The notes beneath the pieces are model-generated. The model saw nothing but the letters and a program-made list of their open reading frames with translations, did no database searches and was not told the DNA's origin. A program made the translations under genes and the position numbers. Positions 1 to 64,000 of a stretch of DNA of 64,000 bases are shown here, one piece after another. Origin of the DNA: Aneurinibacillus uraniidurans (GTDB lineage Bacteria; Bacillota; Bacilli; Aneurinibacillales; Aneurinibacillaceae); the NCBI RefSeq assembly GCF_028471905.1, contig NZ_CP116902.1:2516501-2580500 (forward strand), written 5' to 3'. Each line of letters opens with the position of its first letter. The first letter of the stretch is position 1.

Positions 1-107
1 ATAAATCCGTACACGGAACCAAGTCCATTAATAACAATCATCGTCCACAAAAACCACGGTGCACGCAGCTGGTGGACAAACCAACTCCAGAGAAGCATCA
101 TCTTCAT
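1..107 (-). CDS. ypjA: DUF1405 membrane protein YpjA, N-terminal fragment
   Basis: Only the first 35 or so codons lie in the window; the gene runs off the left edge. The visible peptide begins MKMMLLWSWFVHQLRAP and continues into a hydrophobic stretch ending in an N-G-L-G-S-x-Y-G motif, which resembles the start of the DUF1405 (YpjA) integral membrane family. B. subtilis ypjA lies on the same side of the aromatic supra-operon, which supports the name. The role of the family is not established. A rho-independent terminator separates it from the IDEAL-domain gene upstream. The call rests on a short fragment plus synteny. Confidence 0.5.
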   Translation of the reverse strand, partial: MKMMLLWSWFVHQLRAPWFLWTMIVINGLGSVYGF

Positions 108-134
108 CCTTTGCGAAATGTAGTAGAATCCACG

Positions 135-181
135 AAAAAAGGAGCTTGCTCGATTGTCATAATCGACGTTGAGACAGCTCC
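135..181 (-). terminator. Terminator downstream of the IDEAL-domain gene
   Basis: On the minus strand an imperfect GC-containing stem (141-155 with 161-181) is followed directly by six T residues. It sits between the IDEAL gene stop and the ypjA start. Confidence 0.7.
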
Positions 182-255
182 TCTTTATCATACTTGACTG
201 TTTTCGAATACTCAATCACGGAATTCAGCAGCTGCTACTTGCTTCTCTGACAGCC

Positions 256-459
256 CTAAAGAACGGAACGAGATGCCTGAATTTGTTTTAATTCAGTGGT
301 TAGTTGATTAAAGCTTGCTTCATCTTTGTTCTCAAGCGCCTCGTCAATCCGTTTATATAAACTTTCTATGCGGTACTTGTAAATTGCCTCGTCTAAAACC
401 ATTTCAGCTAGTAAGCTCAGCATTGAAGGATTAAGAATGCTCGGTTTTTGCTTTTCCAT
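256..459 (-). CDS. Small IDEAL-domain protein
   Basis: This 67-residue protein carries the IDEAL signature itself (I-D-E-A-L near residue 39), preceded by a helix with A-E-M-V-L-D-E-A and followed by a second helix ending T-E-L-K-Q-I. The IDEAL domain is a short helical domain known from the C terminus of Bacillus YpiB and as a stand-alone protein; it is thought to mediate protein contacts, but its biochemical role is uncertain. Here the UPF0302 domain that precedes it in YpiB is missing, so this is the domain alone. A good ribosome site (GGAGGGAACGTA then ATG) supports the start. Position next to ypjA and ypiA matches the ypiB neighbourhood. Confidence 0.8.
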   Translation of the reverse strand: MEKQKPSILNPSMLSLLAEMVLDEAIYKYRIESLYKRIDEALENKDEASFNQLTTELKQIQASRSVL

Positions 460-651
460 TACGTTCCCTCCATTTCACAATTACACGCTGTGATTCGCCC
501 TGCTTCATTTGGAACCTGGCGCTGCTAGTTTGCGTTCTATAATAGTTACAATTTTCTGAATAATTTATGGTAAGAGATTCGTTCTTCGTAAAGAAACGAA
601 TCATTGTCTTTCTTTATCATATTCTCGTCCGGCTATTGTGTACGCTATATT

Positions 652-1740
652 TTACAATTTTATGTCTTTATTTAGTATGGTACGCCCCCACTCGGTTACG
701 GAATAAGCGCAGCTTCCTGATGGCAAGATTCCTCTGCGAAGCAGCCCGAGATGAGTCATCATCGAAAGCATTCTACGGCGAATTACAATTTCCTGTGTAT
801 CGTAATAAAACCCATGTGTCCAGTTCGAAAGCACCTGCACCAGCTTCTCTTCTTCCAGCCAGCTTTCCATGCAAACACAGGCAATCAACATCCAAAGACT
901 TTCTATGGCAGGAATCGCCTTTTTATAAGACAAGATCCAGAAATGCACAAGACGCGCTGCCATCTCCTCTCTTCCCCACTCCTGCTGTGCGATGCGCTGT
1001 ACGCCGTCTTCTGTCACATACAGCCCAATGTCTCCCTCCTGTACCCATCTCTCATAGTGTGCATAATCGTATAAAAGTGCCAGCCGATCTGGATATACAC
1101 GAAACATTCTGCCATAGCCGAAACGCCATTCCCTCCCTGTCAGAAGCGGCTCAGATACCGCAAGTAACTCCATCAGCTTCAGCTGATGCTTACGGTACAT
1201 CGCTCCCTCCTTCGAAAGCGGAACGCTCTCGCGGTGTATATACGCAAGAAATGTGTACACATCTGAGGCAAGCGCGAACGTATCATCACGATACTTATCA
1301 GGTATCGTATAATAACCATATGCAGCATCCCGTACTTCTTTAACAAAAATCTCGCGCCAACGTACACGAAGATCATCCGGCATCGCATATGTTACCATGC
1401 CGTTCACATTCTTCATCCGAAACAACCAACCGGCAGCAAGCGCTCGCTCAATCAACCGATCATATCCGCCATCCTCACCGCATGCACGCCTTGCTTTACT
1501 CATAAGTCCTTCTCGCGTATACTGTGTCTTTTTTTCATACACCAGCATGAGCAGAAATCGTTTCTCCGCCCAGGTAAGAGCCGTATACGATTCATTCAAA
1601 AATAGCCGAGATGTAAAACGGCTGTACAAACTTTGAATGAGTTCATGTTTGGAATTCCGGTTGCACTCAAGTTCATAGACACGCGCTAGTTGGTGCAGCT
1701 GCGCAATGTCTGCATATCCAAGTGTTTCGGCCAGATTCAT
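652..1740 (-). CDS. Unrecognised 362-residue protein, possible winged-helix repeats
   Basis: I do not recognise this protein. The start chosen (ATG at 1740, peptide MNLAETLGYADIAQLHQLAR) has an AGAGGTGA ribosome site eight bases upstream; the frame stays open further upstream into the repeat region, but without a ribosome site. The N terminus resembles a small SAP-like or helix-turn-helix module (L-G-Y-A-D-I-A-Q-L...S-K-H-E-L-I-Q-S-L-Y). The rest is rich in W, Y, R and L, with several segments of the type W-x-R-x-I that could be winged helices, similar in style to XPB/Ssl2-N or helicase-associated domains; that comparison is a guess. No signal peptide or membrane span. It lies downstream of ypiA on the same strand. 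Confidence 0.7.
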   Translation of the reverse strand: MNLAETLGYADIAQLHQLARVYELECNRNSKHELIQSLYSRFTSRLFLNESYTALTWAEKRFLLMLVYEKKTQYTREGLMSKARRACGEDGGYDRLIERALAAGWLFRMKNVNGMVTYAMPDDLRVRWREIFVKEVRDAAYGYYTIPDKYRDDTFALASDVYTFLAYIHRESVPLSKEGAMYRKHQLKLMELLAVSEPLLTGREWRFGYGRMFRVYPDRLALLYDYAHYERWVQEGDIGLYVTEDGVQRIAQQEWGREEMAARLVHFWILSYKKAIPAIESLWMLIACVCMESWLEEEKLVQVLSNWTHGFYYDTQEIVIRRRMLSMMTHLGLLRRGILPSGSCAYSVTEWGRTILNKDIKL

Positions 1741-1820
1741 GCGTATGTCACCTCTTTTCCCCATTATTAACCGAAAAAAGGGGCTGATATACAGGCCGGC
1801 TGTCAAAAATATGCTTGTGA

Positions 1821-2088
1821 TTTTTGTGGAATGACGTAACTTTGGTGGGGAAGGGGGAGAAGAGAGAAGCCGTTCGCTCGGGTACGCTTGGCAGGGATGT
1901 ATGAGCTGTCCGCTCCAGGAACCCGGCGAACGTGCCCGCAAAGAAAAGCACAGGATGTTTTTTCATCGAAGGATTGCGGGCAAAGGCTCGTTCGCCGATC
2001 TCCTTCCGCTGGGGGACAAGCGTACAGGCGCTCTCTTGCTTCTCTCTTCTCTCCATCCCAACAATGTTTCGATTCACAAAAACAAAAC
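1821..2088. repeat. Structured 260-bp intergenic repeat, copy 1
   Basis: This stretch closely matches 34486-34745 in the same orientation over almost its full length. It has nested inverted repeats: an outer stem (1856-1870 with 2038-2054, first 13 bases paired perfectly), GGCGAACG at 1925-1932 with CGTTCGCC at 1989-1996, and CCCGCAA at 1935-1941 with TTGCGGG at 1974-1980. The ends (TTTTTGTG near 1821 and CACAAAAA near 2076) are also complementary. Terminal inverted repeats plus internal structure suggest a miniature inverted-repeat element or a mobile structured RNA/DNA unit. No plausible protein is encoded; short open frames here lack ribosome sites. Confidence 0.85.
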
Positions 2089-2161
2089 TTAGAGTGTACA
2101 GCAAAGCCGTACTAAAATCTGTGCTTGATGAGTGACGGATGAACTGCCCAACTGGCGGTAG

Positions 2162-2197
2162 GAGCGGACAGTTCACGCATCCCTGCCAAGCGTACCG
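2162..2197. repeat. Inverted partial copy of the 260-bp repeat core
   Basis: Read on the minus strand this is a 36-base match, with three differences, to the plus-strand core at 1881-1916 of the repeat just upstream. The flanks differ from copy 1, so it is a diverged relative or fragment in the opposite orientation. The two cores could pair with each other into a large cruciform. Confidence 0.75.
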
Positions 2198-2274
2198 AAG
2201 TGACAGATGCCTCCCTTCTCCGTTCCTCCACTGCACGTTGGACAGATTCATCCATCCCCTCAAGCCCTCACAGA

Positions 2275-2320
2275 CAAAAAAGGAGCGGTCTTAGCCACAC
2301 GCTAAGATCGCTCCTTTTTA
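2275..2320 (-). terminator. Bidirectional terminator after ypiA
   Basis: A 14-bp stem (AGGAGCGGTCTTAG with its complement, 2281-2315) flanked by A-runs on the left and T-runs on the right lies three bases beyond the ypiA stop. It can work on both strands. Confidence 0.85.
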
Positions 2321-2322
2321 TC

Positions 2323-3411
2323 TTATAAACGACTGACCGACAGCTGCTCGTATCGATCTCGCACATCATATACACTTTCGCCTTCTGCCATCGCCTCTTC
2401 ATAGCAGGCAAGTGCTTCTTCTGTATCACCAACACCTTCCGCAGCACGGCCTTTCCAGTACCAGTAGGCGGGATTGTCTTCATCAATCTCACGCAGCCGA
2501 CTCGCCAGCGTATCAATCTTGCGCCATTGTTCTACTTCCGCAAGCAGTGGCAAATAGCCATCTAAGAGTTTCTCTTCTTCAATATGTAATCCGAGCGCCT
2601 GCTCATATACAGCCAGTGCCTGCTCTTGCATGCCAAGCTGCCAAAGAGCGTCTGCAAGCAACGGATAAGCGGCCATATACTCTGCGTCCAGGTCAATCAG
2701 CCGCGCGAGGTGTCGGATCGCTGCCTGCCACTGTCCAAGCTGGCTGCGCATCACACCCGCCCCATACAACGCTTCGGTCTGTTCATTCTGCTCGGCTGCC
2801 TGTTCAAACAGCGCAGCCGCTTTCTCGAATTCTCCACTCTGCGCAGCCAGCCGTGCGATTTCGAGTCCGATCTGCTCATCCTCTTCAAAGTTTTCAAGCT
2901 GTTGCCACTTTTCAAGCGCCCGATCTCCTGCGCCCTGTTCAGCGTACAAGCGCCCGAGTAGATAACTGATCTCCTCGTTGTCCGGGTCGAGTTCTTCAGC
3001 ACGCTCCAAATAGCGAATCGCCACCTCTTCCAACCCTTCCATCAAATACAGTTCACCCAGCAGCGCAAACACTCGTGGATCATCCGGGTGCTCCTCTTTC
3101 ATATCCATCAGCATAGAAGCCGATTCTTCCAGCCGGTCCATGTCCATATATAGCGACACGCGATACAACTCCATGTTGAATCGTGTTTCCGGGTCCAGAC
3201 GATCGCTCTGTCGATCAAATTCTTCGACGATGGATAGCGCTTCTTCTCCGTGCCCAAGCTCATGATACACACTGATTAGCTCAAGCATTAGCTCTGCATC
3301 ATGTTTATATTCACCGCGTACACTAGCAAGTTCAGTCAACCCATTCTCAATATCGCCTGCTTCTAGTAACATCATCGCTCGCTCTACTTTTGTATATCCG
3401 TCCGTATTCAT
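2323..3411 (-). CDS. ypiA: TPR-repeat protein YpiA
   Basis: The 362-residue product is a run of tetratricopeptide repeats. Helix pairs with the A-L-x-x-Y-E-x-A and Y-L-E-R-A-E-E-L-D-P-D-N patterns recur every 34 residues or so through most of its length, and there is no signal peptide. TPR proteins act as cytoplasmic scaffolds; the partner of YpiA is not known. The gene holds the same place as B. subtilis ypiA, just beyond the aromatic supra-operon. ATG at 3411 is preferred over the GTG two codons upstream because GGGAGG lies seven bases before it. It is followed by a strong terminator. The product is acidic, unlike the neighbouring membrane proteins. Confidence 0.85.
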   Translation of the reverse strand: MNTDGYTKVERAMMLLEAGDIENGLTELASVRGEYKHDAELMLELISVYHELGHGEEALSIVEEFDRQSDRLDPETRFNMELYRVSLYMDMDRLEESASMLMDMKEEHPDDPRVFALLGELYLMEGLEEVAIRYLERAEELDPDNEEISYLLGRLYAEQGAGDRALEKWQQLENFEEDEQIGLEIARLAAQSGEFEKAAALFEQAAEQNEQTEALYGAGVMRSQLGQWQAAIRHLARLIDLDAEYMAAYPLLADALWQLGMQEQALAVYEQALGLHIEEEKLLDGYLPLLAEVEQWRKIDTLASRLREIDEDNPAYWYWKGRAAEGVGDTEEALACYEEAMAEGESVYDVRDRYEQLSVSRL

Positions 3412-3447
3412 ATTCACGCCTCCCGCTTACTTATAGTCTTTGTAAAA

Positions 3448-3474
3448 GAAAAAACCGTTCCAGTTCGAACGGTT
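3448..3474 (-). terminator. Terminator after the anti-sigma gene
   Basis: Eight-base stem AACCGTTC/GAACGGTT followed by a T-run on the minus strand, starting three bases past the anti-sigma stop codon. Confidence 0.85.
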
Positions 3475-3476
3475 GG

Positions 3477-4118
3477 TCACTTTCGTTTGTCTTTCAATCT
3501 GGACAGCCAGCCCATGCCTACCACAATAACCAGTATACCAAAAATAGCACTGAGTAAACCATAGTTTACAGACGTACCACTTTCACTCGATACATCCCGG
3601 TACAAAATCGGGTTCCGAGCACTGGCAATCACCCCATATGTCATGCTGGACTCATCTACCTTTTGCGACTGCTTGGAACCTTGGGGCAGCAGGAATTGGT
3701 CACTCGACGCAATGCGATCAGTCGCCGCCATTTCCGAAGACGACGATGGCGGTGGGGTGGATCCCTTCTCACCCGTTAATACCGGAATCATAAATAAAAC
3801 GAATAGAACCGCCGCTAGCATTAGAATGATCCGACGCCGCAGGGTAGACACACCAACATCCTGCTTTGGAGCCGGTGATGCCCATTTGTTTTCTTCGAGT
3901 ATGCGTGCCATTACCCGATCTGAAACCGAGACTCCTTGATACTCGGTAGGAAGTGCCGGGGAATGAATAAAAGATGCGGTTTCTTCATAGAATTGAAGCT
4001 CCTGACGGCATGCCGGACACTGCTCCAGGTGTCTGGCAATACGAGCCTCCATCTCCTCCGGTAGAACCCCTTCTGCATACTCAGGGAGCAGGGGGATCAT
4101 CATATCACACTCTTTCAA
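3477..4118 (-). CDS. Zinc-finger anti-sigma factor, membrane-anchored
   Basis: The N terminus has the ZAS/zf-HC2 pattern: an early Cys (residue 4) and H-L-E-Q-C-P-A-C-R (H-x3-C-x2-C) near residues 30-38. This fold binds and silences an ECF sigma factor. A hydrophobic segment follows near residues 97-115, then a Ser-rich extracytoplasmic stretch and a second hydrophobic segment close to the C terminus (about 185-205). The start is TTG at 4118, two bases after the sigma stop; it keeps the conserved first Cys, which the later ATG codons would lose. Together with the sigma gene upstream it forms a two-gene operon. The inducing signal cannot be told from sequence. Confidence 0.85.
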   Translation of the reverse strand: MKECDMMIPLLPEYAEGVLPEEMEARIARHLEQCPACRQELQFYEETASFIHSPALPTEYQGVSVSDRVMARILEENKWASPAPKQDVGVSTLRRRIILMLAAVLFVLFMIPVLTGEKGSTPPPSSSSEMAATDRIASSDQFLLPQGSKQSQKVDESSMTYGVIASARNPILYRDVSSESGTSVNYGLLSAIFGILVIVVGMGWLSRLKDKRK

Positions 4119-4120
4119 GA

Positions 4121-4714
4121 CTACTGCATCCCTTCCGCCTCTTCTAAATGCGAGTCAAATATGTATGGTTCAAGCTGCTGTTTAACACCATTTCGCGCCC
4201 GGAATAAGAGAGATTTAACAGAACTAACTGTTGAATCAAGAGTATCAGCGATTTCTTTATAATCAAGCTGTTCATATTCACGTAGAATAAGTGCCGTCCG
4301 CTGCTTCTCTGGCAGGCGGTTAATCGCTTCCCGAACAAGATGAACTCGCTCTGTCCGCAATAACTCCGCCTCGGGTAAACGCATGTCTGCTACCCGACCA
4401 GGTTGTTCATTGCTATCTTCAAGATACACTTCTGAGTTGCGGCTCTTCCGCAATTCGCTTACTACCGTGTTACGAGCAATGGTGTACAACCAGGTAGAAA
4501 ATGTCGCTTCTGCATCCCGAAATGAATGCAGGCTGCGAAACGCCTTATAAAACGTTTCCTGTGTTAAATCTTCTGCTAGATTTTCCATATGATAGCTTTT
4601 GAGCATATGTATGATAAATGCAAGAATACGCCGTTCATAGCGTTGGATTATTTCCGCATAACAATCAACCCGGCCATCTTTAATTTCACGAATTAACTGA
4701 GAGTCAGTAAGCAA
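4121..4714 (-). CDS. ECF-family RNA polymerase sigma factor
   Basis: A 197-residue group 4 sigma factor. Region 2 is visible as A-E-D-L-T-Q-E-T-F-Y-K-A-F followed by F-S-T-W-L-Y-T-I-A-R-N, and region 4 as L-P-E-K-Q-R-T-A-L-I-L-R-E-Y-E ... Y-K-E-I-A-D-T-L with a helix-turn-helix. No region 1 or 3. The start appears to be TTG at 4714, with AGGGGGG eight bases upstream; no ATG fits better. It is paired with the zinc-finger anti-sigma gene two bases downstream, so its activity is probably controlled by release from that membrane protein. It resembles SigW-type factors, but I cannot assign an orthologue. Confidence 0.9.
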   Translation of the reverse strand: MLTDSQLIREIKDGRVDCYAEIIQRYERRILAFIIHMLKSYHMENLAEDLTQETFYKAFRSLHSFRDAEATFSTWLYTIARNTVVSELRKSRNSEVYLEDSNEQPGRVADMRLPEAELLRTERVHLVREAINRLPEKQRTALILREYEQLDYKEIADTLDSTVSSVKSLLFRARNGVKQQLEPYIFDSHLEEAEGMQ

Positions 4715-4849
4715 TGTTTTGTTCCCCCCTTGCTAGTTCCTGACCTTTTCCGACAAATTTCATTGTAGAAAAACAAGCGTTCATCTCTCTGTATACGTAG
4801 ACGAAGAAACACTACGAAAAGGTTGCAAGAATTTACGACATTTTTTGCG

Positions 4850-4878
4850 AAAAAAATGCAGGCGCACGATCCGCCTGC
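4850..4878 (-). terminator. Terminator after the 162-residue membrane protein gene
   Basis: GCAGGCG/CGCCTGC stem with a minus-strand ATTTTTTT tail, placed between the membrane protein stop and the sigma-factor operon. Confidence 0.8.
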
Positions 4879-4927
4879 TCTACATTTATGGTAAGCGCAA
4901 ACAGCAAAAAAGTAAAACACCATTTTC

Positions 4928-5416
4928 TTACTTCCGATTCTCCCAAAAAAAGAAAAAGTCATCCATTTCTGTACGTAATCCACGCCCGATCCACACGAGC
5001 AATAAGCTAAGCGTAACCGCAATCACATCCGTCCATGGATACACAAAAAACAGCAGGCGGATTGGCTCGGCAATCAGGGAACACCACCCTTCCGCAAATT
5101 GATACAGCGGTGTCATCATATGCGGACTCACACTCATCATCTTCAGCCAGCCATGCAAAAAAAACGGGAGTTGCAGCATAAGCACGCACGCAAGCTGGTG
5201 CCTTCTTCCCAAACGAAAACGGTATTTCCCGATATGACCCAGCAGCACATACATAATGAGCGCAGTCGAGCCCAGTACGAGAATCCCCATCTCATAGAGC
5301 AATGCTCCTAAATCCCCAATCGCAAGCATACGATGAAGCATATAAGGAAATAACCAGACCTTACAGACTACCAGAATCGCAATCACACTACTGCAAAGCC
5401 CGCCATAACGAAGCAT
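4928..5416 (-). CDS. Hypothetical four-span membrane protein
   Basis: I do not recognise a family. The 162-residue product has about four hydrophobic spans (roughly residues 5-25, 35-60, 78-98 and 120-145), a basic loop K-Y-R-F-R-L-G-R-R-H after the second, and an acidic, Phe-rich C-terminal tail (M-D-D-F-F-F-F-W-E). ATG at 5416 follows AAAGGGGGGG at good spacing, and a terminator comes after the stop, so it is most likely expressed as a single gene. It is divergent from the Spo0E-like gene. Function unknown. Confidence 0.65.
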   Translation of the reverse strand: MLRYGGLCSSVIAILVVCKVWLFPYMLHRMLAIGDLGALLYEMGILVLGSTALIMYVLLGHIGKYRFRLGRRHQLACVLMLQLPFFLHGWLKMMSVSPHMMTPLYQFAEGWCSLIAEPIRLLFFVYPWTDVIAVTLSLLLVWIGRGLRTEMDDFFFFWENRK

Positions 5417-5493
5417 CCAATCCCCCCCTTTGCCAACCTGTCCGCTCTCTCCTGCTTATAACGTAAGACTATGAATTAAAATATGAAATATGC

Positions 5494-5519
5494 CGACAAA
5501 TCTATGTTACAATTTGTCG
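5494..5519. promoter_or_regulatory. Inverted pair of Spo0A-box-like sites before the Spo0E-like gene
   Basis: CGACAAAT at 5494-5501 and ATTTGTCG at 5512-5519 form a perfect 8-bp inverted repeat with a ten-base spacer. Each half resembles the Spo0A box (TTTGTCGAA). A TACAAT at 5508-5513 could be a -10 element overlapping it. The gene downstream is a Spo0E-like phosphatase, a plausible Spo0A target, but binding is inferred only. Confidence 0.45.
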
Positions 5520-5591
5520 ACTAAATGGGGCTTTTCTGGCAGACTTTAGCATATTACAATGAATCATGTACTTGTTAAGGAGGAGTGGCCA

Positions 5592-5813
5592 ATGGAGGAG
5601 AAACGATTGATTCAGTTAATCAAAGAAAAGCAAGGCGTAATGCATACTACCTATTTGCATGCGGGGAGAAACCTACGAGACGAGAAAGTATTGGCCGCAA
5701 GCGAAGAAATCGATCATTTAATCAATGCCATTATGCGCAGACAAATATTCACACATAAAATGCGGATTAAGGAAAGAAAAGAGACTTATCTCCCTCTTAC
5801 AGTTGGACCATAA
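5592..5813 (+). CDS. Spo0E-like sporulation regulatory phosphatase
   Basis: A 73-residue protein with the Spo0E layout: a first helix (E-K-R-L-I-Q-L-I-K-E-K), a short loop, then the signature helix A-S-E-E-I-D-H-L-I, which corresponds to the family S-Q-E-L-D-x-L-I motif carrying the catalytic-site residues. Spo0E proteins dephosphorylate Spo0A~P and so delay sporulation. AAGGAGGAG seven bases before ATG 5592 fixes the start. The basic C-terminal tail is typical of the family. A Spo0A-box-like inverted repeat lies about 80 bases upstream, which would give feedback between Spo0A and its phosphatase; that link is inference. Confidence 0.75.
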   Translation: MEEKRLIQLIKEKQGVMHTTYLHAGRNLRDEKVLAASEEIDHLINAIMRRQIFTHKMRIKERKETYLPLTVGP

Positions 5814-5924
5814 TCGTATGAAGGAGAAGCATGAAAGAGAGAAAAAATAATTAAAAGGCGGGAAAGGTCTTCCATCTTTTCTCGCCTCGTCCCTCTTCTC
5901 AACACTTTTTATATAAATTTCCGC

Positions 5925-5959
5925 AAAAAAAGCCGCTTTGGCATCATTGCACAAAGCGG
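5925..5959 (-). terminator. Terminator of the aromatic supra-operon
   Basis: CCGCTTTG/CAAAGCGG stem followed by seven T residues on the minus strand, about 100 bases past the aroA stop. A second, weaker GGCGAGAAAAG-type hairpin with a TTTT tail lies at 5854-5886. Confidence 0.8.
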
Positions 5960-6057
5960 AATGGGATACTCCCATATATGGATAGGAGTGGAGAGAAACC
6001 ATACTATGATAATAATTATATATAGTTTCTAGCAAATGTCAATAGATAATTTTATAT

Positions 6058-7353
6058 TTATGATTTATCCGATAGCTGAATCGTCTGAATCAACTCAAAA
6101 AAGCCTGGGAAGGAGACGTTTACTGCTTCCGTCTGCGTAATTCCTGTCGTACCGTCTGCAACAAGCCCTGCAATCGCCATCGCCATCCCAATCCGATGAT
6201 CGCCATGGCTGTCACATACCGCACCGGACAACGCCGTTCGTCCTTGAATGCGCATGCCATCTTCCGTTGGTTCGATAACGGCTCCGAGCTTACGCAGTTC
6301 CGCTACAACGGTGTCAATTCGATTCGTTTCCTTCACTTTCAGCTCAGCTGCATCCCGGATGATTGTTGTGCCTTCCACCTGTGTCGCCAGTACCGCAATA
6401 ACAGGCACCTCATCTATCAAGCGCGGAATCATAGCGCCCCCAATCTCCACTGCCGTAAGCGGAGCATACTTGATCTCAATGTCTGCGACCGGCTCCCCGT
6501 TCACTTCTCGCTCATTATGCAGGATAAGGTTCGCTCCCATCTGCTTGAGCACATCAATGATGCCGGTGCGGGTCGGATTAACACCTACATTCCGAATCAT
6601 CAGATGGCTATCTGGCACAATTGCTGCCGCCGCAAGTAGAAAGGCAGCGGATGAGATATCCCCTGGTACATGAACGTCTCCCGGTGATACAAGCTGCTGT
6701 CCACCTCGCACACGAACCCCACCAGCAAATGATTCCACCTCTACTCCGAACGAGCGCAGCATCCGCTCCGTATGATCACGAGATAGCTCTGGTTCATATA
6801 CAACCGTCTCACCCTCAGCCTGCAATCCAGCCAACAGTACAGCGGACTTGACCTGGGCGCTGCTTACCGGGGAGTGGTACTCCATTCCATTCAGTTTCCC
6901 CCCACGTATCGACAGCGGCGTATACTCACCATTCTGTCGCCCTGCAATATCAGCTCCCATCTGACGAAGCGGCCCGGTAACTCGCTTCATCGGGCGGCGG
7001 GCAATCGACTCGTCTCCGATCAGCACACTATGAAATGGTTGTGTAGAAAGAATTCCCATCATTAATCGAATGGTCGTTCCCGAGTTTCCAATATCCAAAA
7101 TATCCTGCGGCTCCGTCAACCCGAACCAGCCTTTTCCCTGCACGGTTACATTCTCGCCATCCTGCTCAATGTCAATGCCGAGCCGGCGGAAACACGAAAT
7201 CGTGCTTAAGCAGTCCGCACCCGCAAGAAATCCGTCAATCCGTGTCGTACCTGTCGCCAGCGCCCCAAACATGACTGCACGATGTGAAATGGACTTATCA
7301 CCTGGCACACGTACATCTCCATGAATACGCCCGGCACGTTTTACCGTTTGCAT
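6058..7353 (-). CDS. aroA: 3-phosphoshikimate 1-carboxyvinyltransferase (EPSP synthase)
   Basis: This 431-residue enzyme joins shikimate-3-phosphate and phosphoenolpyruvate to give EPSP, the sixth step of the shikimate pathway. The substrate loops are present: [10 protein letters not shown] (Lys20, Ser21), [12 protein letters not shown] (residues 89-100), R-P-M-K-R, and the R-D-H-T-E-R and D-H-R-I-G-M-A motifs further on. The N-S-G-T-T form and overall length resemble the Bacillus-type enzyme. It is the last gene of the supra-operon, eleven bases after tyrA, the same place as B. subtilis aroE (the historical name there). Cytoplasmic. Confidence 0.97.
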
Positions 7354-7364
7354 GCTTATCCCTC

Positions 7365-8462
7365 CTATTCTCTCTGATAGACCGTATAGCCACGCTCCTG
7401 TAAGAGCGCAATCGCCCGCTCCACATCCTCCTGGCTGCGGAATGAAAGACGCAGCACCCCGAGGATATCCTCGCGTGTCTCCAGGATTCGGACATTGGTC
7501 AGGTTGATCGTATGTTCTCCCAAAAGCGTGGTCACTTTCCCGATAACACCTGGCTCGTCCGGAATATCAAGATACAACTCGAAGTACGCGGCAATCGCAC
7601 CTTTCTGCTTCTCTGGCAGGCCATCTCGATACTCCCGCGCGGATGCAAAAAACTGCTCAATTCCAGAGCCGTCTGCTTTCTCAATGAGCTCAATCATCGA
7701 GTCGAGCACCGTACGCCAATCTTGCGCAAGCTGCTTCATAACAGGACGATTGCTTAACAAAATATCACGCCACATGCGCGGATTGCTCGAGGCAATACGG
7801 GTAATATCCCGAAAACCACCCGCGGCCAGCTTACGATACCAGCTTTGCTCATCCTCACAATTTGCGACAAGATTTACAAGCGAAGCGGCGATAATGTGTG
7901 GAAAGTGGCTGATTGCCCCAACGACCTCATCATGCTTCTGGGCATCCATTACGACAACTTTAGCGTTAGTCGGAGCTAGCAAAGTTTTCATGCCAGCCAC
8001 CACTTCCTCCGGTGTTCCCTCCGCAGGCGTTAATACAAAATATGCATTTTCAAACAATCGGTCATGAGAGGCCTCTACGCCAGACTTATGTGAGCCGGCC
8101 ATCGGATGCCCACCAATAAAATGCACGCCCCGCTCCGCAAACCCATGCGACAGCTCCATTACCTCTACTTTCGTGCTGCCTGTATCGGTAATAACTGCCC
8201 CCGGCTTGAGCGGAGTGTAACGCAAGAATGAAATCAGCTCCTGCAGTTTTCCTACAGGGGCACATAAAAAAATAAAATCTGCTTCCGCCACTGCCTCAGC
8301 TAGCTGACTCGTTCCCCGATCCAGCACACCAAGTGACAGCGCCATCCGCAAATTATCTTCGATCACATCAAAGCCTGTAATATGTACGTCTTTATTTTTT
8401 TTAAGAGAGAGGGCTAATGAACCGCCAATTAGCCCCACTCCGAGAATTGCTACCTCTGTCAT
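7365..8462 (-). CDS. tyrA: Prephenate dehydrogenase with ACT domain
   Basis: Converts prephenate to 4-hydroxyphenylpyruvate with NAD+, leading to tyrosine. The N terminus is a Rossmann fold ([15 protein letters not shown], residues 6-20), followed by the catalytic domain with [10 protein letters not shown] and [10 protein letters not shown]-terminal ACT domain (about residues 295-365, [12 protein letters not shown]) suggests feedback control by tyrosine, as in other Bacillus TyrA proteins. 365 residues is the normal length. It lies 23 bases after hisC in the supra-operon. Confidence 0.96.
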
Positions 8463-8485
8463 TGTATGACTCTCCTCTATCTTGT

Positions 8486-9559
8486 CTACACCGGTGTCAG
8501 AACGGATTTAAGCGCGGCAATCATTTTCTCGTTCTCATCCCGACTGCCGATCGTTACCCGAATCGCCTGCGGGAACGCCCGAATAATGACGCCTTTACGC
8601 ATCATTGCCTCAAAAATCTCACGCGGATTTTGCTCCGGTAACATATACACAAAGTTCGTCTCAGACGGATAGTAGGCAATTCCCATCTCATCAAGTGCTG
8701 CATACACTTGTGCCAACCCTTCTGTATTCGCCTGCTTGCATTTAGCTACAAATTCTTGATCCGCCAGTGCAGCAAGCGCTGCTTTTTGCGCTAGACTGTT
8801 CACATTAAACGGTTCACGCACACGGTTGAGCTTATCAATGATACTTTCATCTGCGATTCCGTATCCAACACGAAGCGCAGCAATGCCGTAAATTTTAGAG
8901 AACGTGCGGAGAACGATGAGATTTTTGTATTCCTTCATCAGCTCAAGCGCATTCGGGAAGTCAGCGCTTTTCACATACTCTACATATGCTTCATCAAGCA
9001 CAACGAGCACACGCTCCGGCACTTGTTTCAGGAAAGCTGTAAGCTTGTCTTTATTGATAGACTTGCCCGTTGGATTATTCGGATTACAAATCCATAGTAC
9101 ACGTGTCTGTTCGTTAATGCTTGCTAACATACCGTCGAGGTCGTGATCCCCATCGATACACGGCACTTCAATGACATCAGCACCTTCAATCGTCGCATTT
9201 GTTTTATATACGCTAAACGTTGGCGTTGCCATTACTGTATTCGTACCCGGCTGTAAGTACGCACGAGTAATGAGCATAACAATCTCATCGGAGCCATTGC
9301 CGAACATAAGCTGATCTTCTGCTACATGTAAGTGACTCGCCACAGCTGCACGCAGCTCCAGGCAGGCGCCGTCCGGATAAATCGATAGACTATCAAGCTG
9401 TGCAGTAATCGCTTCTTTTACTTTTGGCGAACAGCCGAACGGATTCTCGTTCGATGCAAGCTTAATGACCTCAGTAAGACCGAGTTCACGCTTTACATCC
9501 TCGATCGGCTTGCCAGGTTCATACACAGGAAGAGTTACAATCTGGGATTTCGGAATCAT
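8486..9559 (-). CDS. hisC: Histidinol-phosphate / aromatic aminotransferase
   Basis: A 357-residue fold-type I PLP aminotransferase. The PLP lysine is in T-F-S-K-I-Y-G-I-A-A-L-R-V-G-Y-G, and the N-P-N-N-P-T-G motif and L-A-S-N-E-N-P-F-G substrate loop are intact. In Bacillus the single hisC of the aromatic operon serves both histidine synthesis and transamination of phenylpyruvate and 4-hydroxyphenylpyruvate, so it is the shared last step for Tyr and Phe. Its place between trpA and tyrA supports this double role. The ORF ends 23 bases before tyrA. Confidence 0.95.
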   Translation of the reverse strand: MIPKSQIVTLPVYEPGKPIEDVKRELGLTEVIKLASNENPFGCSPKVKEAITAQLDSLSIYPDGACLELRAAVASHLHVAEDQLMFGNGSDEIVMLITRAYLQPGTNTVMATPTFSVYKTNATIEGADVIEVPCIDGDHDLDGMLASINEQTRVLWICNPNNPTGKSINKDKLTAFLKQVPERVLVVLDEAYVEYVKSADFPNALELMKEYKNLIVLRTFSKIYGIAALRVGYGIADESIIDKLNRVREPFNVNSLAQKAALAALADQEFVAKCKQANTEGLAQVYAALDEMGIAYYPSETNFVYMLPEQNPREIFEAMMRKGVIIRAFPQAIRVTIGSRDENEKMIAALKSVLTPV

Positions 9560-9597
9560 AGTGTCACCTCAATAATGAATAGTTTACGCTCCATTCA

Positions 9598-10428
9598 TCA
9601 TACCCCAGATTGCAGAAGTTTTACAAATTTTTTTACAACAGTAAGGCCCTCCTGCTTCGTCTCTGCCTGACTGAGCAGCACTTCTGCCTGGCGAATCGTG
9701 TTCAGCAAGGCGCTGCCGACAATTACCCCATCACAGTGCGGCGCAAGTGCTGCCACTTGATCGGGTCCAGAAATCCCAAATCCGACTGCCACTGGTACGC
9801 GTGCATAGCGCCGTACAGCTTCTAGGAAATCGGTAATGTCCTCTCGCAGCTCACTACGGACCCCTGTAACGCCAAGAGACGATACACAATAAACGAATCC
9901 TTGAGCTTGCTCAGCAATCATCTTCACCCGCTGTGCGGACGTAGGAGCGACCAGTGAAATGAGCGGGCGGCCGTATTTTTTCGCCAATGCGTTTATCTCC
10001 CCTGCTTCTTCAAATGGCAGGTCTGGAATAAGAATGCCGTCAACTTCTGCGGCTTCCATTGCTTTGTACAACCGCTCTGGACCGAAGCGCAGTACTGGAT
10101 TGATATACGTAAATAAAATGATTGGAATGTGCACACCGGCTGTGCGCATGTCCCGTGCCAGTTCAAGCGCACGTTCCATCGTTACACCATGCGCAAGCGC
10201 CTGAGCAGATGCGTTCTGAATCGTCGGACCATCCGCAAGCGGGTCCGAATAAGGTACCCCAAGTTCAAGAATTGCAGCGCCTTCCTCTTGAAGTGCCAGA
10301 GCTAAGTCAACCGTATGTTCCGGCGCTGGATAACCTGCTGTCATAAATGGGATGAATGCTGGCTTCTCCGTATTAAATGCAGCTGCGATGCGTGCCGCAC
10401 CGCTCCCGGTTTCTAGATTCATGCTCAT
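9598..10428 (-). CDS. trpA: Tryptophan synthase alpha chain
   Basis: The alpha subunit splits indole-3-glycerol phosphate to indole and glyceraldehyde-3-phosphate and passes indole through a tunnel to TrpB. The catalytic region L-E-L-G-V-P-Y-S-D-P-L-A-D-G-P-T-I-Q holds the essential Glu and Asp; the phosphate site G-F-G-I-S-G-P-D-Q and V-I-V-G-S-A-L are also present. 276 residues, TIM barrel. Its ATG overlaps the trpB stop by one base (TAATG), so translation of the two subunits is probably coupled. Last trp gene of the operon. Confidence 0.97.
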   Translation of the reverse strand: MSMNLETGSGAARIAAAFNTEKPAFIPFMTAGYPAPEHTVDLALALQEEGAAILELGVPYSDPLADGPTIQNASAQALAHGVTMERALELARDMRTAGVHIPIILFTYINPVLRFGPERLYKAMEAAEVDGILIPDLPFEEAGEINALAKKYGRPLISLVAPTSAQRVKMIAEQAQGFVYCVSSLGVTGVRSELREDITDFLEAVRRYARVPVAVGFGISGPDQVAALAPHCDGVIVGSALLNTIRQAEVLLSQAETKQEGLTVVKKFVKLLQSGV

Positions 10429-11627
10429 TACTGTGCGCCCCCTTCTCGTTCGTAAATCTGCGTTACATCTTTATCTCCGCGTCCAGAAAGACAGACAACG
10501 AGTATCGTATCTGCGCTTACTGTAGGAGCAAGCTTCACCACTTCGGCAATCGCATGTGCGCTCTCAAGCGCCGGGATAATGCCTTCAGTCGTACATAACA
10601 AACGAAGTGCCTCAAGTGCTTCATCGTCGGTTACCGCATGATACGCTGCCCGACCGCTATCATGTAAATACGCATGTTCTGGTCCAACACCCGGATAGTC
10701 AAGACCTGCCGATACGGAATACGGCTCGATGATTTGCCCATTCTCATCCTGTAGCAAATATGTCATCATGCCGTGCAGTACGCCCCGGCTGCCTTTGGCG
10801 ATCGTTGCCGCATGCTTATCTGTGTCTACCCCTTGACCGGCCGCTTCGACCCCAATTAACTTCACATCAACATCATCCAAGAACGGGTAAAACATTCCCA
10901 TCGCATTGCTTCCGCCGCCAACACAGGCGACAACATAATCTGGCAGCCGCTCTTCCATCCGCATGATCTGCTCACGTGTCTCATCCCCGATCACCCGTTG
11001 GAAATCACGTACCATCTGCGGATACGGATACGGACCGACAACCGAACCAATCACATAAAACGTCCGATCTACGCTGCTGACCCAGGCACGAATCGCTTCG
11101 CTTGTCGCATCTTTCAGTGTGCCTGTACCCGATTTAACCGGCACAACTTCTGCTCCGAGCAGCTGCATGCGGAATACGTTAAGCTGCTGACGTCTCATGT
11201 CTTCTTCACCCATGTATACTTTGCATGACAGTCCAAGACGTGCAGCAACTGTCGCTGACGCAACCCCGTGCTGGCCCGCGCCTGTCTCTGCGATGATCTC
11301 CGTTTTTCCCATTCGCTTTGCCAGTAACCCTTGCGCAAGTGCATTGTTAATTTTGTGTGCACCCGTATGGTTCAAGTCTTCTCGCTTCAAATAAATGCGA
11401 GCCCCTCCAAGCTTTTCTGTCAGACGTTCCGCATAATAAAGCGGGGTCGGGCGGCCCGAATATTCGCGCAGCAAATACTGCAATTCTTCGAGAAATGCTG
11501 GGTCACCTATCGCTTCCTGATACGCTTTCTCCAGTTCATCCAGTGCATTTACAATTGTTTCTGGCACATAACGTCCACCGTGTGCGCCGAATCGTCCTTT
11601 ACTTTTATAAGCTGTCTCTGTATTCAT
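10428..11627 (-). CDS. trpB: Tryptophan synthase beta chain
   Basis: The PLP-dependent beta subunit condenses indole with serine. The PLP lysine lies in [10 protein letters not shown], and the phosphate-binding loop is G-G-G-S-N-A-M-G; the C terminus has C-L-S-G-R-G-D-K-D. 399 residues is usual for TrpB1. The start overlaps the end of trpF by 23 bases, and the stop overlaps trpA by one base. Works as an alpha2-beta2 complex in the cytoplasm. Confidence 0.97.
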
Positions 11628-12276
11628 ATGCGTCCATCCTTTCGATCAACGTGCGAATTTTGTCTATATCCTTCCGTCCATCCGTCTCGACTCCACTGGA
11701 GAGATCAATGCCGTCTGGCTTATGTCCAGCAAGCAATTCGACTACATTGCCTGCATGAATGCCTCCTGCCACGAACAGTTCAATCCCGTGCTCATCGCAC
11801 CAGTCACGATACGGTGCGATGCGCTCCCAGTCAAAGGTGCGGCCTGTGCCACCCGATTGTCCGGATAAAGCCGTATCTAATAGCAACAAGTCAACACTTT
11901 CCCTATATGGTGCAAGCTTAGCGATGTCGTCTTTCCCTTCAGTAGATAGCCCAACTGCTTTCGTAATACGACAGTGAAACTTATCTTTGACCTCTTTACA
12001 GAAGGCAGCCGACTCCGTTCCATGCAGCTGTACGATTGCAAGCGGCTGTTCACGAAACACCGCATCGATTTCCTCCAGAGAAGGATTAACAAACACCCCT
12101 GCTGCCAGGGCACCTGCCGGAATATACCCGGCAAGTATCCCCCACTGTTCCGGCTTAATCTGGCGGCGGCTTGGCGCGAAGACGAATCCGATCTGATCCG
12201 GTACGAGCTGTTCTGCTGCCATTTGCTGAAGAGTGGATACTTCTGTAATGCCGCAAATTTTCAGTTTCGCTTTCAC
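11605..12276 (-). CDS. trpF: Phosphoribosylanthranilate isomerase
   Basis: The third tryptophan step, an Amadori rearrangement of phosphoribosylanthranilate. Key motifs are the N-terminal K-I-C-G-I-T-E with the catalytic Cys, and A-G-G-I-H-A-G-N-V near residues 170-180 that binds phosphate. 223 residues, TIM barrel. It overlaps trpC at its start by four bases and trpB at its end by 23 bases, typical of the tightly packed trpCFB order in Bacillus. Confidence 0.95.
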
Positions 12277-13088
12277 AATCCGTCTGCCCCCACATGAGAA
12301 GGTGTCTGACCGACTAAATGCACAACCGCCTCTGTCACATCAGCCTGCCGCATAAAATGTTCGCCTACAAGCACACCATCTACGCCTGCTGCTGCCAGTT
12401 CAGCGATTTGCTCTGGTGCATAAATCCCCGACTCACTAATCTTCACAACCGAATCTGGAATATCGGCCAGCAGATCAAATGTCGTTGTAAGCGAAGTCGT
12501 AAACGTTCGTAAATCACGGTTATTTACACCGAGTAAATCCGGCTTAATCGCCCCAAGCACCATATCCAGTTCTGATGCCGTATGCACTTCCACCAGCACT
12601 TCCATGTCGAGTGCCCGCGCTTCTTTTGTCATCTCTATCATCTCGGCCCGCGTTAGAATCGCCGCAATCAACAGCACCACATCCGCCCCATTCGTCCGCG
12701 CTTCGTACAGCTGGAACGGATCAATATGGAAATCTTTTCGTAAAAGCGGCGTCGTATGTGCCACTTCCTCGCGAATGCGGTGCAAATACGACAAGTGCCC
12801 TTGAAAAAAATCTTCATCCGTCAGAACTGACATCGCTTCAACTCCTGCCGCCGTATACGCCTGTGCGATCGCAAGCGGATCAAAATCTGGTCGAATGAGC
12901 CCCTTCGATGGCGACGCCTTTTTCACTTCAGCAATCACTCCAACTGAACGGGTACGCTCTGTAAACCGCGCCTTCATCGATCGGCACGGCGACATCGTAG
13001 CAATTACACGCTCTAGCTCTGCCTGCGTTGTTTCCTGTTTGCGCTGTGCGATTTCTTCTTGTTTTCTCGCTGTAATCTTACGAAGCAT
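12273..13088 (-). CDS. trpC: Indole-3-glycerol-phosphate synthase
   Basis: Closes the indole ring from CdRP. The family pattern E-V-K-K-A-S-P-S-K-G-L-I-R-P-D-F (catalytic Lys region, residues 54-69), L-R-K-D-F-H-I-D, N-N-R-D-L-R-T-F and S-E-S-G-I-Y all appear in order along a 271-residue TIM barrel. It overlaps trpD upstream by 11 bases and trpF downstream by four, so the genes are probably translationally coupled. Confidence 0.96.
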   Translation of the reverse strand: MLRKITARKQEEIAQRKQETTQAELERVIATMSPCRSMKARFTERTRSVGVIAEVKKASPSKGLIRPDFDPLAIAQAYTAAGVEAMSVLTDEDFFQGHLSYLHRIREEVAHTTPLLRKDFHIDPFQLYEARTNGADVVLLIAAILTRAEMIEMTKEARALDMEVLVEVHTASELDMVLGAIKPDLLGVNNRDLRTFTTSLTTTFDLLADIPDSVVKISESGIYAPEQIAELAAAGVDGVLVGEHFMRQADVTEAVVHLVGQTPSHVGADGL

Positions 13089-14103
13089 GGCTAACTCCTC
13101 CTGTTACTTCAATGATCTGTTCAAGCTTCTGCTGTACCAATCCAGAATCAAGCAGATCAGCCGCCAGTGCTACCCCTTCATAGATCGATCCAGCGCGACT
13201 ACTTACATATAAAGCAGCCCCCGCATTCAGCACGACAATATCGCGATACGCTCCTGGCTCTCCTGCCAGTACGCGGCGAATAATCTCTGCATTTACTTCA
13301 GCACTGCCACCTGCAACCGCCTGTATCGGATAAACAGAGAGTCCGAATTCTTCCGGATGAATGGTACGTGAGAAAATCTCACCATTGCACACTTCCACCA
13401 CATGAGTCGGCCCACTAATGCTAATCTCATCAAGTCCATCCGCCCCGGTTACAACAAGCGCATGTTGAATCCCAAGCTCGCACAAAGCACGCGCCGCACT
13501 TTTTCCCATCTGTCTATCATATACACCCATGAGCTGTCGGTCAGCGCCAGCTGGATTCGTCAGCGGCCCGAGCAGATTGAATACGGTACGAATGCCCAGC
13601 TCACGCCGCACACCGGCCGCATATTTCATCGCCTTATGATAATTCGGCGCAAATAAAAAGCAGACATCTGTTTCCTTTAAGCATTCTGCTGCCGCTTCCG
13701 GCGTCCCGGTAATGGTAACACCGAGCGCTTCAAGCACATCGGCACTTCCACTTTTGCTTGAGACCGCCCGGTTACCATGCTTAGCAACACGTGCGCCGCC
13801 TGCTGCTGCCACAAGAGCCGCCGCTGTAGAAATGTTAAAGGAAATCCCCCCATCTCCCCCGGTTCCACACGTATCGACTAGCCCTTTGCCCATATCCGGG
13901 AAGGAAATTGCCTTGCCGCGCATCGCCCGTGCAAAGCCAATGATTTCATCCACCATCTCCCCTTTTATCCGCATCGCGGTCAAAAAAGCGGCGATTTGCG
14001 CTGACGGTACAACACCGCTCATGATGTTCTCCATCGCGACCTGCGCTTCGATGCTCGAAAGTGATTCTCCTCTCATTACCTGCTCCAGTACGTGACTAAA
14101 CAT
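13078..14103 (-). CDS. trpD: Anthranilate phosphoribosyltransferase
   Basis: Transfers phosphoribose from PRPP to anthranilate. Diagnostic motifs are the PRPP loop D-T-C-G-T-G-G-D-G, the N-I-S-T-A-A-A-L-V-A-A-A segment, K-H-G-N-R-A-V-S-S-K-S-G-S-A-D-V-L and F-N-L-L-G-P-L-T-N-P. 341 residues is normal; there is no fused glutaminase domain. Overlaps trpE by eight bases and trpC by eleven. Confidence 0.97.
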   Translation of the reverse strand: MFSHVLEQVMRGESLSSIEAQVAMENIMSGVVPSAQIAAFLTAMRIKGEMVDEIIGFARAMRGKAISFPDMGKGLVDTCGTGGDGGISFNISTAAALVAAAGGARVAKHGNRAVSSKSGSADVLEALGVTITGTPEAAAECLKETDVCFLFAPNYHKAMKYAAGVRRELGIRTVFNLLGPLTNPAGADRQLMGVYDRQMGKSAARALCELGIQHALVVTGADGLDEISISGPTHVVEVCNGEIFSRTIHPEEFGLSVYPIQAVAGGSAEVNAEIIRRVLAGEPGAYRDIVVLNAGAALYVSSRAGSIYEGVALAADLLDSGLVQQKLEQIIEVTGGVSHAS

Positions 14104-15613
14104 GGCTTCTCAGCTCCTCTGCATGTATCATCTTCTCCGCTAGCGCTAACGCATGAAACATCGCCTGCGCCTTGTTTCTCGTCTCTTCATATTCACTCTC
14201 TGGTACGGAATCTGCGACAATCCCGGCTCCAGCCTGCACGTACGCCATCCCGTCCTTACATACAATCGTGCGAATCGTAATGCACGAATCTAAATTGCCA
14301 CAGAAGCTAAAATACCCGACTGCACCCGCATAAAAACCGCGTGCCTCCCCTTCCAGCTCTGCAATAATTTCCATCGCCCGCAGCTTCGGCGAACCCGATA
14401 CCGTCCCTGCTGGGAAGCAGGATAAGAGGGCATCGAATGGCTCTTTGTCGGCTGCTAACTCCCCGCATACGTGCGATACGATGTGCATCACGCGCGAATA
14501 ATACTCCACTTCCATCTGTTGTGTCACTTGCACGCTGCCATATTTCGCCACACGCCCAACATCATTGCGCCCAAGATCAAGCAGCATCAGATGCTCCGCA
14601 AGCTCCTTCTGATCAGCTAGCATGTCAGCCGTAAGCGCCGCATCTTCTGCTTCAGTTTTACCGCGCGGCCGCGTCCCGGCAATCGGACGCGTTTCGACTT
14701 TATCCCCCGTCACTTTTACAAGCAGCTCCGGTGATGTACCGACAACCGACATCCCGTCTGCTTCAAAATAGTACATATACGGCGACGGATTCGTCAGGCG
14801 AAGAATTCGGTAGACAAGCAACGGATCGGCCTGTGACGGTGCTGCAAAGCGCTGAGATAACACAACTTGAAAAATATCCCCTGATGCGATGTATTCCTGC
14901 GCACGCTGCACCCGATGAATAAACTGCTCTCTCGTCATGTTACTCGTAATCGAAAGGTCTGCCCCTTCTTGTGGAATCGGACCCATGTGAGAAAGCCTGA
15001 GGGAAGAAGCGGCCAGATGCTTCACAATCTGCTCAATGCGGCTGCATACATCCGCATATGCCGCTTGAAGTTCTTCCACCTGTGCGCCATCTGGCACAAG
15101 CAAATTCACAATCACACTTACTTCCTGGCGCACATGATCGTACGCGATGACTTCATCAACGAACAGCAAATTCATCGTATCAAGCGCTAACTCGTCATGG
15201 GCTGCTTTCGGCAGTGCCTCCACAAATTGGAGCGTATCATATCCAAGAAATCCAACCGCGCCCCCGGTAAAAGGAGGCATATCAGCAAGACGTGGGCTGC
15301 GGAACTGATCGATAAGAGCACGCAGCTCCTTAATCGGATTGCCTGGGTATACTGTGCTAGCTTCACCTCGACGATCCACATGCAGCGCACCGTCCCGCAC
15401 ACGGCATTTTAAAAACGGATTTAAGCCAATAAACGAATAGCGCGCCCAGCGCGTACCGCCCTCTACACTTTCTAGCAAAAACGAATCCGGCTTACGCACA
15501 GTTTCATATAATTGAATGGGAGTCGCCTGATCAGCGAGAAATGAATACCGAATGGGAATGACATTGTACGTACTGCTATGGCACAGCACCTCTTCAAAAG
15601 CTGGAGTGTACAT
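14096..15613 (-). CDS. trpE: Anthranilate synthase component I
   Basis: Makes anthranilate from chorismate with ammonia supplied by a separate glutaminase. The feedback element L-L-E-S is present in S-F-L-L-E-S-V-E-G-G, so inhibition by tryptophan is expected. The catalytic part has I-A-G-T-R-P-R-G-K-T and G-T-V-S-G-S-P-K-L-R-A-M-E-I-I. ATG at 15613 (MYTPAFEEV, 505 residues) is chosen: AAGGAGAG lies upstream, and the 50 codons of open frame before it fall in the attenuator leader. No trpG is in the operon; in Bacillus the glutaminase is shared and sits in the folate operon. Confidence 0.96.
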   Translation of the reverse strand: MYTPAFEEVLCHSSTYNVIPIRYSFLADQATPIQLYETVRKPDSFLLESVEGGTRWARYSFIGLNPFLKCRVRDGALHVDRRGEASTVYPGNPIKELRALIDQFRSPRLADMPPFTGGAVGFLGYDTLQFVEALPKAAHDELALDTMNLLFVDEVIAYDHVRQEVSVIVNLLVPDGAQVEELQAAYADVCSRIEQIVKHLAASSLRLSHMGPIPQEGADLSITSNMTREQFIHRVQRAQEYIASGDIFQVVLSQRFAAPSQADPLLVYRILRLTNPSPYMYYFEADGMSVVGTSPELLVKVTGDKVETRPIAGTRPRGKTEAEDAALTADMLADQKELAEHLMLLDLGRNDVGRVAKYGSVQVTQQMEVEYYSRVMHIVSHVCGELAADKEPFDALLSCFPAGTVSGSPKLRAMEIIAELEGEARGFYAGAVGYFSFCGNLDSCITIRTIVCKDGMAYVQAGAGIVADSVPESEYEETRNKAQAMFHALALAEKMIHAEELRSHV

Positions 15614-15685
15614 AGGGGGGATCTCTCCTTTTTCTGTTGATTCAGAAAAAGAGGAGGACAGAGGTAGACCTATAAAACTGTATAC

Positions 15686-15713
15686 AAAAAGACCCGGAGC
15701 GCATACTCCGGGC
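15686..15713 (-). terminator. trp leader attenuator terminator
   Basis: On the minus strand CCCGGAG and CTCCGGG (15693-15712) form a seven-base GC stem followed by TCTTTTT, about 75 bases before the trpE ATG. Lying between the TRAP triplets and trpE, it is positioned as the attenuator. The competing antiterminator pairing was not worked out. Confidence 0.85.
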
Positions 15714-15753
15714 CTCAAATCTGTTCCGTTCATACGCAAACAGACGGTCGCCT

Positions 15754-15821
15754 CTCCGCTCAACTCTTCTCTGCTCTTCTACTATTTACTCGTCTCTTAC
15801 TCTCATACTTGCTCTCAACTA
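15754..15821 (-). promoter_or_regulatory. TRAP-binding triplet array in the trp leader
   Basis: The minus-strand RNA carries about a dozen GAG/TAG (and one AAG) triplets, mostly separated by two or three bases, with first bases at 15821, 15816, 15810, 15804, 15796, 15791, 15784 or 15781, 15776, 15771, 15766, 15761 and 15756. This is the hallmark of the site that wraps round the 11-mer TRAP ring when tryptophan is bound. The triplets lie directly before the attenuator hairpin, and mtrB is encoded in the same window. Bound TRAP would favour the terminator and silence trpEDCFBA. Confidence 0.9.
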
Positions 15822-15855
15822 AACGCTAACCATACTGCTCACTTAATTGTTCTTA

Positions 15856-15884
15856 AGCATAACCGTTCTTACCTATGCTGTCAA
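15856..15884 (-). promoter_or_regulatory. Sigma-A-type promoter of trpE
   Basis: On the minus strand a perfect -35 TTGACA (15879-15884) and -10 TATGCT (15856-15861) are separated by 17 bases. The start point would fall near 15849, giving a leader of about 235 bases that contains the TRAP array and attenuator. The -35 box begins just past the aroH stop. Confidence 0.85.
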
Positions 15885-15887
15885 TTA

Positions 15888-16262
15888 CTATTTCGCTTCA
15901 GCACGCAAATCTGGCCGAAGAGCCGCCGCTCCACCAAGAAACACATGACGAATTTCATGAATAGACTTTTCCGTGTTTACTAACATCATCACACGAACGC
16001 ACTTAGCAAGACTTCCCGGAACGGGAATCTCATTCGAGCAAAGAAGCGGCACAAGGTCCCATCCTTCAATTGCCCGGATCGCCCGTGCCGGAAATGCTGC
16101 ATCTAGATCATGCGTGACGGTGATGATCACACTAGCCACGTCATCTGCATGCAATTCGTTGACCGCAATCAACTCGCGCATTAGCTGGTCCGTCGCAGCC
16201 AAGATACTGCTTGCTTCATTGGCATCGACGGTAATCGCTCCGCGTATTCCACGTACTGCCAT
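15888..16262 (-). CDS. aroH: Chorismate mutase, AroH type
   Basis: A 124-residue mono-functional chorismate mutase of the trimeric AroH class, which turns chorismate into prephenate for Tyr and Phe. The active-site residues of the Bacillus enzyme are in place: Arg7 in M-A-V-R-G-I-R-G, Glu near residue 78 (C-S-N-E-I-P-V-P-G-S) and Arg90 in K-C-V-R-V-M-M. Its ATG shares a base with the aroB stop, so it belongs to the aroC-aroB-aroH unit, while the trp promoter starts immediately after it. Confidence 0.95.
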   Translation of the reverse strand: MAVRGIRGAITVDANEASSILAATDQLMRELIAVNELHADDVASVIITVTHDLDAAFPARAIRAIEGWDLVPLLCSNEIPVPGSLAKCVRVMMLVNTEKSIHEIRHVFLGGAAALRPDLRAEAK

Positions 16263-17362
16263 TACGCTTCCCCTCCTTCATACAATTCGGCAAGCACAGC
16301 ACGTACTTGCTCTTCCTCTATGTTTTTATAAATATCAACTTTCCCAATCGCAGTTGGCAGCACAAACACAAGCTTGCCACCCTCACCCTTCTTGTCACGA
16401 CGCATGACATCAAGCATCTCGTCTACATCAAGCGGCACCGGGAGTGCAACCGGAAGGCGATACTGCCGCAGTACACGTATCGTCCGCTCGCTTACGTTCT
16501 CCGCAAGTCCCAGGCGTTCGGCGAGGCGGGCAGCTGCCACCATGCCAATCGCAACCGCTTCGCCATGATTAATCCCCTTATACCCGGTCAGCGCTTCAAA
16601 TGCGTGACCAAACGTATGACCAAGATTTAAAATGGCACGCAGCCCCTGTTCACGCTCATCCTGCGATACAACAGCGACCTTCACACTGCAGGCACGCAGC
16701 AATGCTTCCTGCAGCAGCTCATGATCGAACGCTTGTAAGCCATCCGCATTTTCCTCGAGCCATGTCACAAATGATTCATCCCAGATCAGTCCATGCTTGA
16801 TCACTTCTGCGAAACCGGACGCTACTTCACGCGGTGGAAGAGTCGTCAGCGCATTTGTATCATACGCAACGAGCTTCGGCTGATGGAACGCACCGATAAT
16901 ATTTTTACCAAGCGGATGATTCACCGCCACTTTGCCCCCGACGCTGCTATCATGAGCGAGCAGCGTAGTTGGGATTTGCACAAACGCGACACCGCGCATA
17001 TACGTTGCCGCAACAAAGCCCGTAAGATCACCAACAACTCCGCCTCCAAGTGCTAGGAAGGCGGATTTACGGTCTAATCCGGCTGTGAGCGCTTCTGTCA
17101 TAATCTGCTCATATATCGCCAGGCTTTTTGCTTCTTCTCCTGCTGGAACAATAAACTGATGGACGGCATAGCCGCCCTTCTCTAGCAGCTGCACGGTATC
17201 TTCTAAATACAACGGCGCGATATGTTGATCCGTTACGATAAATAGCGTGCGCCCCGGTGTGATGCCTGCTTGTTGCAACAAATCCGCAAGCTTCTGCCGC
17301 ACTCCCGGTCCGATCCAGATCGGATATGAACGCTCTCCAAGTTCTACCGTCAGACACTTCAT
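16262..17362 (-). CDS. aroB: 3-dehydroquinate synthase
   Basis: Second shikimate-pathway enzyme, forming 3-dehydroquinate from DAHP with NAD+ and a metal ion. The glycine-rich G-G-G-V-V-G-D-L-T-G-F-V-A-A-T-Y-M-R-G-V motif and the metal ligands in N-L-G-H-T-F-G-H-A and I-N-H-G-E-A-V-A-I-G-M are clear. 366 residues, normal. Two bases separate it from aroC, and it overlaps aroH by one base. Confidence 0.97.
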   Translation of the reverse strand: MKCLTVELGERSYPIWIGPGVRQKLADLLQQAGITPGRTLFIVTDQHIAPLYLEDTVQLLEKGGYAVHQFIVPAGEEAKSLAIYEQIMTEALTAGLDRKSAFLALGGGVVGDLTGFVAATYMRGVAFVQIPTTLLAHDSSVGGKVAVNHPLGKNIIGAFHQPKLVAYDTNALTTLPPREVASGFAEVIKHGLIWDESFVTWLEENADGLQAFDHELLQEALLRACSVKVAVVSQDEREQGLRAILNLGHTFGHAFEALTGYKGINHGEAVAIGMVAAARLAERLGLAENVSERTIRVLRQYRLPVALPVPLDVDEMLDVMRRDKKGEGGKLVFVLPTAIGKVDIYKNIEEEQVRAVLAELYEGGEA

Positions 17363-17364
17363 GC

Positions 17365-18531
17365 TTAAAACTCCTTGATGTGCGACAAGTAAGCAGTATA
17401 ATTCGCTTTCATCTCTTCTAGCGAATCAGAACCGAACTTCTCGCACAATGCATCCGCAAGTGTAAAGCTAACGACAGCCTCTGCCACTACGCTTGCCGCC
17501 GGTACGGCACAGCTATCAGAGCGTTCAATTGTCGCTTCGAATGTTTCTTTTGTATCAATATCTACGCTTTTTAGTGGTTTGTACAGCGTCGGAATCGGCT
17601 TCATTACGCCGCGCACAACAACTGGCATTCCATTTGTCATACCGCCTTCAAGGCCACCCGCACGGTTCGTGCTGCGTGCATATCCTTTTTGCTCATCAAG
17701 AACAATCTCATCGTGTACTTGCGAGCCTGGACGAGCTGCTGCTTCGAATCCAATACCGATCTCTACTCCTTTAAATGCCTGAATGCTCATCATCGCCTGG
17801 GCAAGACGTCCATCAAGCTTGCGATCCCACTGCACATGCGAACCAAGCCCAATCGGCAGTCCATCTGCGATTACTTCCACGATGCCGCCGAGTGAATCAC
17901 CGTCTGCTTTAGCCTTATCAATTAGGTCCATCATACGTTGACCCGCTTCTTCATCCAGACAGCGTACCGGAGACTCCTCGGTAATTCGGATTAATTCATC
18001 TATGCTTACCTGTACCGGCTTCGCTTCCACTTCGCCAATTCGCAATACATGACCGCCGATTGTAATATCAAACTGTTCTAACAATTGACGAGCTACAGCA
18101 CCGACCGCGACGCGAATCGCTGTTTCCCGCGCACTGGAACGCTCTAAAATATTGCGCATGTCCCGCTGGTTGTATTTCAGCGCACCGTTTAAGTCAGCAT
18201 GTCCCGGACGTGGACGCGCTACACGGCGTTTTTCTTCGTACTCATCTGGATCAACCGGAGATGGGCTCATAATTTTTTCCCAATGTGTCCAATCTTTATT
18301 CTCGACAACGAGACAGATTGGTGCGCCTGTTGTTTTTCCATGACGTACACCTGCTACAATCTGCACTTCATCTTTTTCAATCTGCATACGGCGACCGCGT
18401 CCGTGTCCCTTCATACGGCGCAACAGTTGCTCGTTAATTTTTTCAATCGAAAGGGGAACGTTTGCAGGAACACCTTCGATGATGGCCGTCAATTGAGGAC
18501 CGTGTGATTCCCCTGATGTCAAATAACGCAT
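17365..18531 (-). CDS. aroC: Chorismate synthase
   Basis: Makes chorismate from EPSP with reduced FMN. Signature stretches are the N-terminal [18 protein letters not shown], the R-P-G-H-A-D motif, and [13 protein letters not shown]. 388 residues. First gene of the supra-operon, called aroF in B. subtilis. The ribosome site is TGGAGGAAGAAC, and a TATAAT at 18566-18571 about 30 bases before the ATG may be its -10 element; no clear -35 is visible. In B. subtilis cheR is directly upstream, as here, but here a terminator and a palindromic element intervene. Confidence 0.97.
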
Positions 18532-18603
18532 GTTCTTCCTCCAACCTTACTTATTTTTATCAGCTATTATAGTATAGTGGCGAGAAAAATCATAGTACCG
18601 AGC

Positions 18604-18800
18604 AAGAGGGATATTTATTTTTCTTGCTCGTTGCCCTCCTACAAGGAAGCATACACTGTCCGTAAAACTGTCTCTCCAGGCGGAGTCCATAAAAAAAGCC
18701 ATGAAGTTTCACACTGGAGCATTATGTCCTCTGATCGCCTTCCGAGCCTGTTTTACTAAGAAGAAGGGCAAAATTCGCCTGAAAAATAAATATCCCTCTT
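18604..18800. repeat. 197-bp palindromic element with perfect 20-bp inverted ends
   Basis: AAGAGGGATATTTATTTTTC at 18604-18623 is repeated exactly, inverted, at 18781-18800. Inside, TTGCCCT (18631-18637) pairs with AGGGCAA (18765-18771) and GTAAAAC (18662-18668) with GTTTTAC (18750-18756), so the whole unit is a long imperfect palindrome. A second pairing, CGAGCAAG (18599-18606) with CTTGCTCG (18623-18630), would put the left 20-mer in a local hairpin loop, so two exclusive folds are possible. No ORF or flanking target duplication seen. A MITE-like element is the simplest reading. Confidence 0.75.
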
Positions 18801-18841
18801 CACTTCCTCACACCACCAAAGCTACGATTCCACATAAACAC

Positions 18842-18873
18842 AAAACACCCCGTGCTCTAAACAGCACGGGGTG
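18842..18873 (-). terminator. Terminator after cheR
   Basis: Eleven-base perfect stem CACCCCGTGCT/AGCACGGGGTG followed by GTTTTG on the minus strand, about ten bases after the cheR stop. Confidence 0.85.
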
Positions 18874-18882
18874 AACCATATG

Positions 18883-19659
18883 TTACATTTTGCGGTAGAA
18901 GAAAGTATCTTCCGGCTCGAAGCCATATTGCTGCGGCTGAAAGATCTGCTCCGTACTGCCGACGAACAGCACACCACCCGGGCGAAGAGCGGCGGCAAAT
19001 TTGTGATACAGTTCGTTTTTCGCTTCCTCTGTGAAGTAAATCATCACATTGCGGCAGATGATAAGATCAAAATTATGATCGAAAGAATCTGCCAACATGT
19101 TGTGGCGCTTGAATTTGATCAGTCGCTTGATGTCGTCTGACATTTCATACATGACGCCATCTTTGCGGAAATATTTAGCCACCAAATCTTTCGGTGCATC
19201 CTGTAAGGAGCGATCCGTATACACTCCCCGCTTCGCTTTGGCAATGGCACCCTCATCCAAGTCTGTTGCCTGAATATCGATTTCATGCAGCGGCATGAAT
19301 TTGGATAACAACATCGCCAGCGAGTACGGCTCTTCTCCAGTGGAGCAGGCAGCACTCCAACACTTGATTTTTCCTTTTTCTTTTTGTAGCCGCGGAATGA
19401 TTTTTGATTCAAGCACTTGCCAGCGGCTCGGATTGCGGAAAAACTCGGACACGTTAATCGTCATGCGATCAAGAAATTCATCAAACAACTCCTGATTTTT
19501 CATCATGCCTTCAAAAAACGCATCAAAGCTATTATAGCCGCGCTTTACGCGCAGTGAGGTGAGGCGACGCTTCATTTGTGCCTCTTTATAAAGCGCTAAG
19601 TCAATTCCGGTTTTCCGTTTGACATTGGCGATAAATTGTATAAAATCACGATCTTCCAT
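18883..19659 (-). CDS. cheR: Chemotaxis protein methyltransferase CheR
   Basis: Methylates glutamates of chemoreceptors using S-adenosylmethionine. The N-terminal helical domain (R-R-L-T-S-L-R-V-K-R-G) precedes the SAM domain with C-W-S-A-A-C-S-T-G-E-E-P-Y-S-L-A-M and I-Q-A-T-D-L-D. I-C-R-N-V-M-I-Y-F follows. 258 residues. Same place as in B. subtilis, between ndk and aroC. A chemoreceptor at 56.8-58.9 kb could be one of its substrates. Confidence 0.96.
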   Translation of the reverse strand: MEDRDFIQFIANVKRKTGIDLALYKEAQMKRRLTSLRVKRGYNSFDAFFEGMMKNQELFDEFLDRMTINVSEFFRNPSRWQVLESKIIPRLQKEKGKIKCWSAACSTGEEPYSLAMLLSKFMPLHEIDIQATDLDEGAIAKAKRGVYTDRSLQDAPKDLVAKYFRKDGVMYEMSDDIKRLIKFKRHNMLADSFDHNFDLIICRNVMIYFTEEAKNELYHKFAAALRPGGVLFVGSTEQIFQPQQYGFEPEDTFFYRKM

Positions 19660-19760
19660 TCTATGATATCCCCTTATCCTGTTTCACTTGCTGGTTTTCA
19701 TTTCTCTCCCAATCTATATTCATTCGGCAACTCCGGCTTTTTTCCTGCTGTTTACCTATT

Positions 19761-19789
19761 AAAAAAAGCTCCCATGACGGGAGCTTTTT
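19761..19789 (-). terminator. Terminator after ndk
   Basis: AAGCTCCCGTCATGGGAGCTT hairpin with a minus-strand run of seven T residues, about 15 bases beyond the ndk stop. Confidence 0.85.
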
Positions 19790-19803
19790 CTACAAACAGA
19801 TAA

Positions 19804-20253
19804 CTAGATCCATTTGTTCATTGTTTTTTCATATTCATGCTGCTCTGCTTGAGTGAACCAGAGGCCGATTTCGCGCTCTGCTGTTTCTGGTGCATCAGAA
19901 CCGTGAATGATGTTCATGCCCATGCTGATACCGAAATCACCACGGATTGTGCCTGGTGCTGCTTCCGCTGGATTTGTTTTACCCATCATGTTACGAGCTG
20001 TCGAGATTACATTCTCGCCTTCCCATACCATTGCAAATACCGCGCCAGATGTGATGAAATCAACGAGTTCACCAAAGAACGGCTTTTCTTTATGCTCTGC
20101 ATAATGCTCTTCTGCCAGTTCGCGTGGCACGTTCATCAGTTTTGCACCAATCAGGTGAAAACCTTTACGCTCAAATCGATTCATAATTTCGCCGATCAGA
20201 TTGCGTTGAACCGCATCCGGTTTTGCCATAATAAATGTACGTTGCTTTGCCAT
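19804..20253 (-). CDS. ndk: Nucleoside diphosphate kinase
   Basis: Balances nucleoside triphosphate pools by phosphate exchange through a histidine intermediate. The active-site histidine is in N-I-I-H-G-S-D, preceded by G-T-I-R-G-D-F-G, and the N terminus [17 protein letters not shown] is standard. 149 residues. Located between cheR and hepT as in Bacillus. Confidence 0.97.
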
Positions 20254-20356
20254 ATATACCTAACCTCCAATTGTTTTGTGAATCCATGAATTATGTATCA
20301 TGCACATATGCACGCATCGAAAATTGTAGCAAAAGTCCAGGCACTTTGCAAGTTTG

Positions 20357-21313
20357 TCAAAATTTACGCTCGCCAATAAAGCGAGCAATCTTGCTCAGCG
20401 AGTCGCGATCACGCCCAGCCGGAAGCCCGTCAAGCGCAGCCAGTGCCCGATCAAGGTAACGCTCGGCCAGACGCTGTGTAAACGCAAGCCCTTCCCCGTT
20501 GCGGACAAGTTCAATCACCCGCTCGATCTGAGTCGGATCTTCTGCCATACGACGGAACTCATCCGCCTGCTTACTTTGCTTATGCATATACAGTGCCGGA
20601 AGTGTAATGTTTCCCTGCCGCAGGTCGCTTCCTGCCGGTTTGCCAAGCGTTTTCTCATCGCCGGTAAAATCGAGAATGTCATCTCTAATTTGGAACGCCA
20701 TCCCGACATTATAGCCATATAAATACAGACTACGTACAGCTGAATCTGGTGCACCCGTAGCAATCGCTCCAAGCTGGCAGCTCACTGCAATAAGCAGGGC
20801 TGTCTTACGGCGGATGCGGCGCAAATAATGCCGCAACCCTTGATCCCAATTATTAAAATCCCGAATCTGCTCAATTTCCCCGATGCTCATCTCCACAATC
20901 GCCCGCGACAAAATGCGGTGAATGCGCGGGTCAGTCAACTCAGCTGCAATCATAAGCGCCCGGGCAAAAATATAGTCCCCGGTATACATTGCAATCTTGT
21001 TGTCCCATTTTGCTTTTACGGTTGGCTTGCCACGGCGCAATTCTGCGTCATCAATGACATCATCATGCACAAGAGACGCCATATGAATGAGTTCAAGCGG
21101 CACCGCCACATATTTTAACCGTTCAATGTCATACGTACCAAACTTCCCACCAAGAAGTACAAAGACAGGGCGGATACGCTTCCCCCCTGCTTTGAGCAAA
21201 TGACTGGCTGTCTTTTGCAATACAGGCTCAGCTGTATCAATTGCACGGTCCAGCTCACGTTCGATTTTGTTCATATCCGCCCGAAACGGAAAAAATATAT
21301 CTGCTAGTTTCAT
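20357..21313 (-). CDS. hepT: Heptaprenyl diphosphate synthase component II
   Basis: The catalytic subunit of the two-part enzyme that makes the C35 side chain of menaquinone-7. Both aspartate-rich motifs are present: D-D-V-I-D-D-A-E-L-R-R-G-K-P and R-D-D-I-L-D-F-T-G, with K-P-A-G-S-D-L after the second. 318 residues, usual. It needs the small partner HepS, encoded at 24394-25203 in the same cluster, with the menaquinone genes in between. Confidence 0.93.
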   Translation of the reverse strand: MKLADIFFPFRADMNKIERELDRAIDTAEPVLQKTASHLLKAGGKRIRPVFVLLGGKFGTYDIERLKYVAVPLELIHMASLVHDDVIDDAELRRGKPTVKAKWDNKIAMYTGDYIFARALMIAAELTDPRIHRILSRAIVEMSIGEIEQIRDFNNWDQGLRHYLRRIRRKTALLIAVSCQLGAIATGAPDSAVRSLYLYGYNVGMAFQIRDDILDFTGDEKTLGKPAGSDLRQGNITLPALYMHKQSKQADEFRRMAEDPTQIERVIELVRNGEGLAFTQRLAERYLDRALAALDGLPAGRDRDSLSKIARFIGERKF

Positions 21314-21352
21314 TACGCTCCACCCATACCCGTACTGTATTGCCTATGCGCA

Positions 21353-22204
21353 CTACACAGCCGACTGGGCCGAATTCGGGTCCCATACTTCTACTTTCGC
21401 AGGCTCTGCTAGCAGACCGAGGTTAGCTGCACACGCATAGTAATATTCCAGACCTTTTTTATGTTCTGTCGTAAAATCATAAGACAAATGCCCGGCATAA
21501 TACTTCTTCCAAAATGACTCCGTTCCACCGAACTCCTCTTTCACCTGACGAATTACTTCGTCTAGTTCGGCCAGTCCTTGTTTCTTACTGCGCAAAAATT
21601 CATGATGCACACGGCTGAGAAGTGCCGATTGCTTTTGGACTGCTTCCCGGCGTACCGCCCATACCGCATATGTCATCCACATACCTGTATGGCGATACCA
21701 CATCTCACCTAAGTCATACATATAATACCTCGAATTATTCCACGATGCCAGCAGTGCATCATCTCCGATCAGAAGCGCTCCATCTGCTTGACTCATCATC
21801 ACGTCCAGATTGGACGGCATCGTCGTATACATCGGATGTATGCCTTCAAATGTCTGCAAAATAATCCGCAGTAAATTCACCGACGTTGCCGACATATCGG
21901 TCAAAGCAATATGCGGTTCAGACAACTCGGCGAGCGGTCGCTTCGTGAACAGAAAGATCGAGCCGACCGGACCGTGTGAACTAATCGATAAATCGGGCAA
22001 TACATCATACGCTTTATAATTACGGCCATATTCAAAGGACGAAACAGGTCCCGCATCAATCGTTCCCTCTGCCATGCCTTTATTTAGCTGCGCTGGCACC
22101 TGCGGGATGAGCTCCACCTGATTGTCGAATTCATCGAGCCGAAAGAAATGATAAATCGGGCGAATGTTTGTAAATGAAATCTTGCTAATTTTCATCCCTG
22201 TCAT
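21353..22204 (-). CDS. mqnA: Chorismate dehydratase MqnA (futalosine menaquinone pathway)
   Basis: Resembles MqnA, which removes water from chorismate to give 3-enolpyruvylbenzoate, the first step of the futalosine route. The family N terminus K-I-S-K-I-S-F-T-N-I-R-P-I-Y-H-F-F and the following motifs G-T-I-D-A-G-P-V-S-S-F-E-Y and I-G-D-D-A-L fit. ATG at 22204 (283 residues) is preferred, with GGGGAG upstream; a GTG at 22213 and an ATG at 22195 are alternatives. It lies four to ten bases after the ubiX-like gene. B. subtilis lacks this gene here and uses the Men pathway, so this is a clear lineage difference. Confidence 0.85.
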   Translation of the reverse strand: MTGMKISKISFTNIRPIYHFFRLDEFDNQVELIPQVPAQLNKGMAEGTIDAGPVSSFEYGRNYKAYDVLPDLSISSHGPVGSIFLFTKRPLAELSEPHIALTDMSATSVNLLRIILQTFEGIHPMYTTMPSNLDVMMSQADGALLIGDDALLASWNNSRYYMYDLGEMWYRHTGMWMTYAVWAVRREAVQKQSALLSRVHHEFLRSKKQGLAELDEVIRQVKEEFGGTESFWKKYYAGHLSYDFTTEHKKGLEYYYACAANLGLLAEPAKVEVWDPNSAQSAV

Positions 22205-22209
22205 GAAGC

Positions 22210-22800
22210 TCACTCTCCCCAGCGGCGAAATAAGTCATGCGGCACGTCTAATGTGTCCAAGATTTTGCCAACCATGAAGTTGACGAGATCATCCATTGTC
22301 TGAGGCCTGTGATAATATCCCGGCATCGCCGGTACGATGCGTGCTCCTGCTTGCGCTAGCTTCGTCATGTTCTCAAGCTGAATCACATTAAGCGGTGTTT
22401 CACGCGGCACAATGACAAGCTTTTTGCCTTCTTTAAGCATAACGTCAGCTGTACGCTCCAGCAAGTTTCCTGATGCACCGTGTGCAATGCCAGACAGCGT
22501 GCCCATCGAACACGGCACAATGACCATCGCATCGCTTCGGTATGAACCACTTGCCACCGGTGCAGTAAAATCCCGTAATGTATGATAATGCAGTTCGCCC
22601 ACTTCTGTTGGAAACTGCTCCGCAATCACACGTGCCCGGTCTGTCGTATCCAGGCCAAGTTCCTCATGAAACACTTGCCAGCCGGCTTCTGTCACGATGA
22701 GATGCACTTTATAATCATGACGCAAAAGCTCCTGTGTCAGCCGGACACCGTAAATCGCACCGCTTGCCCCTGTAATGCCAACAACAAAAATCTTCCTCAT
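22210..22800 (-). CDS. ubiX: UbiX-like flavin prenyltransferase
   Basis: 196 residues with the flavoprotein start V-G-I-T-G-A-S-G-A-I-Y-G-V-R-L and later V-P-R-E-T-P-L-N and P-A-M-P-G-Y-Y-H-R-P, all typical of the UbiX/Pad1 family. These proteins make prenylated FMN, the cofactor of UbiD-type decarboxylases. In the futalosine route a UbiD-like enzyme removes the carboxyl group of the prenylated intermediate, so the location between mqnA and mqnP makes sense. The UbiD partner is not in the window. Overlaps mqnP by four bases. Confidence 0.88.
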   Translation of the reverse strand: MRKIFVVGITGASGAIYGVRLTQELLRHDYKVHLIVTEAGWQVFHEELGLDTTDRARVIAEQFPTEVGELHYHTLRDFTAPVASGSYRSDAMVIVPCSMGTLSGIAHGASGNLLERTADVMLKEGKKLVIVPRETPLNVIQLENMTKLAQAGARIVPAMPGYYHRPQTMDDLVNFMVGKILDTLDVPHDLFRRWGE

Positions 22801-23660
22801 CTCATCACCAAATCAAGCATCGTAAACGCAAACACAACTACGCTTAGCACCCCATTCATCGTAAAGAACGCTGTGTTCAATTTTGATAGGTCATGCGGAG
22901 AAACAAGACGATGCTCATAAATAAGAATAAGTGCAGCAATCACAAGTCCGAGTGCAAACCATACATGCAGCCCGGTGATAAAATAAAGGGCTACAAAACC
23001 AATCATCGTAAGAATATGAAATAGACGTGCTAACTTGAGGGCACTGGCAATTCCGAAGTAACTCGGAATGGAATACAGTCCACGTTCACGGTCAAACTCT
23101 GCATCTTGACATGCATAAATCACATCAAAGCCGGCTGTCCACAATGCAACGGATACAAATAGGAGAATCCCCATCCAATCCACCCGACCTGTTGTCGCAA
23201 CCCAACCGCCCAGCGGCGCAAGTCCGATCGCAATGCCCAATACGATATGACATAGCCATGTAAATCGTTTGGTATACGAATAAAACACAAGGAAAAAGAC
23301 CGCAATCGGCAGCAATTTTACCGCCAGCATGTTCAGCTGGGAAGCCGCTACAAACAGCAGCACAAACGATGCAATAACAAAGAGAACCACTTCTTTTTTC
23401 TGTAACAATCCTGCCGGAATTGCACGCATGGCAGTACGCGGGTTCTCGCCGTCAAACTTGTAATCAATTAAACGGTTCAGTGCCATCGCTGCGCTCCGCG
23501 CACCAACCATCGCCATAATCACCCAAAAAATCTGCGCCCATGTCGGCCACATTCCGTTCACAACAAAGCTTCCGAGCACCGCTCCCATGAACGCGAACGG
23601 AAGCGCAAACAGCGTATGTTCAAACTTGATCATCTCAAGAATGATTCGCAGCTTATTCAC
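22797..23660 (-). CDS. mqnP: UbiA-family prenyltransferase, MqnP-type
   Basis: A 287-residue polytopic membrane enzyme with about nine hydrophobic spans. The two aspartate-rich sites of the UbiA family are N-R-L-I-D-Y-K-F-D-G-E-N-P-R-T and Y-A-C-Q-D-A-E-F-D-R-E-R-G. It is expected to attach the heptaprenyl chain to the naphthoate ring precursor. It overlaps the menH methyltransferase gene at its start and ubiX at its end by four bases each, so the four genes form one tight operon. MqnP rather than MenA is favoured because of mqnA and ubiX. Confidence 0.87.
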   Translation of the reverse strand: MNKLRIILEMIKFEHTLFALPFAFMGAVLGSFVVNGMWPTWAQIFWVIMAMVGARSAAMALNRLIDYKFDGENPRTAMRAIPAGLLQKKEVVLFVIASFVLLFVAASQLNMLAVKLLPIAVFFLVFYSYTKRFTWLCHIVLGIAIGLAPLGGWVATTGRVDWMGILLFVSVALWTAGFDVIYACQDAEFDRERGLYSIPSYFGIASALKLARLFHILTMIGFVALYFITGLHVWFALGLVIAALILIYEHRLVSPHDLSKLNTAFFTMNGVLSVVVFAFTMLDLVMR

Positions 23661-24391
23661 GATTCACTCACCTGCTTCTTATGCCCAATATGAAGTGCCG
23701 ATACGCCACCCACGAACAGCTTCGTCTCTACATTCACAAGCCCAACTTCACGGAATGCATCAGCAAGCTTACGACTGTCAGGAAAATTCGTCAGCGAATT
23801 CGGCAGCCAATTATATTCTTCATACTTATTTACTGTCATGCGGGCAATAAGCGGGAGAATATTATAAAAATAAAAATAAAACAGCTTCCGATATGGAGCA
23901 AATGGTGGTTTACTAACCTCAAGCGAGACAACTTGTCCACCCGGTTTCACAACCCGCATCATTTCACGGATAACTTGCTTGTAATCCGGCACATTGCGCA
24001 GGGCAAAGCCGATGGTGGCATAATCAAACGTATTGTCTGGATATGGAATGTTCATCGCATCTCCATTGACAAGCGTGATCTGGTCTAACTGTTTGGTTTT
24101 TATTTTTTGCGCACCAACATCAAGCATGTTCTGGCTAAAATCAAGCCCCACTACTTCTCCTGTCGGTCCGACCGCTTCCGCCAGACTAATCGTCCAATCG
24201 CATGTACCACAGCACAAATCGATGGCCTTTTCTCCCTTTGATACACCCATGCGCTTGTTTGTATACTCACGCCAGGCAACGTGCCGTCCAAAACTGATTA
24301 CGGAATTCATCCGATCGTATTCTTTCGCAATTGATTCAAATACGGAATGAACATACTCCGCCTTTTTGTCCCCCTGTAAGTTCTCTTGCAT
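23657..24391 (-). CDS. menH: Demethylmenaquinone methyltransferase
   Basis: The SAM-dependent final step to menaquinone (UbiE/MenG family). Motifs: Y-D-R-M-N-S-V-I-S-F-G-R-H near the N terminus, A-I-D-L-C-C-G-T-C-D-W as SAM motif I, and G-F-A-L-R-N-V-P-D-Y further on. 244 residues. Named menH in the Bacillus gerC locus (also menG or ubiE). It lies between hepS and the prenyltransferase gene, overlapping the latter by four bases. Confidence 0.95.
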   Translation of the reverse strand: MQENLQGDKKAEYVHSVFESIAKEYDRMNSVISFGRHVAWREYTNKRMGVSKGEKAIDLCCGTCDWTISLAEAVGPTGEVVGLDFSQNMLDVGAQKIKTKQLDQITLVNGDAMNIPYPDNTFDYATIGFALRNVPDYKQVIREMMRVVKPGGQVVSLEVSKPPFAPYRKLFYFYFYNILPLIARMTVNKYEEYNWLPNSLTNFPDSRKLADAFREVGLVNVETKLFVGGVSALHIGHKKQVSES

Positions 24392-24393
24392 GA

Positions 24394-25203
24394 CTACCTC
24401 TCCTCTGCCCTTGCTTTCTGGCTGTCCAATTCAGTGGCACATCCGTCAATCAACAGCTTTAGTTCTGTACGTACTACATCATCGCTAAGCTGGGAGGCAA
24501 ACTTACGGCTCTGATGCAATGCTTTGTGAAGCTCAGCTACGAGCTGCTGATGTGCTCCATGCACACCTACTTCCGCGTTCAGGCGAGCTACATACGGTCC
24601 AACTTCTTCATCCGTCGCTTGCTTCCGATACTCTCTAAGCAACTCTTCTGCTCGGAGTAACTGGTTGACAAGCCCCTTCCACGTCTCTTTCTGCTTGCTC
24701 CATGTCTCTACAAATGAAAGAATAAGCGCCGACTCCATTTTTACTTTGCCGTCTAAATACAGCTCCGCCGCTCCCCCTTTCAGACCATACAGGCGGATCT
24801 TCCACTCATTGATCTCCTGAATGCTGCGAGCAAGCTGCGCTACTGTACGCACGTCATCGATTTGAGCCAGCAAATCATAATACCGACTGCTAAAGTAATC
24901 TCCTGCAAGAATCGTCAACTGCCGATTCCGAATGCCTGACATCGTACGCTGACGCGCAAGCGTTACCGTCTCATGGCTGTCAAGACCAAGCTGAACGAGC
25001 GCTGTTGTCGCCACGTAACGAGCTACCTGTTCTTTCGGCGCGCCGCCTTCGTGTAGCACCAGTTGCAGAAGCCGGATACGAAGATGGGATACAGGCGGGT
25101 TTTCGATATAGGTATACAGGAACTGATTCGCTGTATTTCTAGCAATTAGCTCCATGATTGCTTCGGTTTCTCCCTGAAAACCACTTTGTAAAAGATTCAT
25201 CAT
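24394..25203 (-). CDS. hepS: Heptaprenyl diphosphate synthase component I
   Basis: The small regulatory partner of HepT, poorly conserved in sequence. The 269-residue helical protein fits the HEPPP_synt_1 family: L-G-L-D-S-H-E, then L-A-G-D-Y-F-S-S-R-Y-Y-D-L-L, and Y-L-D-G-K-V-K-M-E-S-A-L. Tandem ATG codons follow GGGGGACGTGTG; the upstream open frame to 25263 has no ribosome site. It is the first gene of the menaquinone operon and two bases from menH. The mtrB terminator at 25338-25365 lies just upstream, so it should have its own promoter. Confidence 0.87.
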   Translation of the reverse strand: MMNLLQSGFQGETEAIMELIARNTANQFLYTYIENPPVSHLRIRLLQLVLHEGGAPKEQVARYVATTALVQLGLDSHETVTLARQRTMSGIRNRQLTILAGDYFSSRYYDLLAQIDDVRTVAQLARSIQEINEWKIRLYGLKGGAAELYLDGKVKMESALILSFVETWSKQKETWKGLVNQLLRAEELLREYRKQATDEEVGPYVARLNAEVGVHGAHQQLVAELHKALHQSRKFASQLSDDVVRTELKLLIDGCATELDSQKARAEER

Positions 25204-25337
25204 CACACGTCCCCCAAACAAACATTCCGCACTCGCTGAAAACATACCTATAAAGTATACCATATCAGCATGTAGACTACACTATTCTTATTATATATTT
25301 GTTGTAATACTCTTGTACAGTAAGCCGGTGGAATAAC

Positions 25338-25365
25338 AAAAAACAAGCAGGATAGTCTGCTTGTT
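25338..25365 (-). terminator. Terminator after mtrB
   Basis: Perfect nine-base stem AACAAGCAG/CTGCTTGTT with a minus-strand TTTTTTG tail, twelve bases past the mtrB stop. Confidence 0.85.
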
Positions 25366-25376
25366 CTCCAAAAAGT

Positions 25377-25607
25377 TTACTCATCAACTAGCGTGTTCAT
25401 TTCTCCATTGCGAGTTTGAATAACCGCTTTGCCGCGCACTTTGATCGCGGATGTATGTTCTGTAAACTGCGCAATCATCACTTCACCCTTATCGAGCTTC
25501 TCGGAATGATGAAAACGAGTGGACTCTCCACGAGTCAAGCCGATCACATTTACTCCATTCTCTAGCGCCTTAATGACGATAAACTCACTGTTTGCTGGTG
25601 CGCTCAT
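25377..25607 (-). CDS. mtrB: Tryptophan RNA-binding attenuation protein TRAP
   Basis: A 76-residue protein that forms an 11-membered ring, binds tryptophan between subunits and wraps RNA containing GAG/UAG triplets. The RNA-contacting residues of the Bacillus protein are at the same numbers: Lys37, Lys56 and Arg58 (in H-S-E-K-L-D-K-G-E and S-A-I-K-V-R-G). Its target, the trp leader at 15754-15821, lies in this window. In B. subtilis mtrB follows mtrA (folE); here mtrA is absent and a 36-codon gene is in its place. Confidence 0.96.
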
Positions 25608-25681
25608 CTACGCTCCCCCTTTACTGGTTTCGATTACTATGCATGTTTACTATTGCGTAAAAAGGAAACGCTGTCAATCAT

Positions 25682-25792
25682 TTATCGATAGATCCGGAAG
25701 AGAATGTATATAAGCGAGAGAATGAGAACAACCCCAGTGAGGATTGACATATAAAATATTTTGGTATTGTTCTTAAATTTTATTTTACTCAT
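25682..25792 (-). CDS. Small single-span membrane protein (36 residues)
   Basis: A short open frame, MSKIKFKNNTK followed by one hydrophobic span (about residues 13-32) and a basic end F-R-I-Y-R. GAGGTGAACGAATCG upstream of ATG 25792 gives a good ribosome site. It sits between hbs and mtrB on the same strand. The basic N terminus suggests an N-in topology by the positive-inside rule. I do not recognise the family; small spore membrane proteins look like this, but that is speculation. Confidence 0.55.
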   Translation of the reverse strand: MSKIKFKNNTKIFYMSILTGVVLILSLIYILFRIYR

Positions 25793-25845
25793 CGATTCGT
25801 TCACCTCATCCTTAACATGCATCAAAGTAAACGATTTTACTCATT

Positions 25846-25877
25846 AAAAAGAGCCGTACGAATAATCGCACGGCTCC
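25846..25877 (-). terminator. Terminator after hbs
   Basis: GAGCCGTGCG...CGTACGGCTC stem followed by TTTTTAA on the minus strand, about 45 bases beyond the hbs stop. Confidence 0.8.
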
Positions 25878-25923
25878 CCTCACATGCCAGATGATTTGTG
25901 TGCATCCGACGGTATGTAGGCCA

Positions 25924-26196
25924 CTATTGAATGTCTTCTTTCAGTGCCTTGCCTGGCTTGAACGCTGGAATCTTGCTTGCTGCAATCTCGATCTCTTCGC
26001 CAGTTTGCGGATTACGACCTTTGCGAGCAGCACGCTCACGTACTTCGAAGTTACCGAAGCCGATCAGTTGTACCTTATCTCCACTTTTCAGCGCCTCTGT
26101 AATAGCGTCGAAAACAGCTTCCACCGCTTTCGTCGCGTCTTTTTTTGTCAGTTCCGCCACTTCGGATACACGGGTGATTAACTCAGTCTTATTCAT
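25924..26196 (-). CDS. hbs: DNA-binding protein HU
   Basis: A 90-residue nucleoid protein. [10 protein letters not shown] at the start and the DNA-binding arm [18 protein letters not shown] are standard. ATG 26196 is chosen because GGAGGTG lies seven bases before it; the GTG three codons upstream overlaps that site. It forms homodimers that bend DNA. Position between spoIVA and mtrB matches Bacillus. Confidence 0.97.
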
Positions 26197-26368
26197 GTTC
26201 TTCACCTCCTCCCACAGAAGCAGTTTGCTATTCGTTGTGTACGATTTGTAGTATAAATATACGCGAATCCTACAATTTGAAAGGTTAACAAGCTAATAGT
26301 AATATAGAAAAGCCAGCAATTCAAGGGGATTGAGCCATATAACGGCATACTTTCTTCATCTGTACAGG

Positions 26369-26399
26369 AAAAAGGCTTCTTCCTGAGGGGAGAGAAGCC
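26369..26399 (-). terminator. Terminator after spoIVA
   Basis: GGCTTCT/AGAAGCC stem followed by a minus-strand TTTTTCC tail, 35 bases past the spoIVA stop. Confidence 0.8.
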
Positions 26400-26433
26400 G
26401 GTGTTTCCTGGTCATATCTATCTGTTTGTACAG

Positions 26434-27912
26434 CTACAGAATGATTGCGATAAGTCCACCCGACCCCTCGTTGATGATGCGACCGAGCGTTTCCTGTAGC
26501 TTGTAGCGTGCATTGTCTGGCATCATCGCCAGCTTCGCAGAAATACCTTCGTTCACAATCGAATTCAGCGAGCGGCCAAAAATATCGGAGTTCCAGATGC
26601 TAAGTGGATTTTCTTCAAAATCCTGCATGAGATAGCGCACAAGCTCCTCGCTCTGCTTCTCGGTGCCGATAATTGGCGCGAATTCTGACTCGACATCGAC
26701 ACGGATCATATGAATGGATGGGGCAGTCGCTTTTAAGCGAACACCGAAGCGAGAGCCGTGGCGGATAATCTCTGGCTCATCAAGCTTCATCTCTTCAAGT
26801 GACGGCGGAGCGATGCCATATCCGGTCTGACGAACCATCGTGAGCGCACCCGAGATTTTATCGTATTCTTTCTTCGCATAGCTGAATTCCTGCATGAGCT
26901 GCAGCAGATGATCCTTGCCGCGAATTTCCACTCCAACAATTTCCATCAAAATCTGATCGTACAGCTCATCGTGTGCATACAGGTCGATTTCTGCCACACC
27001 CTGGCCCATATTCATATCCGCGAGTGCGGCACGCTCGATAAATTCATACTCTCCAAAATAGCCCACTACCCGATCTACATCACGCAGGCGACGAATATCC
27101 TTAACCGTATCGCGCACAGCTTCCTCGAAGTTTTTGCGCAGCCAGTGATCTTCGGAAAGTACCATTACCCACGATGGCAGGTTCACGTTAACTTCGTGCA
27201 CCGGGAATTCAAACAGCACTTCACGCAGAACGGATAGCCCTTCCCGCTCATCTAGCGCATCAACGCTCATTGCAAGCACCGGAACGTCATACTTCTCTTC
27301 AAGTGCGGCACGCAGCATCGCGGTATCTGCACTGGTCGGATAAATCGAGTTAATAACAACAACGAACGGTTTGCCCACTTCTTTTAATTCGTTAATAACC
27401 CGCTCTTCTGCTTCTGCATAATCCGAACGGGGAATTTCGGCAATCGAGCCATCAGACGTAACCACAACGCCTAATGTAGAGTGTTCTTGAATGACTTTAC
27501 GCGTGCCGATCTCAGCCGCTTCCTCGAACGGAACCGGTTCTTCATACCATGGTGTAGTGACCATGCGTGGACCATTCTCATCTTCATACCCGCGCGCACC
27601 CGGTACAGCGTACCCGACGCAGTCCACAAGCCGTACATTGATGGTTAACCCGTCCGTTACATTGATTTCAACAGCGCTGTTTGGGACGAACTTAGGCTCG
27701 GTTGTCATAATCGTCCGGCCAGCAGCACTTTGCGGCAGTTCATCAATCGCACGTAACCGCTCCGCTTCATAAGGAATATTCGGGATGACGATTGATTCCA
27801 TAAACCGCTTAATAAAAGTCGATTTACCTGTACGTACCGGACCAACTACCCCGATGTAGATATCGCCGCCTGTACGCTCTGCAATGTCTTTAAAAATGTC
27901 TACACGTTCCAC
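26434..27912 (-). CDS. spoIVA: Stage IV sporulation protein A, coat-basement ATPase
   Basis: The ATP-driven polymer that forms the basement layer of the spore coat on the forespore surface. The Walker A loop is G-P-V-R-T-G-K-S-T near residues 22-30, followed by the GTPase-like domain and a middle and C-terminal domain ending G-S-G-G-L-I-A-I-I-L. A GTG start at 27912 (V-E-R-V-D-I-F-K-D-I-A-E-R-T) with GAGGAGG eight bases upstream gives 492 residues, the same length as B. subtilis SpoIVA. In Bacillus it is transcribed by sigma-E in the mother cell; I could not place the promoter. Confidence 0.97.
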   Translation of the reverse strand: MERVDIFKDIAERTGGDIYIGVVGPVRTGKSTFIKRFMESIVIPNIPYEAERLRAIDELPQSAAGRTIMTTEPKFVPNSAVEINVTDGLTINVRLVDCVGYAVPGARGYEDENGPRMVTTPWYEEPVPFEEAAEIGTRKVIQEHSTLGVVVTSDGSIAEIPRSDYAEAEERVINELKEVGKPFVVVINSIYPTSADTAMLRAALEEKYDVPVLAMSVDALDEREGLSVLREVLFEFPVHEVNVNLPSWVMVLSEDHWLRKNFEEAVRDTVKDIRRLRDVDRVVGYFGEYEFIERAALADMNMGQGVAEIDLYAHDELYDQILMEIVGVEIRGKDHLLQLMQEFSYAKKEYDKISGALTMVRQTGYGIAPPSLEEMKLDEPEIIRHGSRFGVRLKATAPSIHMIRVDVESEFAPIIGTEKQSEELVRYLMQDFEENPLSIWNSDIFGRSLNSIVNEGISAKLAMMPDNARYKLQETLGRIINEGSGGLIAIIL

Positions 27913-28017
27913 CTGTACACCCTCCTCGCGTTTGGTTCCCTGCTTCTTGTACAATAAGGACACTACTCATCTTATGAGGGCGGCGGGGAAAATAGACCGC
28001 ACCCGAGGCTGCCAAGC

Positions 28018-28049
28018 AAAAAAGCGAGTACCCACTGCGGGCCTCGCTT
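28018..28049 (-). terminator. Terminator after the ferredoxin gene
   Basis: AGCGAG/CTCGCT stem with a TTTTTTG tail on the minus strand, between the ferredoxin stop and spoIVA. Confidence 0.7.
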
Positions 28050-28111
28050 CCTTTCTTGCCCCGCCCTGTCCTACTTTTTACAACCATATGCAGCGGGGTG
28101 TACCAAATATG

Positions 28112-28474
28112 TCAGTTGTTTTGTGTTTTATCTTGCTCTGTTCTTCTTTCTCGCTGTTCAGCAAGCTGTGCCTGTACAACCGCTGCCAGTTTGCTCTGCG
28201 GCAAAGAGATGCGGGTCGATCCTTGAACTTTTGTTTGGCAGGCCAGACGGACACCTTGTGCAAGCTCAGCGCTACTAATCAGGCGCTTCTCGGCTTCACA
28301 CGGCAGTGAAACTACACTCTCCTTATCAACTCGTACCTTACACATCGTACAAGAACCGTTCCCACGACAGCGCTGCGTAATCGCTACTCGCGCCCGGGAC
28401 GCCGCACGCAAAACAGTTTCACCCTGCCGTACTTCCACACTACGATTAGATGGAACGAATGTAATTTGGGCCAT
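28112..28474 (-). CDS. Plant-type [2Fe-2S] ferredoxin
   Basis: A 120-residue ferredoxin-like protein. The cluster ligands are Cys36, Cys42 and Cys45 (C-R-G-N-G-S-C-T-M-C) and Cys79 (L-A-C-Q-T-K-V), the usual C-x5-C-x2-C plus distant C pattern of 2Fe-2S ferredoxins. A Gln/Arg-rich tail of about 25 residues follows the domain. The redox partner is unknown; no reductase gene adjoins it. It lies upstream of spoIVA on the same strand but with a terminator between. Confidence 0.85.
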   Translation of the reverse strand: MAQITFVPSNRSVEVRQGETVLRAASRARVAITQRCRGNGSCTMCKVRVDKESVVSLPCEAEKRLISSAELAQGVRLACQTKVQGSTRISLPQSKLAAVVQAQLAEQRERRTEQDKTQNN

Positions 28475-28598
28475 GATTGATCATCTCCATACTGACTCTA
28501 TCAGTCATCCCCATTATAGCACAAAAGTAGGTGGGCTGAACCTTCACCAAGACAAACGCATAGGATGATGATGACTACATGACAAAGGAGGCGCAATC

Positions 28599-29114
28599 AT
28601 GCTCAGCCAGAAGCGGAAAAATCCGCGCGCACAAGGACCGGCAGGGCGGCGCAAACCAAAACGAAAACCCGCAGCAGCCCAAACACCTAAGGAGCCAAAA
28701 GCGACCGAACTTGTGTCTACTGAAACCCCTGAACCATCCCGTACTACACCGTCTGCACTCATGAAAAACTTACCTGATCTTCTGCCAAAGTCTCCAGATG
28801 AAATGCGTTTATCTATTAATAATGTCCGCGAATGGTCAAGCCAAATGCGAAGTACGATGCTGCAGGTAGAGCAAACATTAGGCACACTGCACGGGCTCGT
28901 CGGCATGTATGAACGCTGGAACTCCGGCAACGAAGCACGACAGGCAGCGCAAATCGCCAGCGGCCAACCCGTGGATCGAAGCCCGCTCTCGTTCGTTCGC
29001 TCGCTTCGCAATGTAGACTTCAGCCAAATTCTTTCCTTGCTAAACTCCCCACTCGTGCAAGCACTACTAGAACTTGACGATCTAACGTCAGAAGAGGAAA
29101 CATCCTCGTCATAA
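28599..29114 (+). CDS. Hypothetical basic-to-acidic protein, 171 residues
   Basis: Not recognised. The N-terminal 40 residues are Lys, Arg, Pro and Ala-rich (R-A-Q-G-P-A-G-R-R-K-P-K-R-K-P), the middle is helical with a heptad-like stretch around M-R-L-S-I-N-N-V-R-E-W-S-S-Q-M-R-S-T-M-L-Q-V-E-Q-T-L, and the tail is Glu and Ser-rich (T-S-E-E-E-T-S-S-S). AAAGGAGGCGCAATC precedes ATG 28599. It is alone on the plus strand among sporulation genes and has its own terminator. A spore coat or spore-associated protein would fit, but this is only a guess from context. Confidence 0.65.
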   Translation: MLSQKRKNPRAQGPAGRRKPKRKPAAAQTPKEPKATELVSTETPEPSRTTPSALMKNLPDLLPKSPDEMRLSINNVREWSSQMRSTMLQVEQTLGTLHGLVGMYERWNSGNEARQAAQIASGQPVDRSPLSFVRSLRNVDFSQILSLLNSPLVQALLELDDLTSEEETSSS

Positions 29115-29130
29115 TTGATTGATACGTAAA

Positions 29131-29163
29131 AAGGGGAAATGCTCACAAGCATTCCCCCTCTTT
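29131..29163 (+). terminator. Terminator after the 171-residue gene
   Basis: GGGGAAATGCT/AGCATTCCCC stem followed by CTCTTTATG on the plus strand, 17 bases beyond the stop codon. Confidence 0.75.
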
Positions 29164-29275
29164 ATGTTTCTGTATCCGCAGACCGGTTATGAGAGCCCTG
29201 TTTTGCGAATCATGCTATACTGTATGCGCACCTTTTCCCGCCTGTAACAGCTTCTTATGCCTAAATTACGCGCGC

Positions 29276-29542
29276 TTACAGCTTACCTTTGAGAAGGCCC
29301 GTCAATGTCTTCATATCACCGCTTTGAATGTTATGATTTCGAATGTAGCGTACAATACTGTCTTCCTTCTCTTGCGACATTCTGACGTTTGCAATCACCG
29401 CAAGTTGACGCAACAGTTGACGAACCTTTTGATCATCAGCCAGATCACTTTTCTTTATGCCACTTGCCAGACTCTCCAGCTTTGATGTGTCCACGTTTTT
29501 CCCCTGAAGTTTCTCCAGGAATTTTTTCGGAATTTTTGTCAT
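29276..29542 (-). CDS. Stage VI sporulation protein F-like (SpoVIF family)
   Basis: An 88-residue helical, basic protein that resembles the SpoVIF family: K-K-F-L-E-K-L-Q-G-K, then D-D-Q-K-V-R-Q-L-L-R-Q-L-A-V-I-A-N, and M-K-T-L-T-G-L-L-K-G at the end. SpoVIF helps assemble the spore coat late in sporulation in B. subtilis. ATG 29542 follows GGAAGGAGG at seven bases; the frame open upstream has no ribosome site. It is next to gpsA and close to spoIVA. Confidence 0.75.
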   Translation of the reverse strand: MTKIPKKFLEKLQGKNVDTSKLESLASGIKKSDLADDQKVRQLLRQLAVIANVRMSQEKEDSIVRYIRNHNIQSGDMKTLTGLLKGKL

Positions 29543-29623
29543 GCTTATTCCTCCTTCCACTGTACATCCACAGTGTATGAGGAGGGCGGGCAAAAAGTGC
29601 AGTCTGACTGGACACTATCTACA

Positions 29624-30661
29624 TCATTGACTTTCGAAATAGCGAAGCGCCATATCTTCCGTTTCGTGGCGGCGCACCCGACCCATTAAATGATTAACCG
29701 CTTCACGCGGCTCCTTCCCTTCAAACAGCAGCGCGTGCAGCTCCCGGGTAATCGGCATATCAATCCCGCACTTTTTCGCAAGCTCATTAACCGCTCTCGT
29801 CGTCTTAATGCCTTCGACGACCATTCCCATCTGTTCTACAATTTCATCCGGCGTCATGCCCTGTGCGAGCATATTGCCCGCACGCCAGTTGCGGCTGTGA
29901 CGACTTGTGGCAGTTACCACGAGATCACCAACACCCGCTAGGCCGGAGAATGTCAGAGGATTGGCTCCAAGCTTCACGCCAAGGCGCGTAATTTCTGCCA
30001 GGCCGCGTGTTAACAGGGCGGCTTTTGCATTGTCACCGAACTGCAGGCCATCGCTTACCCCTGCTCCGAGTGCAATAATATTTTTAAGCGCCCCGCCTAT
30101 TTCTACTCCGATTACATCTGGGTTGGTATAAACACGGAATCGGTTCGTCATAAGTGCATCCTGTACGATTTGCGCCACCTTTCGATCTTCCGCAGCTGCA
30201 ACAACAGTTGTCGGGGCTTTCACTCCAACTTCTTCGGCATGGCTTGGGCCAGATAGCACCGCGATGCGAGAGCGAAAGCTCGCAGGAAGCTCTTCGGCAA
30301 TCACTTCACTCATCCGTTTCAAAGTGTCAAGCTCCATCCCTTTCGTTGCATGCACCACGACCGCATCAGGGTGAAGGTGTGGCGCTAACGCCCGTACAGT
30401 TTCCCGCATCGCATGAGAAGGCACGACAAGCAGCACAAACACACACCCAGCCACCGCTTCTTCTAGCGATGAATATGCCGTAATCGCATCAGCAAGCTGA
30501 ATGTCTGGCAAATATTTCTCATTCGTTCTCGTTTGATTGATCGCGTCAGCAAGTTCGGCGCGGCGAGCCCAGAGAGAAACATCGCTATAGTTTTCTGCCA
30601 GTACGGTTGAAAGCGCGGTTCCAAAACTCCCGGCTCCGATGACAGCAGCCCTATTTTCCAT
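29624..30661 (-). CDS. gpsA: Glycerol-3-phosphate dehydrogenase [NAD(P)+]
   Basis: Reduces dihydroxyacetone phosphate to sn-glycerol-3-phosphate, the backbone for phospholipids. N-terminal dinucleotide loop V-I-G-A-G-S-F-G-T-A-L-S; catalytic Lys in G-G-A-L-K-N-I-I-A-L-G-A-G; R-N-W-R-A-G near the C-terminal domain. ATG 30661 with GGAGGGG upstream gives 345 residues. It overlaps plsY by eleven bases, so the supplier of glycerol-3-phosphate and its acyltransferase are made together. Confidence 0.96.
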   Translation of the reverse strand: MENRAAVIGAGSFGTALSTVLAENYSDVSLWARRAELADAINQTRTNEKYLPDIQLADAITAYSSLEEAVAGCVFVLLVVPSHAMRETVRALAPHLHPDAVVVHATKGMELDTLKRMSEVIAEELPASFRSRIAVLSGPSHAEEVGVKAPTTVVAAAEDRKVAQIVQDALMTNRFRVYTNPDVIGVEIGGALKNIIALGAGVSDGLQFGDNAKAALLTRGLAEITRLGVKLGANPLTFSGLAGVGDLVVTATSRHSRNWRAGNMLAQGMTPDEIVEQMGMVVEGIKTTRAVNELAKKCGIDMPITRELHALLFEGKEPREAVNHLMGRVRRHETEDMALRYFESQ

Positions 30662-31265
30662 CGCGTTTCCCCTCCTGCTTCTTCTGACCAAGCTTGCGTT
30701 CTGTTCCCTTTATCAGACGACGGATGTTTTCCACATGGCGAATAAACCCAAGCAAACCGACAAACGCGGCTCCTGCGATATAGACGCCCGGCTCATGATA
30801 TATGTACATCAAAAACGGTACAAGCACAAAGAATACAAGCGACCCAAGCGATACATAACGAGTCAATGCAATGACTACAATCGTAATTCCGACCCCAATG
30901 AGTGCCGGAATTGGCGTAAGCGCAAGTAGCGTCCCGATCGTTGTCGCGACGCCCTTGCCTCCTTTGAATCCGAAAAATACCGGCCAGTTATGCCCGAGGA
31001 CAGCGGCAACTGCTGCGCCGACAATTGCCCACTCTGGTACACCAAGCAGACGGGCAATCGTAATCGCAATTGCGCCTTTCGCTGCATCAAGCAAAAGAAC
31101 AGTAATTCCCGGCCCTTTGCCGAGCATACGGAGTGTATTCGTCGCTCCAGCATTGCCGCTGCCGTGTTCCCGAATATCAATTCCAGCAATCAGCTTCGCA
31201 ATCACAATGCTGAAGCTAATGGAACCGAGCAAATACGACAGCAGAATGACAACTGCTCCCCCCAT
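30651..31265 (-). CDS. plsY: Acyl-phosphate:glycerol-3-phosphate acyltransferase
   Basis: Membrane enzyme that starts phosphatidic acid synthesis using acyl phosphate. The three conserved loops are G-S-G-N-A-G-A-T-N-T-L-R, G-F-K-G-G-K-G-V-A-T-T and the nearby H-N-W-P-V-F. 204 residues with about five spans and a basic cytoplasmic tail. Lies 16 bases after der and overlaps gpsA. Confidence 0.95.
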   Translation of the reverse strand: MGGAVVILLSYLLGSISFSIVIAKLIAGIDIREHGSGNAGATNTLRMLGKGPGITVLLLDAAKGAIAITIARLLGVPEWAIVGAAVAAVLGHNWPVFFGFKGGKGVATTIGTLLALTPIPALIGVGITIVVIALTRYVSLGSLVFFVLVPFLMYIYHEPGVYIAGAAFVGLLGFIRHVENIRRLIKGTERKLGQKKQEGKRDGK

Positions 31266-31281
31266 ATGGTTCTACTCTCCT

Positions 31282-32601
31282 CTACTCTGTTGATTTATTA
31301 CGGACGAGAATCCGTATTGGCGTTCCTTCCATTGGGAACGCTTCTCTTATTTTATTCTCTAGATAGCGCTGATAGGAGAAGTGCATAAGTTCGGTATCAT
31401 TCACAAACAACACGAACGTTGGCGGCTTCACTGCAACCTGGGTTGCATAGTTAATGCGCAGACGACGCCCTTTATCTGTTGGTGGTGGCGTTACCGTTGT
31501 CGCTTCATGAATAAGATCATTCAGAATTGGTGTTGCAATTCGCAACGAATGCTGCTCAGCTACTTGCGATACTTTTGGCAGAATGGTCTGCACACGCTGT
31601 TTCGTTTTAGCAGATACGAACACGATTGGAGCATACGATAAGTATTTGAATTCACCACGAATGTCCGCAATGAATTTATTCATTGTTTTATCGTCTTTTT
31701 CAACAGCATCCCATTTATTCACTACAATGATGACGCCACGGCCTGCTTCATGCGCATAGCCTGCAACTTTCTTATCTTGCTCGATGATGCCTTCTTCCGC
31801 ATCAATGAGCACAAGCACAACGTCAGAGCGTTCCATCGCACGCAGCGCACGCATTACGCTGTATTTCTCCGTAGATTCGTACACCTTACCACGCTTACGC
31901 ATACCGGCCGTATCAATGAGGACGTAATCCTGACCTTCAAATGTAAACGGCGTATCGATTGCATCTCGCGTTGTACCTGCGATGTTACTCACAATTACAC
32001 GCTCTTCTCCGAGAAGTGCATTAACAAGCGATGATTTCCCTACGTTCGGACGACCAATAAGGGATACCCGGATTACATCCTCCCCATACTCGTCTTCCTG
32101 ATATTCCGGGAAGTGTTTGATTACTTCATCGAGCATATCGCCAATACCGGTGGCATGTGCACCCGATACTGCCTGCGGATCTCCAAAACCGAGCGAATAA
32201 AACTCATATACATCGTTTAGACGCTGAATGTTGTCAATTTTGTTCACCGCAAGTACAACTGGTTTCTTAGAGCGGAACAGCATCCGGGCTACTTCCTGAT
32301 CCTGATCCGTAATCCCCGTTGTTCCATCTACTACCAAAATAATGACATCCGCTTCATCAATTGCCAGTTCGGCTTGATAGCGGATGTGCTCAAGCAAAAT
32401 GTCATGATCGTCAAAATCAATTCCACCTGTATCAATCAAGTGGAACTCTTTGCCGAGCCACTCAGCACGGCTGTACAGGCGGTCACGTGTAACGCCTGGT
32501 GTATCTTCCACAATCGCAAGCCTCTCGCCTACAATGCGGTTAAACAGCGTTGACTTGCCTACATTCGGGCGGCCAACGATGGCAACTACTGGATTTGACA
32601 T
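31282..32601 (-). CDS. der: Ribosome-assembly GTPase Der (EngA)
   Basis: A 439-residue double GTPase. Two G domains are visible, with Walker A loops [12 protein letters not shown] (residues 9-20) and [12 protein letters not shown] (about 182-193), D-T-A-G-M switch and N-K-I-D / N-K-W-D guanine motifs. A KH-like C-terminal domain contacts rRNA. Needed for 50S subunit maturation. Sits between seaA and plsY, as in Bacillus. Confidence 0.97.
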
Positions 32602-32673
32602 AACGTATATAACCCTCTTTTCTGCAATATCTCTCCTATCATAAAATGAATCCTACTGGAAACACAAGCTTCA

Positions 32674-32868
32674 TTATGAATGTTTCACAATAATAAGCGT
32701 ATCTGGACGAAGCTGGTGGGCCACACCATCGATAATTTTTTCGAGCGTAAATGCAATCTGCTGCACCTCCTTTTGGGACCCGGCATAGAAGATAGGAGCC
32801 CCTCCACCAACCGCTTGCCGATCTGAAGTAATGACAGCGAGTATGTAACTTTCGATTGACTGTGACAT
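32674..32868 (-). CDS. Small capping-complex subunit paired with the YIEGIA protein
   Basis: A 64-residue cytoplasmic protein, S-Q-S-I-E-S-Y-I-L-A-V-I-T-S-D at the start and R-P-D-T-L-I-I-V-K-H-S at the end, with a G-G-G-A-P-I-F-Y-A loop. It matches what I recall of the small protein annotated as capping-complex subunit for YIEGIA-domain proteins in Bacillales. The stop of the YIEGIA gene is only three bases upstream. The function of the pair is not settled; the genomic link to sporulation genes suggests a spore envelope role. Confidence 0.7.
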   Translation of the reverse strand: MSQSIESYILAVITSDRQAVGGGAPIFYAGSQKEVQQIAFTLEKIIDGVAHQLRPDTLIIVKHS

Positions 32869-32871
32869 CGT

Positions 32872-33780
32872 TTATTCTCCTCCCGTCCGCTCCTGATTGA
32901 CACTTGCTTTACGCGGTCGCCGAATCGCACTGTCAAGCACGGGTACACGTCGCGCTGTCTCGGCTACTTTGCTCGTATCTTTTTCTTCCGGCAACAAAAA
33001 CACGCCAAGTCGTCCGGATTTCATGTCGCGCTTTGCCAGCGGCACGAGCGCTGGTTCACCAGAATCACGATACACGCCGAGAATCGACGATATATCATGC
33101 AGCATCGCCTGACGCTGTCCCAGATTGGCAATGGTGAGCAGAGCACCTGCATCTTTCGGTGTCACCATCAGACCAATCCCATGCTCGCTGATTACTGCCC
33201 GATCCGATTCTAGACCAACATTCATAATATAAACGTCATCCACATATAAATTTGGCCCGTCCAGGCGCAACTGCGACACTTGCACATCTGCAATATCGCC
33301 AAGCACTTTGCCGGACATAAGCCAGCTATTCACGAAAAACATCAGCACTCCGCCAATCACCACCCACCAGACGGATGTTTTAATCGCCAGAAAAGTTACC
33401 ACAACCGATGTGAAAATCACAAGATAATTCCGCCCTTCAAACACCTGGGCAATCCCCTCAATATACGCGACCCCGCGCGGCACAAGCTCCATGCTGTCAA
33501 GCTGTTGCAGCATGTTGCGCTCCATATTCCGCACATCGCGAAACTGCTGGGCAGCAAGCCCAAGAAACGTGATGGCCGTCCAGTCCGCCTGCAAAATGGA
33601 TGGAATGGCAACCGCCCCAATCATGGCAGCAATAAAGCCGAGAGCGACATGAATGATGCGCCCGTGCGGATACGTCGGATACTGTCGATAATCGGTACGC
33701 AGCATGTACAACCGTGCCAGCACACCGAACAACACACCGGCAGCAACCGGAACGGCATATTGTGTATACGAATGCGTCAT
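32872..33780 (-). CDS. seaA: YIEGIA-domain membrane protein (SeaA/YphB family)
   Basis: A 302-residue protein with several hydrophobic spans in the first half and the family motif Y-I-E-G-I-A at residues 106-111. The second half is soluble, with I-S-E-H-G-I-G-L-M-V-T-P and a basic tail. ATG 33780 with GGGAGGGGG upstream is chosen; the longer open frame has no ribosome site and would overlap yphA by 82 bases. In B. subtilis the gene between der and yphA is seaA (yphB), reported to affect spore envelope and germination. Overlaps yphA by four bases. Confidence 0.78.
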   Translation of the reverse strand: MTHSYTQYAVPVAAGVLFGVLARLYMLRTDYRQYPTYPHGRIIHVALGFIAAMIGAVAIPSILQADWTAITFLGLAAQQFRDVRNMERNMLQQLDSMELVPRGVAYIEGIAQVFEGRNYLVIFTSVVVTFLAIKTSVWWVVIGGVLMFFVNSWLMSGKVLGDIADVQVSQLRLDGPNLYVDDVYIMNVGLESDRAVISEHGIGLMVTPKDAGALLTIANLGQRQAMLHDISSILGVYRDSGEPALVPLAKRDMKSGRLGVFLLPEEKDTSKVAETARRVPVLDSAIRRPRKASVNQERTGGE

Positions 33781-34415
33781 TGCCCCCTCCCTTTTCGCAG
33801 CCCGAACAGCCGCCGCACTGTTCCGATTCCGATGTCTACACACGCCGCCATTACGCACTGACCGCTTAACGAAACAATAAGAGCTAGCACGAGCCCATCA
33901 CGAAATGCCAGACTACCGATTACGCTTTGCCTGTTCAATTGATACGTGTAGCCCGCAAATAAGATATCCATGATGCAAAACGCCAGTCCAACAATCGCCA
34001 ACCCATGTGCCACATCGCGGCTCATCATAAGCGCAAGCAGCAGGGCAACGCTTGCCAGCAGGTAGTTTTCTCCTACAATCTGTAATACCGGATCAAGTCG
34101 CAACATATATCGCAGCAGAAACAGCGTTACTCCTGCCAGCAGTGCCGCCGTCAAAATATAGCGGCGTACATCCTTTTCCTCCCGCGCCCATACATACGTA
34201 AACATTCCAAGCGGCAACAAAAATGAACCCATATATAGCCCGATGCCATATGCATGTACCTCGATATTTCCAGTCAGCAGCACAACCAATAGCAAAAACA
34301 AAAAGACACGTGGTCGAATTCCGATGCGCTGACTCAACCCATCCAGCATTCCCATCCAGCCTACGATCCATATAAGAAGCAAGCAGCAGAATGAAAGGTA
34401 CCCTGCATTCATCAT
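33777..34415 (-). CDS. yphA: YphA-like membrane protein
   Basis: A 212-residue polytopic protein with six to seven hydrophobic spans and a short basic C terminus (R-R-L-F-G-L-R-K-G-R-G-Q). Similar size and place as B. subtilis yphA, immediately before seaA. The sequence offers no catalytic motif. It overlaps seaA by four bases, so the two and the small capping subunit form an operon. The name rests mainly on synteny. Confidence 0.65.
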   Translation of the reverse strand: MMNAGYLSFCCLLLIWIVGWMGMLDGLSQRIGIRPRVFLFLLLVVLLTGNIEVHAYGIGLYMGSFLLPLGMFTYVWAREEKDVRRYILTAALLAGVTLFLLRYMLRLDPVLQIVGENYLLASVALLLALMMSRDVAHGLAIVGLAFCIMDILFAGYTYQLNRQSVIGSLAFRDGLVLALIVSLSGQCVMAACVDIGIGTVRRLFGLRKGRGQ

Positions 34416-34485
34416 TAATCCCTCCTCTGTCAGGTTTCCTACTATGTAGTATGACCAAAACAGAGAGAAGACAAGCGTAGAGGGC

Positions 34486-34745
34486 TTTTGTGTAATCCGA
34501 AAGCGTGGTGGGGGGAATGGGAGACGGGAGGAGCCGTTCGCTTGGTTACGCTTGCAGGGAAGCTATGACTGTCCGCTCCAGGAGCCCGGCGAACGTGCCC
34601 GCAAAGAAAAGCCAATGATGCTTATTCACCGAAGGATTGCGGGCAAAGGCTCGTTCGCCAGTCTCCCTCCGCTGGGGAATCGCGTAAAGGCGCTCTCTTA
34701 CTCCTCCCGTCTCCCACTCCCCGCAACGTTTTTGATTTACAAAAA
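34486..34745. repeat. Structured 260-bp intergenic repeat, copy 2
   Basis: Second full copy of the element at 1821-2088, same orientation. Outer stem GGGAGACGGGAGGAG (34519-34533) pairs perfectly with 34701-34715. These 15 bases differ from copy 1, yet both copies keep pairing, which is compensatory change. Inner stems GGCGAACG (34588-34595) with CGTTCGCC (34652-34659), and CCCGCAA with TTGCGGG, are unchanged. Ends TTTTGTG and TACAAAAA are near-complementary. It fills the gap between the rpsA terminator and yphA; no convincing gene is present. Confidence 0.85.
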
Positions 34746-34774
34746 CCCGCTCAACGTTAGGTTTGGGTCAAGCA

Positions 34775-34826
34775 CAAAAAAGAGACTGCCCTACGCTACT
34801 CTATCATAGCTTTGGAACAGTCCCTC
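34775..34826 (-). terminator. Probable terminator after rpsA
   Basis: Imperfect stem between GAGGGACTG and CAGTCTC with a large loop, followed by TTTTTTG on the minus strand. Confidence 0.5.
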
Positions 34827-34870
34827 TATCCGATGAACTCAATACGAATTCGCCGGTTTTCATATATCAA

Positions 34871-36037
34871 TTAAGATTTAAATTTTTTGAGCAGGTCACC
34901 GAATTGGTCACCAAGTGTTACACCCATGCCTGCATTTTCTTCTGCTTGATACTGGGCTACAACTTTCTTTGTATCTTGTTTTTGTTTCTCTTCTTGCACT
35001 TCGCGAATGCTTAAGCTCATGCGCTCTTCATCTGGATTGATATCCAGAACTTTTACATTCACTTCTTCGCCCTCTTTCAGTACTTCATCTGGCGTACCAA
35101 TGTGACGATTCGCAATTTGAGAAATGTGTACAAGGCCTTCTACGCCCGGTGCTACTTCAACGAATGCACCAAAGCTTACGAGGCGCTTCACTGTTCCTTT
35201 TATAACAGCGCCAATTTTGAAACTCTGCGCAGCTTGTTCCCACGGACCTGCCTGCGCCGCTTTTATGCTAAGGCTGATGCGCTCATTTTCCTTGTCAATC
35301 TTGAGGATTTTTACTGTTACTTTATCCCCTTCTTTGAGAACATCGGACGGTTTATCCACATGGCTCCAAGCGATTTCCGAGATGTGTACAAGACCATCAA
35401 CCCCGCCAACATCCACAAATGCGCCAAAGTCTGTCAGACGCTGCACTGTTCCTTCGATTACAGAACCTGCCTGCAAATTCTCAAGCACTTGACCTTTTTG
35501 TTTGTTTACTTCTTCTTCAAGCACAGCACGGTGTGAGAGAATAACCTTGTTCTTCTCCTTGTCGAGCTCAATGACTTTCACAGACAACGTTTTGTCTTTG
35601 TAATCTGCGAAATCTTCTACAAAATGACGCTCAACATGGGAAGCTGGAACAAAACCGCGTACGCCGAGGTCTACTACAAGGCCGCCTTTTACGATATCTG
35701 CGATTGTTACCTCAAACACTTCGCCTGCTTCATGCTTACGTTGAAGCTCATCCCATGCCTGCACCGCATCAACAGCTCGTTTGGACACGATCATCTCATC
35801 TTTTTCTGCATCAAGACGGATGACTTTAACCTGGATTTCTTGGCCCTCGGACAGAACATCAGCTACTTTATCAATATGCAGGCTGGATACTTCACTAATC
35901 GGAAGAATGCCTTCATATTTATAGCCTACATCAATCAAAGCTTGCTTCTCGTCCACTTTGGAAACAGTGCCGGTCAGCACTTGATCTACTGCTACTTCAA
36001 GCTGAGCATTCAATTCGTTTTGATTTTCCTCTACCAT
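34871..36037 (-). CDS. rpsA: S1 RNA-binding protein (ribosomal protein S1 homologue)
   Basis: Four S1 RNA-binding repeats in 388 residues, each marked by V-x-G-T-V-x-x-x-x-x-x-G-A-F-V-D/E (about residues 18, 104, 189 and 274). This matches B. subtilis YpfD, a shorter S1-like protein than the six-domain E. coli S1, so a full ribosomal role is uncertain. ATG 36037 with AAGGAGG upstream is the start. The 5' region holds a strong hairpin. It lies between yphA and plsC/cmk. Confidence 0.9.
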   Translation of the reverse strand: MVEENQNELNAQLEVAVDQVLTGTVSKVDEKQALIDVGYKYEGILPISEVSSLHIDKVADVLSEGQEIQVKVIRLDAEKDEMIVSKRAVDAVQAWDELQRKHEAGEVFEVTIADIVKGGLVVDLGVRGFVPASHVERHFVEDFADYKDKTLSVKVIELDKEKNKVILSHRAVLEEEVNKQKGQVLENLQAGSVIEGTVQRLTDFGAFVDVGGVDGLVHISEIAWSHVDKPSDVLKEGDKVTVKILKIDKENERISLSIKAAQAGPWEQAAQSFKIGAVIKGTVKRLVSFGAFVEVAPGVEGLVHISQIANRHIGTPDEVLKEGEEVNVKVLDINPDEERMSLSIREVQEEKQKQDTKKVVAQYQAEENAGMGVTLGDQFGDLLKKFKS

Positions 36038-36124
36038 AGACCATACCTCCTTGAAATAAAAGCCATTCAAACAATAAATGCCAGCGCATTTATAGTAAAA
36101 CAGCAACATATTTATCTTAGCTTA

Positions 36125-36180
36125 CCAGAGATTGGAGAGCTGGCGCTAGTGCCAAACATGCTATTCTCTCCGAACTCTGG
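36125..36180 (-). promoter_or_regulatory. Large hairpin in the rpsA upstream region
   Basis: CCAGAG-x3-GGAGAG at 36125-36139 pairs with CTCTCC-x3-CTCTGG at 36166-36180, with a small TGGC/GCCA stem inside the loop. It lies 90 bases before the rpsA ATG, with no T-run. It could be an autoregulatory leader structure or an upstream protein-binding site. Confidence 0.45.
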
Positions 36181-36226
36181 AAAGTGAGACGACTTTACAT
36201 AAGACAGCCATCCTTCTGTAAGACAC

Positions 36227-36835
36227 CTATGCATTCCTATGTATATCCAGAAGAGATTGGATTTCCCGCTGAATGATGGTGGCCGCATGATGCATACGCT
36301 CCGTATTATTCTCACCAGCAGTTTCAGCTGCTAAGTCGAACGGTTTGCCATAAATGATCGTAATAGGCCGAAATAAGCGATATGCGCCAATGATCGCGAC
36401 GGGCACCACGCGTGCACCTGATTTCAGTGCAATCATGGCAGCACCTGGCTGTACTTCCCGCATCGTGCCATCCGCCTGCAGATTACGCGTTCCTTCCGGA
36501 AAAATTCCTACCGCATGCCCTTCCTGCAGAAGTTCAAGCGCCTTGCGAATTGCCTGGCGATCCCCTGCGCCACGCTTGACCGGGAAAGCTCCACATTCTC
36601 GGGCCAGCTTGCCGGCAATCGGCACATGGAACAATTCTTCCTTCGCCATAAAAAACACCTGGCGCTCAAGGCCTGAGCCAAGCGTAATCGGGTCCCAGTT
36701 GCTGATGTGGTTGCAGCAAAGCACAAGCGGACCGCTATCCGGAACATTCTCCTGACCAAGCACCCGGAAGCGATAGCCACCAGCAAGAAGTATCCTAGCG
36801 ACGCGACGCCAGAACGTATACACCCTGCCTGCCAT
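36227..36835 (-). CDS. plsC: 1-acylglycerol-3-phosphate acyltransferase
   Basis: A 202-residue lysophosphatidate acyltransferase that makes phosphatidic acid. Catalytic block I is N-H-I-S-N-W-D (H-x4-D), block III is F-P-E-G-T-R-N, and block IV V-V-P-V-A-I appears later. A single N-terminal hydrophobic segment anchors it to the membrane. Its ATG overlaps the cmk stop by one base. B. subtilis does not have plsC at this place, but several Bacillales do. Confidence 0.92.
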   Translation of the reverse strand: MAGRVYTFWRRVARILLAGGYRFRVLGQENVPDSGPLVLCCNHISNWDPITLGSGLERQVFFMAKEELFHVPIAGKLARECGAFPVKRGAGDRQAIRKALELLQEGHAVGIFPEGTRNLQADGTMREVQPGAAMIALKSGARVVPVAIIGAYRLFRPITIIYGKPFDLAAETAGENNTERMHHAATIIQREIQSLLDIHRNA

Positions 36836-37512
36836 TACGCTCGCTCTCCGACCTGCTCTTCGTACAAAGCGACGATACTCTCCACAACCTGATCAATCCC
36901 AAGACCCGTTGTATCAAGCAAAATCGCATCTTTCGCCTGCTTAAGCGGTGCGATCTCACGCTCACTATCCTTGCGATCACGCTCAGCAATATCGGCCATC
37001 AGCTGTTCACGATCAGCCGGTATCCCACGCTGCTCGAGTTCGCGCAGACGGCGCTCCGCTCGCTCTTCAATTGACGCCGTTAAGAAAATCTTAACCTCAG
37101 CATCCGGTAGTACATGGGTCCCAATATCACGCCCATCCATTACAACACTTCGGGAACGAGCCATCTCCCGCTGCAGCTCCGTCATCTTCTCTCGTACAGC
37201 TGGATGAGCGGCTACGGTAGATACATGCCCTGTCACATCCGGTGTGCGAATCGGGTCCGTGACATCTTCTTCATTCACATACACCCGCTGTCCGTCTGCT
37301 GTAACGTCGAGTACAAGCTTCATCTGATCTAAGAGAGCCCGCAGTGTTTGCTCATCTGTCAGCGAGCATGATGTACGAAGTGCCATATACGTGAGCGCAC
37401 GATACATCGCTCCCGTGTCAATATAAAGCATGCCGAGCTGTTCCGCAACACGGCGTGCTACGGTACTTTTGCCGGCCCCAGCCGGTCCGTCAATTGCAAT
37501 CTTCACATTCAT
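36835..37512 (-). CDS. cmk: Cytidylate kinase
   Basis: Phosphorylates CMP and dCMP. P-loop A-I-D-G-P-A-G-A-G-K-S-T-V-A at residues 6-19, Y-I-D-T-G-A-M-Y-R-A-L-T-Y for nucleotide binding, and M-D-G-R-D-I-G-T-H-V. 225 residues. Overlaps plsC by one base, and lies upstream of the S1 protein gene as in most bacteria. Confidence 0.97.
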   Translation of the reverse strand: MNVKIAIDGPAGAGKSTVARRVAEQLGMLYIDTGAMYRALTYMALRTSCSLTDEQTLRALLDQMKLVLDVTADGQRVYVNEEDVTDPIRTPDVTGHVSTVAAHPAVREKMTELQREMARSRSVVMDGRDIGTHVLPDAEVKIFLTASIEERAERRLRELEQRGIPADREQLMADIAERDRKDSEREIAPLKQAKDAILLDTTGLGIDQVVESIVALYEEQVGERA

Positions 37513-37554
37513 CCCACCATATTTATCCTTTTCCTGCTTCTCGCATCTGGAAAT

Positions 37555-37584
37555 AAAGAAAATAAGCAGGGTGTGCCTGCTTTT
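37555..37584 (-). terminator. Possible terminator after ypfB
   Basis: AGCAGG/CCTGCT stem followed by TATTTTCTTTATTT on the minus strand; the stem is short and the T-run interrupted. Confidence 0.5.
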
Positions 37585-37665
37585 CTTCTTCGTTTCCCTC
37601 TAAATCTGCACATAGCAGACCGCAGGCAATCCCATCATTGAATTACCTAAATAGTAACATAGGGA

Positions 37666-37857
37666 CTAGGGGGATGCAACGCCTTCCAACCGCACCGTTT
37701 CGACAAACGACTGGCGAAACGAGTCAAATGTAAGCAAAAATTGACTCCCTATTACAAGGGCGATTCCTACGAGAATTACCAGAATAAACCCCTTCTCTAC
37801 CCGACCTGCCAGACGGACAAAACGTTTCTCATAGGAAGACTGGTTCATTCGTGTCAT
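37666..37857 (-). CDS. ypfB: Small membrane protein YpfB (DUF5359-like)
   Basis: A 63-residue protein with a basic N terminus (R-F-V-R-L-A-G-R-V-E-K), one membrane span (residues 23-41) and an outside tail. In B. subtilis the small gene ypfB, of similar design, lies between ypeB/ypfA and cmk. GGAGGGATACGTT before ATG 37857 supports translation. ypfA (a flagellar brake in Bacillus) is missing between it and ypeB. Function unknown. Confidence 0.65.
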   Translation of the reverse strand: MTRMNQSSYEKRFVRLAGRVEKGFILVILVGIALVIGSQFLLTFDSFRQSFVETVRLEGVASP

Positions 37858-37917
37858 AACGTATCCCTCCTGCTCCCATCTTACCCGCTCTTTCCACTCT
37901 GTATTCCGTAACTACTC

Positions 37918-39276
37918 CTAGTGCATACCTGCTTTAATCTTTTCTACCTTTACTTCCTGACCCGTTTGCGTATCAATATAGATCCGATACGTTTCTTGTC
38001 CAATGGAACCATAAAACTCATACGCATATACCTCTTTCCCACGCTCATCTTCAATGATCGCTTTGTGGACCTCTTTTACAATAAACGCAGGATTCAGCCT
38101 CTTACGCGCCTGTGCTTCGCTAACCTTGGCCTTTGGAATGGTGCGTACCCGATGGTTTAACAGATAGCTCTCACCTTGAAAGCCCGTTGTCGTTCCATTA
38201 TCGAGCGCAATTTTAACCGTAACGGTATCTGGATATAAGCGCACATCCCCCTGCTTGCATACGTATGTGAATGCAGCCACTCCTTTATAATCGTCATAGG
38301 ACATAGCTTCCATATTCGTATACCCCCGACGCTTCAAGTACTCGTCTGCCCGGCGTTGTGCATCCCCCATACTAATCTTATGCTTGCCAATGTCTCGCTC
38401 ATCGAGCACCCAGATTACATGGCCGCCTTTTTTCGAAATATCAACAAACACAGGTGTCTTCTGATCTTTTCGTTCAATGCGTACACTGTACGATTCATAT
38501 TCCCTTGTTTTACCGTTATCCGTCACTGTTACTTGTTTAATCGCAGTCGCTGGTAGCTCAACAAATGCGAGCGCTTTTTTCTTTGCTTCATCTGCACTTA
38601 CCACTTGACCTTTCATGGACTGGATTTTCAACTTACGACCGGCATTCAAGCTACCAATTCCTGAACCAAATTCTACATCCTTATACCCTTCTACACTTTT
38701 ATCGAGTACTTTAAGACCATCGACAATCGTGTTATCTTGCGGATTATGCTCACTTGCAAGCGCCGTCTCGACATCCATCCAGCGCAGCTGCTTCGTCATA
38801 ATCGTACTTTGCACTTTTTGCAAGTCGCCGTGAATATCCTTTGAATGGGCGTACAGCTTGCCAAGGGTATCATATTCTTGCTTTGACAGCGGCTCGCGAT
38901 CTAGATCGCGCACCGCGGTCTGATAGCTAAAATCCGCTACATTCGCCAGGAACTTCTCCGTGTGGTTAAACGGCATAAGCGTAAGAGGAAGCTGAGACAC
39001 ATCATTCTGAGCCGAATACGCCAACCGCCACACATTTGTCAGGCTTGGTGTTAACTGCTGCCGCGAGTTAACTGCCATTGTCTTGCCAAGCTCATCCTGC
39101 AATCGATCCATATGATAGTTTAAATTATGAAAAGCTCGCTGGTACTGGTTCTCTGCCTTAATTAAAACCGAATTTTTTTCTTTGTTCTCTTGATACCCCC
39201 ACATTCCAGCCCCAATCACGCCAACAGCCAGCACAGGGAACAATACACCTGCAATTCGTCCATACATGTGCAGCAC
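37918..39276 (-). CDS. ypeB: Germination protein YpeB
   Basis: A 452-residue spore protein with an N-terminal membrane anchor (residues 9-27), a helical N-terminal half, and C-terminal PepSY-type repeats (A-D-E-A-K-K-K-A-L-A-F-V, D-A-Q-R-R-A-D-E-Y-L, E-A-Q-A-R-K-R-L-N). YpeB is required to place and protect the spore cortex-lytic enzyme SleB. In Bacillus sleB lies directly upstream in one operon; here the upstream genes are a zinc-ribbon protein and prsW, and no sleB is in the window. Confidence 0.93.
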   Translation of the reverse strand: MLHMYGRIAGVLFPVLAVGVIGAGMWGYQENKEKNSVLIKAENQYQRAFHNLNYHMDRLQDELGKTMAVNSRQQLTPSLTNVWRLAYSAQNDVSQLPLTLMPFNHTEKFLANVADFSYQTAVRDLDREPLSKQEYDTLGKLYAHSKDIHGDLQKVQSTIMTKQLRWMDVETALASEHNPQDNTIVDGLKVLDKSVEGYKDVEFGSGIGSLNAGRKLKIQSMKGQVVSADEAKKKALAFVELPATAIKQVTVTDNGKTREYESYSVRIERKDQKTPVFVDISKKGGHVIWVLDERDIGKHKISMGDAQRRADEYLKRRGYTNMEAMSYDDYKGVAAFTYVCKQGDVRLYPDTVTVKIALDNGTTTGFQGESYLLNHRVRTIPKAKVSEAQARKRLNPAFIVKEVHKAIIEDERGKEVYAYEFYGSIGQETYRIYIDTQTGQEVKVEKIKAGMH

Positions 39277-39329
39277 TCCTCCATCATCCAGTATTACCCG
39301 TAGTTTGAGGAAAGAAGTTGCTAATTATA

Positions 39330-39365
39330 CAAAAAAGCGAAGGGCTATATGAACACCCTTCGCTT
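39330..39365 (-). terminator. Terminator after the 54-residue gene
   Basis: Ten-base stem AAGCGAAGGG/CCCTTCGCTT with a TTTTTTG tail on the minus strand, starting at the stop codon of the small gene. Confidence 0.88.
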
Positions 39366-39528
39366 ACATCAATTCTGATACCGTATCAAACTGATCACGA
39401 TTGCTGCAAATGCACTGCTTAAACCCGGTTTCTATACATCCAAACTTGTTCAGTGAACCACGAAGTATATACCGTTCCCCACACTCCGAACAGCGGATCG
39501 TAACTTTATATCGTTCTGCCTCGTTCAT
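39364..39528 (-). CDS. Small zinc-ribbon-like protein, 54 residues
   Basis: Short open frame overlapping the prsW stop in an ATGA arrangement, with GGAGGAGG in the end of prsW as its ribosome site. Four to five cysteines are arranged as C-S-E-C (residues 14-17), C-I-E-T (31) and C-I-C-S (38, 40), a plausible metal site. The peptide is M-N-E-A-E-R-Y-K-V-T-I-R-C at its start. No family recognised. Coupling to prsW implies co-expression. Confidence 0.65.
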   Translation of the reverse strand: MNEAERYKVTIRCSECGERYILRGSLNKFGCIETGFKQCICSNRDQFDTVSELM

Positions 39529-40223
39529 ATTTTCTCAGCCTCCTCCTCGTAGTGTGCCCCGAACGCGGCCGCCATAGACCTGTTCAGCGCAACGCGACTG
39601 AGATTGAGCGCCAGAAGCCAGAGCACCAGCATGAACGGAGCCATCAACCACGGCCAAATCGGCTGCTGCATGAGAAGAATACGGTCATACGTACCATGTA
39701 ATATAACCGGAATCGCCAGACTAATGACAAGATACAAGCGGCGCCGGGTGCGGCTAGCACTGAATTTGGCTTTGCCAAAATAATAGCCCATCAACACTCC
39801 GAACAGACCATGCCCGGATACCGGAAGCAACGCGCGATAGAACGCCGCCGTCGCTCCACCATGTTCGCGCAGATAGAAAAAGTTCTCCAGCGTAGCAAAA
39901 CCAAGCGAGACCGCAACTGCATACACGATTCCATCATACGGCTCGTCAAATTCAACATGCTGATACACCGTATAATAAATGATAAACCACTTAAAAAACT
40001 CTTCAAGAAATCCAGATAGCACGTACGACTGGGCGAAGGCTCCTAACTGCAATTCTTCCTGAATCCCAAATTGTACAACCATCACTGGAAATACGAGCAA
40101 AAGCCCGATGATAAACATTCGTACCACCATATGTAGTGGCTCAATTTCATACTTATCTTTTAAATAAAAATAACTGAGTATGGCAATACCAGGGGCAACA
40201 GCAGCTCCCATGGTGGCTAACAT
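39525..40223 (-). CDS. prsW: Intramembrane protease PrsW
   Basis: A 232-residue polytopic membrane protein with the PrsW signature glutamates in G-F-L-E-E-F-F-K-W and F-A-T-L-E-N-F-F-Y-L, and a histidine in G-H-G-L-F-G-V. In B. subtilis PrsW makes the first cut in the anti-sigma factor RsiW, releasing SigW. An ECF sigma/anti-sigma pair lies at 3.5-4.7 kb in this window and is a possible target. ATG 40223 with AAGGGAG upstream is chosen. Confidence 0.9.
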   Translation of the reverse strand: MLATMGAAVAPGIAILSYFYLKDKYEIEPLHMVVRMFIIGLLLVFPVMVVQFGIQEELQLGAFAQSYVLSGFLEEFFKWFIIYYTVYQHVEFDEPYDGIVYAVAVSLGFATLENFFYLREHGGATAAFYRALLPVSGHGLFGVLMGYYFGKAKFSASRTRRRLYLVISLAIPVILHGTYDRILLMQQPIWPWLMAPFMLVLWLLALNLSRVALNRSMAAAFGAHYEEEAEKI

Positions 40224-40318
40224 AGCATTCGACTCCCTTGGGTTATTTATTGTACTCCTCATCGTAACACGGAATGTGCATGATGGAAATACAATTGCTG
40301 GAGGTATTTATGCAAAAC

Positions 40319-40349
40319 AAAAAACCTAACCATAAAATAAGTTAGGTTC
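40319..40349 (-). terminator. Terminator after the lipoprotein gene
   Basis: AACCTAAC/GTTAGGTT stem with a TTTTTTG minus-strand tail, about 23 bases past the stop. Confidence 0.85.
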
Positions 40350-40371
40350 CATAACCAAATCCAGCTGCCTT

Positions 40372-40860
40372 TCACTTCTGCTGGAACGTTACATTATGCT
40401 TTTTGGCCAGCGCTTCTATCTCCGTTTGCCACTGTCTAATTCCTTTACGTCCTTCTGCCAATTTATCATTAGCTTGCGCGAGTAACCCCACATCCTGTTT
40501 TTCCAGTGCATCCGACATTTGCAAAAAAGCACTGTACTGCTTATTGGCTGCTTGAATATAAATTTCATGTGCTGCCTGCAGCTCTTTGGTTGCGGGTTTG
40601 ATCGCTTCAAGTTTTTCAATGAAATCCCGATACTTCGGTATTACAGAATCCTGCAGTTTGTTGTATGTGATTTCATCATTTTTAAAATTGTTTCCGGTTA
40701 CGCTTTCATAATCTCTTATAGCATCTGTTTCTACTTTCGCAAGTTCAGGGAGCTTGTTATTAATGTAATCCTGCAGGTCTTTTGATACTTCACTTTGCCC
40801 ACACCCTACAAGAAATAACACAAGTAAAAAACCGATTAACATTATCGACCTTTTAACCAT
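40372..40860 (-). CDS. Hypothetical lipoprotein
   Basis: Signal peptide with K-R start, hydrophobic core and lipobox L-V-G-C (Cys20), so it should be a membrane-anchored lipoprotein. The rest is a helical bundle rich in Lys, Glu and Ala, without a known catalytic motif. AAAGGGGTGTG lies upstream of ATG 40860; the longer frame lacks a ribosome site. 162 residues. It is transcribed alone between ansA and prsW. Function unknown. Confidence 0.8.
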   Translation of the reverse strand: MVKRSIMLIGFLLVLFLVGCGQSEVSKDLQDYINNKLPELAKVETDAIRDYESVTGNNFKNDEITYNKLQDSVIPKYRDFIEKLEAIKPATKELQAAHEIYIQAANKQYSAFLQMSDALEKQDVGLLAQANDKLAEGRKGIRQWQTEIEALAKKHNVTFQQK

Positions 40861-40962
40861 GACCACACCCCTTTTACTACAGTAAATTCCCGCACACAAA
40901 AGATTATGACTACGAATTTACTATCTGCTGCACTGCGAGGTGTGGTACCTGACCTTTTCTCA

Positions 40963-41922
40963 TCAAAACAAATGTTTCACATCATTTATATCGCTCGCAA
41001 GCATCACCGCAAGGCGTATACGCGCTTTTTTGGAATCAAAGTCATTGCCAAGTATTACACCGTGTCTGTACAAATCGTACGCGCTTCCCCGGTAATCATA
41101 CGTAGTATCTACCCTACCTTCTTCTGCGCTTGTTGTAATAACAATGTGAATGCCTTGCGCAAGCGCCTCTTCAATCCCTTCCATCATGTTAGGCGCTGTC
41201 TGCCCCCGACCCGCACCTTCTAATATAATTCCTTTTGAACCAGACTGTACGGCTGCACGCAGAAATTTACTATCCGCACCCGCGTAGCACTTAATAATAT
41301 CTACCATCGGAATATCTTTCGTCAGCTTGAACGTTTCACGTCGAATCGGCTTCTGGTACACCACAACTGCATCATTGTCAATAATACCGAGATACCCGAA
41401 TCCGAATGAGTAAAACCCTTGCATATTGGATGCATGAACCTTTTTCACATAACGAGCGGAGAAAATACGCTCGTTAAACACCACGACAACACCTGCATTC
41501 TTCATATCATCACTGCAAGCCGTATAAACCGCATGACGAATGTTGCTGTATACATCGTTGCTCGCATCACTGAGCGCACGTTGTGAGCCTGTCAGAACAA
41601 CCGGACGAGCATCATCAATCGTTAAGTCAAGAAAGTACGCGGTTTCTTCCATCGAATCGGTTCCGTGCGTTACGACAATACCGGACACCGACTCATCCAT
41701 AAATACTTGCTCAATCTTCTTTTTCAGTACAAGCAACTCATCAAATCCAATGTGCATAGACGGAAGCTGAAGTACTGATTCGACTTGTATGTCAATGTCA
41801 GCCGGCAAGCTGCACCGTCTAACCAGCTCTTCTCCTGTTAACTCACCCGCTACAAGCATCCCCTTCTCATTCGGCACACTTGCAATCGTTCCACCTGTTG
41901 TAAGCAAAACCACTTTACGCAT
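40963..41922 (-). CDS. ansA: L-asparaginase
   Basis: Hydrolyses asparagine to aspartate and ammonia. The two threonine-containing catalytic motifs are T-T-G-G-T-I-A-S (residues 8-15) and V-T-H-G-T-D-S-M-E-E-T-A. No signal peptide, so it is the cytoplasmic type I form. 319 residues. It lies 14 bases after bdr and may be co-transcribed with it. Glutamate dehydrogenase upstream suggests an amino acid degradation setting. Confidence 0.94.
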   Translation of the reverse strand: MRKVVLLTTGGTIASVPNEKGMLVAGELTGEELVRRCSLPADIDIQVESVLQLPSMHIGFDELLVLKKKIEQVFMDESVSGIVVTHGTDSMEETAYFLDLTIDDARPVVLTGSQRALSDASNDVYSNIRHAVYTACSDDMKNAGVVVVFNERIFSARYVKKVHASNMQGFYSFGFGYLGIIDNDAVVVYQKPIRRETFKLTKDIPMVDIIKCYAGADSKFLRAAVQSGSKGIILEGAGRGQTAPNMMEGIEEALAQGIHIVITTSAEEGRVDTTYDYRGSAYDLYRHGVILGNDFDSKKARIRLAVMLASDINDVKHLF

Positions 41923-41936
41923 ATATAACCCCCATC

Positions 41937-42908
41937 TTATCGCTTTGCAATTTCTTCCACAATCAGTCCACCGTGAAAGCGTCCATTCTCAATAAAAATA
42001 ACATTAGCATTATTCCCTGCCGCAATAACCCCGGCAACAAACAAACCTGGCACGTTCGTCTCCATCGTCTCTGGGTTATGCTCTGGCTCTCCCGTCTCAG
42101 CACGCACTTCTACTCCAAGCCTGCCAAACAGAGAACGATCCGGGTGATAACCCGTAAGCGCCAGAACAGCGTCTACTTCTATAATTTTCTCTTCCCCGTT
42201 CTCTGACACAATGATGGATCCTTCTTCAATGCGAGTCACCGTCGTGTTAAACATTGCCTTAACCCACTCTTTATTCACCATCGATTCAAACACCGGTAAC
42301 ACCCATGCTTTAATCGATGGCGAATATGACTCACCCCGGTAGATCCATGTAACATCCGCCCCTGCGCGGTACAAATCCATCGCCGCATCGACCGATGAAT
42401 TTTTTCCCCCAATCACCGCAACTTTCATCCCCTGGTACGGATGCGCTTCCTTATAATAGTGCGACACATGCCCAAGCTCTTCTCCCGGCACACCAAGCAA
42501 GTTCGGATTATCAAAATACCCGGTCGCAACGATAACAAACCGCGCCTCATACTCTGTATGTGAGCCGTCCCGCTTTGTTGTATACACAGTAAATGTGCCA
42601 TCGTTCCGACGCTCTACCGTATCGACTTTCTCATACGAATGTAATCGGAACTTCCGCCGCTGTGTCACCTCACGATAATACGTAAGCGCTTCCTGCCGCG
42701 TTGGCTTCTCTCCTGTCACCACAAACGGAATATCGGCGATCTCGAGCAACTCTGGCGTACTGAAAAAATTCATGAATGTCGGATAGCCATAGATCGAATT
42801 CACTACGCATCCTTTCTCAATAATAAGCGGATCGATTCCTCTATTTTGCAGCTCAGCAGCCGCAGACAATCCGCATGGGCCTCCACCAATAATAATGACC
42901 TGTTCCAT
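41937..42908 (-). CDS. bdr: Bacillithiol disulfide reductase Bdr (YpdA)
   Basis: A 323-residue FAD/NADPH oxidoreductase. FAD loop G-G-G-P-C-G-L-S-A-A-A near the N terminus keeps the family-specific cysteine (Cys14), and a second dinucleotide loop is G-G-K-N-S-S-V-D-A-A. YpdA/Bdr recycles oxidised bacillithiol in the Firmicutes. ATG 42908 (M-E-Q-V-I-I-I-G) is preferred over an upstream frame without a ribosome site. It is next to gudB as in B. subtilis. Confidence 0.92.
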   Translation of the reverse strand: MEQVIIIGGGPCGLSAAAELQNRGIDPLIIEKGCVVNSIYGYPTFMNFFSTPELLEIADIPFVVTGEKPTRQEALTYYREVTQRRKFRLHSYEKVDTVERRNDGTFTVYTTKRDGSHTEYEARFVIVATGYFDNPNLLGVPGEELGHVSHYYKEAHPYQGMKVAVIGGKNSSVDAAMDLYRAGADVTWIYRGESYSPSIKAWVLPVFESMVNKEWVKAMFNTTVTRIEEGSIIVSENGEEKIIEVDAVLALTGYHPDRSLFGRLGVEVRAETGEPEHNPETMETNVPGLFVAGVIAAGNNANVIFIENGRFHGGLIVEEIAKR

Positions 42909-42941
42909 ACTTCCAACCCCTTTCCTGTACCAACCGAACAA

Positions 42942-42975
42942 AAAAATCCTCTACAATATTGTAGAGGATTTTTTA
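42942..42975 (-). terminator. Palindromic terminator between gudB and bdr
   Basis: Near-perfect 15-base palindrome AAAATCCTCTACAAT and its complement, with A-run and T-run on either side, directly before bdr. Confidence 0.88.
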
Positions 42976-43004
42976 CTCACAATTCAACTGCGGATGTGCA
43001 GATT

Positions 43005-44297
43005 TTACACCCAACCACGGAACTGGCTAGCTTCTGCCATTTTACGTACGCCTACCATGTAAGCCGCAAGACGCATATTCACACCGCGTGTCGCATGCGT
43101 GTTGTATACGTTTTCGAAAGAACGTACTAATACATCGCGCAGGCGAGTTTCTACTTCTTCTTCTGTCCAGTAGTAACCTTGGTTGTTTTGTACCCATTCA
43201 AAGTACGAAACCGTTACACCACCGGAGCTTGCAAGCACGTCTGGCACAAGCAAAATGCCGCGCTCAGTAAGAATTCGAGTTGCTTCGAGCGTCGTCGGTC
43301 CGTTCGCTGCTTCTACTACGATGCTCGCCTTAATGTTATGCGCATTCGCTGCTGTGATTTGGTTTTCAATCGCTGCCGGAACGAGAATGTCGCAATCAAG
43401 TTCCAGAAGTTCCTGATTTGAAATTGTATTTGTAAACAGCTTCGTCACCGTACCGAATGAATCACGGCGCTCAAGCAGGTCGTCAATATCGAGACCGTTC
43501 TCATCATGCAATGCACCGTATGCGTCTGAGATCGCAATAACTTTTGCACCCGCATCATGCATGAATTTCGCCAGGAAGCTACCTGCATTACCGAAACCTT
43601 GAACCACTACGCGGGCGCCTTTGATTTCGATGCCGCGCTTTTTCGCCGCCTGCTCGATGCAGATCGTAACCCCTTTAGCAGTCGCAGTCTCGCGGCCTTG
43701 TGAGCCCCCAAGTACAAGCGGCTTGCCTGTGATGAAGCCTGGTGAATCAAATTCACGAATTTTGCTGTATTCGTCCATCATCCATGCCATGATTTGTGAA
43801 TTCGTAAATACGTCCGGCGCTGGAATGTCTTTTGTTGGTCCTACGATTTGGCTAATTGCACGTACGTAACCACGGCTCAGTCGCTCAAGCTCGCGGAATG
43901 ACATTTCACGCGGATCGCAGATGATACCGCCTTTACCACCGCCGTACGGTAGGTCAACAATCCCGCACTTCAAACTCATCCAAATTGAAAGCGCTTTAAC
44001 CTCATCCTCAGTAACATCCGGATGGAAGCGTACGCCACCTTTTGTTGGTCCAACAGCATCGTTATGCTGCGCACGATAGCCTGTGAAAATTTTAGTTTCG
44101 CCATTATCCATACGCACTGGAATGCGAACGGTAAACATGCGCATTGGTTCTTTCAAGAACTCATACATCGTTTCGGAATAACCAAGCTTACTTAATGCTT
44201 CATGAATAACAGTTTGTGTTGAGTCTAACACATTCAAACTTTCTTGCTGGCCTGCGTTCCCATTCGCAGGTTTTCCAGCTACTTCATTTGCTCCCAT
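43005..44297 (-). CDS. gudB: NAD-dependent glutamate dehydrogenase
   Basis: Converts glutamate to 2-oxoglutarate and ammonia. The substrate motif L-P-Y-G-G-G-K-G-G-I with catalytic lysine and the K-G-G-V-R-F loop are intact, and the Rossmann part shows G-F-G-N-A-G-S. 430 residues from ATG 44297, which has AAGGTGG upstream. The context (ypbH upstream, bdr downstream) is that of B. subtilis gudB rather than rocG. No duplication of the kind that inactivates gudB in laboratory B. subtilis is obvious. Confidence 0.93.
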   Translation of the reverse strand: MGANEVAGKPANGNAGQQESLNVLDSTQTVIHEALSKLGYSETMYEFLKEPMRMFTVRIPVRMDNGETKIFTGYRAQHNDAVGPTKGGVRFHPDVTEDEVKALSIWMSLKCGIVDLPYGGGKGGIICDPREMSFRELERLSRGYVRAISQIVGPTKDIPAPDVFTNSQIMAWMMDEYSKIREFDSPGFITGKPLVLGGSQGRETATAKGVTICIEQAAKKRGIEIKGARVVVQGFGNAGSFLAKFMHDAGAKVIAISDAYGALHDENGLDIDDLLERRDSFGTVTKLFTNTISNQELLELDCDILVPAAIENQITAANAHNIKASIVVEAANGPTTLEATRILTERGILLVPDVLASSGGVTVSYFEWVQNNQGYYWTEEEVETRLRDVLVRSFENVYNTHATRGVNMRLAAYMVGVRKMAEASQFRGWV

Positions 44298-44587
44298 TAA
44301 CAATACCACCTTCAACATTTGGTTATCTGATAAAATTCAACCCTAGCCAGTATACATCTTTATTTTAGCATTTGGAAGGTGCAAAACTGGCTTTTTTTTG
44401 AGGCAAATTCGCATGACAAAATACCGTATCATCTGTTGTTGCTCCTAGCGATATACATCTAATTCTTTTTTGACTCACTCGAATTCTCACCCGCATTATG
44501 TAGCTGTGGATTTTAGTATATACATAAACAACATACGCTACTAACGATTGAGAAAAACTCACCAGCTTCCCTCTCATCCTTTTTAAC
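44298..44587. other. gudB upstream region, no gene seen
   Basis: About 290 bases with no credible gene. A TATACT at 44349-44354 on the minus strand may be the gudB -10, with a poor TTCCAA 17 bases upstream as -35. The only longer open frame here (minus, 74 codons) lacks a ribosome site. Confidence 0.5.
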
Positions 44588-44618
44588 AAAAAAGCACACA
44601 GCCAAATGGCCGTGTGCC
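44588..44618 (-). terminator. Terminator after ypbH
   Basis: GCACACGGCC...GGCTGTGTGC hairpin followed by TTTTTTG on the minus strand, about 18 bases past the ypbH stop. Confidence 0.88.
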
Positions 44619-44635
44619 TGTTGTTCTTATAAAAA

Positions 44636-45232
44636 TTAATTGAAGTAACGGCACAAAACTTCTACCGCTTCCTTCTCAACAATTGATTTGCCATATTCCT
44701 GAAGTACATACTTCGTTAATGTGGATGCTTCACCGTATTCTGACAGCACCGCAATGAAGTCATCATACTCACTGCGTTCCATATCCACATCTTCAAACAC
44801 AAGATAGTAACGGTCACGATATGCATACGCACTTCCGCCATATGGAGCTTTTCCTTGAATGCGATGTGCCAGCTCGATCAGATGATCAAAATCATGGAAC
44901 ACATACACAATGTCGTCGCTCTCTTCAAGCGTGACCTGCATCTCGTATATATCGTCATAATCCAGATCGTCCGCATCGCTGTGTGCTTCCGTCTTACCGC
45001 GCGTTACAATAACAACCATGCCTTGCGCAGGAAGTGAGAACACTTCGACGGCGACCGGACCATTAACCGTAAACCCAACTTCATCATGGGCATGGTCCAT
45101 CATATCATTAAAAAGCTCATGTACTTTTGGAATATCCCGCCACATGTCGTCTTTTTCGATACCCCGTTCAGTTAAATCATCAAAGGTTAAAAAAATACGG
45201 ATCTTATCCTGATTAAGACGTTCAACGCGCAT
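44636..45232 (-). CDS. mecB: MecA-family adaptor protein (YpbH/MecB)
   Basis: A 198-residue adaptor for the ClpC protease. The N-terminal domain M-R-V-E-R-L-N-Q-D-K-I-R-I-F-L-T-F-D-D-L and the Asp/Glu-rich linker around E-A-H-S-D-A-D-D-L-D-Y-D-D lead into the C-terminal ClpC-binding domain with F-E-D-V-D-M. B. subtilis has MecA and the paralogue YpbH (MecB); ypbH adjoins gudB, so YpbH is the better match. GGAGGGGTCATA precedes ATG 45232. Confidence 0.88.
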   Translation of the reverse strand: MRVERLNQDKIRIFLTFDDLTERGIEKDDMWRDIPKVHELFNDMMDHAHDEVGFTVNGPVAVEVFSLPAQGMVVIVTRGKTEAHSDADDLDYDDIYEMQVTLEESDDIVYVFHDFDHLIELAHRIQGKAPYGGSAYAYRDRYYLVFEDVDMERSEYDDFIAVLSEYGEASTLTKYVLQEYGKSIVEKEAVEVLCRYFN

Positions 45233-45522
45233 TATGACCCCTCCCTCCGCAAATTCGGTGGTAGTATTAGAATACGTTGCAGGATGTATTATGTTCAAAT
45301 AAATATACGTTTTTTCTATGATACCACGGGGAGTCAATACGGTACAAGGTGGGAAGTGTAAAAAAGATGCAATCAGGAGCGTTCAGTAACAAGAAAACTT
45401 CAGAATAATTTAAGACCAGGAACAAACATTCACTTTTGTGTTTTCTTACTTATGATTGACTAGGATGTGTCGTACACCTTCAAATAAAGAACCGCATGTA
45501 ACTACCGACGATGCAAAAAAAG
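45233..45522. other. AT-rich spacer at the left edge of the accessory island
   Basis: No gene or clear signal in about 290 bases beyond the ypbH promoter area. Base composition shifts towards AT from here, marking the start of the insertion-sequence region. Confidence 0.5.
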
Positions 45523-45551
45523 GTTTCAATTCCTCGTAGATAGTCTCAAAT
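45523..45551 (-). repeat. CRISPR-repeat-like motif A
   Basis: GTTTCAATTCCTCGTAGATA then GTCTCAAAT. Read on the minus strand it ends in AGGAATTGAAAC, the 3' end of common type I-B/III CRISPR repeats (ATTGAAAC tag). It is a single copy with no array around it. Motifs B and C at about 51.0-51.2 kb share its TTCAATTCC and TAGTCT blocks. Confidence 0.5.
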
Positions 45552-45627
45552 AAAAAGCACTTTTTTGCCCCGTATGAACTGTAACCCGAATAATGAACAG
45601 TTTAAAAAAGTGACGGCTAGGCTGCTA

Positions 45628-45651
45628 AAACATACTAAGATTAGTATGTTT
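45628..45651. repeat. Perfect 11-bp inverted repeat over the transposase stop
   Basis: AAACATACTAA at 45628-45638 and TTAGTATGTTT at 45641-45651 with a two-base gap. It overlaps the premature end of the IS3 OrfB frame, where the family normally continues by about ten residues, so it may have been introduced after insertion. Confidence 0.6.
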
Positions 45652-47079
45652 CTAATGTCCACTGACACCTATAGTAGTTATATCTTTCGATATATGCCTT
45701 TACACATTTTTTGAGCTCATTAAATGATTGAATCCTCATATATTCCATTTCGTCCTTCATATGACCAAAGAAAGACTCCATTGGAGCGTTGTCCCAGCAG
45801 TTTCCTATGCATGATATTGATTGTGTGAAACCAAGTTTTTTAACTCGATGTTGAAACTCAGGATGCGTATAATGCATGCCCTGATCAGAGTGCAGGATTG
45901 TACCAGGATTCACTATACCATCTAAATGAATAATTAGCTTGTCAATTATCTTGTAGGCAATGCCCATTTTTAAAGATGAGGAAAGGTGGAAGGAAATAAT
46001 TTCACGTGTCATACTATCTTTTACACATGACAAATAAGCTTTTTGTCCATTCCCATAATGTAGATAAGTAATATCTGTCAAGAGCACTTGTCTAGACATT
46101 CCTGGTGTAAAGTGACGATTGAGAAGGTTAGGAAGCGCCCGGTGTTCATGTGTCGCTTTTTCCATCTTCTTGTAAGGATTAGTACGGCGAACTTTTGTAA
46201 TCAATCCATACTGGTTCATAATGCGTCGAATTTTCTTGTGATTTATGATAATTTCGTGTTCACGTTCAAGCCTCATCTTAATGACCCTGAAGCCGGATTT
46301 TCCTTTGTGGTACTCAAAAATTGTGCGAATCATTTCATACTCTTCTATCATTTTGTGCTCGTTCTTCCCGTGCGGGAAGGTTTCTGATCCATTGATAATA
46401 GCCACTCCGGCTGACGCCTGCAAGATTGCACAAATAAGCCACCATCCATGAAAACCTACGCTGTTTGACGATAGTCCAAATCAAAGCAAATTTATTTGAA
46501 GTTAGTGCTTTATTTCTTCTCACCTCCTTTTTTTCGATGCACTCTAGCTTTTTTAAGAAATCTTTTTCCGTCCTAAGGAGAGCAATCTCAGCCTCAGCCC
46601 TTCTCAAGCGCTCTTCCATTGTAAGATTATTTTCTTCGGTCTGTCTAAGTACTCGTTTTTTTCGTCCTCGATTGTCTTGAAGACCTTCTTCCCCTGATTC
46701 TTTATATGTTTTCTTCCACTTATGGATATACTTCTTTGGCCTATCTTTTCCTATCCATCTCTGGTGTCAATACTTTGAAAGAAGGCCGACCTACACTTCC
46801 TTTTCCTCTCCGTTCTGTATAAAATCCATCCTCTCCAAACTGTTGGTAGATTTTGCGCCACCTTTTAAGACATTGTTTTGGCTTCTCTTTTCCAATGATC
46901 GCAAGATCAAATCCATTCTCAAGGAAAATCTGCATCGGCTCCTTGCCTTTCAGATTCTCTTTGACCGCCTTCAACCTAAAATCTGGATGATACGTAAGGG
47001 AACGCTCCGAAACTTTATTGATATTTGGATTCTTCCCTAACAGTTTCATTTGGAAAGCATTGAAGATCATTTTACTCAT
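45641..47079 (-). pseudogene. IS3-family transposase OrfA/OrfB, frameshifted
   Basis: Three open stretches make up the transposase. 46741-47079 is OrfA with its first helix-turn-helix. A frame change after M-D-R-K-R leads into P-K-K-Y-I-H-K-W and the leucine-zipper part and OrfB N terminus (V-S-R-S-G-Y-Y-Q-W). A second frame change near 46370 leads into the catalytic domain 45641-46400, which has the DDE residues in L-T-D-I-T-Y-L, H-S-D-Q-G-M and P-M-E-S-F-F-G. The C terminus stops early at Q-W-T-L-E-T-Y. Both shifts are +1, unlike the programmed -1 shift of the family, so I read them as decay. Confidence 0.85.
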
Positions 47080-47210
47080 GTTGTACTCCCTCGCTTCGAT
47101 TCATTGAATTGATTATACCGATATCTCCGTCATTTCCCCATACAAAAAACCCGAATAAGGGACTTTTTTGAAGTGTCCATTATTCGGGTTACAGTTCACT
47201 TTTTTCATAA

Positions 47211-47278
47211 GAGGTTCCTCTTTCCGCAATAGTTTGGGGTGAGATACAAACTATTTTCGCGAAAAGGAGCCTCTTTTT
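47211..47278 (+). repeat. Long imperfect hairpin ending in a T-run
   Basis: AAGAGGTTCC...AATAGTTTG at 47211-47238 pairs imperfectly over about 28 bases with CAAACTATT...GGAGCCTCTT, then TTTTT. The inner nine bases pair perfectly. It looks like a plus-strand terminator or the end of a lost gene or small RNA; nothing upstream on that strand is now intact. Confidence 0.55.
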
Positions 47279-47318
47279 CAATTTATATTTACTTTTTTTA
47301 GTTAATCAACACTCGTGA
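47268..47318. repeat. Direct repeat of about 50 bp, left copy
   Basis: AGCCTCTTTTTCAATTTATA and onward to CACTCGTGA recurs at 50923-50972 with a single T-run length change (seven T here, six there). The pair encloses the methyltransferase, the IS630-like and the ISL3-like elements. Confidence 0.9.
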
Positions 47319-47379
47319 TCTTAGAATTTACTAAGAGCCAAAAGTAAGGATCAAAATCTCATAAAATACTTACTAAAGA

Positions 47380-48171
47380 TTATTTCCAATAGTCCATAAA
47401 ACCTTTTTTAAAATGGAATTTAGCCCCTTTTTCCGATTTGAAATTTTGAATCACTTCTTCTACATGAATATTTTCTTTTTTAAACCAAAACCATAATCTC
47501 GAATCTGGATGATAAATTGAGGTTTTAAACCCCCATCTCTCAAACAAAATTTGCATACTTTCATTAGTATAAAAAGAGCAATGTACTGGTAGAAGGTAAA
47601 ACCATTCAGGGTCTCTCGGAACTTCTTCTCCAACCCAAGTGTGTACAGCAAGAACCCCATCCTCATCAACTAGGCTTGCAATATAATCTAAGTCCTTTAT
47701 GTCTAAAACATGTTCAAATACAGATGTGTTTATTACCAAACCATACTTTTGTGATAATAATTCATTTTCTGATAAATAACCGTTTGAACTTAAAAACCGA
47801 TCATATTTTAATACATTCACCCCTTTGCTAGTTAACAAATCAGCTAGTTTTCCATCTCCACATCCATAGTCAACCCAAGGTAACTCTAAATTAAGTAATC
47901 CTGTTGTACTTAATTGATAAATAACATCTTTTTGTAGCTTTAATCTTGTAAGCCAATTTGGATCATCGACATTATTTTCAGATTTCTGATACCCTAGGTG
48001 ATAATCTGCGTTAAGTTTCCCCCAAGTATCTTCCGACATATCTAAATGTGTTTTCGATATAACAAAGCCACATGAAGAGCATTGAAAATAATCAACTGTC
48101 TCTAATCCTGCAAATTCAAACTTCTTTTGGAAATAAAACCTCATATTATTGTTACAAACAAAACAGTTCAT
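47380..48171 (-). CDS. SAM-dependent methyltransferase with N-terminal zinc site
   Basis: A 263-residue class I methyltransferase. N-terminal cysteines C3-x2-C6 and C31-x2-C34 form a probable zinc knuckle. SAM motif I is V-D-Y-G-C-G-D-G-K-L-A (residues 100-110), and N-T-S-V-F-E-H-V follows. This type occurs in sugar and surface polysaccharide modification, but no such genes adjoin it. Its frame is intact, with AAGGAGG before ATG, although it is surrounded by decayed insertion sequences and is clearly AT-rich, so it looks like a recent arrival or selected cargo. Confidence 0.8.
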   Translation of the reverse strand: MNCFVCNNNMRFYFQKKFEFAGLETVDYFQCSSCGFVISKTHLDMSEDTWGKLNADYHLGYQKSENNVDDPNWLTRLKLQKDVIYQLSTTGLLNLELPWVDYGCGDGKLADLLTSKGVNVLKYDRFLSSNGYLSENELLSQKYGLVINTSVFEHVLDIKDLDYIASLVDEDGVLAVHTWVGEEVPRDPEWFYLLPVHCSFYTNESMQILFERWGFKTSIYHPDSRLWFWFKKENIHVEEVIQNFKSEKGAKFHFKKGFMDYWK

Positions 48172-48224
48172 TTGTAAATCCCTCCTTAATCTCCAATATT
48201 ACCAAAAAACAAAAAGAGCTAATG

Positions 48225-49405
48225 CTATATAAATGAATTTTAACATTTCGACTTCTCGGACTTACAACCAGGGCGATGTAATATCTGATCCGCAGATGCT
48301 TGAACAAACTCCAAAAAAGTTTGAACGGACTTTTCGATTCCTTTTTTGTTCTTATGAAATCGATTCACAATGACGCTTTCCTTGAGCCATTTCCATAACC
48401 GTTCAATCGGGTTCAAATTTGGGGAATAAGGCGGTAAGAAAATGAAAAAGAGTTGATTTCGATTCTCCTCTAAAAGAGGTTGAATCAGCTTGGCTCGATA
48501 AATGCGAGCATTGTCCAACACCATTACAACCGTCTTATTCGCATACCACTCCAATACGTTCTTTAAAAAAGAACGGAAGGTTTCCGCATTGCACTGTTCA
48601 GCCTGCATACAAAAAACATCTCCATCAAGAACATTCACGACACCAAACAGAGTAACACTTGCGTGATGCCCATAAGTAGGAATTTTCTTTTGCTTTCCTA
48701 TTTCAGCCCATGTAGCCCGAAGGGCTTGATAATCACGAATGTGGCTTTCATCTTCATAGAGAAACACCATATCGTCTGTCAAAAGTTTTTTCATGAGGTT
48801 CATTTGATTTACAAAAGTTTCCTACTTCTTCTTATCTGCTTTTGCAAGCGTATAAGTGGGACGAGTATAACTCAATCCCATCCGACGGAGCATACCTGTA
48901 ATTCCGCCACGACTCATGGAAACCCCGTACTTTTCCTGTAAAAGCATCTGAATGATACGGGTGTCCCAAGATGTATACATACCGATTCCTTGGTCTGCAG
49001 GCGTATTTTCTACAATCAATTGTTTCAGTTCTTCTCGCTGCTGTTCACTCAAGTAAGGTTCTTAGGCGGAAACTTTCGTTCTAATACAGCTTCCAAACCA
49101 CCTGCATTAAAAGTAGAAATATACGTAGCTATGGATTACCGATGAAGATTAAGCATCGCAGCTATCTCTTTGCCCAAATACCCTTCCGCAACAAGGCAAA
49201 CTGCTATGATGCGTTGCCGTAAAGCAACATCCTTCGCTTTTCGTTCTTGTTTACGAAGGTTTCGAACCGTCCAACCATGTGTTTCTGTAATTTTTAACCG
49301 TTTCATATCTGATACCGCCCCTTTTCCCAAGGGTTCTTAGAAGCAGTATGGACAAAAATTCCTTTCGTTACACAGAAGCTGAATTATCAAAATCGATTTA
49401 TATAG
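48225..49405 (-). mobile_element. IS630-family insertion sequence, degenerate
   Basis: Imperfect terminal inverted repeats: CTATATAAATGAATTTT at the left (from 48225) and, inverted, CTATATAAATCGATTTT at the right (ending 49405). The 1.18 kb between them carries a broken IS630 transposase. The exact ends and TA target duplication are not certain. Confidence 0.75.
48240..49306 (-). pseudogene. IS630-family transposase with two nonsense codons and a frameshift
   Basis: Reading on from M-K-R-L-K-I-T-E-T-H-G-W, the helix-turn-helix part is cut by TAA at 49136-49138 (L-N-L-H-R-stop-S-I-A-T-Y), where glutamine (CAA) would fit. A frameshift follows near 49058. The second part is cut by TAG at 48822-48824 (A-D-K-K-K-stop-E-T-F-V-N-Q), again likely from CAG. 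The last part holds the DDE catalytic residues: E-D-E-S, V-L-D-N-A-R and N-P-I-E-R-L-W-K-W-L-K. No functional protein can be made. Confidence 0.88.
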
Positions 49406-49433
49406 TTGCTCCAAAAAACCAATATATATTTAT

Positions 49434-50926
49434 GGCTCTACACCAAAGTCTGTTCTTGACAGAAGTTCAACCCGTAATTCGCTCCTCATTACACTCCAAT
49501 AAAATTCGTTGCTTATAATACTTCTTGTTTCGTGTAAAGTAGTGCCAACGCTGTAGCGCTTTGATTTTATTATTTCTACCTTCCACAGCTGCATTGGTAA
49601 AGCGAAGACGGTGATAATTACAGATTTCTTCTTCCCAGGTTTCCATTGTTTTCAGACAGGATTGGATCGCTGCATGATCCATTTTTTCTCCTTGCTTACA
49701 CCAACGTACAAACCCTTGTTTGGCATGGGCGAAAGAGGGGCCACAGTCATACCACTCGATAAATGCTTCCTTCCACTCATATACATCTCGTAAGAGATCC
49801 GAGTAATGAAGGAGGTCTTTCAAGAGCTTACACTCTCGATCCGTTAAATCTTCGTTGCGTTTCCCAAGAATACGAAAGTGTTGTTTTAGCTGTTTACACA
49901 CACGAGAAGAAAGTGCTTTCTTGTACACTTTTACGTACCTATTGCAGGACTTTCATAACATAGCGATTCACATGAAAACAGTCGGCAATTCGTATCACAT
50001 GAGGATAGACTTCTGTTATAAATGTGTGATAATAGCGAGCTAAATCCATGACAACAGCCACAGGTTCAAGCACAAAAAGTCTAGGATATTTTTTGTAATA
50101 CTCACGTAGCTCGCTTACAGTTCTACCAGGAATGACATCCAAAAGAGTATTTCCTCGTAAGTCATGCAAACCTGTGTTATACGTATGTCCTTTGCGCATC
50201 GCAAAATCATCAATGCCTAGGACAAGCCCTTCACACTGAATAGCCTCTTGCATACATTCTGCTTGCAAGCGCGGACTTTCTTTCTCCATCCACTTTTTAA
50301 AAACTCGATCCGTCGTAGTTACTGGTGTTTGGGTCTGTTTAGCTGCATGAGTAACTTTCGCTCCCATAACGTAAGAAGGCAGTGAATCTTCGAATGTCTT
50401 GGTGTATCGTTTTCCAGGCGCAACACATGCGTAGCTCCAAACAAAAGAGACATCACAACTTGTACATGTCATACGAATAGCTGGGAGCATAAGAGAAACC
50501 ATACGACCAAATGCAGGCAGGTTGCGCACTTTTCGTGTATAAGCAACCCCACGGTGAATTACATATAAAGTGGAATGACAACAAGGACAAGATTGAGTAT
50601 GAGCCGTTGGCTCAACATCAAATAAAAAATGCAATCGGATCTTCCTCGTATACGTGAGAAACATTTAACTCTGGAATGTCTACTAGAAAATTGATAGAAT
50701 GCGAGTGCATCTGTATACCTCGTTACGTTGTTTAGTGGTACTCCCAACATAACAGAAATACAGATGTTTTTTTATGTTTTTATGGAGTAAATAACAGGGA
50801 TTGCATAATCCGTATTCTATACCCTACAGATTTGAATTCACTACAAAAAACCACTCTCTATAGTCATCATTAAAAAGGTATTTTCACTCAATTTTATGTG
50901 TCAAGAACAGAGTTTGGTGTAAAGCC
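49434..50926 (-). mobile_element. ISL3-family insertion sequence, degenerate
   Basis: The 28-bp ends GGCTCTACACCAAAGTCTGT... (49434-49461) and the inverse (50899-50926) match with only a couple of differences. The 1,493-bp size and the transposase are those of ISL3. The 8-bp flanks (ATATTTAT left, TCTTTTTC right) differ, so the original target duplication is lost or the element was rearranged after insertion. Confidence 0.88.
49467..50710 (-). pseudogene. ISL3-family transposase, multiply broken
   Basis: The natural start appears to be ATG 50710 (M-H-S-H-S-I-N-F-L-V-D-I-P-E-L-N-V). One extra T in a T6 run near 50625 shifts the frame before the zinc-binding part (S-C-P-C-C-H-S). A TAG at 49939-49941 follows V-M-K-V-L-Q, and one extra G just after it shifts the frame again. 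The catalytic region shows L-G-I-D-D-F-A-M-R-K-G-H-T-Y and A-D-C-F-H-V-N-R, and the end N-A-A-V-E-G-R-N-N-K-I-K. Non-functional. Confidence 0.88.
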
Positions 50927-50972
50927 TCTTTTTCAATTTATATTTACTTTTTTAGTTAATCAACACTCGTGA
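50923..50972. repeat. Direct repeat of about 50 bp, right copy
   Basis: Second copy of 47268-47318. Its first four bases overlap the right end of the ISL3-like element. CRISPR-repeat-like motif B begins seven bases after its end. Confidence 0.9.
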
Positions 50973-50978
50973 AAATAT

Positions 50979-51009
50979 ATTTCAATTCCTCTTCATAGGT
51001 AGTCTGGCT
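50979..51009 (-). repeat. CRISPR-repeat-like motif B
   Basis: ATTTCAATTCCTCTTCATAG then GTAGTCTGGCT. Shares the TTTCAATTCC and TAGGTAGTCT blocks with motif A and motif C; two bases appear inserted in the middle compared with standard I-B/III repeats. Confidence 0.5.
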
Positions 51010-51144
51010 TCTCACACCTGATTTTACGAAATTTCTCTTCAGCAAGCAACTCTTCCCATTATATCACTTTAGATAATTAAAATGTATAGAAATAGGTATA
51101 CTATAGATTGAATAGTGCTTAAAAAAGAAACATATCTAATTTTT

Positions 51145-51173
51145 GTTCCAATCCTTATGGGTAGTCTGCAAAT
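51145..51173 (-). repeat. CRISPR-repeat-like motif C
   Basis: GTTCCAATCCTTATGGGTAG then TCTGCAAAT. Relative to GTTTCAATTCCTTATAGGTAG it has one deletion and two substitutions. It starts 166 bases after motif B, not a whole number of typical 65-bp repeat-spacer units, so if an array once existed it has been rearranged. Confidence 0.45.
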
Positions 51174-51317
51174 CCATTTTATCCAAAATAATCACAAACT
51201 TTCAACACTTTTTGGCAATCCATATAACCTCTCTCTTTTCACCGTCTCCCCTTATTCATCCTAACTTTCTCCTGTTATCGATCTCCCAGCTTTTTAACAC
51301 TATTGTCCATCGACGAC

Positions 51318-51347
51318 AAAAAAAGCAGAGGATATCCCCTGCTTTTT
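51318..51347 (-). terminator. Terminator after the alarmone synthetase gene
   Basis: AAGCAGGGGATATCCTCTGC hairpin with a TTTTTTT minus-strand tail, about a dozen bases past the stop. Confidence 0.85.
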
Positions 51348-51358
51348 CACGTCCTTCT

Positions 51359-52201
51359 TCACATCTCTCTTTCCTTCTCTTCCTCCGCCTGTCTGCTTCG
51401 CTTCTCCAGACGCTTCACCTCAATAATTTTCGCCTGAATCGTACGCGATAACTGGCGTAGCTCTATCACATCACCACGGGCACGAATCTCACGGAACTCA
51501 TTCTGAAAAGCAGTCGCCTCCACGACAAAACCACGCTGATACAAATTCTCGATCCCTTGCAAAATACGGGATACCATGTTCGACTTGTATTCAAACATCT
51601 GCTGCGCATCACGAATCTCATCACGAATTTCCGACATCTCCGTATCAAGCAAATGAGCAGCTTCTGCCGTCGTACGCAGACGCTCTCGAATATCGTCTGG
51701 AATATTTCCTTCATATTTATAACTCAACGAGTGCTCAATCGTCGCCCAGAAATTCATCGCCAGCGTACGGATTTGAATCTCGGCCAAAATTTCCTTCTCC
51801 CCGTGCGCAGTCTGTACCGGATAACGGATAATAATGTGATGGCTTCGATATCCACTTGGCTTCTGATTATTTATGTAATCCTTCTCATATACAATCGTCA
51901 TGTCTTTGCCACTGCGCTGATGAACAAGTTCAACCACACGCTCAATATCCTGCACGAACTGACACATGATACGAATTCCAGTTATATCTTCAATTTCTTC
52001 AAGCTGATCAAGCGGAACATTTAACTTGTGCGCTTTCTCTAAAATGCTTGATATTTTTTTAATCCGGCCTGTTACAAACTCAATCGGCGAATATTCGTTA
52101 CGCTTTTTTAACTCTTTGCGAATACTGCGAAACTTCACCTTCAATTCCTCTACGGCCTGTTCATACGGAATGAGGAATTGCTCCCAGCTTCTGTCATCCA
52201 C
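51359..52201 (-). CDS. Small alarmone synthetase (RelQ/YjbM-like) with long C-terminal extension
   Basis: A RelA/SpoT synthetase domain without the hydrolase and regulatory domains of Rel. Visible motifs: R-I-K-K-I-S-S-I-L-E-K, D-I-T-G-I-R-I-M-C-Q-F, K-P-S-G-Y-R-S-H-H, and E-I-Q-I-R-T-L-A-M-N-F-W-A-T-I-E-H. It should transfer pyrophosphate from ATP to GDP or GTP. B. subtilis YjbM is 211 residues; this one is 280, with about 70 extra residues, a charged coiled-coil-like tail R-L-E-K-R-S-R-Q-A-E-E-E-K-E-R. It lies at the right border of the accessory island. Confidence 0.88.
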   Translation of the reverse strand: MDDRSWEQFLIPYEQAVEELKVKFRSIRKELKKRNEYSPIEFVTGRIKKISSILEKAHKLNVPLDQLEEIEDITGIRIMCQFVQDIERVVELVHQRSGKDMTIVYEKDYINNQKPSGYRSHHIIIRYPVQTAHGEKEILAEIQIRTLAMNFWATIEHSLSYKYEGNIPDDIRERLRTTAEAAHLLDTEMSEIRDEIRDAQQMFEYKSNMVSRILQGIENLYQRGFVVEATAFQNEFREIRARGDVIELRQLSRTIQAKIIEVKRLEKRSRQAEEEKEREM

Positions 52202-52369
52202 CAGACATATATCCCCCTTACCTTACTTTCTTGCCTCTGCTGTTCATTATAACAAAAAAGTTTACAAATAGAAGAACTGATAAACTTGTGCAGATGGAAA
52301 ACCTTATTGCCAATCAAAATACACAAGCTTTATAATAAAAAGGAATATCCAAAAAAAAGGAGGAATTAT

Positions 52370-54646
52370 ATGAACCAAACCTTAAAAGACATTGCCCAGG
52401 ATACGCGACTCAAAGAAATTTTCTTGCGTAATCTCTCCTGCACATCCGCCCCATCCCAGATAGGCTCTGATACAGGAGACGATGAAATTGCCGGCTGGTT
52501 TCTCGGAACGCGAGGGGAAAATGCCGAACTTCTCCAGGCGTTTATCCACGAAGCCATCGATGCCGTTGTGCAGGGCCGAAAAAACTTCCACCCCGAAGAT
52601 CCTGCCTATATAACCGAAGAACGGCAAGCTTCTCCCGGCTACCGCTCAGCCGTCCAATCCCTTCAGAATAACTTCAGTCGCATGGCAGCCTTTCTCAACG
52701 AATACGCTCTCCCCTTCTACAGTATGCGCTACCAGGGACATATGATCTGGGATGTTACACTCCCCGCTCTCGTCGGCTACTTCACCACGATGCTGCAAAA
52801 CCCTAACAATGTAACCATCCAAGCCTCTACCGCCACTACCTTTTTTGAAATTATGGTTGGAGCTGACCTATGCAGTATGATCGGCTTCGAAACTAAAAAC
52901 AGCCCGTGGGCCCATCTCACATCTGGCGGCACCGTTGCCAATATGGAATCGATGTGGGCAGCACGCGAAATGAAATTCCTCCCGCCTGTGATCAAAACAG
53001 CACTTCAGAATGAAATTTCCTTCGCACCCGCTATGAATATCACTGTGACCCAACCCAATGGTACAAAAGTACGATTGCTCGATCTCGATAACTGGCAGCT
53101 CCTCAATCTCACCTATGATGAAGTCCTAGCAATTCCCGCTCGAATGGCTGAACTGATTTGCCCAGGCAAATCAGCGGAAGACAAACAAAAAATGGAGCAA
53201 ACAATCTGGACGACACTAACGTGCCAGTATTCCCTGAATACGATCGGGATCGCTGAATATGCCCGTACCTATCTATCCGGTATCCAGTTCCCTGCGGTTG
53301 CCGTTCCTTCCACGAAACACTACTCCTGGGTTAAATCAGCGGCTATCCTTGGATTTGGACGCGGTGGAAACACTGTAGATTTCCAAGTTTTAAATCGCGG
53401 CATTATTAACATCCCCGTTACACCGGAAGCGCGTATGGATACCGCGTACCTGCGTAAAGCACTTGATCAATGTGTGCAGCATAAGATTCCAGTCGTCATG
53501 GTTGTCGCTGTATTTGGCAGCACGGAAGAAAGTGCCGTCGATCCCGTTTTGGATATTTTGACCATTCGGGACGAATATCGTCGTCGACATAACCTGGATT
53601 TTAGCATTCATGTTGATGCGGCATGGGGCGGATACCTATTATCAGCTATCCGCAAAGATTTCGCGCAAGAATGGCCGTTCGATAAAGCCGTTAACGTGAT
53701 TGATGACGATCCGTTCATTTCGGACACAACCAACGTTCCACTTAGCCCGTATGTCATCGAACAAGCCCGACACATTCGCTTCTGCGACTCTGTTACGATT
53801 GACCCGCATAAATGGGGCTACATTCCGTATCCAGCCGGCAGCCTCTCCTACCGTAATGGCAAAACCATTAACCTTATCACATTTGATGCTCCATACATCG
53901 GCACAGGTGATGCCATGAGTTCCATCGGTGAAGCCGCCATCGAAGGTTCGAAACCAGGAGCTGCTGCATCCGCTGTCTTCCTCAGTCACAGCGTTATTCG
54001 TCCCTCTGAGACAGGATACGGCAAGCTCATTAATCGCTCTCTCATTAACGCCAAATTGTTCTACTTGTACCTCCACATCATGGCCAAACAAAATGATCCA
54101 TTTTTCGTCATCCCGCTTGCCGAGCTTCCAGATACCACCTCAACAAATACATCTTCTCTCGCATTCCTTCAAGATCGATTCGTTAACATGTCATATCAGG
54201 ACATCCTTACCAACGAAGAGCTTCGTTCTTACTTCCATCGGATCGGACCGGATCAAAACATCGTAGCTTACGCCTTCAATTACTACCTGCCAGATGGTAC
54301 ACCAAACACGGATATTACACGAATCAACCAATTCAATCAGATGATTTATGAACGCCTCTACCCGGAAGCACACGAAAAAATTCAAGACTTCAATCTCATG
54401 GTAACCATCACAACGTTTAACCGAACCGACTATTATGATTCGTTTATGAATGCGTTCGCTCGCCGTCTGCAAGCAGCCCATCCAGAAGATGTCCTGAGCA
54501 TTAACTGCCTTCGTTCCGTCATCATGGACCCGTGGCTCTCCGATACGTATCAGGGAGAACAACATCTTAATTTCTTCCAAGCTGTTATTATTCCGGTGCT
54601 GCGCGAAACCGTTATACAATGTGCGCATGAGATGCGTGCTATCTAA
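52370..54646 (+). CDS. Large PLP-dependent decarboxylase, tyrosine decarboxylase-like
   Basis: A 758-residue fold-type I enzyme of the group II decarboxylase family. The PLP lysine is Lys481 in D-P-H-K-W-G-Y-I-P-Y-P-A-G, the cofactor aspartate is Asp416 in H-V-D-A-A-W-G-G, and H-Y-S-W (His317) precedes the domain. The middle motif and N-terminal Y-Q-G-H-M-I-W-D match bacterial tyrosine decarboxylases, which are around 620 residues; this protein has about 130 more, mainly after the active site. Substrate is likely an aromatic amino acid but is not proven. AAGGAGGAATTAT precedes ATG 52370. It is followed after 18 bases by an S9 peptidase. Confidence 0.82.
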   Translation: MNQTLKDIAQDTRLKEIFLRNLSCTSAPSQIGSDTGDDEIAGWFLGTRGENAELLQAFIHEAIDAVVQGRKNFHPEDPAYITEERQASPGYRSAVQSLQNNFSRMAAFLNEYALPFYSMRYQGHMIWDVTLPALVGYFTTMLQNPNNVTIQASTATTFFEIMVGADLCSMIGFETKNSPWAHLTSGGTVANMESMWAAREMKFLPPVIKTALQNEISFAPAMNITVTQPNGTKVRLLDLDNWQLLNLTYDEVLAIPARMAELICPGKSAEDKQKMEQTIWTTLTCQYSLNTIGIAEYARTYLSGIQFPAVAVPSTKHYSWVKSAAILGFGRGGNTVDFQVLNRGIINIPVTPEARMDTAYLRKALDQCVQHKIPVVMVVAVFGSTEESAVDPVLDILTIRDEYRRRHNLDFSIHVDAAWGGYLLSAIRKDFAQEWPFDKAVNVIDDDPFISDTTNVPLSPYVIEQARHIRFCDSVTIDPHKWGYIPYPAGSLSYRNGKTINLITFDAPYIGTGDAMSSIGEAAIEGSKPGAAASAVFLSHSVIRPSETGYGKLINRSLINAKLFYLYLHIMAKQNDPFFVIPLAELPDTTSTNTSSLAFLQDRFVNMSYQDILTNEELRSYFHRIGPDQNIVAYAFNYYLPDGTPNTDITRINQFNQMIYERLYPEAHEKIQDFNLMVTITTFNRTDYYDSFMNAFARRLQAAHPEDVLSINCLRSVIMDPWLSDTYQGEQHLNFFQAVIIPVLRETVIQCAHEMRAI

Positions 54647-54664
54647 ATAGTAGGAGGAATACGA

Positions 54665-56746
54665 ATGCCATCTATCAGTAAAGCGCCATACGGGTCCTGG
54701 GTGTCACCAATTACAGCCGATCACGTTGTAGCAGGCGGCATCTCATTCCGGCAGATCGCTGTAGATGAAACAAGTGTATACTGGGTAGAAAGTCGCCCAG
54801 AAGAAAATGGACGTTATGCGATTGTCCGTTATACACTCGCCACAGGAGAAACAGCAGATATACTGCCATCTGAATTCAGTGCTCGTACACTTGTATATGA
54901 ATATGGCGGTGCCTCTATTGCAGCCGAAGAAGGAATCGTGTACTTCTCGAACTATTCACCCACTGCCGCTCATAATGATCAGCGCCTATTCAAGCTAGAG
55001 CCAAATAAATCTCCAACTCCAATCACATCCACATCCGGTATGCGGTACGCAGACGGCGTGATCGATAAAAAACGAAATCGACTTATCTGCATTCGGGAAG
55101 ACCACACAACAACTGCCCGTTATCCAATCACCACCATTACCGCAATCGATGAGACAGGAGAGCACGTTCTCATTTCGGGACATGATTTTTATGCCTCGCC
55201 TGCTCTGAATCCAGAAGGGACACAACTAGCCTGGATCTCATGGGATTTCCCACATATGCCCTGGGATCATACAGAGCTATGGGTAGCTGATATAGACGAG
55301 AATGGCTCACTACACAATCAGCGAAACATCTCGTATGACTTCCGAGATACTCCTGATCCAATCCGAAGCGGGGCCGCATTCAGCCAGCCGCGCTGGTCAC
55401 CAGACGGCACCTTGTATTTCGCTGTAGATCGAGCGCCAGCATCTTACCCTGATCGTGACGACTGGTGGAGCCTATATCGGTTTACAAACAATCAGATTGA
55501 ACTCGTTTCATCTGGCGCACCCGAACATGTCGAATTTAGCGATGCGTTATGGTCACTCGGACTGTCTACGTATACCTTCCTATCCGAAACCGAGCTCATT
55601 GCTGCCTATAATGAACAAGGGACGTGGAAGCTAGCATCGATCGATACTGGAACAAAGACATTCACTCCACTTCCGATCACCCTTACTGCTAATCGTACGG
55701 AGGAGTCAGTCACTGATTTTACGGAATTGCACGCGATTGACGGAAAGCTTGTATTTACAGCCGGTTCACATGCTTTTCCATCTGCGATTGCACTATTTGA
55801 TCCAGCCACACAAAAAACAACGGTGCTCAAGTACACACAACCCGTCACCACTTTCGAAAGTTTACTCCCTTACACCTCAAGACCAATTCCGATCACATTT
55901 CCGACAGGAGAGGACGGATTGGCAGAGGCACATGCTTTTTATTACCCGCCTACTAACCCAGCGTATAACGGAGCCGATGGAGAGAAGCCGCCGCTTCTCA
56001 TTAAGGCTCATGGCGGGCCAACCGCCGCGACCGTACCGGTTCGCTCGCTTGACATTCAGTATTTTACAAGCCGGGGATTTGCTGTAGCCGATATTAACTA
56101 CCGGGGCAGCACAGGCTTTGGCCGTAAATACCGCCTGTCTTTGTATCGGAACTGGGGGATTTACGATCGAGATGACTGCATTAATGCCGCTCTCTATTTG
56201 GCGAACTCCCCTGATCCGAAGATGACAATTGATATAAACCGGGTCGTAACACGCGGCGGAAGTGCCGGCGGATACTTGACACTTGTGCTCGCTACCTTCT
56301 CATCTGGTATTTGCCGAGCTGGAGCAAGCTATTATGGCATCTCGAATCTGCAGACACTGATAGAAGACACCCATAAATTCGAAGCAGAATACCCATGGCT
56401 TCTCGTCGCCCCACCAACTACACACGTCAAAGAATACCAAATGCGATCACCGATCGATAATATCCCGCTACTAGATACACCAATGATTTTCTTCCAGGGG
56501 CTGCAGGATAAAGTCGTGCCACCTGCTCAGTCGGAAAAAATGTTTAATCAACTTAAAGCGAATGGCAAACCTGTGGCAATGCTAACATTTGCTGATGAGC
56601 AGCACGGCTTCCGCATTGCCGCAAACATCAAGCGAGCACTAGAAGCTGAGTTATACTTTTATTCACAAATTCTTGGCTTCAAGCCAGCGGATCCCCTACA
56701 GCCTGTTCCGATTGAAAACTGGCCGCCTGCCGCTGTGCAAATCTAG
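54665..56746 (+). CDS. S9 family prolyl oligopeptidase / acylaminoacyl peptidase
   Basis: A 693-residue serine peptidase of family S9C. The N-terminal part is a beta-propeller with several W-S-P-D-G-type blades; the C-terminal alpha/beta-hydrolase has the triad Ser533 (G-G-S-A-G-G-Y), Asp615 (L-Q-D-K-V-V-P) and His647 (E-Q-H-G-F-R). No signal peptide, so it should act on peptides inside the cell. AGGAGGAATACGA precedes the ATG, 18 bases after the decarboxylase stop, so the two are an operon: peptide breakdown could feed the decarboxylase, which is inference. Confidence 0.9.
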   Translation: MPSISKAPYGSWVSPITADHVVAGGISFRQIAVDETSVYWVESRPEENGRYAIVRYTLATGETADILPSEFSARTLVYEYGGASIAAEEGIVYFSNYSPTAAHNDQRLFKLEPNKSPTPITSTSGMRYADGVIDKKRNRLICIREDHTTTARYPITTITAIDETGEHVLISGHDFYASPALNPEGTQLAWISWDFPHMPWDHTELWVADIDENGSLHNQRNISYDFRDTPDPIRSGAAFSQPRWSPDGTLYFAVDRAPASYPDRDDWWSLYRFTNNQIELVSSGAPEHVEFSDALWSLGLSTYTFLSETELIAAYNEQGTWKLASIDTGTKTFTPLPITLTANRTEESVTDFTELHAIDGKLVFTAGSHAFPSAIALFDPATQKTTVLKYTQPVTTFESLLPYTSRPIPITFPTGEDGLAEAHAFYYPPTNPAYNGADGEKPPLLIKAHGGPTAATVPVRSLDIQYFTSRGFAVADINYRGSTGFGRKYRLSLYRNWGIYDRDDCINAALYLANSPDPKMTIDINRVVTRGGSAGGYLTLVLATFSSGICRAGASYYGISNLQTLIEDTHKFEAEYPWLLVAPPTTHVKEYQMRSPIDNIPLLDTPMIFFQGLQDKVVPPAQSEKMFNQLKANGKPVAMLTFADEQHGFRIAANIKRALEAELYFYSQILGFKPADPLQPVPIENWPPAAVQI

Positions 56747-56754
56747 ACGCATAA

Positions 56755-56790
56755 CAAAAAGGAACGGTGCGAGATGACCGTTCCTTTTTT
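56755..56790. terminator. Bidirectional terminator between peptidase and chemoreceptor
   Basis: GGAACGGT/ACCGTTCC stem with AAAAA on the left and TTTTTT on the right; serves the convergent peptidase and chemoreceptor genes. Confidence 0.88.
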
Positions 56791-56804
56791 GTCTGCTTTC
56801 ATTA

Positions 56805-58871
56805 TTAACTTACCTTAAAATAATTCGCTTTCTGCAACAAATGATTAGACATTGTATTCAAGTCTTCAATCGATGCGATCACTTCTTCTATAGAAGCTGT
56901 CTGTTGCTGTGATGAGTGATTGACCTGTTCAGTAACCGTAACCGACTGCCTAGTTATAGAAGCAATCAGTTCAATGGAACCTACGACACTTTCTTTCAGA
57001 TGATCTACATCCCGGACATTTTTCTCCAGCTTATCGATTTCCTGCGCTACTCGTTCCACCGATGCTTCCATATCATAAAAAATTGGCAATGTATTTTCAA
57101 GTGAGCGATTCACTTCATCCGCTGTATGCACAGACGTGTTCATCGTATTGCTCAAATCGGCGATCACTGCACGAATCTGCGTGATAATCGTCTGCACTTC
57201 CCCCGTTGCATCGGACGATTGCTCAGCCAGCTTACGCACTTCATCAGATACGACTGCAAACCCTTTACCGGCCTCCCCGGCACGAGCTGCTTCTATAGCA
57301 GCATTCAGAGCAAGCAGGTTCGTCTGCCGGGAGATCGAGTTAATCGTCTCGATGATCGCTCCAATCGAGTGAGACATTTTGGACAATTGTTCAATTCCTT
57401 TACCAACCTGCAAATTCGCTTCTGTGTTCGTACTGAACTTATCCTGCAACTGCCTCATCGCTTGAATACCTTCTCCGTTTTTATGCTCCATTACTTTTGC
57501 CTGATAAGAAACAATATCTGTCTCCTGCTTCATACTCTGAATCGTAGCGGACAGTTTCTCTGTCTCCTGCACACATTCTTCCGTATTACGAGATTGGGTT
57601 ACCGCACCAGCTGCCACTTCATGAATACTGTGGGAGATTTCCTCGCTGGCAGCTCCAACCTCTTCAGCAGATGCAGCAATCGTAGCAGAAGAATCCGTAA
57701 CCGTCCGAGCTGCATGCTGCACCTCTCGTACAAGCATGCGCAAGTTTTCAATCATCGTATTAAACGCGCAGCTCAACTGCCCTACTTCATCTTTTGAGTA
57801 AGAATCGATTTGAGCGGTTAAATCCCCTTCCGCAGCCCGATTCACACTAGATGTAAGCCGGGTAAGTGGGCGGGAGATGGAACGAGAAATAAGCAGGCTC
57901 CAGATGATCGCACCAACGATCCCTCCTGCCATAAGCATGAACAACAGGGAGCGCAATGACAGCAAGTCTTTGTAAATCTCCTTCTCTTCTGGCTCAATAA
58001 CAATCGTCCAACCATTGGAAATCCGGGCATACGCAACACTTTTCTCAGCTCCGTCTGCTTCGTAATTCAACACGCCGTACGCCTTCTTGCCCATCTGCTC
58101 GACAACAGAGGCAAGTCTACTATTATCTGATTTGGCCAGATTATCTTTAATGGTCAGTTTCGGATGAACCAAATAGTTATAATTCTCATTAACAAGTGTC
58201 GCATAGCCCGTGTCATATACTTTCACCTGCCGAATTTCCTGCTGGATTACAGAGAAATCCAGATCTACCCCGGCCACACCAATCAGCACACCATCTTTAT
58301 AGATTGGCTCCGTATATGAAATGAGCTCTTTCTTAATAAACAGGTCTTGATACGGTTCACTCCATACCCCCTTCTTCTCTTTGATTGGACGATAATACCA
58401 GGCCATGTCCTTATTATTTGGGTCAAATTGATCAATTTTGGCGATGGTTTGTTTAGTGAATGTATTGTCAGTACCTGTTTTCATGAACCAGGAATAATGC
58501 AGCGTGTTCGTTAAAGCCGGGTCAATTACAATATAAGCCCCAATAATACCCGGTGTACTCTCCCCGAACTGTTTAACAACCGGATCAAGACGTGCTTCAT
58601 ATTTTTTCAGATAATCCGGATCTTTGCGCAGCTCCTTCATATCAAATGAAGAAAGACCCACCGTGGCAATCCCGTCAATGGAACCCTGGATTTTTTCGAC
58701 GGAGCCGTTAAATTTATTGGCGATACTTTGTGACATGTACAGCAATTTATCCTCCGCTTCTTTTTTCAACGCCTTTTCGCTTTGAGACAGACTAATCCCG
58801 CCGATTGCTACCGCAATAATAATGGAGCAGGACAGAATCGCCACCATAAATTTCGTACCAATTTTATTCAT
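56805..58871 (-). CDS. Methyl-accepting chemotaxis protein, dCache sensor
   Basis: A 688-residue chemoreceptor: membrane span at residues 9-29, a large outside dCache domain ([16 protein letters not shown]), a second span near 310-332, a HAMP domain ([12 protein letters not shown]), and the signalling hairpin with [21 protein letters not shown]. The dCache D-L-D-F motif region suggests amino acid-like ligands, but the ligand cannot be named. CheR, its methylating enzyme, is encoded at 18.9 kb. No adjacent chemotaxis genes. Confidence 0.93.
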
Positions 58872-59285
58872 CTCTTCCCTCCTGGTTTTTTATCTCTGAC
58901 TTGTATCGTGATCCGGAATGATTCCGGGCAAGCAGTATGAAAGTGGATTCGTATGTAGAGTATGTGTACGTTCAGATGGTAGTCTAAGCAAAAGAGGTGT
59001 AACTACAGAAGTTTGGATAGATGCAAAAATAAGAGGATGATAAAGAGTAAGGCTGAGGAATAATTATCTGACTATATTTTATTATAGCAAATTTCAGACT
59101 ATAGGATACTATATCTCGATATAAAAAAAGCCATTATCTTTAGTAATTAAAGAATAATGACTTTTCATCATTATATATGGTATCCGAAAGTTAAGTGAGA
59201 CAAATTCCGGTTCCAATGCTAAAAAATGAATAAAGATGAACCGGAGGGAAATATTACGTAAAAAAGATAAGAGAGCGGTGGAAAT
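58872..59285. other. Divergent intergenic region between chemoreceptor and lut operon
   Basis: About 410 AT-rich bases without a gene. It holds a perfect palindrome CCGGAAT-x-ATTCCGG (58913-58927) close to the chemoreceptor start, an imperfect hairpin with a minus-strand T-run at 59121-59165, and the inverted pair TCCGGTTC / GAACCGGA about 20 bases apart near 59200-59250, just before lutA, which could be an operator. No clear promoter boxes could be assigned. Confidence 0.45.
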
Positions 59286-60038
59286 GTGAAAGTTTCTATA
59301 TTTATCACTTGTATTGTAGATGTCATGTATCCGAAAGTCGGAAAGGATATGATGGAAATCCTCCAGCGGTTGGGTTGTGAAGTAGATTTCCCTGCTGCTC
59401 AGACCTGCTGTGGACAACCTGCCTTTAATAGTGGCTATCACAAAGATACGAAAGACCTTGCAAAGCATATGATTCAAGTTTTTGAAGACTCCGATTATGT
59501 CGTTGCCCCTTCTGGATCTTGCACCTTAATGGTACATGACTATCACAATTTATTTTCTGCACCAGAAGATGAAGAATGGCGAGAAAAAGCAAAACGACTT
59601 GCGGAAAAGACGTATGAGCTTACCCAATTTATTGTTGATATCCTGGGCGTGGAAGATGTGGGGGCAGAGTTGCACGGGACAGCAACGATGCACAGGTCGT
59701 GCCACATGACTCGACTCTTGAACATTAAAGAACCCCCAACGAAACTCCTAAGTCATGTAAAAGGACTGGAAATGGTTCCCTTGCCGCATAATTATGACTG
59801 TTGCGGATTTGGGGGAACTTTTTCCGTGAAAATGGTTCCCATTTCAGAACAAATGGTTGATGAGAAAGTTCATCACATTGAAGGTACTGGTGCCAATTTA
59901 TTAATTGGGGCAGATTGCAGTTGCCTAATGAATATTCAAGGACGCATGTCCCGGCTAGGGAACCAGATGCGCGTCATGCATATCGCAGAAGTTTTAAACC
60001 ATCGGGAAGGCAGTGATCAAACGTGGGAATCAAAATAG
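59286..60038 (+). CDS. lutA: L-lactate oxidation complex subunit LutA
   Basis: A 250-residue iron-sulfur protein with two CCG-type domains: [11 protein letters not shown] and [11 protein letters not shown], each carrying cysteine pairs for Fe-S or haem-disulfide type clusters. It is one of three subunits (LutABC) that oxidise L-lactate to pyruvate. The start is GTG at 59286 with GGTGG before it; an ATG two bases earlier is in another frame. It overlaps lutB by 16 bases. Confidence 0.93.
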
Positions 60039-61465
60039 GAGAAAAATCGTTTTTTCCACGTGTTGAAGAAGGTATTAAGGACGAGGGAATGCGTAAAGCA
60101 GTGAGGTCCGCGCAAGACCGGCTTCGTTCCATGAAACTCCGAGCGACTGATGAATTGGGGCATTGGGAGGATTGGCGGCTGTTAGGAGAACAGATTCGAA
60201 AACATACTGTGGAGAATTTAGATTATTACCTTTACCAATTGAGCGAAAACATTGAGAAAAATGGCGGACACGTATTTTTTGCAAAAACAGCAAAAGAAGC
60301 CCGTGAATATGTCCAAAAGGTTGTGCAGCAAAAAAAGGCAACAAAAGCCGTTAAATCGAAGTCAATGGTAACGGAAGAAATTAGCCTGAATAATGCACTA
60401 AATGAAATTGGTTGTGAAGTTTTGGAGACAGATTTAGCAGAGTTTATCCTGCAAACGGATGACCACGATGAACCTTCACACATCGTTGTACCGTGCCTGC
60501 ACAAGGACAGAGAGAAGATTCGCCAAGTATTTAAAGAAAAACTCGGTTATGAAGGCACATCAAAACCGGAGGAAATGGCGGGATTTGTACGTGAACAGCT
60601 TCGTCATAAATTCTTCGAGGCGGACATTGGCATAACTGGATGTAACTTTGCTGTGGCTGAATCCGGCTCCTTCGCGATTGTGGCGAATGAAGGAAATGAA
60701 CGTCTAACAACAACATTACCAAAAACACTTATTACTGTCATGGGCATGGAACGAATTGTTCCAACATGGGAGGAGCTAGATATTGTTGTTAGCCTGTTGT
60801 GCAGGAGTGCTGTAGGGCAAAAGCTGACTAGCTACATCACATTGTTTACTGAGCCAGGTGGAAGATCGACAGGAGATGGACCTGAGGAATTTCATCTAGT
60901 CATTGTCGATAATGGACGCTCCAACATGCTGGGCACGGAATTTCAAAGTACACTGCACTGCATTCGCTGCGCTTCCTGTATTAACGTCTGCCCAATCTAT
61001 CGACATATAGGGGGACACGCTTATGGATCCATTTATCCAGGCCCAATCGGTGCCGTGTTAACTCCGTGGCTTGCAGATTATAAAGAGTATAAGGATCTCC
61101 CATATGCCTCGAGTTTATGCGGGGCCTGCACAGAGGCATGCCCAGTAAAAATCCCGTTACATGAATTGCTTATCAAACACCGGAGAAAAATTGTTGAGGA
61201 TGAGAACTTGGCCCCCTTCCCTGAAAAGATGGCAATGATGGCCTTCACAGTCGCAGCGAAGTCTCCAAAAATGTTCCAATATGGTTCAAAATTAGCACCA
61301 ACGTTATTATTCCCGTTCACCAATAAGCAAGATCACACGATTCATGAGGGGCCAGGCCCAATCAAGCCATGGACGGAGATACGAGATCTTCCTGCACCAG
61401 CTAAGGAGACTTTTCATAAATGGTATCAACGTCAGCAGGAGGAACGAACCAATGGCGATCTATAA
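60023..61465 (+). CDS. lutB: L-lactate oxidation complex subunit LutB
   Basis: A 480-residue protein with a LutB N-terminal domain ([20 protein letters not shown]) and a ferredoxin-like part holding two [4Fe-4S] motifs: [12 protein letters not shown] and [13 protein letters not shown]. It closely follows the B. subtilis LutB pattern. It appears to start with GTG at 60023 inside the end of lutA, with only a weak ribosome site, so translation is probably coupled. It overlaps lutC by 14 bases. Confidence 0.94.
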
Positions 61466-62165
61466 CAGAGAAGAGTTTCTAAGCAGAATCGCAGAAAAAC
61501 TTGGGCGTGAGCAAAAAATAGAGTCAGTTAATCGTCCAACCTGGACAACAGCCCCTCATTTAGAGTTGTATCGAGATTTTTCCAAAGACGACCTGGTAAA
61601 CATGTTCGAAACTCAATGCGATGTCATCCATACCCATTTTAAACAAACGTCAGTGGCAGAACTTCCACACCTTTTACGGGAATGTTTCGATGAACTGAAT
61701 GCCCAAAAGGTTGTGATTGCAGGAGACCCGAGAATCGAAGAATATGGTTTGAATCGTTTTTTTACAAAACTAACTGAATCAGATTTTTATGTACATACAT
61801 GGGAAGCGGACAAAGGGGATGAAAATATTGAGTTTGCAGCAAACGCAGATGTTGGAATTACCTTTAGTGATATTACCTTGGCTGAATCCGGAACCGTTGT
61901 TTTATTGAATGACAGTGGTGGAAAAGGGAGATCTGTTAGTTTGCTGCCGAGAACCTACATCGCCATCATACCGAAAAGTTCCTTTGTTCCGCGCATGACT
62001 CAGGCAATGCAGCAAATCCATATTAGGGTAAATGAAGGAAAGTTACTCCCTTCGTGTATTAATTTAATATCAGGCCCTAGTAATAGTGCAGATATTGAGA
62101 TGAATCTCATTGTTGGTGTGCATGGGCCCGTAAGAGCAACATATATCGTTGTTTCAGACAAATGA
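61452..62165 (+). CDS. lutC: L-lactate oxidation complex subunit LutC
   Basis: A 237-residue LUD-domain protein: [15 protein letters not shown] near the start, then [15 protein letters not shown] and [11 protein letters not shown] in the core. GGAGGAACGAACC precedes ATG 61452, which lies in the end of lutB. The longer frame would start within lutB and lacks support. LutC completes the lactate oxidation complex. Confidence 0.94.
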
Positions 62166-62214
62166 ATAGTGGCAACTGATGACAACAAAATACTTTTTAT
62201 AAAAGGAGATCAGC

Positions 62215-63939
62215 ATGGAAAAAACGATTGCAGACTCGTTGGTGGAAGTATTATTAAAAGCAGGCGTGAAAAGAGTTTATGGAATCGTTGGAGACTCTTT
62301 AAATGCTCTAATTGACTCTATTAGACGTTCAGGGGAAATCGAATGGATTCATGTTCGGCATGAGGAAGTTGCAGCATTTGCTGCTGGTTCCGATGCAGAA
62401 GTTACCGGTAGTATTGCCGTTTGTGCCGGCAGTAGTGGTCCAGGCAATCTACATTTAATTAATGGGTTGTACGATTGCCAGCGTAATCGTGTTCCTGTCC
62501 TCGCGATAGCTGCACATATCCCTAGCCATGAAATCGGCAGCAATTATTTTCAACAAACTCGACCGGAACACTTATTCAAGGATTGTAGTCATTTCTGCGA
62601 GGTCATCATGAGCCCTGGTCAAATGCCACGAACTGTTACAATGGCCATACAGAATGCGGTTTCAAATAAGGGAGTTTCTGTCGTTGTTTTACCCGGTGAT
62701 ATTGCCGGACTCCCTGATCCCACCCCGGTACCTGAACATGTTTACCATGTTACGAACCCAGTTGTTCATCCTTCAGACGAGGAGTTAAAGCAATTAGCAT
62801 CTTATCTGAATAAAGGGAAACGTATTACACTACTTTGTGGTTCTGGATGCGCGGGTGCTCATAAACAGCTCATGCAACTCTGCGAGAAACTCCAGTCCCC
62901 TATGGTCATTGCTTTGAGAGGGAAGGAATATCTCGAGTTTGACAATCCATACTTAGTCGGGTTGACAGGACTGATCGGCTATTCCTCTGGATACCATGCC
63001 ATGATGGACTGCGACGTACTGTTGATGCTAGGAACTGATTTTCCATATCGGCAATTTTACCCAGAAAAAGCCGTTATTTTGCAGGTTGACATTCAGAAGG
63101 ATCATCTCGGTCGTAGAACCCCGCTAACATACGGGCTATGTGGTGATGTGAAGAATACAATTGAATCACTAATACCATTACTGACAGAGTCACATGATTC
63201 AAAACATTTGGACAAGTGTGTTTCAGCTTATGCAGAAGTGCGTAAGGATTTAGATGATCTTGCTATTGGGAACCCTGGCCGGAAACCAATTCACCCGCAA
63301 TACCTTACAAAAGTAGTAAGTGATTTTGCAAATGAAGATGCAATTTTTACAGCAGATGTAGGAACACCTACTTTATGGGGGGCTAGATATTTGCAAATGA
63401 ACGGGAAGAGACGATTTATTGGTTCCTTCAATCATGGAACAATGGCGAACGCTCTGCCTCAAGCAATCGGTGCGAAAGTAGCAGCACCGAATAGACAGGT
63501 CATTGCCCTGGCAGGTGATGGTGGACTGTCGATGCTAATGGGTGATCTCATCACTCTTCTACAACATAAATTACCAGTTAAAATTATCGTTTTCAATAAT
63601 AGTGCACTTAGCTTCGTAGAATTAGAAATGAAAGCAGCAGGATACTTGGAGACCGGTACGGATTTAGTTGAGCAAAACTTCGCAAATATAGCAAAAGCCA
63701 TTGGACTAGAAGGTTTCCGTGTAGAAAATCCCGAAGATCTCGAAGGAGTCATAAAGCAGGCCTTTACAAGCGATAAACCCGCAATAGTGGATGTCGTGGT
63801 AAATCGTCAGGAATTATCCTTGCCACCAAAAATATCATTTGAACAGGCACAGGGATTCACACTCTGGATGCTAAAAGCTGTATTGAATAATCGCGGGAAT
63901 GACCTAATTGAGCTGGCAAAAACTAATTTATTCCGCTAA
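62215..63939 (+). CDS. poxB: Pyruvate oxidase / pyruvate:quinone oxidoreductase (PoxB-like)
   Basis: A 574-residue ThDP-, FAD-dependent enzyme of the acetolactate synthase superfamily. The catalytic glutamate is in R-H-E-E-V-A-A-F-A-A, and the ThDP site is G-D-G-G-L-S-M-L-M-G-D ... F-N-N-S-A-L. Length and the G-R-R-T-P-L-T-Y-G-L-C-G-D motif resemble E. coli PoxB, which decarboxylates pyruvate to acetate and passes electrons to quinone. AAAAGGAGATCAGC lies upstream. It follows lutC by 49 bases without a terminator, so lactate-derived pyruvate may be oxidised directly. A hydrogen-peroxide-forming oxidase is an alternative. Confidence 0.88.
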   Translation: MEKTIADSLVEVLLKAGVKRVYGIVGDSLNALIDSIRRSGEIEWIHVRHEEVAAFAAGSDAEVTGSIAVCAGSSGPGNLHLINGLYDCQRNRVPVLAIAAHIPSHEIGSNYFQQTRPEHLFKDCSHFCEVIMSPGQMPRTVTMAIQNAVSNKGVSVVVLPGDIAGLPDPTPVPEHVYHVTNPVVHPSDEELKQLASYLNKGKRITLLCGSGCAGAHKQLMQLCEKLQSPMVIALRGKEYLEFDNPYLVGLTGLIGYSSGYHAMMDCDVLLMLGTDFPYRQFYPEKAVILQVDIQKDHLGRRTPLTYGLCGDVKNTIESLIPLLTESHDSKHLDKCVSAYAEVRKDLDDLAIGNPGRKPIHPQYLTKVVSDFANEDAIFTADVGTPTLWGARYLQMNGKRRFIGSFNHGTMANALPQAIGAKVAAPNRQVIALAGDGGLSMLMGDLITLLQHKLPVKIIVFNNSALSFVELEMKAAGYLETGTDLVEQNFANIAKAIGLEGFRVENPEDLEGVIKQAFTSDKPAIVDVVVNRQELSLPPKISFEQAQGFTLWMLKAVLNNRGNDLIELAKTNLFR

Positions 63940-64000
63940 AGTGTCAGGCACCACCTGCGGACATTTTACCTATTTCCCCCTACACAAGGACAGCTAAATG

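Follow-up and report, generated by a model that had tools for sequence, protein, structure and literature searches.

A 197-bp palindrome between cheR and aroC of Aneurinibacillus uraniidurans is probably a diverged copy of a mobile, non-coding hairpin family

Main finding

The 197-bp palindrome that lies between cheR and aroC in Aneurinibacillus uraniidurans probably belongs, as a diverged and probably immobile member, to a family of mobile hairpins that do not code for protein. Membership is concluded because two covariance models, each built without the palindrome, match it over the full length of the models, including a small side hairpin. The DNA analysed is a stretch of 64,000 nucleotides, referred to as the window. 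The genome of the window is termed G000; G001 to G006 belong to the same genus, G007 to G010 to other genera of the bacterial family of the host (f1), and G012 and G013 are among the four genomes of the sister family (f2).

Structure and position of the palindrome

The 20-bp arms, described as exact in the preliminary description, are indeed 100% complementary and are separated by 157 nt. They form the longest perfect inverted repeat of the 64-kb window (arms at most 400 bp apart). Five perfect inverted repeats with arms of at least 14 bp were found in the window within 400 bp, and three of the other four sit in two strong family members. The maximum in 40 first-order Markov simulations was 14 bp within 400 bp. 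At 42941-42974 of the window a 17-bp perfect inverted repeat without loop was seen, which is unmatched by both family models. Inner pairing of the palindrome, read by eye, agreed with the earlier observation: TTGCCCT (18631-18637) pairs with AGGGCAA (18765-18771) and GTAAAAC (18662-18668) with GTTTTAC (18750-18756). The unit had therefore been regarded as nearly one long hairpin; the internal segments do pair, but the module folds as a three-way junction. The predicted RNA fold of the minus strand (18590-18815) has -81.0 kcal/mol (z -4.65), that of the plus strand -66.3 kcal/mol (z -5.14), and the DNA fold of the minus strand (18604-18800) -38.7 kcal/mol (z -6.88). The side hairpin of the palindrome reads GGACAGTGTATGCTTCC, and the same small hairpin is present in the consensus structure of covariance model R2 (see below). 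The features of the locus are collected in Table 1.

Table 1. Features of the palindrome locus and strong family members in the window
Feature	Position	Strand	Basis or remark
197-bp hairpin module	18604..18800	- (family-model orientation, cheR to aroC)	arms and matches of covariance models (CM) R1/R2
20-bp arm, aroC side	18604..18623		inverted-repeat search
20-bp arm, cheR side	18781..18800		inverted-repeat search
Competing local 9-bp hairpin, 14-nt loop	18599..18630		overlaps aroC-side arm; by eye
Side hairpin GGA-C-AGT-N4-GCT-TCC, C bulged	18645..18661	-	by eye and DNA fold
cheR-side tail and flank, 88% identical to G005 element tail/flank	18793..18857		E 1.3e-15 (query 254-318)
cheR intrinsic terminator, presumed landing mark	18846..18873	-	terminator scan
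aroC -10-like TATAAT, outside element	18566..18571	-	by eye; conserved in relatives
Strong family member, complete module and truncated inverted second	1823..2248	-	CM R1 1867-2041, 175 bits
Strong family member, single module	34486..34743	-	CM R1 34531-34703, 187.6 bits

One arm had also been placed in the loop of a separate 8-bp stem. Such a competing hairpin exists and excludes the palindrome fold, but its stem measures 9 bp. It is formed by CGAGCAAGA (18599-18607) and TCTTGCTCG (18622-18630) and begins in the aroC-side flank. When the local hairpin was forced, the fold reached -69.1 kcal/mol compared to -81.0 kcal/mol, and this cost of 12 kcal/mol leaves the idea of a bistable RNA weak.

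The location between the cheR terminator and the aroC -10-like box was confirmed. The palindrome comes after the cheR terminator and shares the strand of the cheR transcript (minus), and a terminator-like hairpin occupies the same place in the sister species G005 and in other relatives (alignment by eye). A promoter scan of the locus listed no promoter; the aroC TATAAT was read by eye.

Membership in a structured repeat family

A search for further copies had been proposed as a check, and BLAST of the unit against its own genome returned the unit itself and no second copy. Blastn with the palindrome against phages and plasmids gave no match. Rfam assigned no family at gathering score to the palindrome locus, nor to any of the family elements scanned. 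A sub-threshold match to mir-563 (E 0.34) in the left hairpin of the G008 locus L206 was taken as chance. By sequence-only profile (nhmmer, models derived from 20 G000 copies) the palindrome had an E-value of 0.51 over the window, which is not significant.

Covariance model R1 was built from 29 module cores of G000 and G005; the underlying alignment, A1, contains 29 of 126 modules, picked for diversity. Model R2 was built from nine modules, seven of G008 and two of G003. R2 matched the palindrome at 18619-18778 on the minus strand with 40.3 bits (E 3.5e-8), and R1 at 18615-18784, also on the minus strand, with 27.0 bits (E 2.2e-6) over the whole model, where covariance-model E-values are to be read as rough. 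In the window R2 gave three matches at E<1, all of them family members, among which the palindrome ranks second. The best R1 match in the window without family link reached 17.3 bits (39331-39401); R2 gave nothing there at E<1, and the match was set aside as a chance hit. Relatives of the palindrome are detectable only with models that combine structure and sequence. The arms are perfect although the rest of the palindrome has diverged; this perfection may come from template switching between arms.

Distribution and anatomy of the family

With R2, modules were found in all 11 f1 genomes, from at least 5 to at least 119 in each, and in none of the four f2 genomes. All R2 genome counts are lower bounds (150 candidates scored per genome). 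Within the genus there are at least 71 modules in G000, 6 in G001, 5 in G002, 30 in G003, 16 in G004, 119 in G005 and 62 in G006; the other f1 genera have at least 45 (G007), 98 (G008), 12 (G009) and 49 (G010). R1 detected at least 96 modules in G000, 150 in G005, 6 in G006, 5 in G003, 22 in G007 and 13 in G008, and none in G001, G002, G004, G009 and G010. Among 398 genomes of the phylum R2 retrieved the own genome alone, in a search with strict filters and 7 scored candidates per genome that is weak evidence for absence. A degenerate pattern of 20 bases from the core hit one genome contig, of an apparently unrelated MAG, which was taken as chance; the same pattern had no match in viral contigs. 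In the open-access literature on bacterial repeats no description of the family was found.

A three-way junction is common to the R2 consensus and the fold predicted for the palindrome DNA, and in both it includes a small side hairpin, GGA(C)AGT-N4-RCTTCC. Each module, as one strand, would form a long outer stem, a core arm and this short hairpin with its bulged C, and the outer stem would drift in sequence with its pairing retained. The A1 alignment has 34 pairs, 18 of them changed on both sides, and 96.6% of the cells are paired; none of 500 shuffles was as high on any of five measures, and slid controls were far lower. A loose expression for the side hairpin fits 20 of 29 rows of A1 and 9 of 9 rows of alignment A4, and GGNCAG is present in 26 of 29 and 7 of 9 rows, respectively. 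Pairing retained with changing letters can reflect selection, or template switching between arms.

Larger arrangements were seen in G000 and G005. An end of the G005 cheR-aroC palindromes recurs at two more places in G005, and one copy used as query led to many loci in both genomes. Most of 20 long G000 copies consist of a terminator-like hairpin, module L, a middle part, module R and a second terminator-like hairpin; module R is related to L and inverted, and a shorter G000 type lacks the middle part. The fetched loci held 96 profile clusters (43 in G000 and 53 in G005), of which 94 contain a module. Twelve of 35 G000 element loci and two places of the window align to G005 element loci with flanks of more than 800 bp, and therefore many insertions are shared and old. 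Presence and absence were also found: the element at G000 1607474-1607971 corresponds in G005 to an ordinary terminator-like hairpin, and the one at G005 2800693-2801413 corresponds in G000 to a lone terminator-like hairpin. At locus L101 (G005 3213863-3214730) modules L and R of one element are separated by about 870 bp of other, transposon-like DNA, and the G000 counterpart is uninterrupted.

The terminator-like hairpins at the two ends (T1 and T2) of different G000 elements have similar stems and inner loops, which could mean that terminators themselves are dispersed. We tentatively regard them as terminators beside the element rather than as parts of it, but in one comparison of G000 and G005 T1 arrived with the inserted DNA and T2 was already present. 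For 92 of the 94 module clusters (two were too near the locus end) the ends were searched for terminators. An inward-facing terminator was found at an end of 70 of the 92 elements, and at both ends of 34, versus 269 and 3, respectively, of 2000 random positions, with element-overlapping positions skipped. Under a looser criterion, 99 of 161 element-free intergenic gaps had a terminator on one strand or the other, 44 of them on both. The terminator link in G000 and G005 therefore follows partly from the intergenic location. Because this location explains much of the link, the claim of a target rests on the copies in G008.

Recent copies in G008 are placed behind hairpins

Twenty regions of G008 were selected for similar R2 scores. 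They contained 21 long copies of a 262-bp type, counted as matches covering at least 240 bp; a 202-bp piece at L215, a 165-bp piece at L208 and inverted partial copies were excluded. The other 20 copies are 93.3-99.6% identical to the reference copy. Their ends are sharp (one copy, L221, has N at its right end) and their flanks are unrelated. Near-identical copies in unrelated flanks indicate that the family is mobile. No target-site duplication was apparent by eye among the 21 aligned copies.

A strong stem (score at least 17) is located 4-15 nt upstream of 15 of the 21 copies. Such a stem occurs in 3 of 420 shuffled flanks and at 36 of 1230 position-strands in element-free intergenic DNA of G008. 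At a stem score of 20 the numbers were 10 of 21 copies, 0 of 420 shuffles and 13 of 1230 intergenic position-strands. A lenient rule assigns 20 of 21 copies a stem that ends 4-14 nt ahead of the insertion, its lowest score being reached by 47 of 420 shuffles, and one copy has no recognisable stem. Folding of the 40-nt flanks reached -8 kcal/mol or lower in 17 of 21 copies compared to 39 of 420 shuffles. The last 9 bases before the insertions include 4-7 T. The target in G008 is a hairpin plus a T-tract. At L208 one copy was placed directly behind another.

The 262-bp type (L206-L225) has a hairpin of its own, which lies a few bases in from the left end and has a stem of about 19-20 bp. Elements of G007 and G010 have a left end that looks similar by eye, and a trace of it is seen in the cheR-aroC interval of G007.

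Possible routes of mobilisation

New copies would be made in trans by an enzyme that the element does not carry, and would be inserted close behind an intrinsic terminator, a few bases beyond its stem and inside or just behind the T-tract. The fixed orientation relative to the terminator, the use of a hairpin as target and the absence of a visible target duplication together suggest that both donor and target are recognised in a folded, single-stranded form, either single-stranded DNA or RNA copied into DNA. We infer from this a folded single-strand intermediate and mobilisation in trans. The two main candidate routes are HUH-type transfer of single-stranded DNA and reverse transcription.

Genes for Y1 transposases were present in all eight f1 genomes searched. 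Among 30 fetched Y1 loci 29 had no R2 match, and no mobilising gene was tied to the elements. At L259 of G008 a shortened module with most of the core arm missing (1845-1931, 28.9 bits, E 8.2e-6) lies about 220 bp from a decayed Y1 fragment; it does not bound the gene, and its sequence is absent from the other Y1 loci fetched. A possible, although rather doubtful, origin of the family is as a non-autonomous derivative of IS200/IS605-type elements (HUH, single-stranded DNA). Hairpins near both ends of the 262-bp type, T/A-rich bases before its left end, the absence of an apparent target duplication, the Y1 genes in every genome searched and the module at L259 are in line with such an origin. 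Most Y1 loci, however, lack a match, the ends of six intact Y1 copies look different from the element ends by eye, and with at least 98 modules in the 4.2 Mb of G008 one Y1 neighbour is expected by chance. A terminator requirement is not a known feature of IS200/IS605-type elements.

An expression for reverse-transcriptase motifs found none in the fetched loci, which are chosen stretches only. We consider it unlikely that the family is a SINE-like counterpart, namely a protein-free structured RNA with its own terminator-like stem and T-run that is reverse-transcribed in trans and placed at terminators. The three-way junction with its bulged side hairpin would then be a recognition handle, which would explain both the pairing kept under sequence drift and the placement of one copy directly behind another.

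The cheR-aroC interval in relatives

The cheR-aroC interval was compared over 12 loci. The distance from cheR stop to aroC start is 351 bp in G000, 681 bp in G005, 132 bp in G001, 228 bp in G002, 244 bp in G003, 235 bp in G004 and 236 bp in G006. In other f1 genera it is 174 bp (G007), 196 bp (G008) and 215 bp (G010), and in f2 1044 bp (G013) and 715 bp (G012). R2 matched G000 with 40.3 bits, G005 with 38.5 and 27.1 bits, and G008 with 20.8 bits in opposite orientation. R1 gave 173.2 and 165.8 bits in G005 and 27.0 bits in G000, along with echoes on the reverse strand and three hits of about 8 bits.

An empty site in relatives had been proposed as a check. No clear module is present in the intervals of G001, G002, G003, G004 and G006, five of the seven species of the genus, but chance-level R2 matches occur in four of them. 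Over the 12 loci R2 gave five further matches of 11.5-12.4 bits (E 0.38-0.63), of which four fall within the intervals of G002, G003, G004 and G006, where they overlap promoter and leader. These four score 11.9-12.4 bits (E 0.12-0.16 for 13.7 kb); G001 has none. Because the sequences are related, these four count as one event. The two weak-match alignments viewed contain large deletions relative to the R2 model. The intervals of G004 and G006 have 17 bp in common with the arm of a G008 element (E 8e-4). We tentatively take the weak matches as chance; alternatively, they may be an old remnant. In G002, G003, G004 and G006 a leader of more than 100 bp extends from the aroC -10-like box to the start codon, which G000 and G005 do not have.

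The G008 interval contains half a module (blastn, 112 aligned columns, 85%, E 9e-28). Given its opposite orientation, this is most simply an independent insertion, and conservation of the element at this site across distant genera with base changes that disrupt its pairing, named earlier as the finding that would refute the proposal, was not observed. The sister species G005 carries a two-module element at the site, and both flanks are conserved with G000: 65 bp are 88% identical on the cheR side and 64 bp are 91% identical on the aroC side. The interior did not align, and the palindrome as a plain vertical descendant of one G005 module was therefore rejected. We infer the following history of the G000 copy. 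The common ancestor of G000 and G005 would have taken up an element after the cheR terminator; G005 would have retained two modules, and in G000 the old cheR-side tail would have been joined to a module of another subtype. The distance of about 45 bp between terminator and arm is due to this old tail.

An unrelated one-off palindrome, or another single-copy MITE that folds like the family by coincidence, would fit the missing BLAST copy in the own genome, the non-significant nhmmer result and an interior unlike the orthologous G005 modules. We regard this as quite improbable: two covariance models made without the palindrome match it over the full length of the models, side hairpin included, the R2 matches at E<1 in the window are family members alone, and the tail is homologous to that of the G005 element. 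A regulatory function of the palindrome, as an RNA or a bistable switch acting on cheR or aroC, is very improbable. It would fit the stable folds of both strands, the second, exclusive hairpin and the covariation of the family. Against it stand a site without clear module in five of seven species, modules at many unrelated loci, a position upstream of the aroC -10-like box (outside the mRNA if this box is the promoter) and an alternative fold weaker by 12 kcal/mol. The copy is probably neutral, given its position past the cheR terminator and ahead of the aroC promoter.

Comparison with known systems

Group IIC introns are reportedly inserted downstream of terminator stem-loops, for which Robart et al. 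2007 is the work referred to. The target of these introns is described as a recognition sequence of 3-4 bp preceded by the stem-loop of a terminator or by a similar hairpin (PMC7923331, PMC3898094), and PMC10190682 describes a 5' stem-loop DNA target. Like mobile group IIC introns, the G008 copies are inserted downstream of a terminator-like stem-loop. Unlike these introns, they gave no Rfam group II match in the elements scanned, no catalytic domain was recognised, and 262 bp leave no room for a reverse transcriptase.

MITEs are short, non-coding, multicopy elements with inverted repeats, and the family resembles them in each of these properties. It differs in that it has no apparent target duplication, and no parent transposon was recognised among the Y1 loci covered. 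The preliminary description had favoured a mobile MITE over a leader; a mobile, non-coding family was indeed found, but neither a second BLAST copy nor a target duplication was seen.

REPINs and REP sequences are linked to RAYT proteins. The family shares with them the persistent multicopy intergenic hairpins (PMC8049555), and has inverted module pairs in G000 and G005. In contrast to REPINs, its modules are three-way junctions of about 160-260 nt, the target in G008 is a terminator, and no Y1 gene is tied to the modules. With bcr1 and other bacterial stem-loop repeat families it has in common, by description only (PMC2267715), that it is lineage-specific, non-coding, strongly folded and mobile-looking.

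Significance

Genomes of f1 contain from a few to more than 100 large folded elements each, which lie below every Rfam gathering score. Recent copies land after terminator-like hairpins, without carrying a gene or a recognised ribozyme. A terminator-like hairpin as target is familiar from group IIC introns. The mobiliser, once found, would provide a test system for the recognition of a folded strand as both donor and target, and would also inform how selfish DNA locates safe sites in compact genomes.
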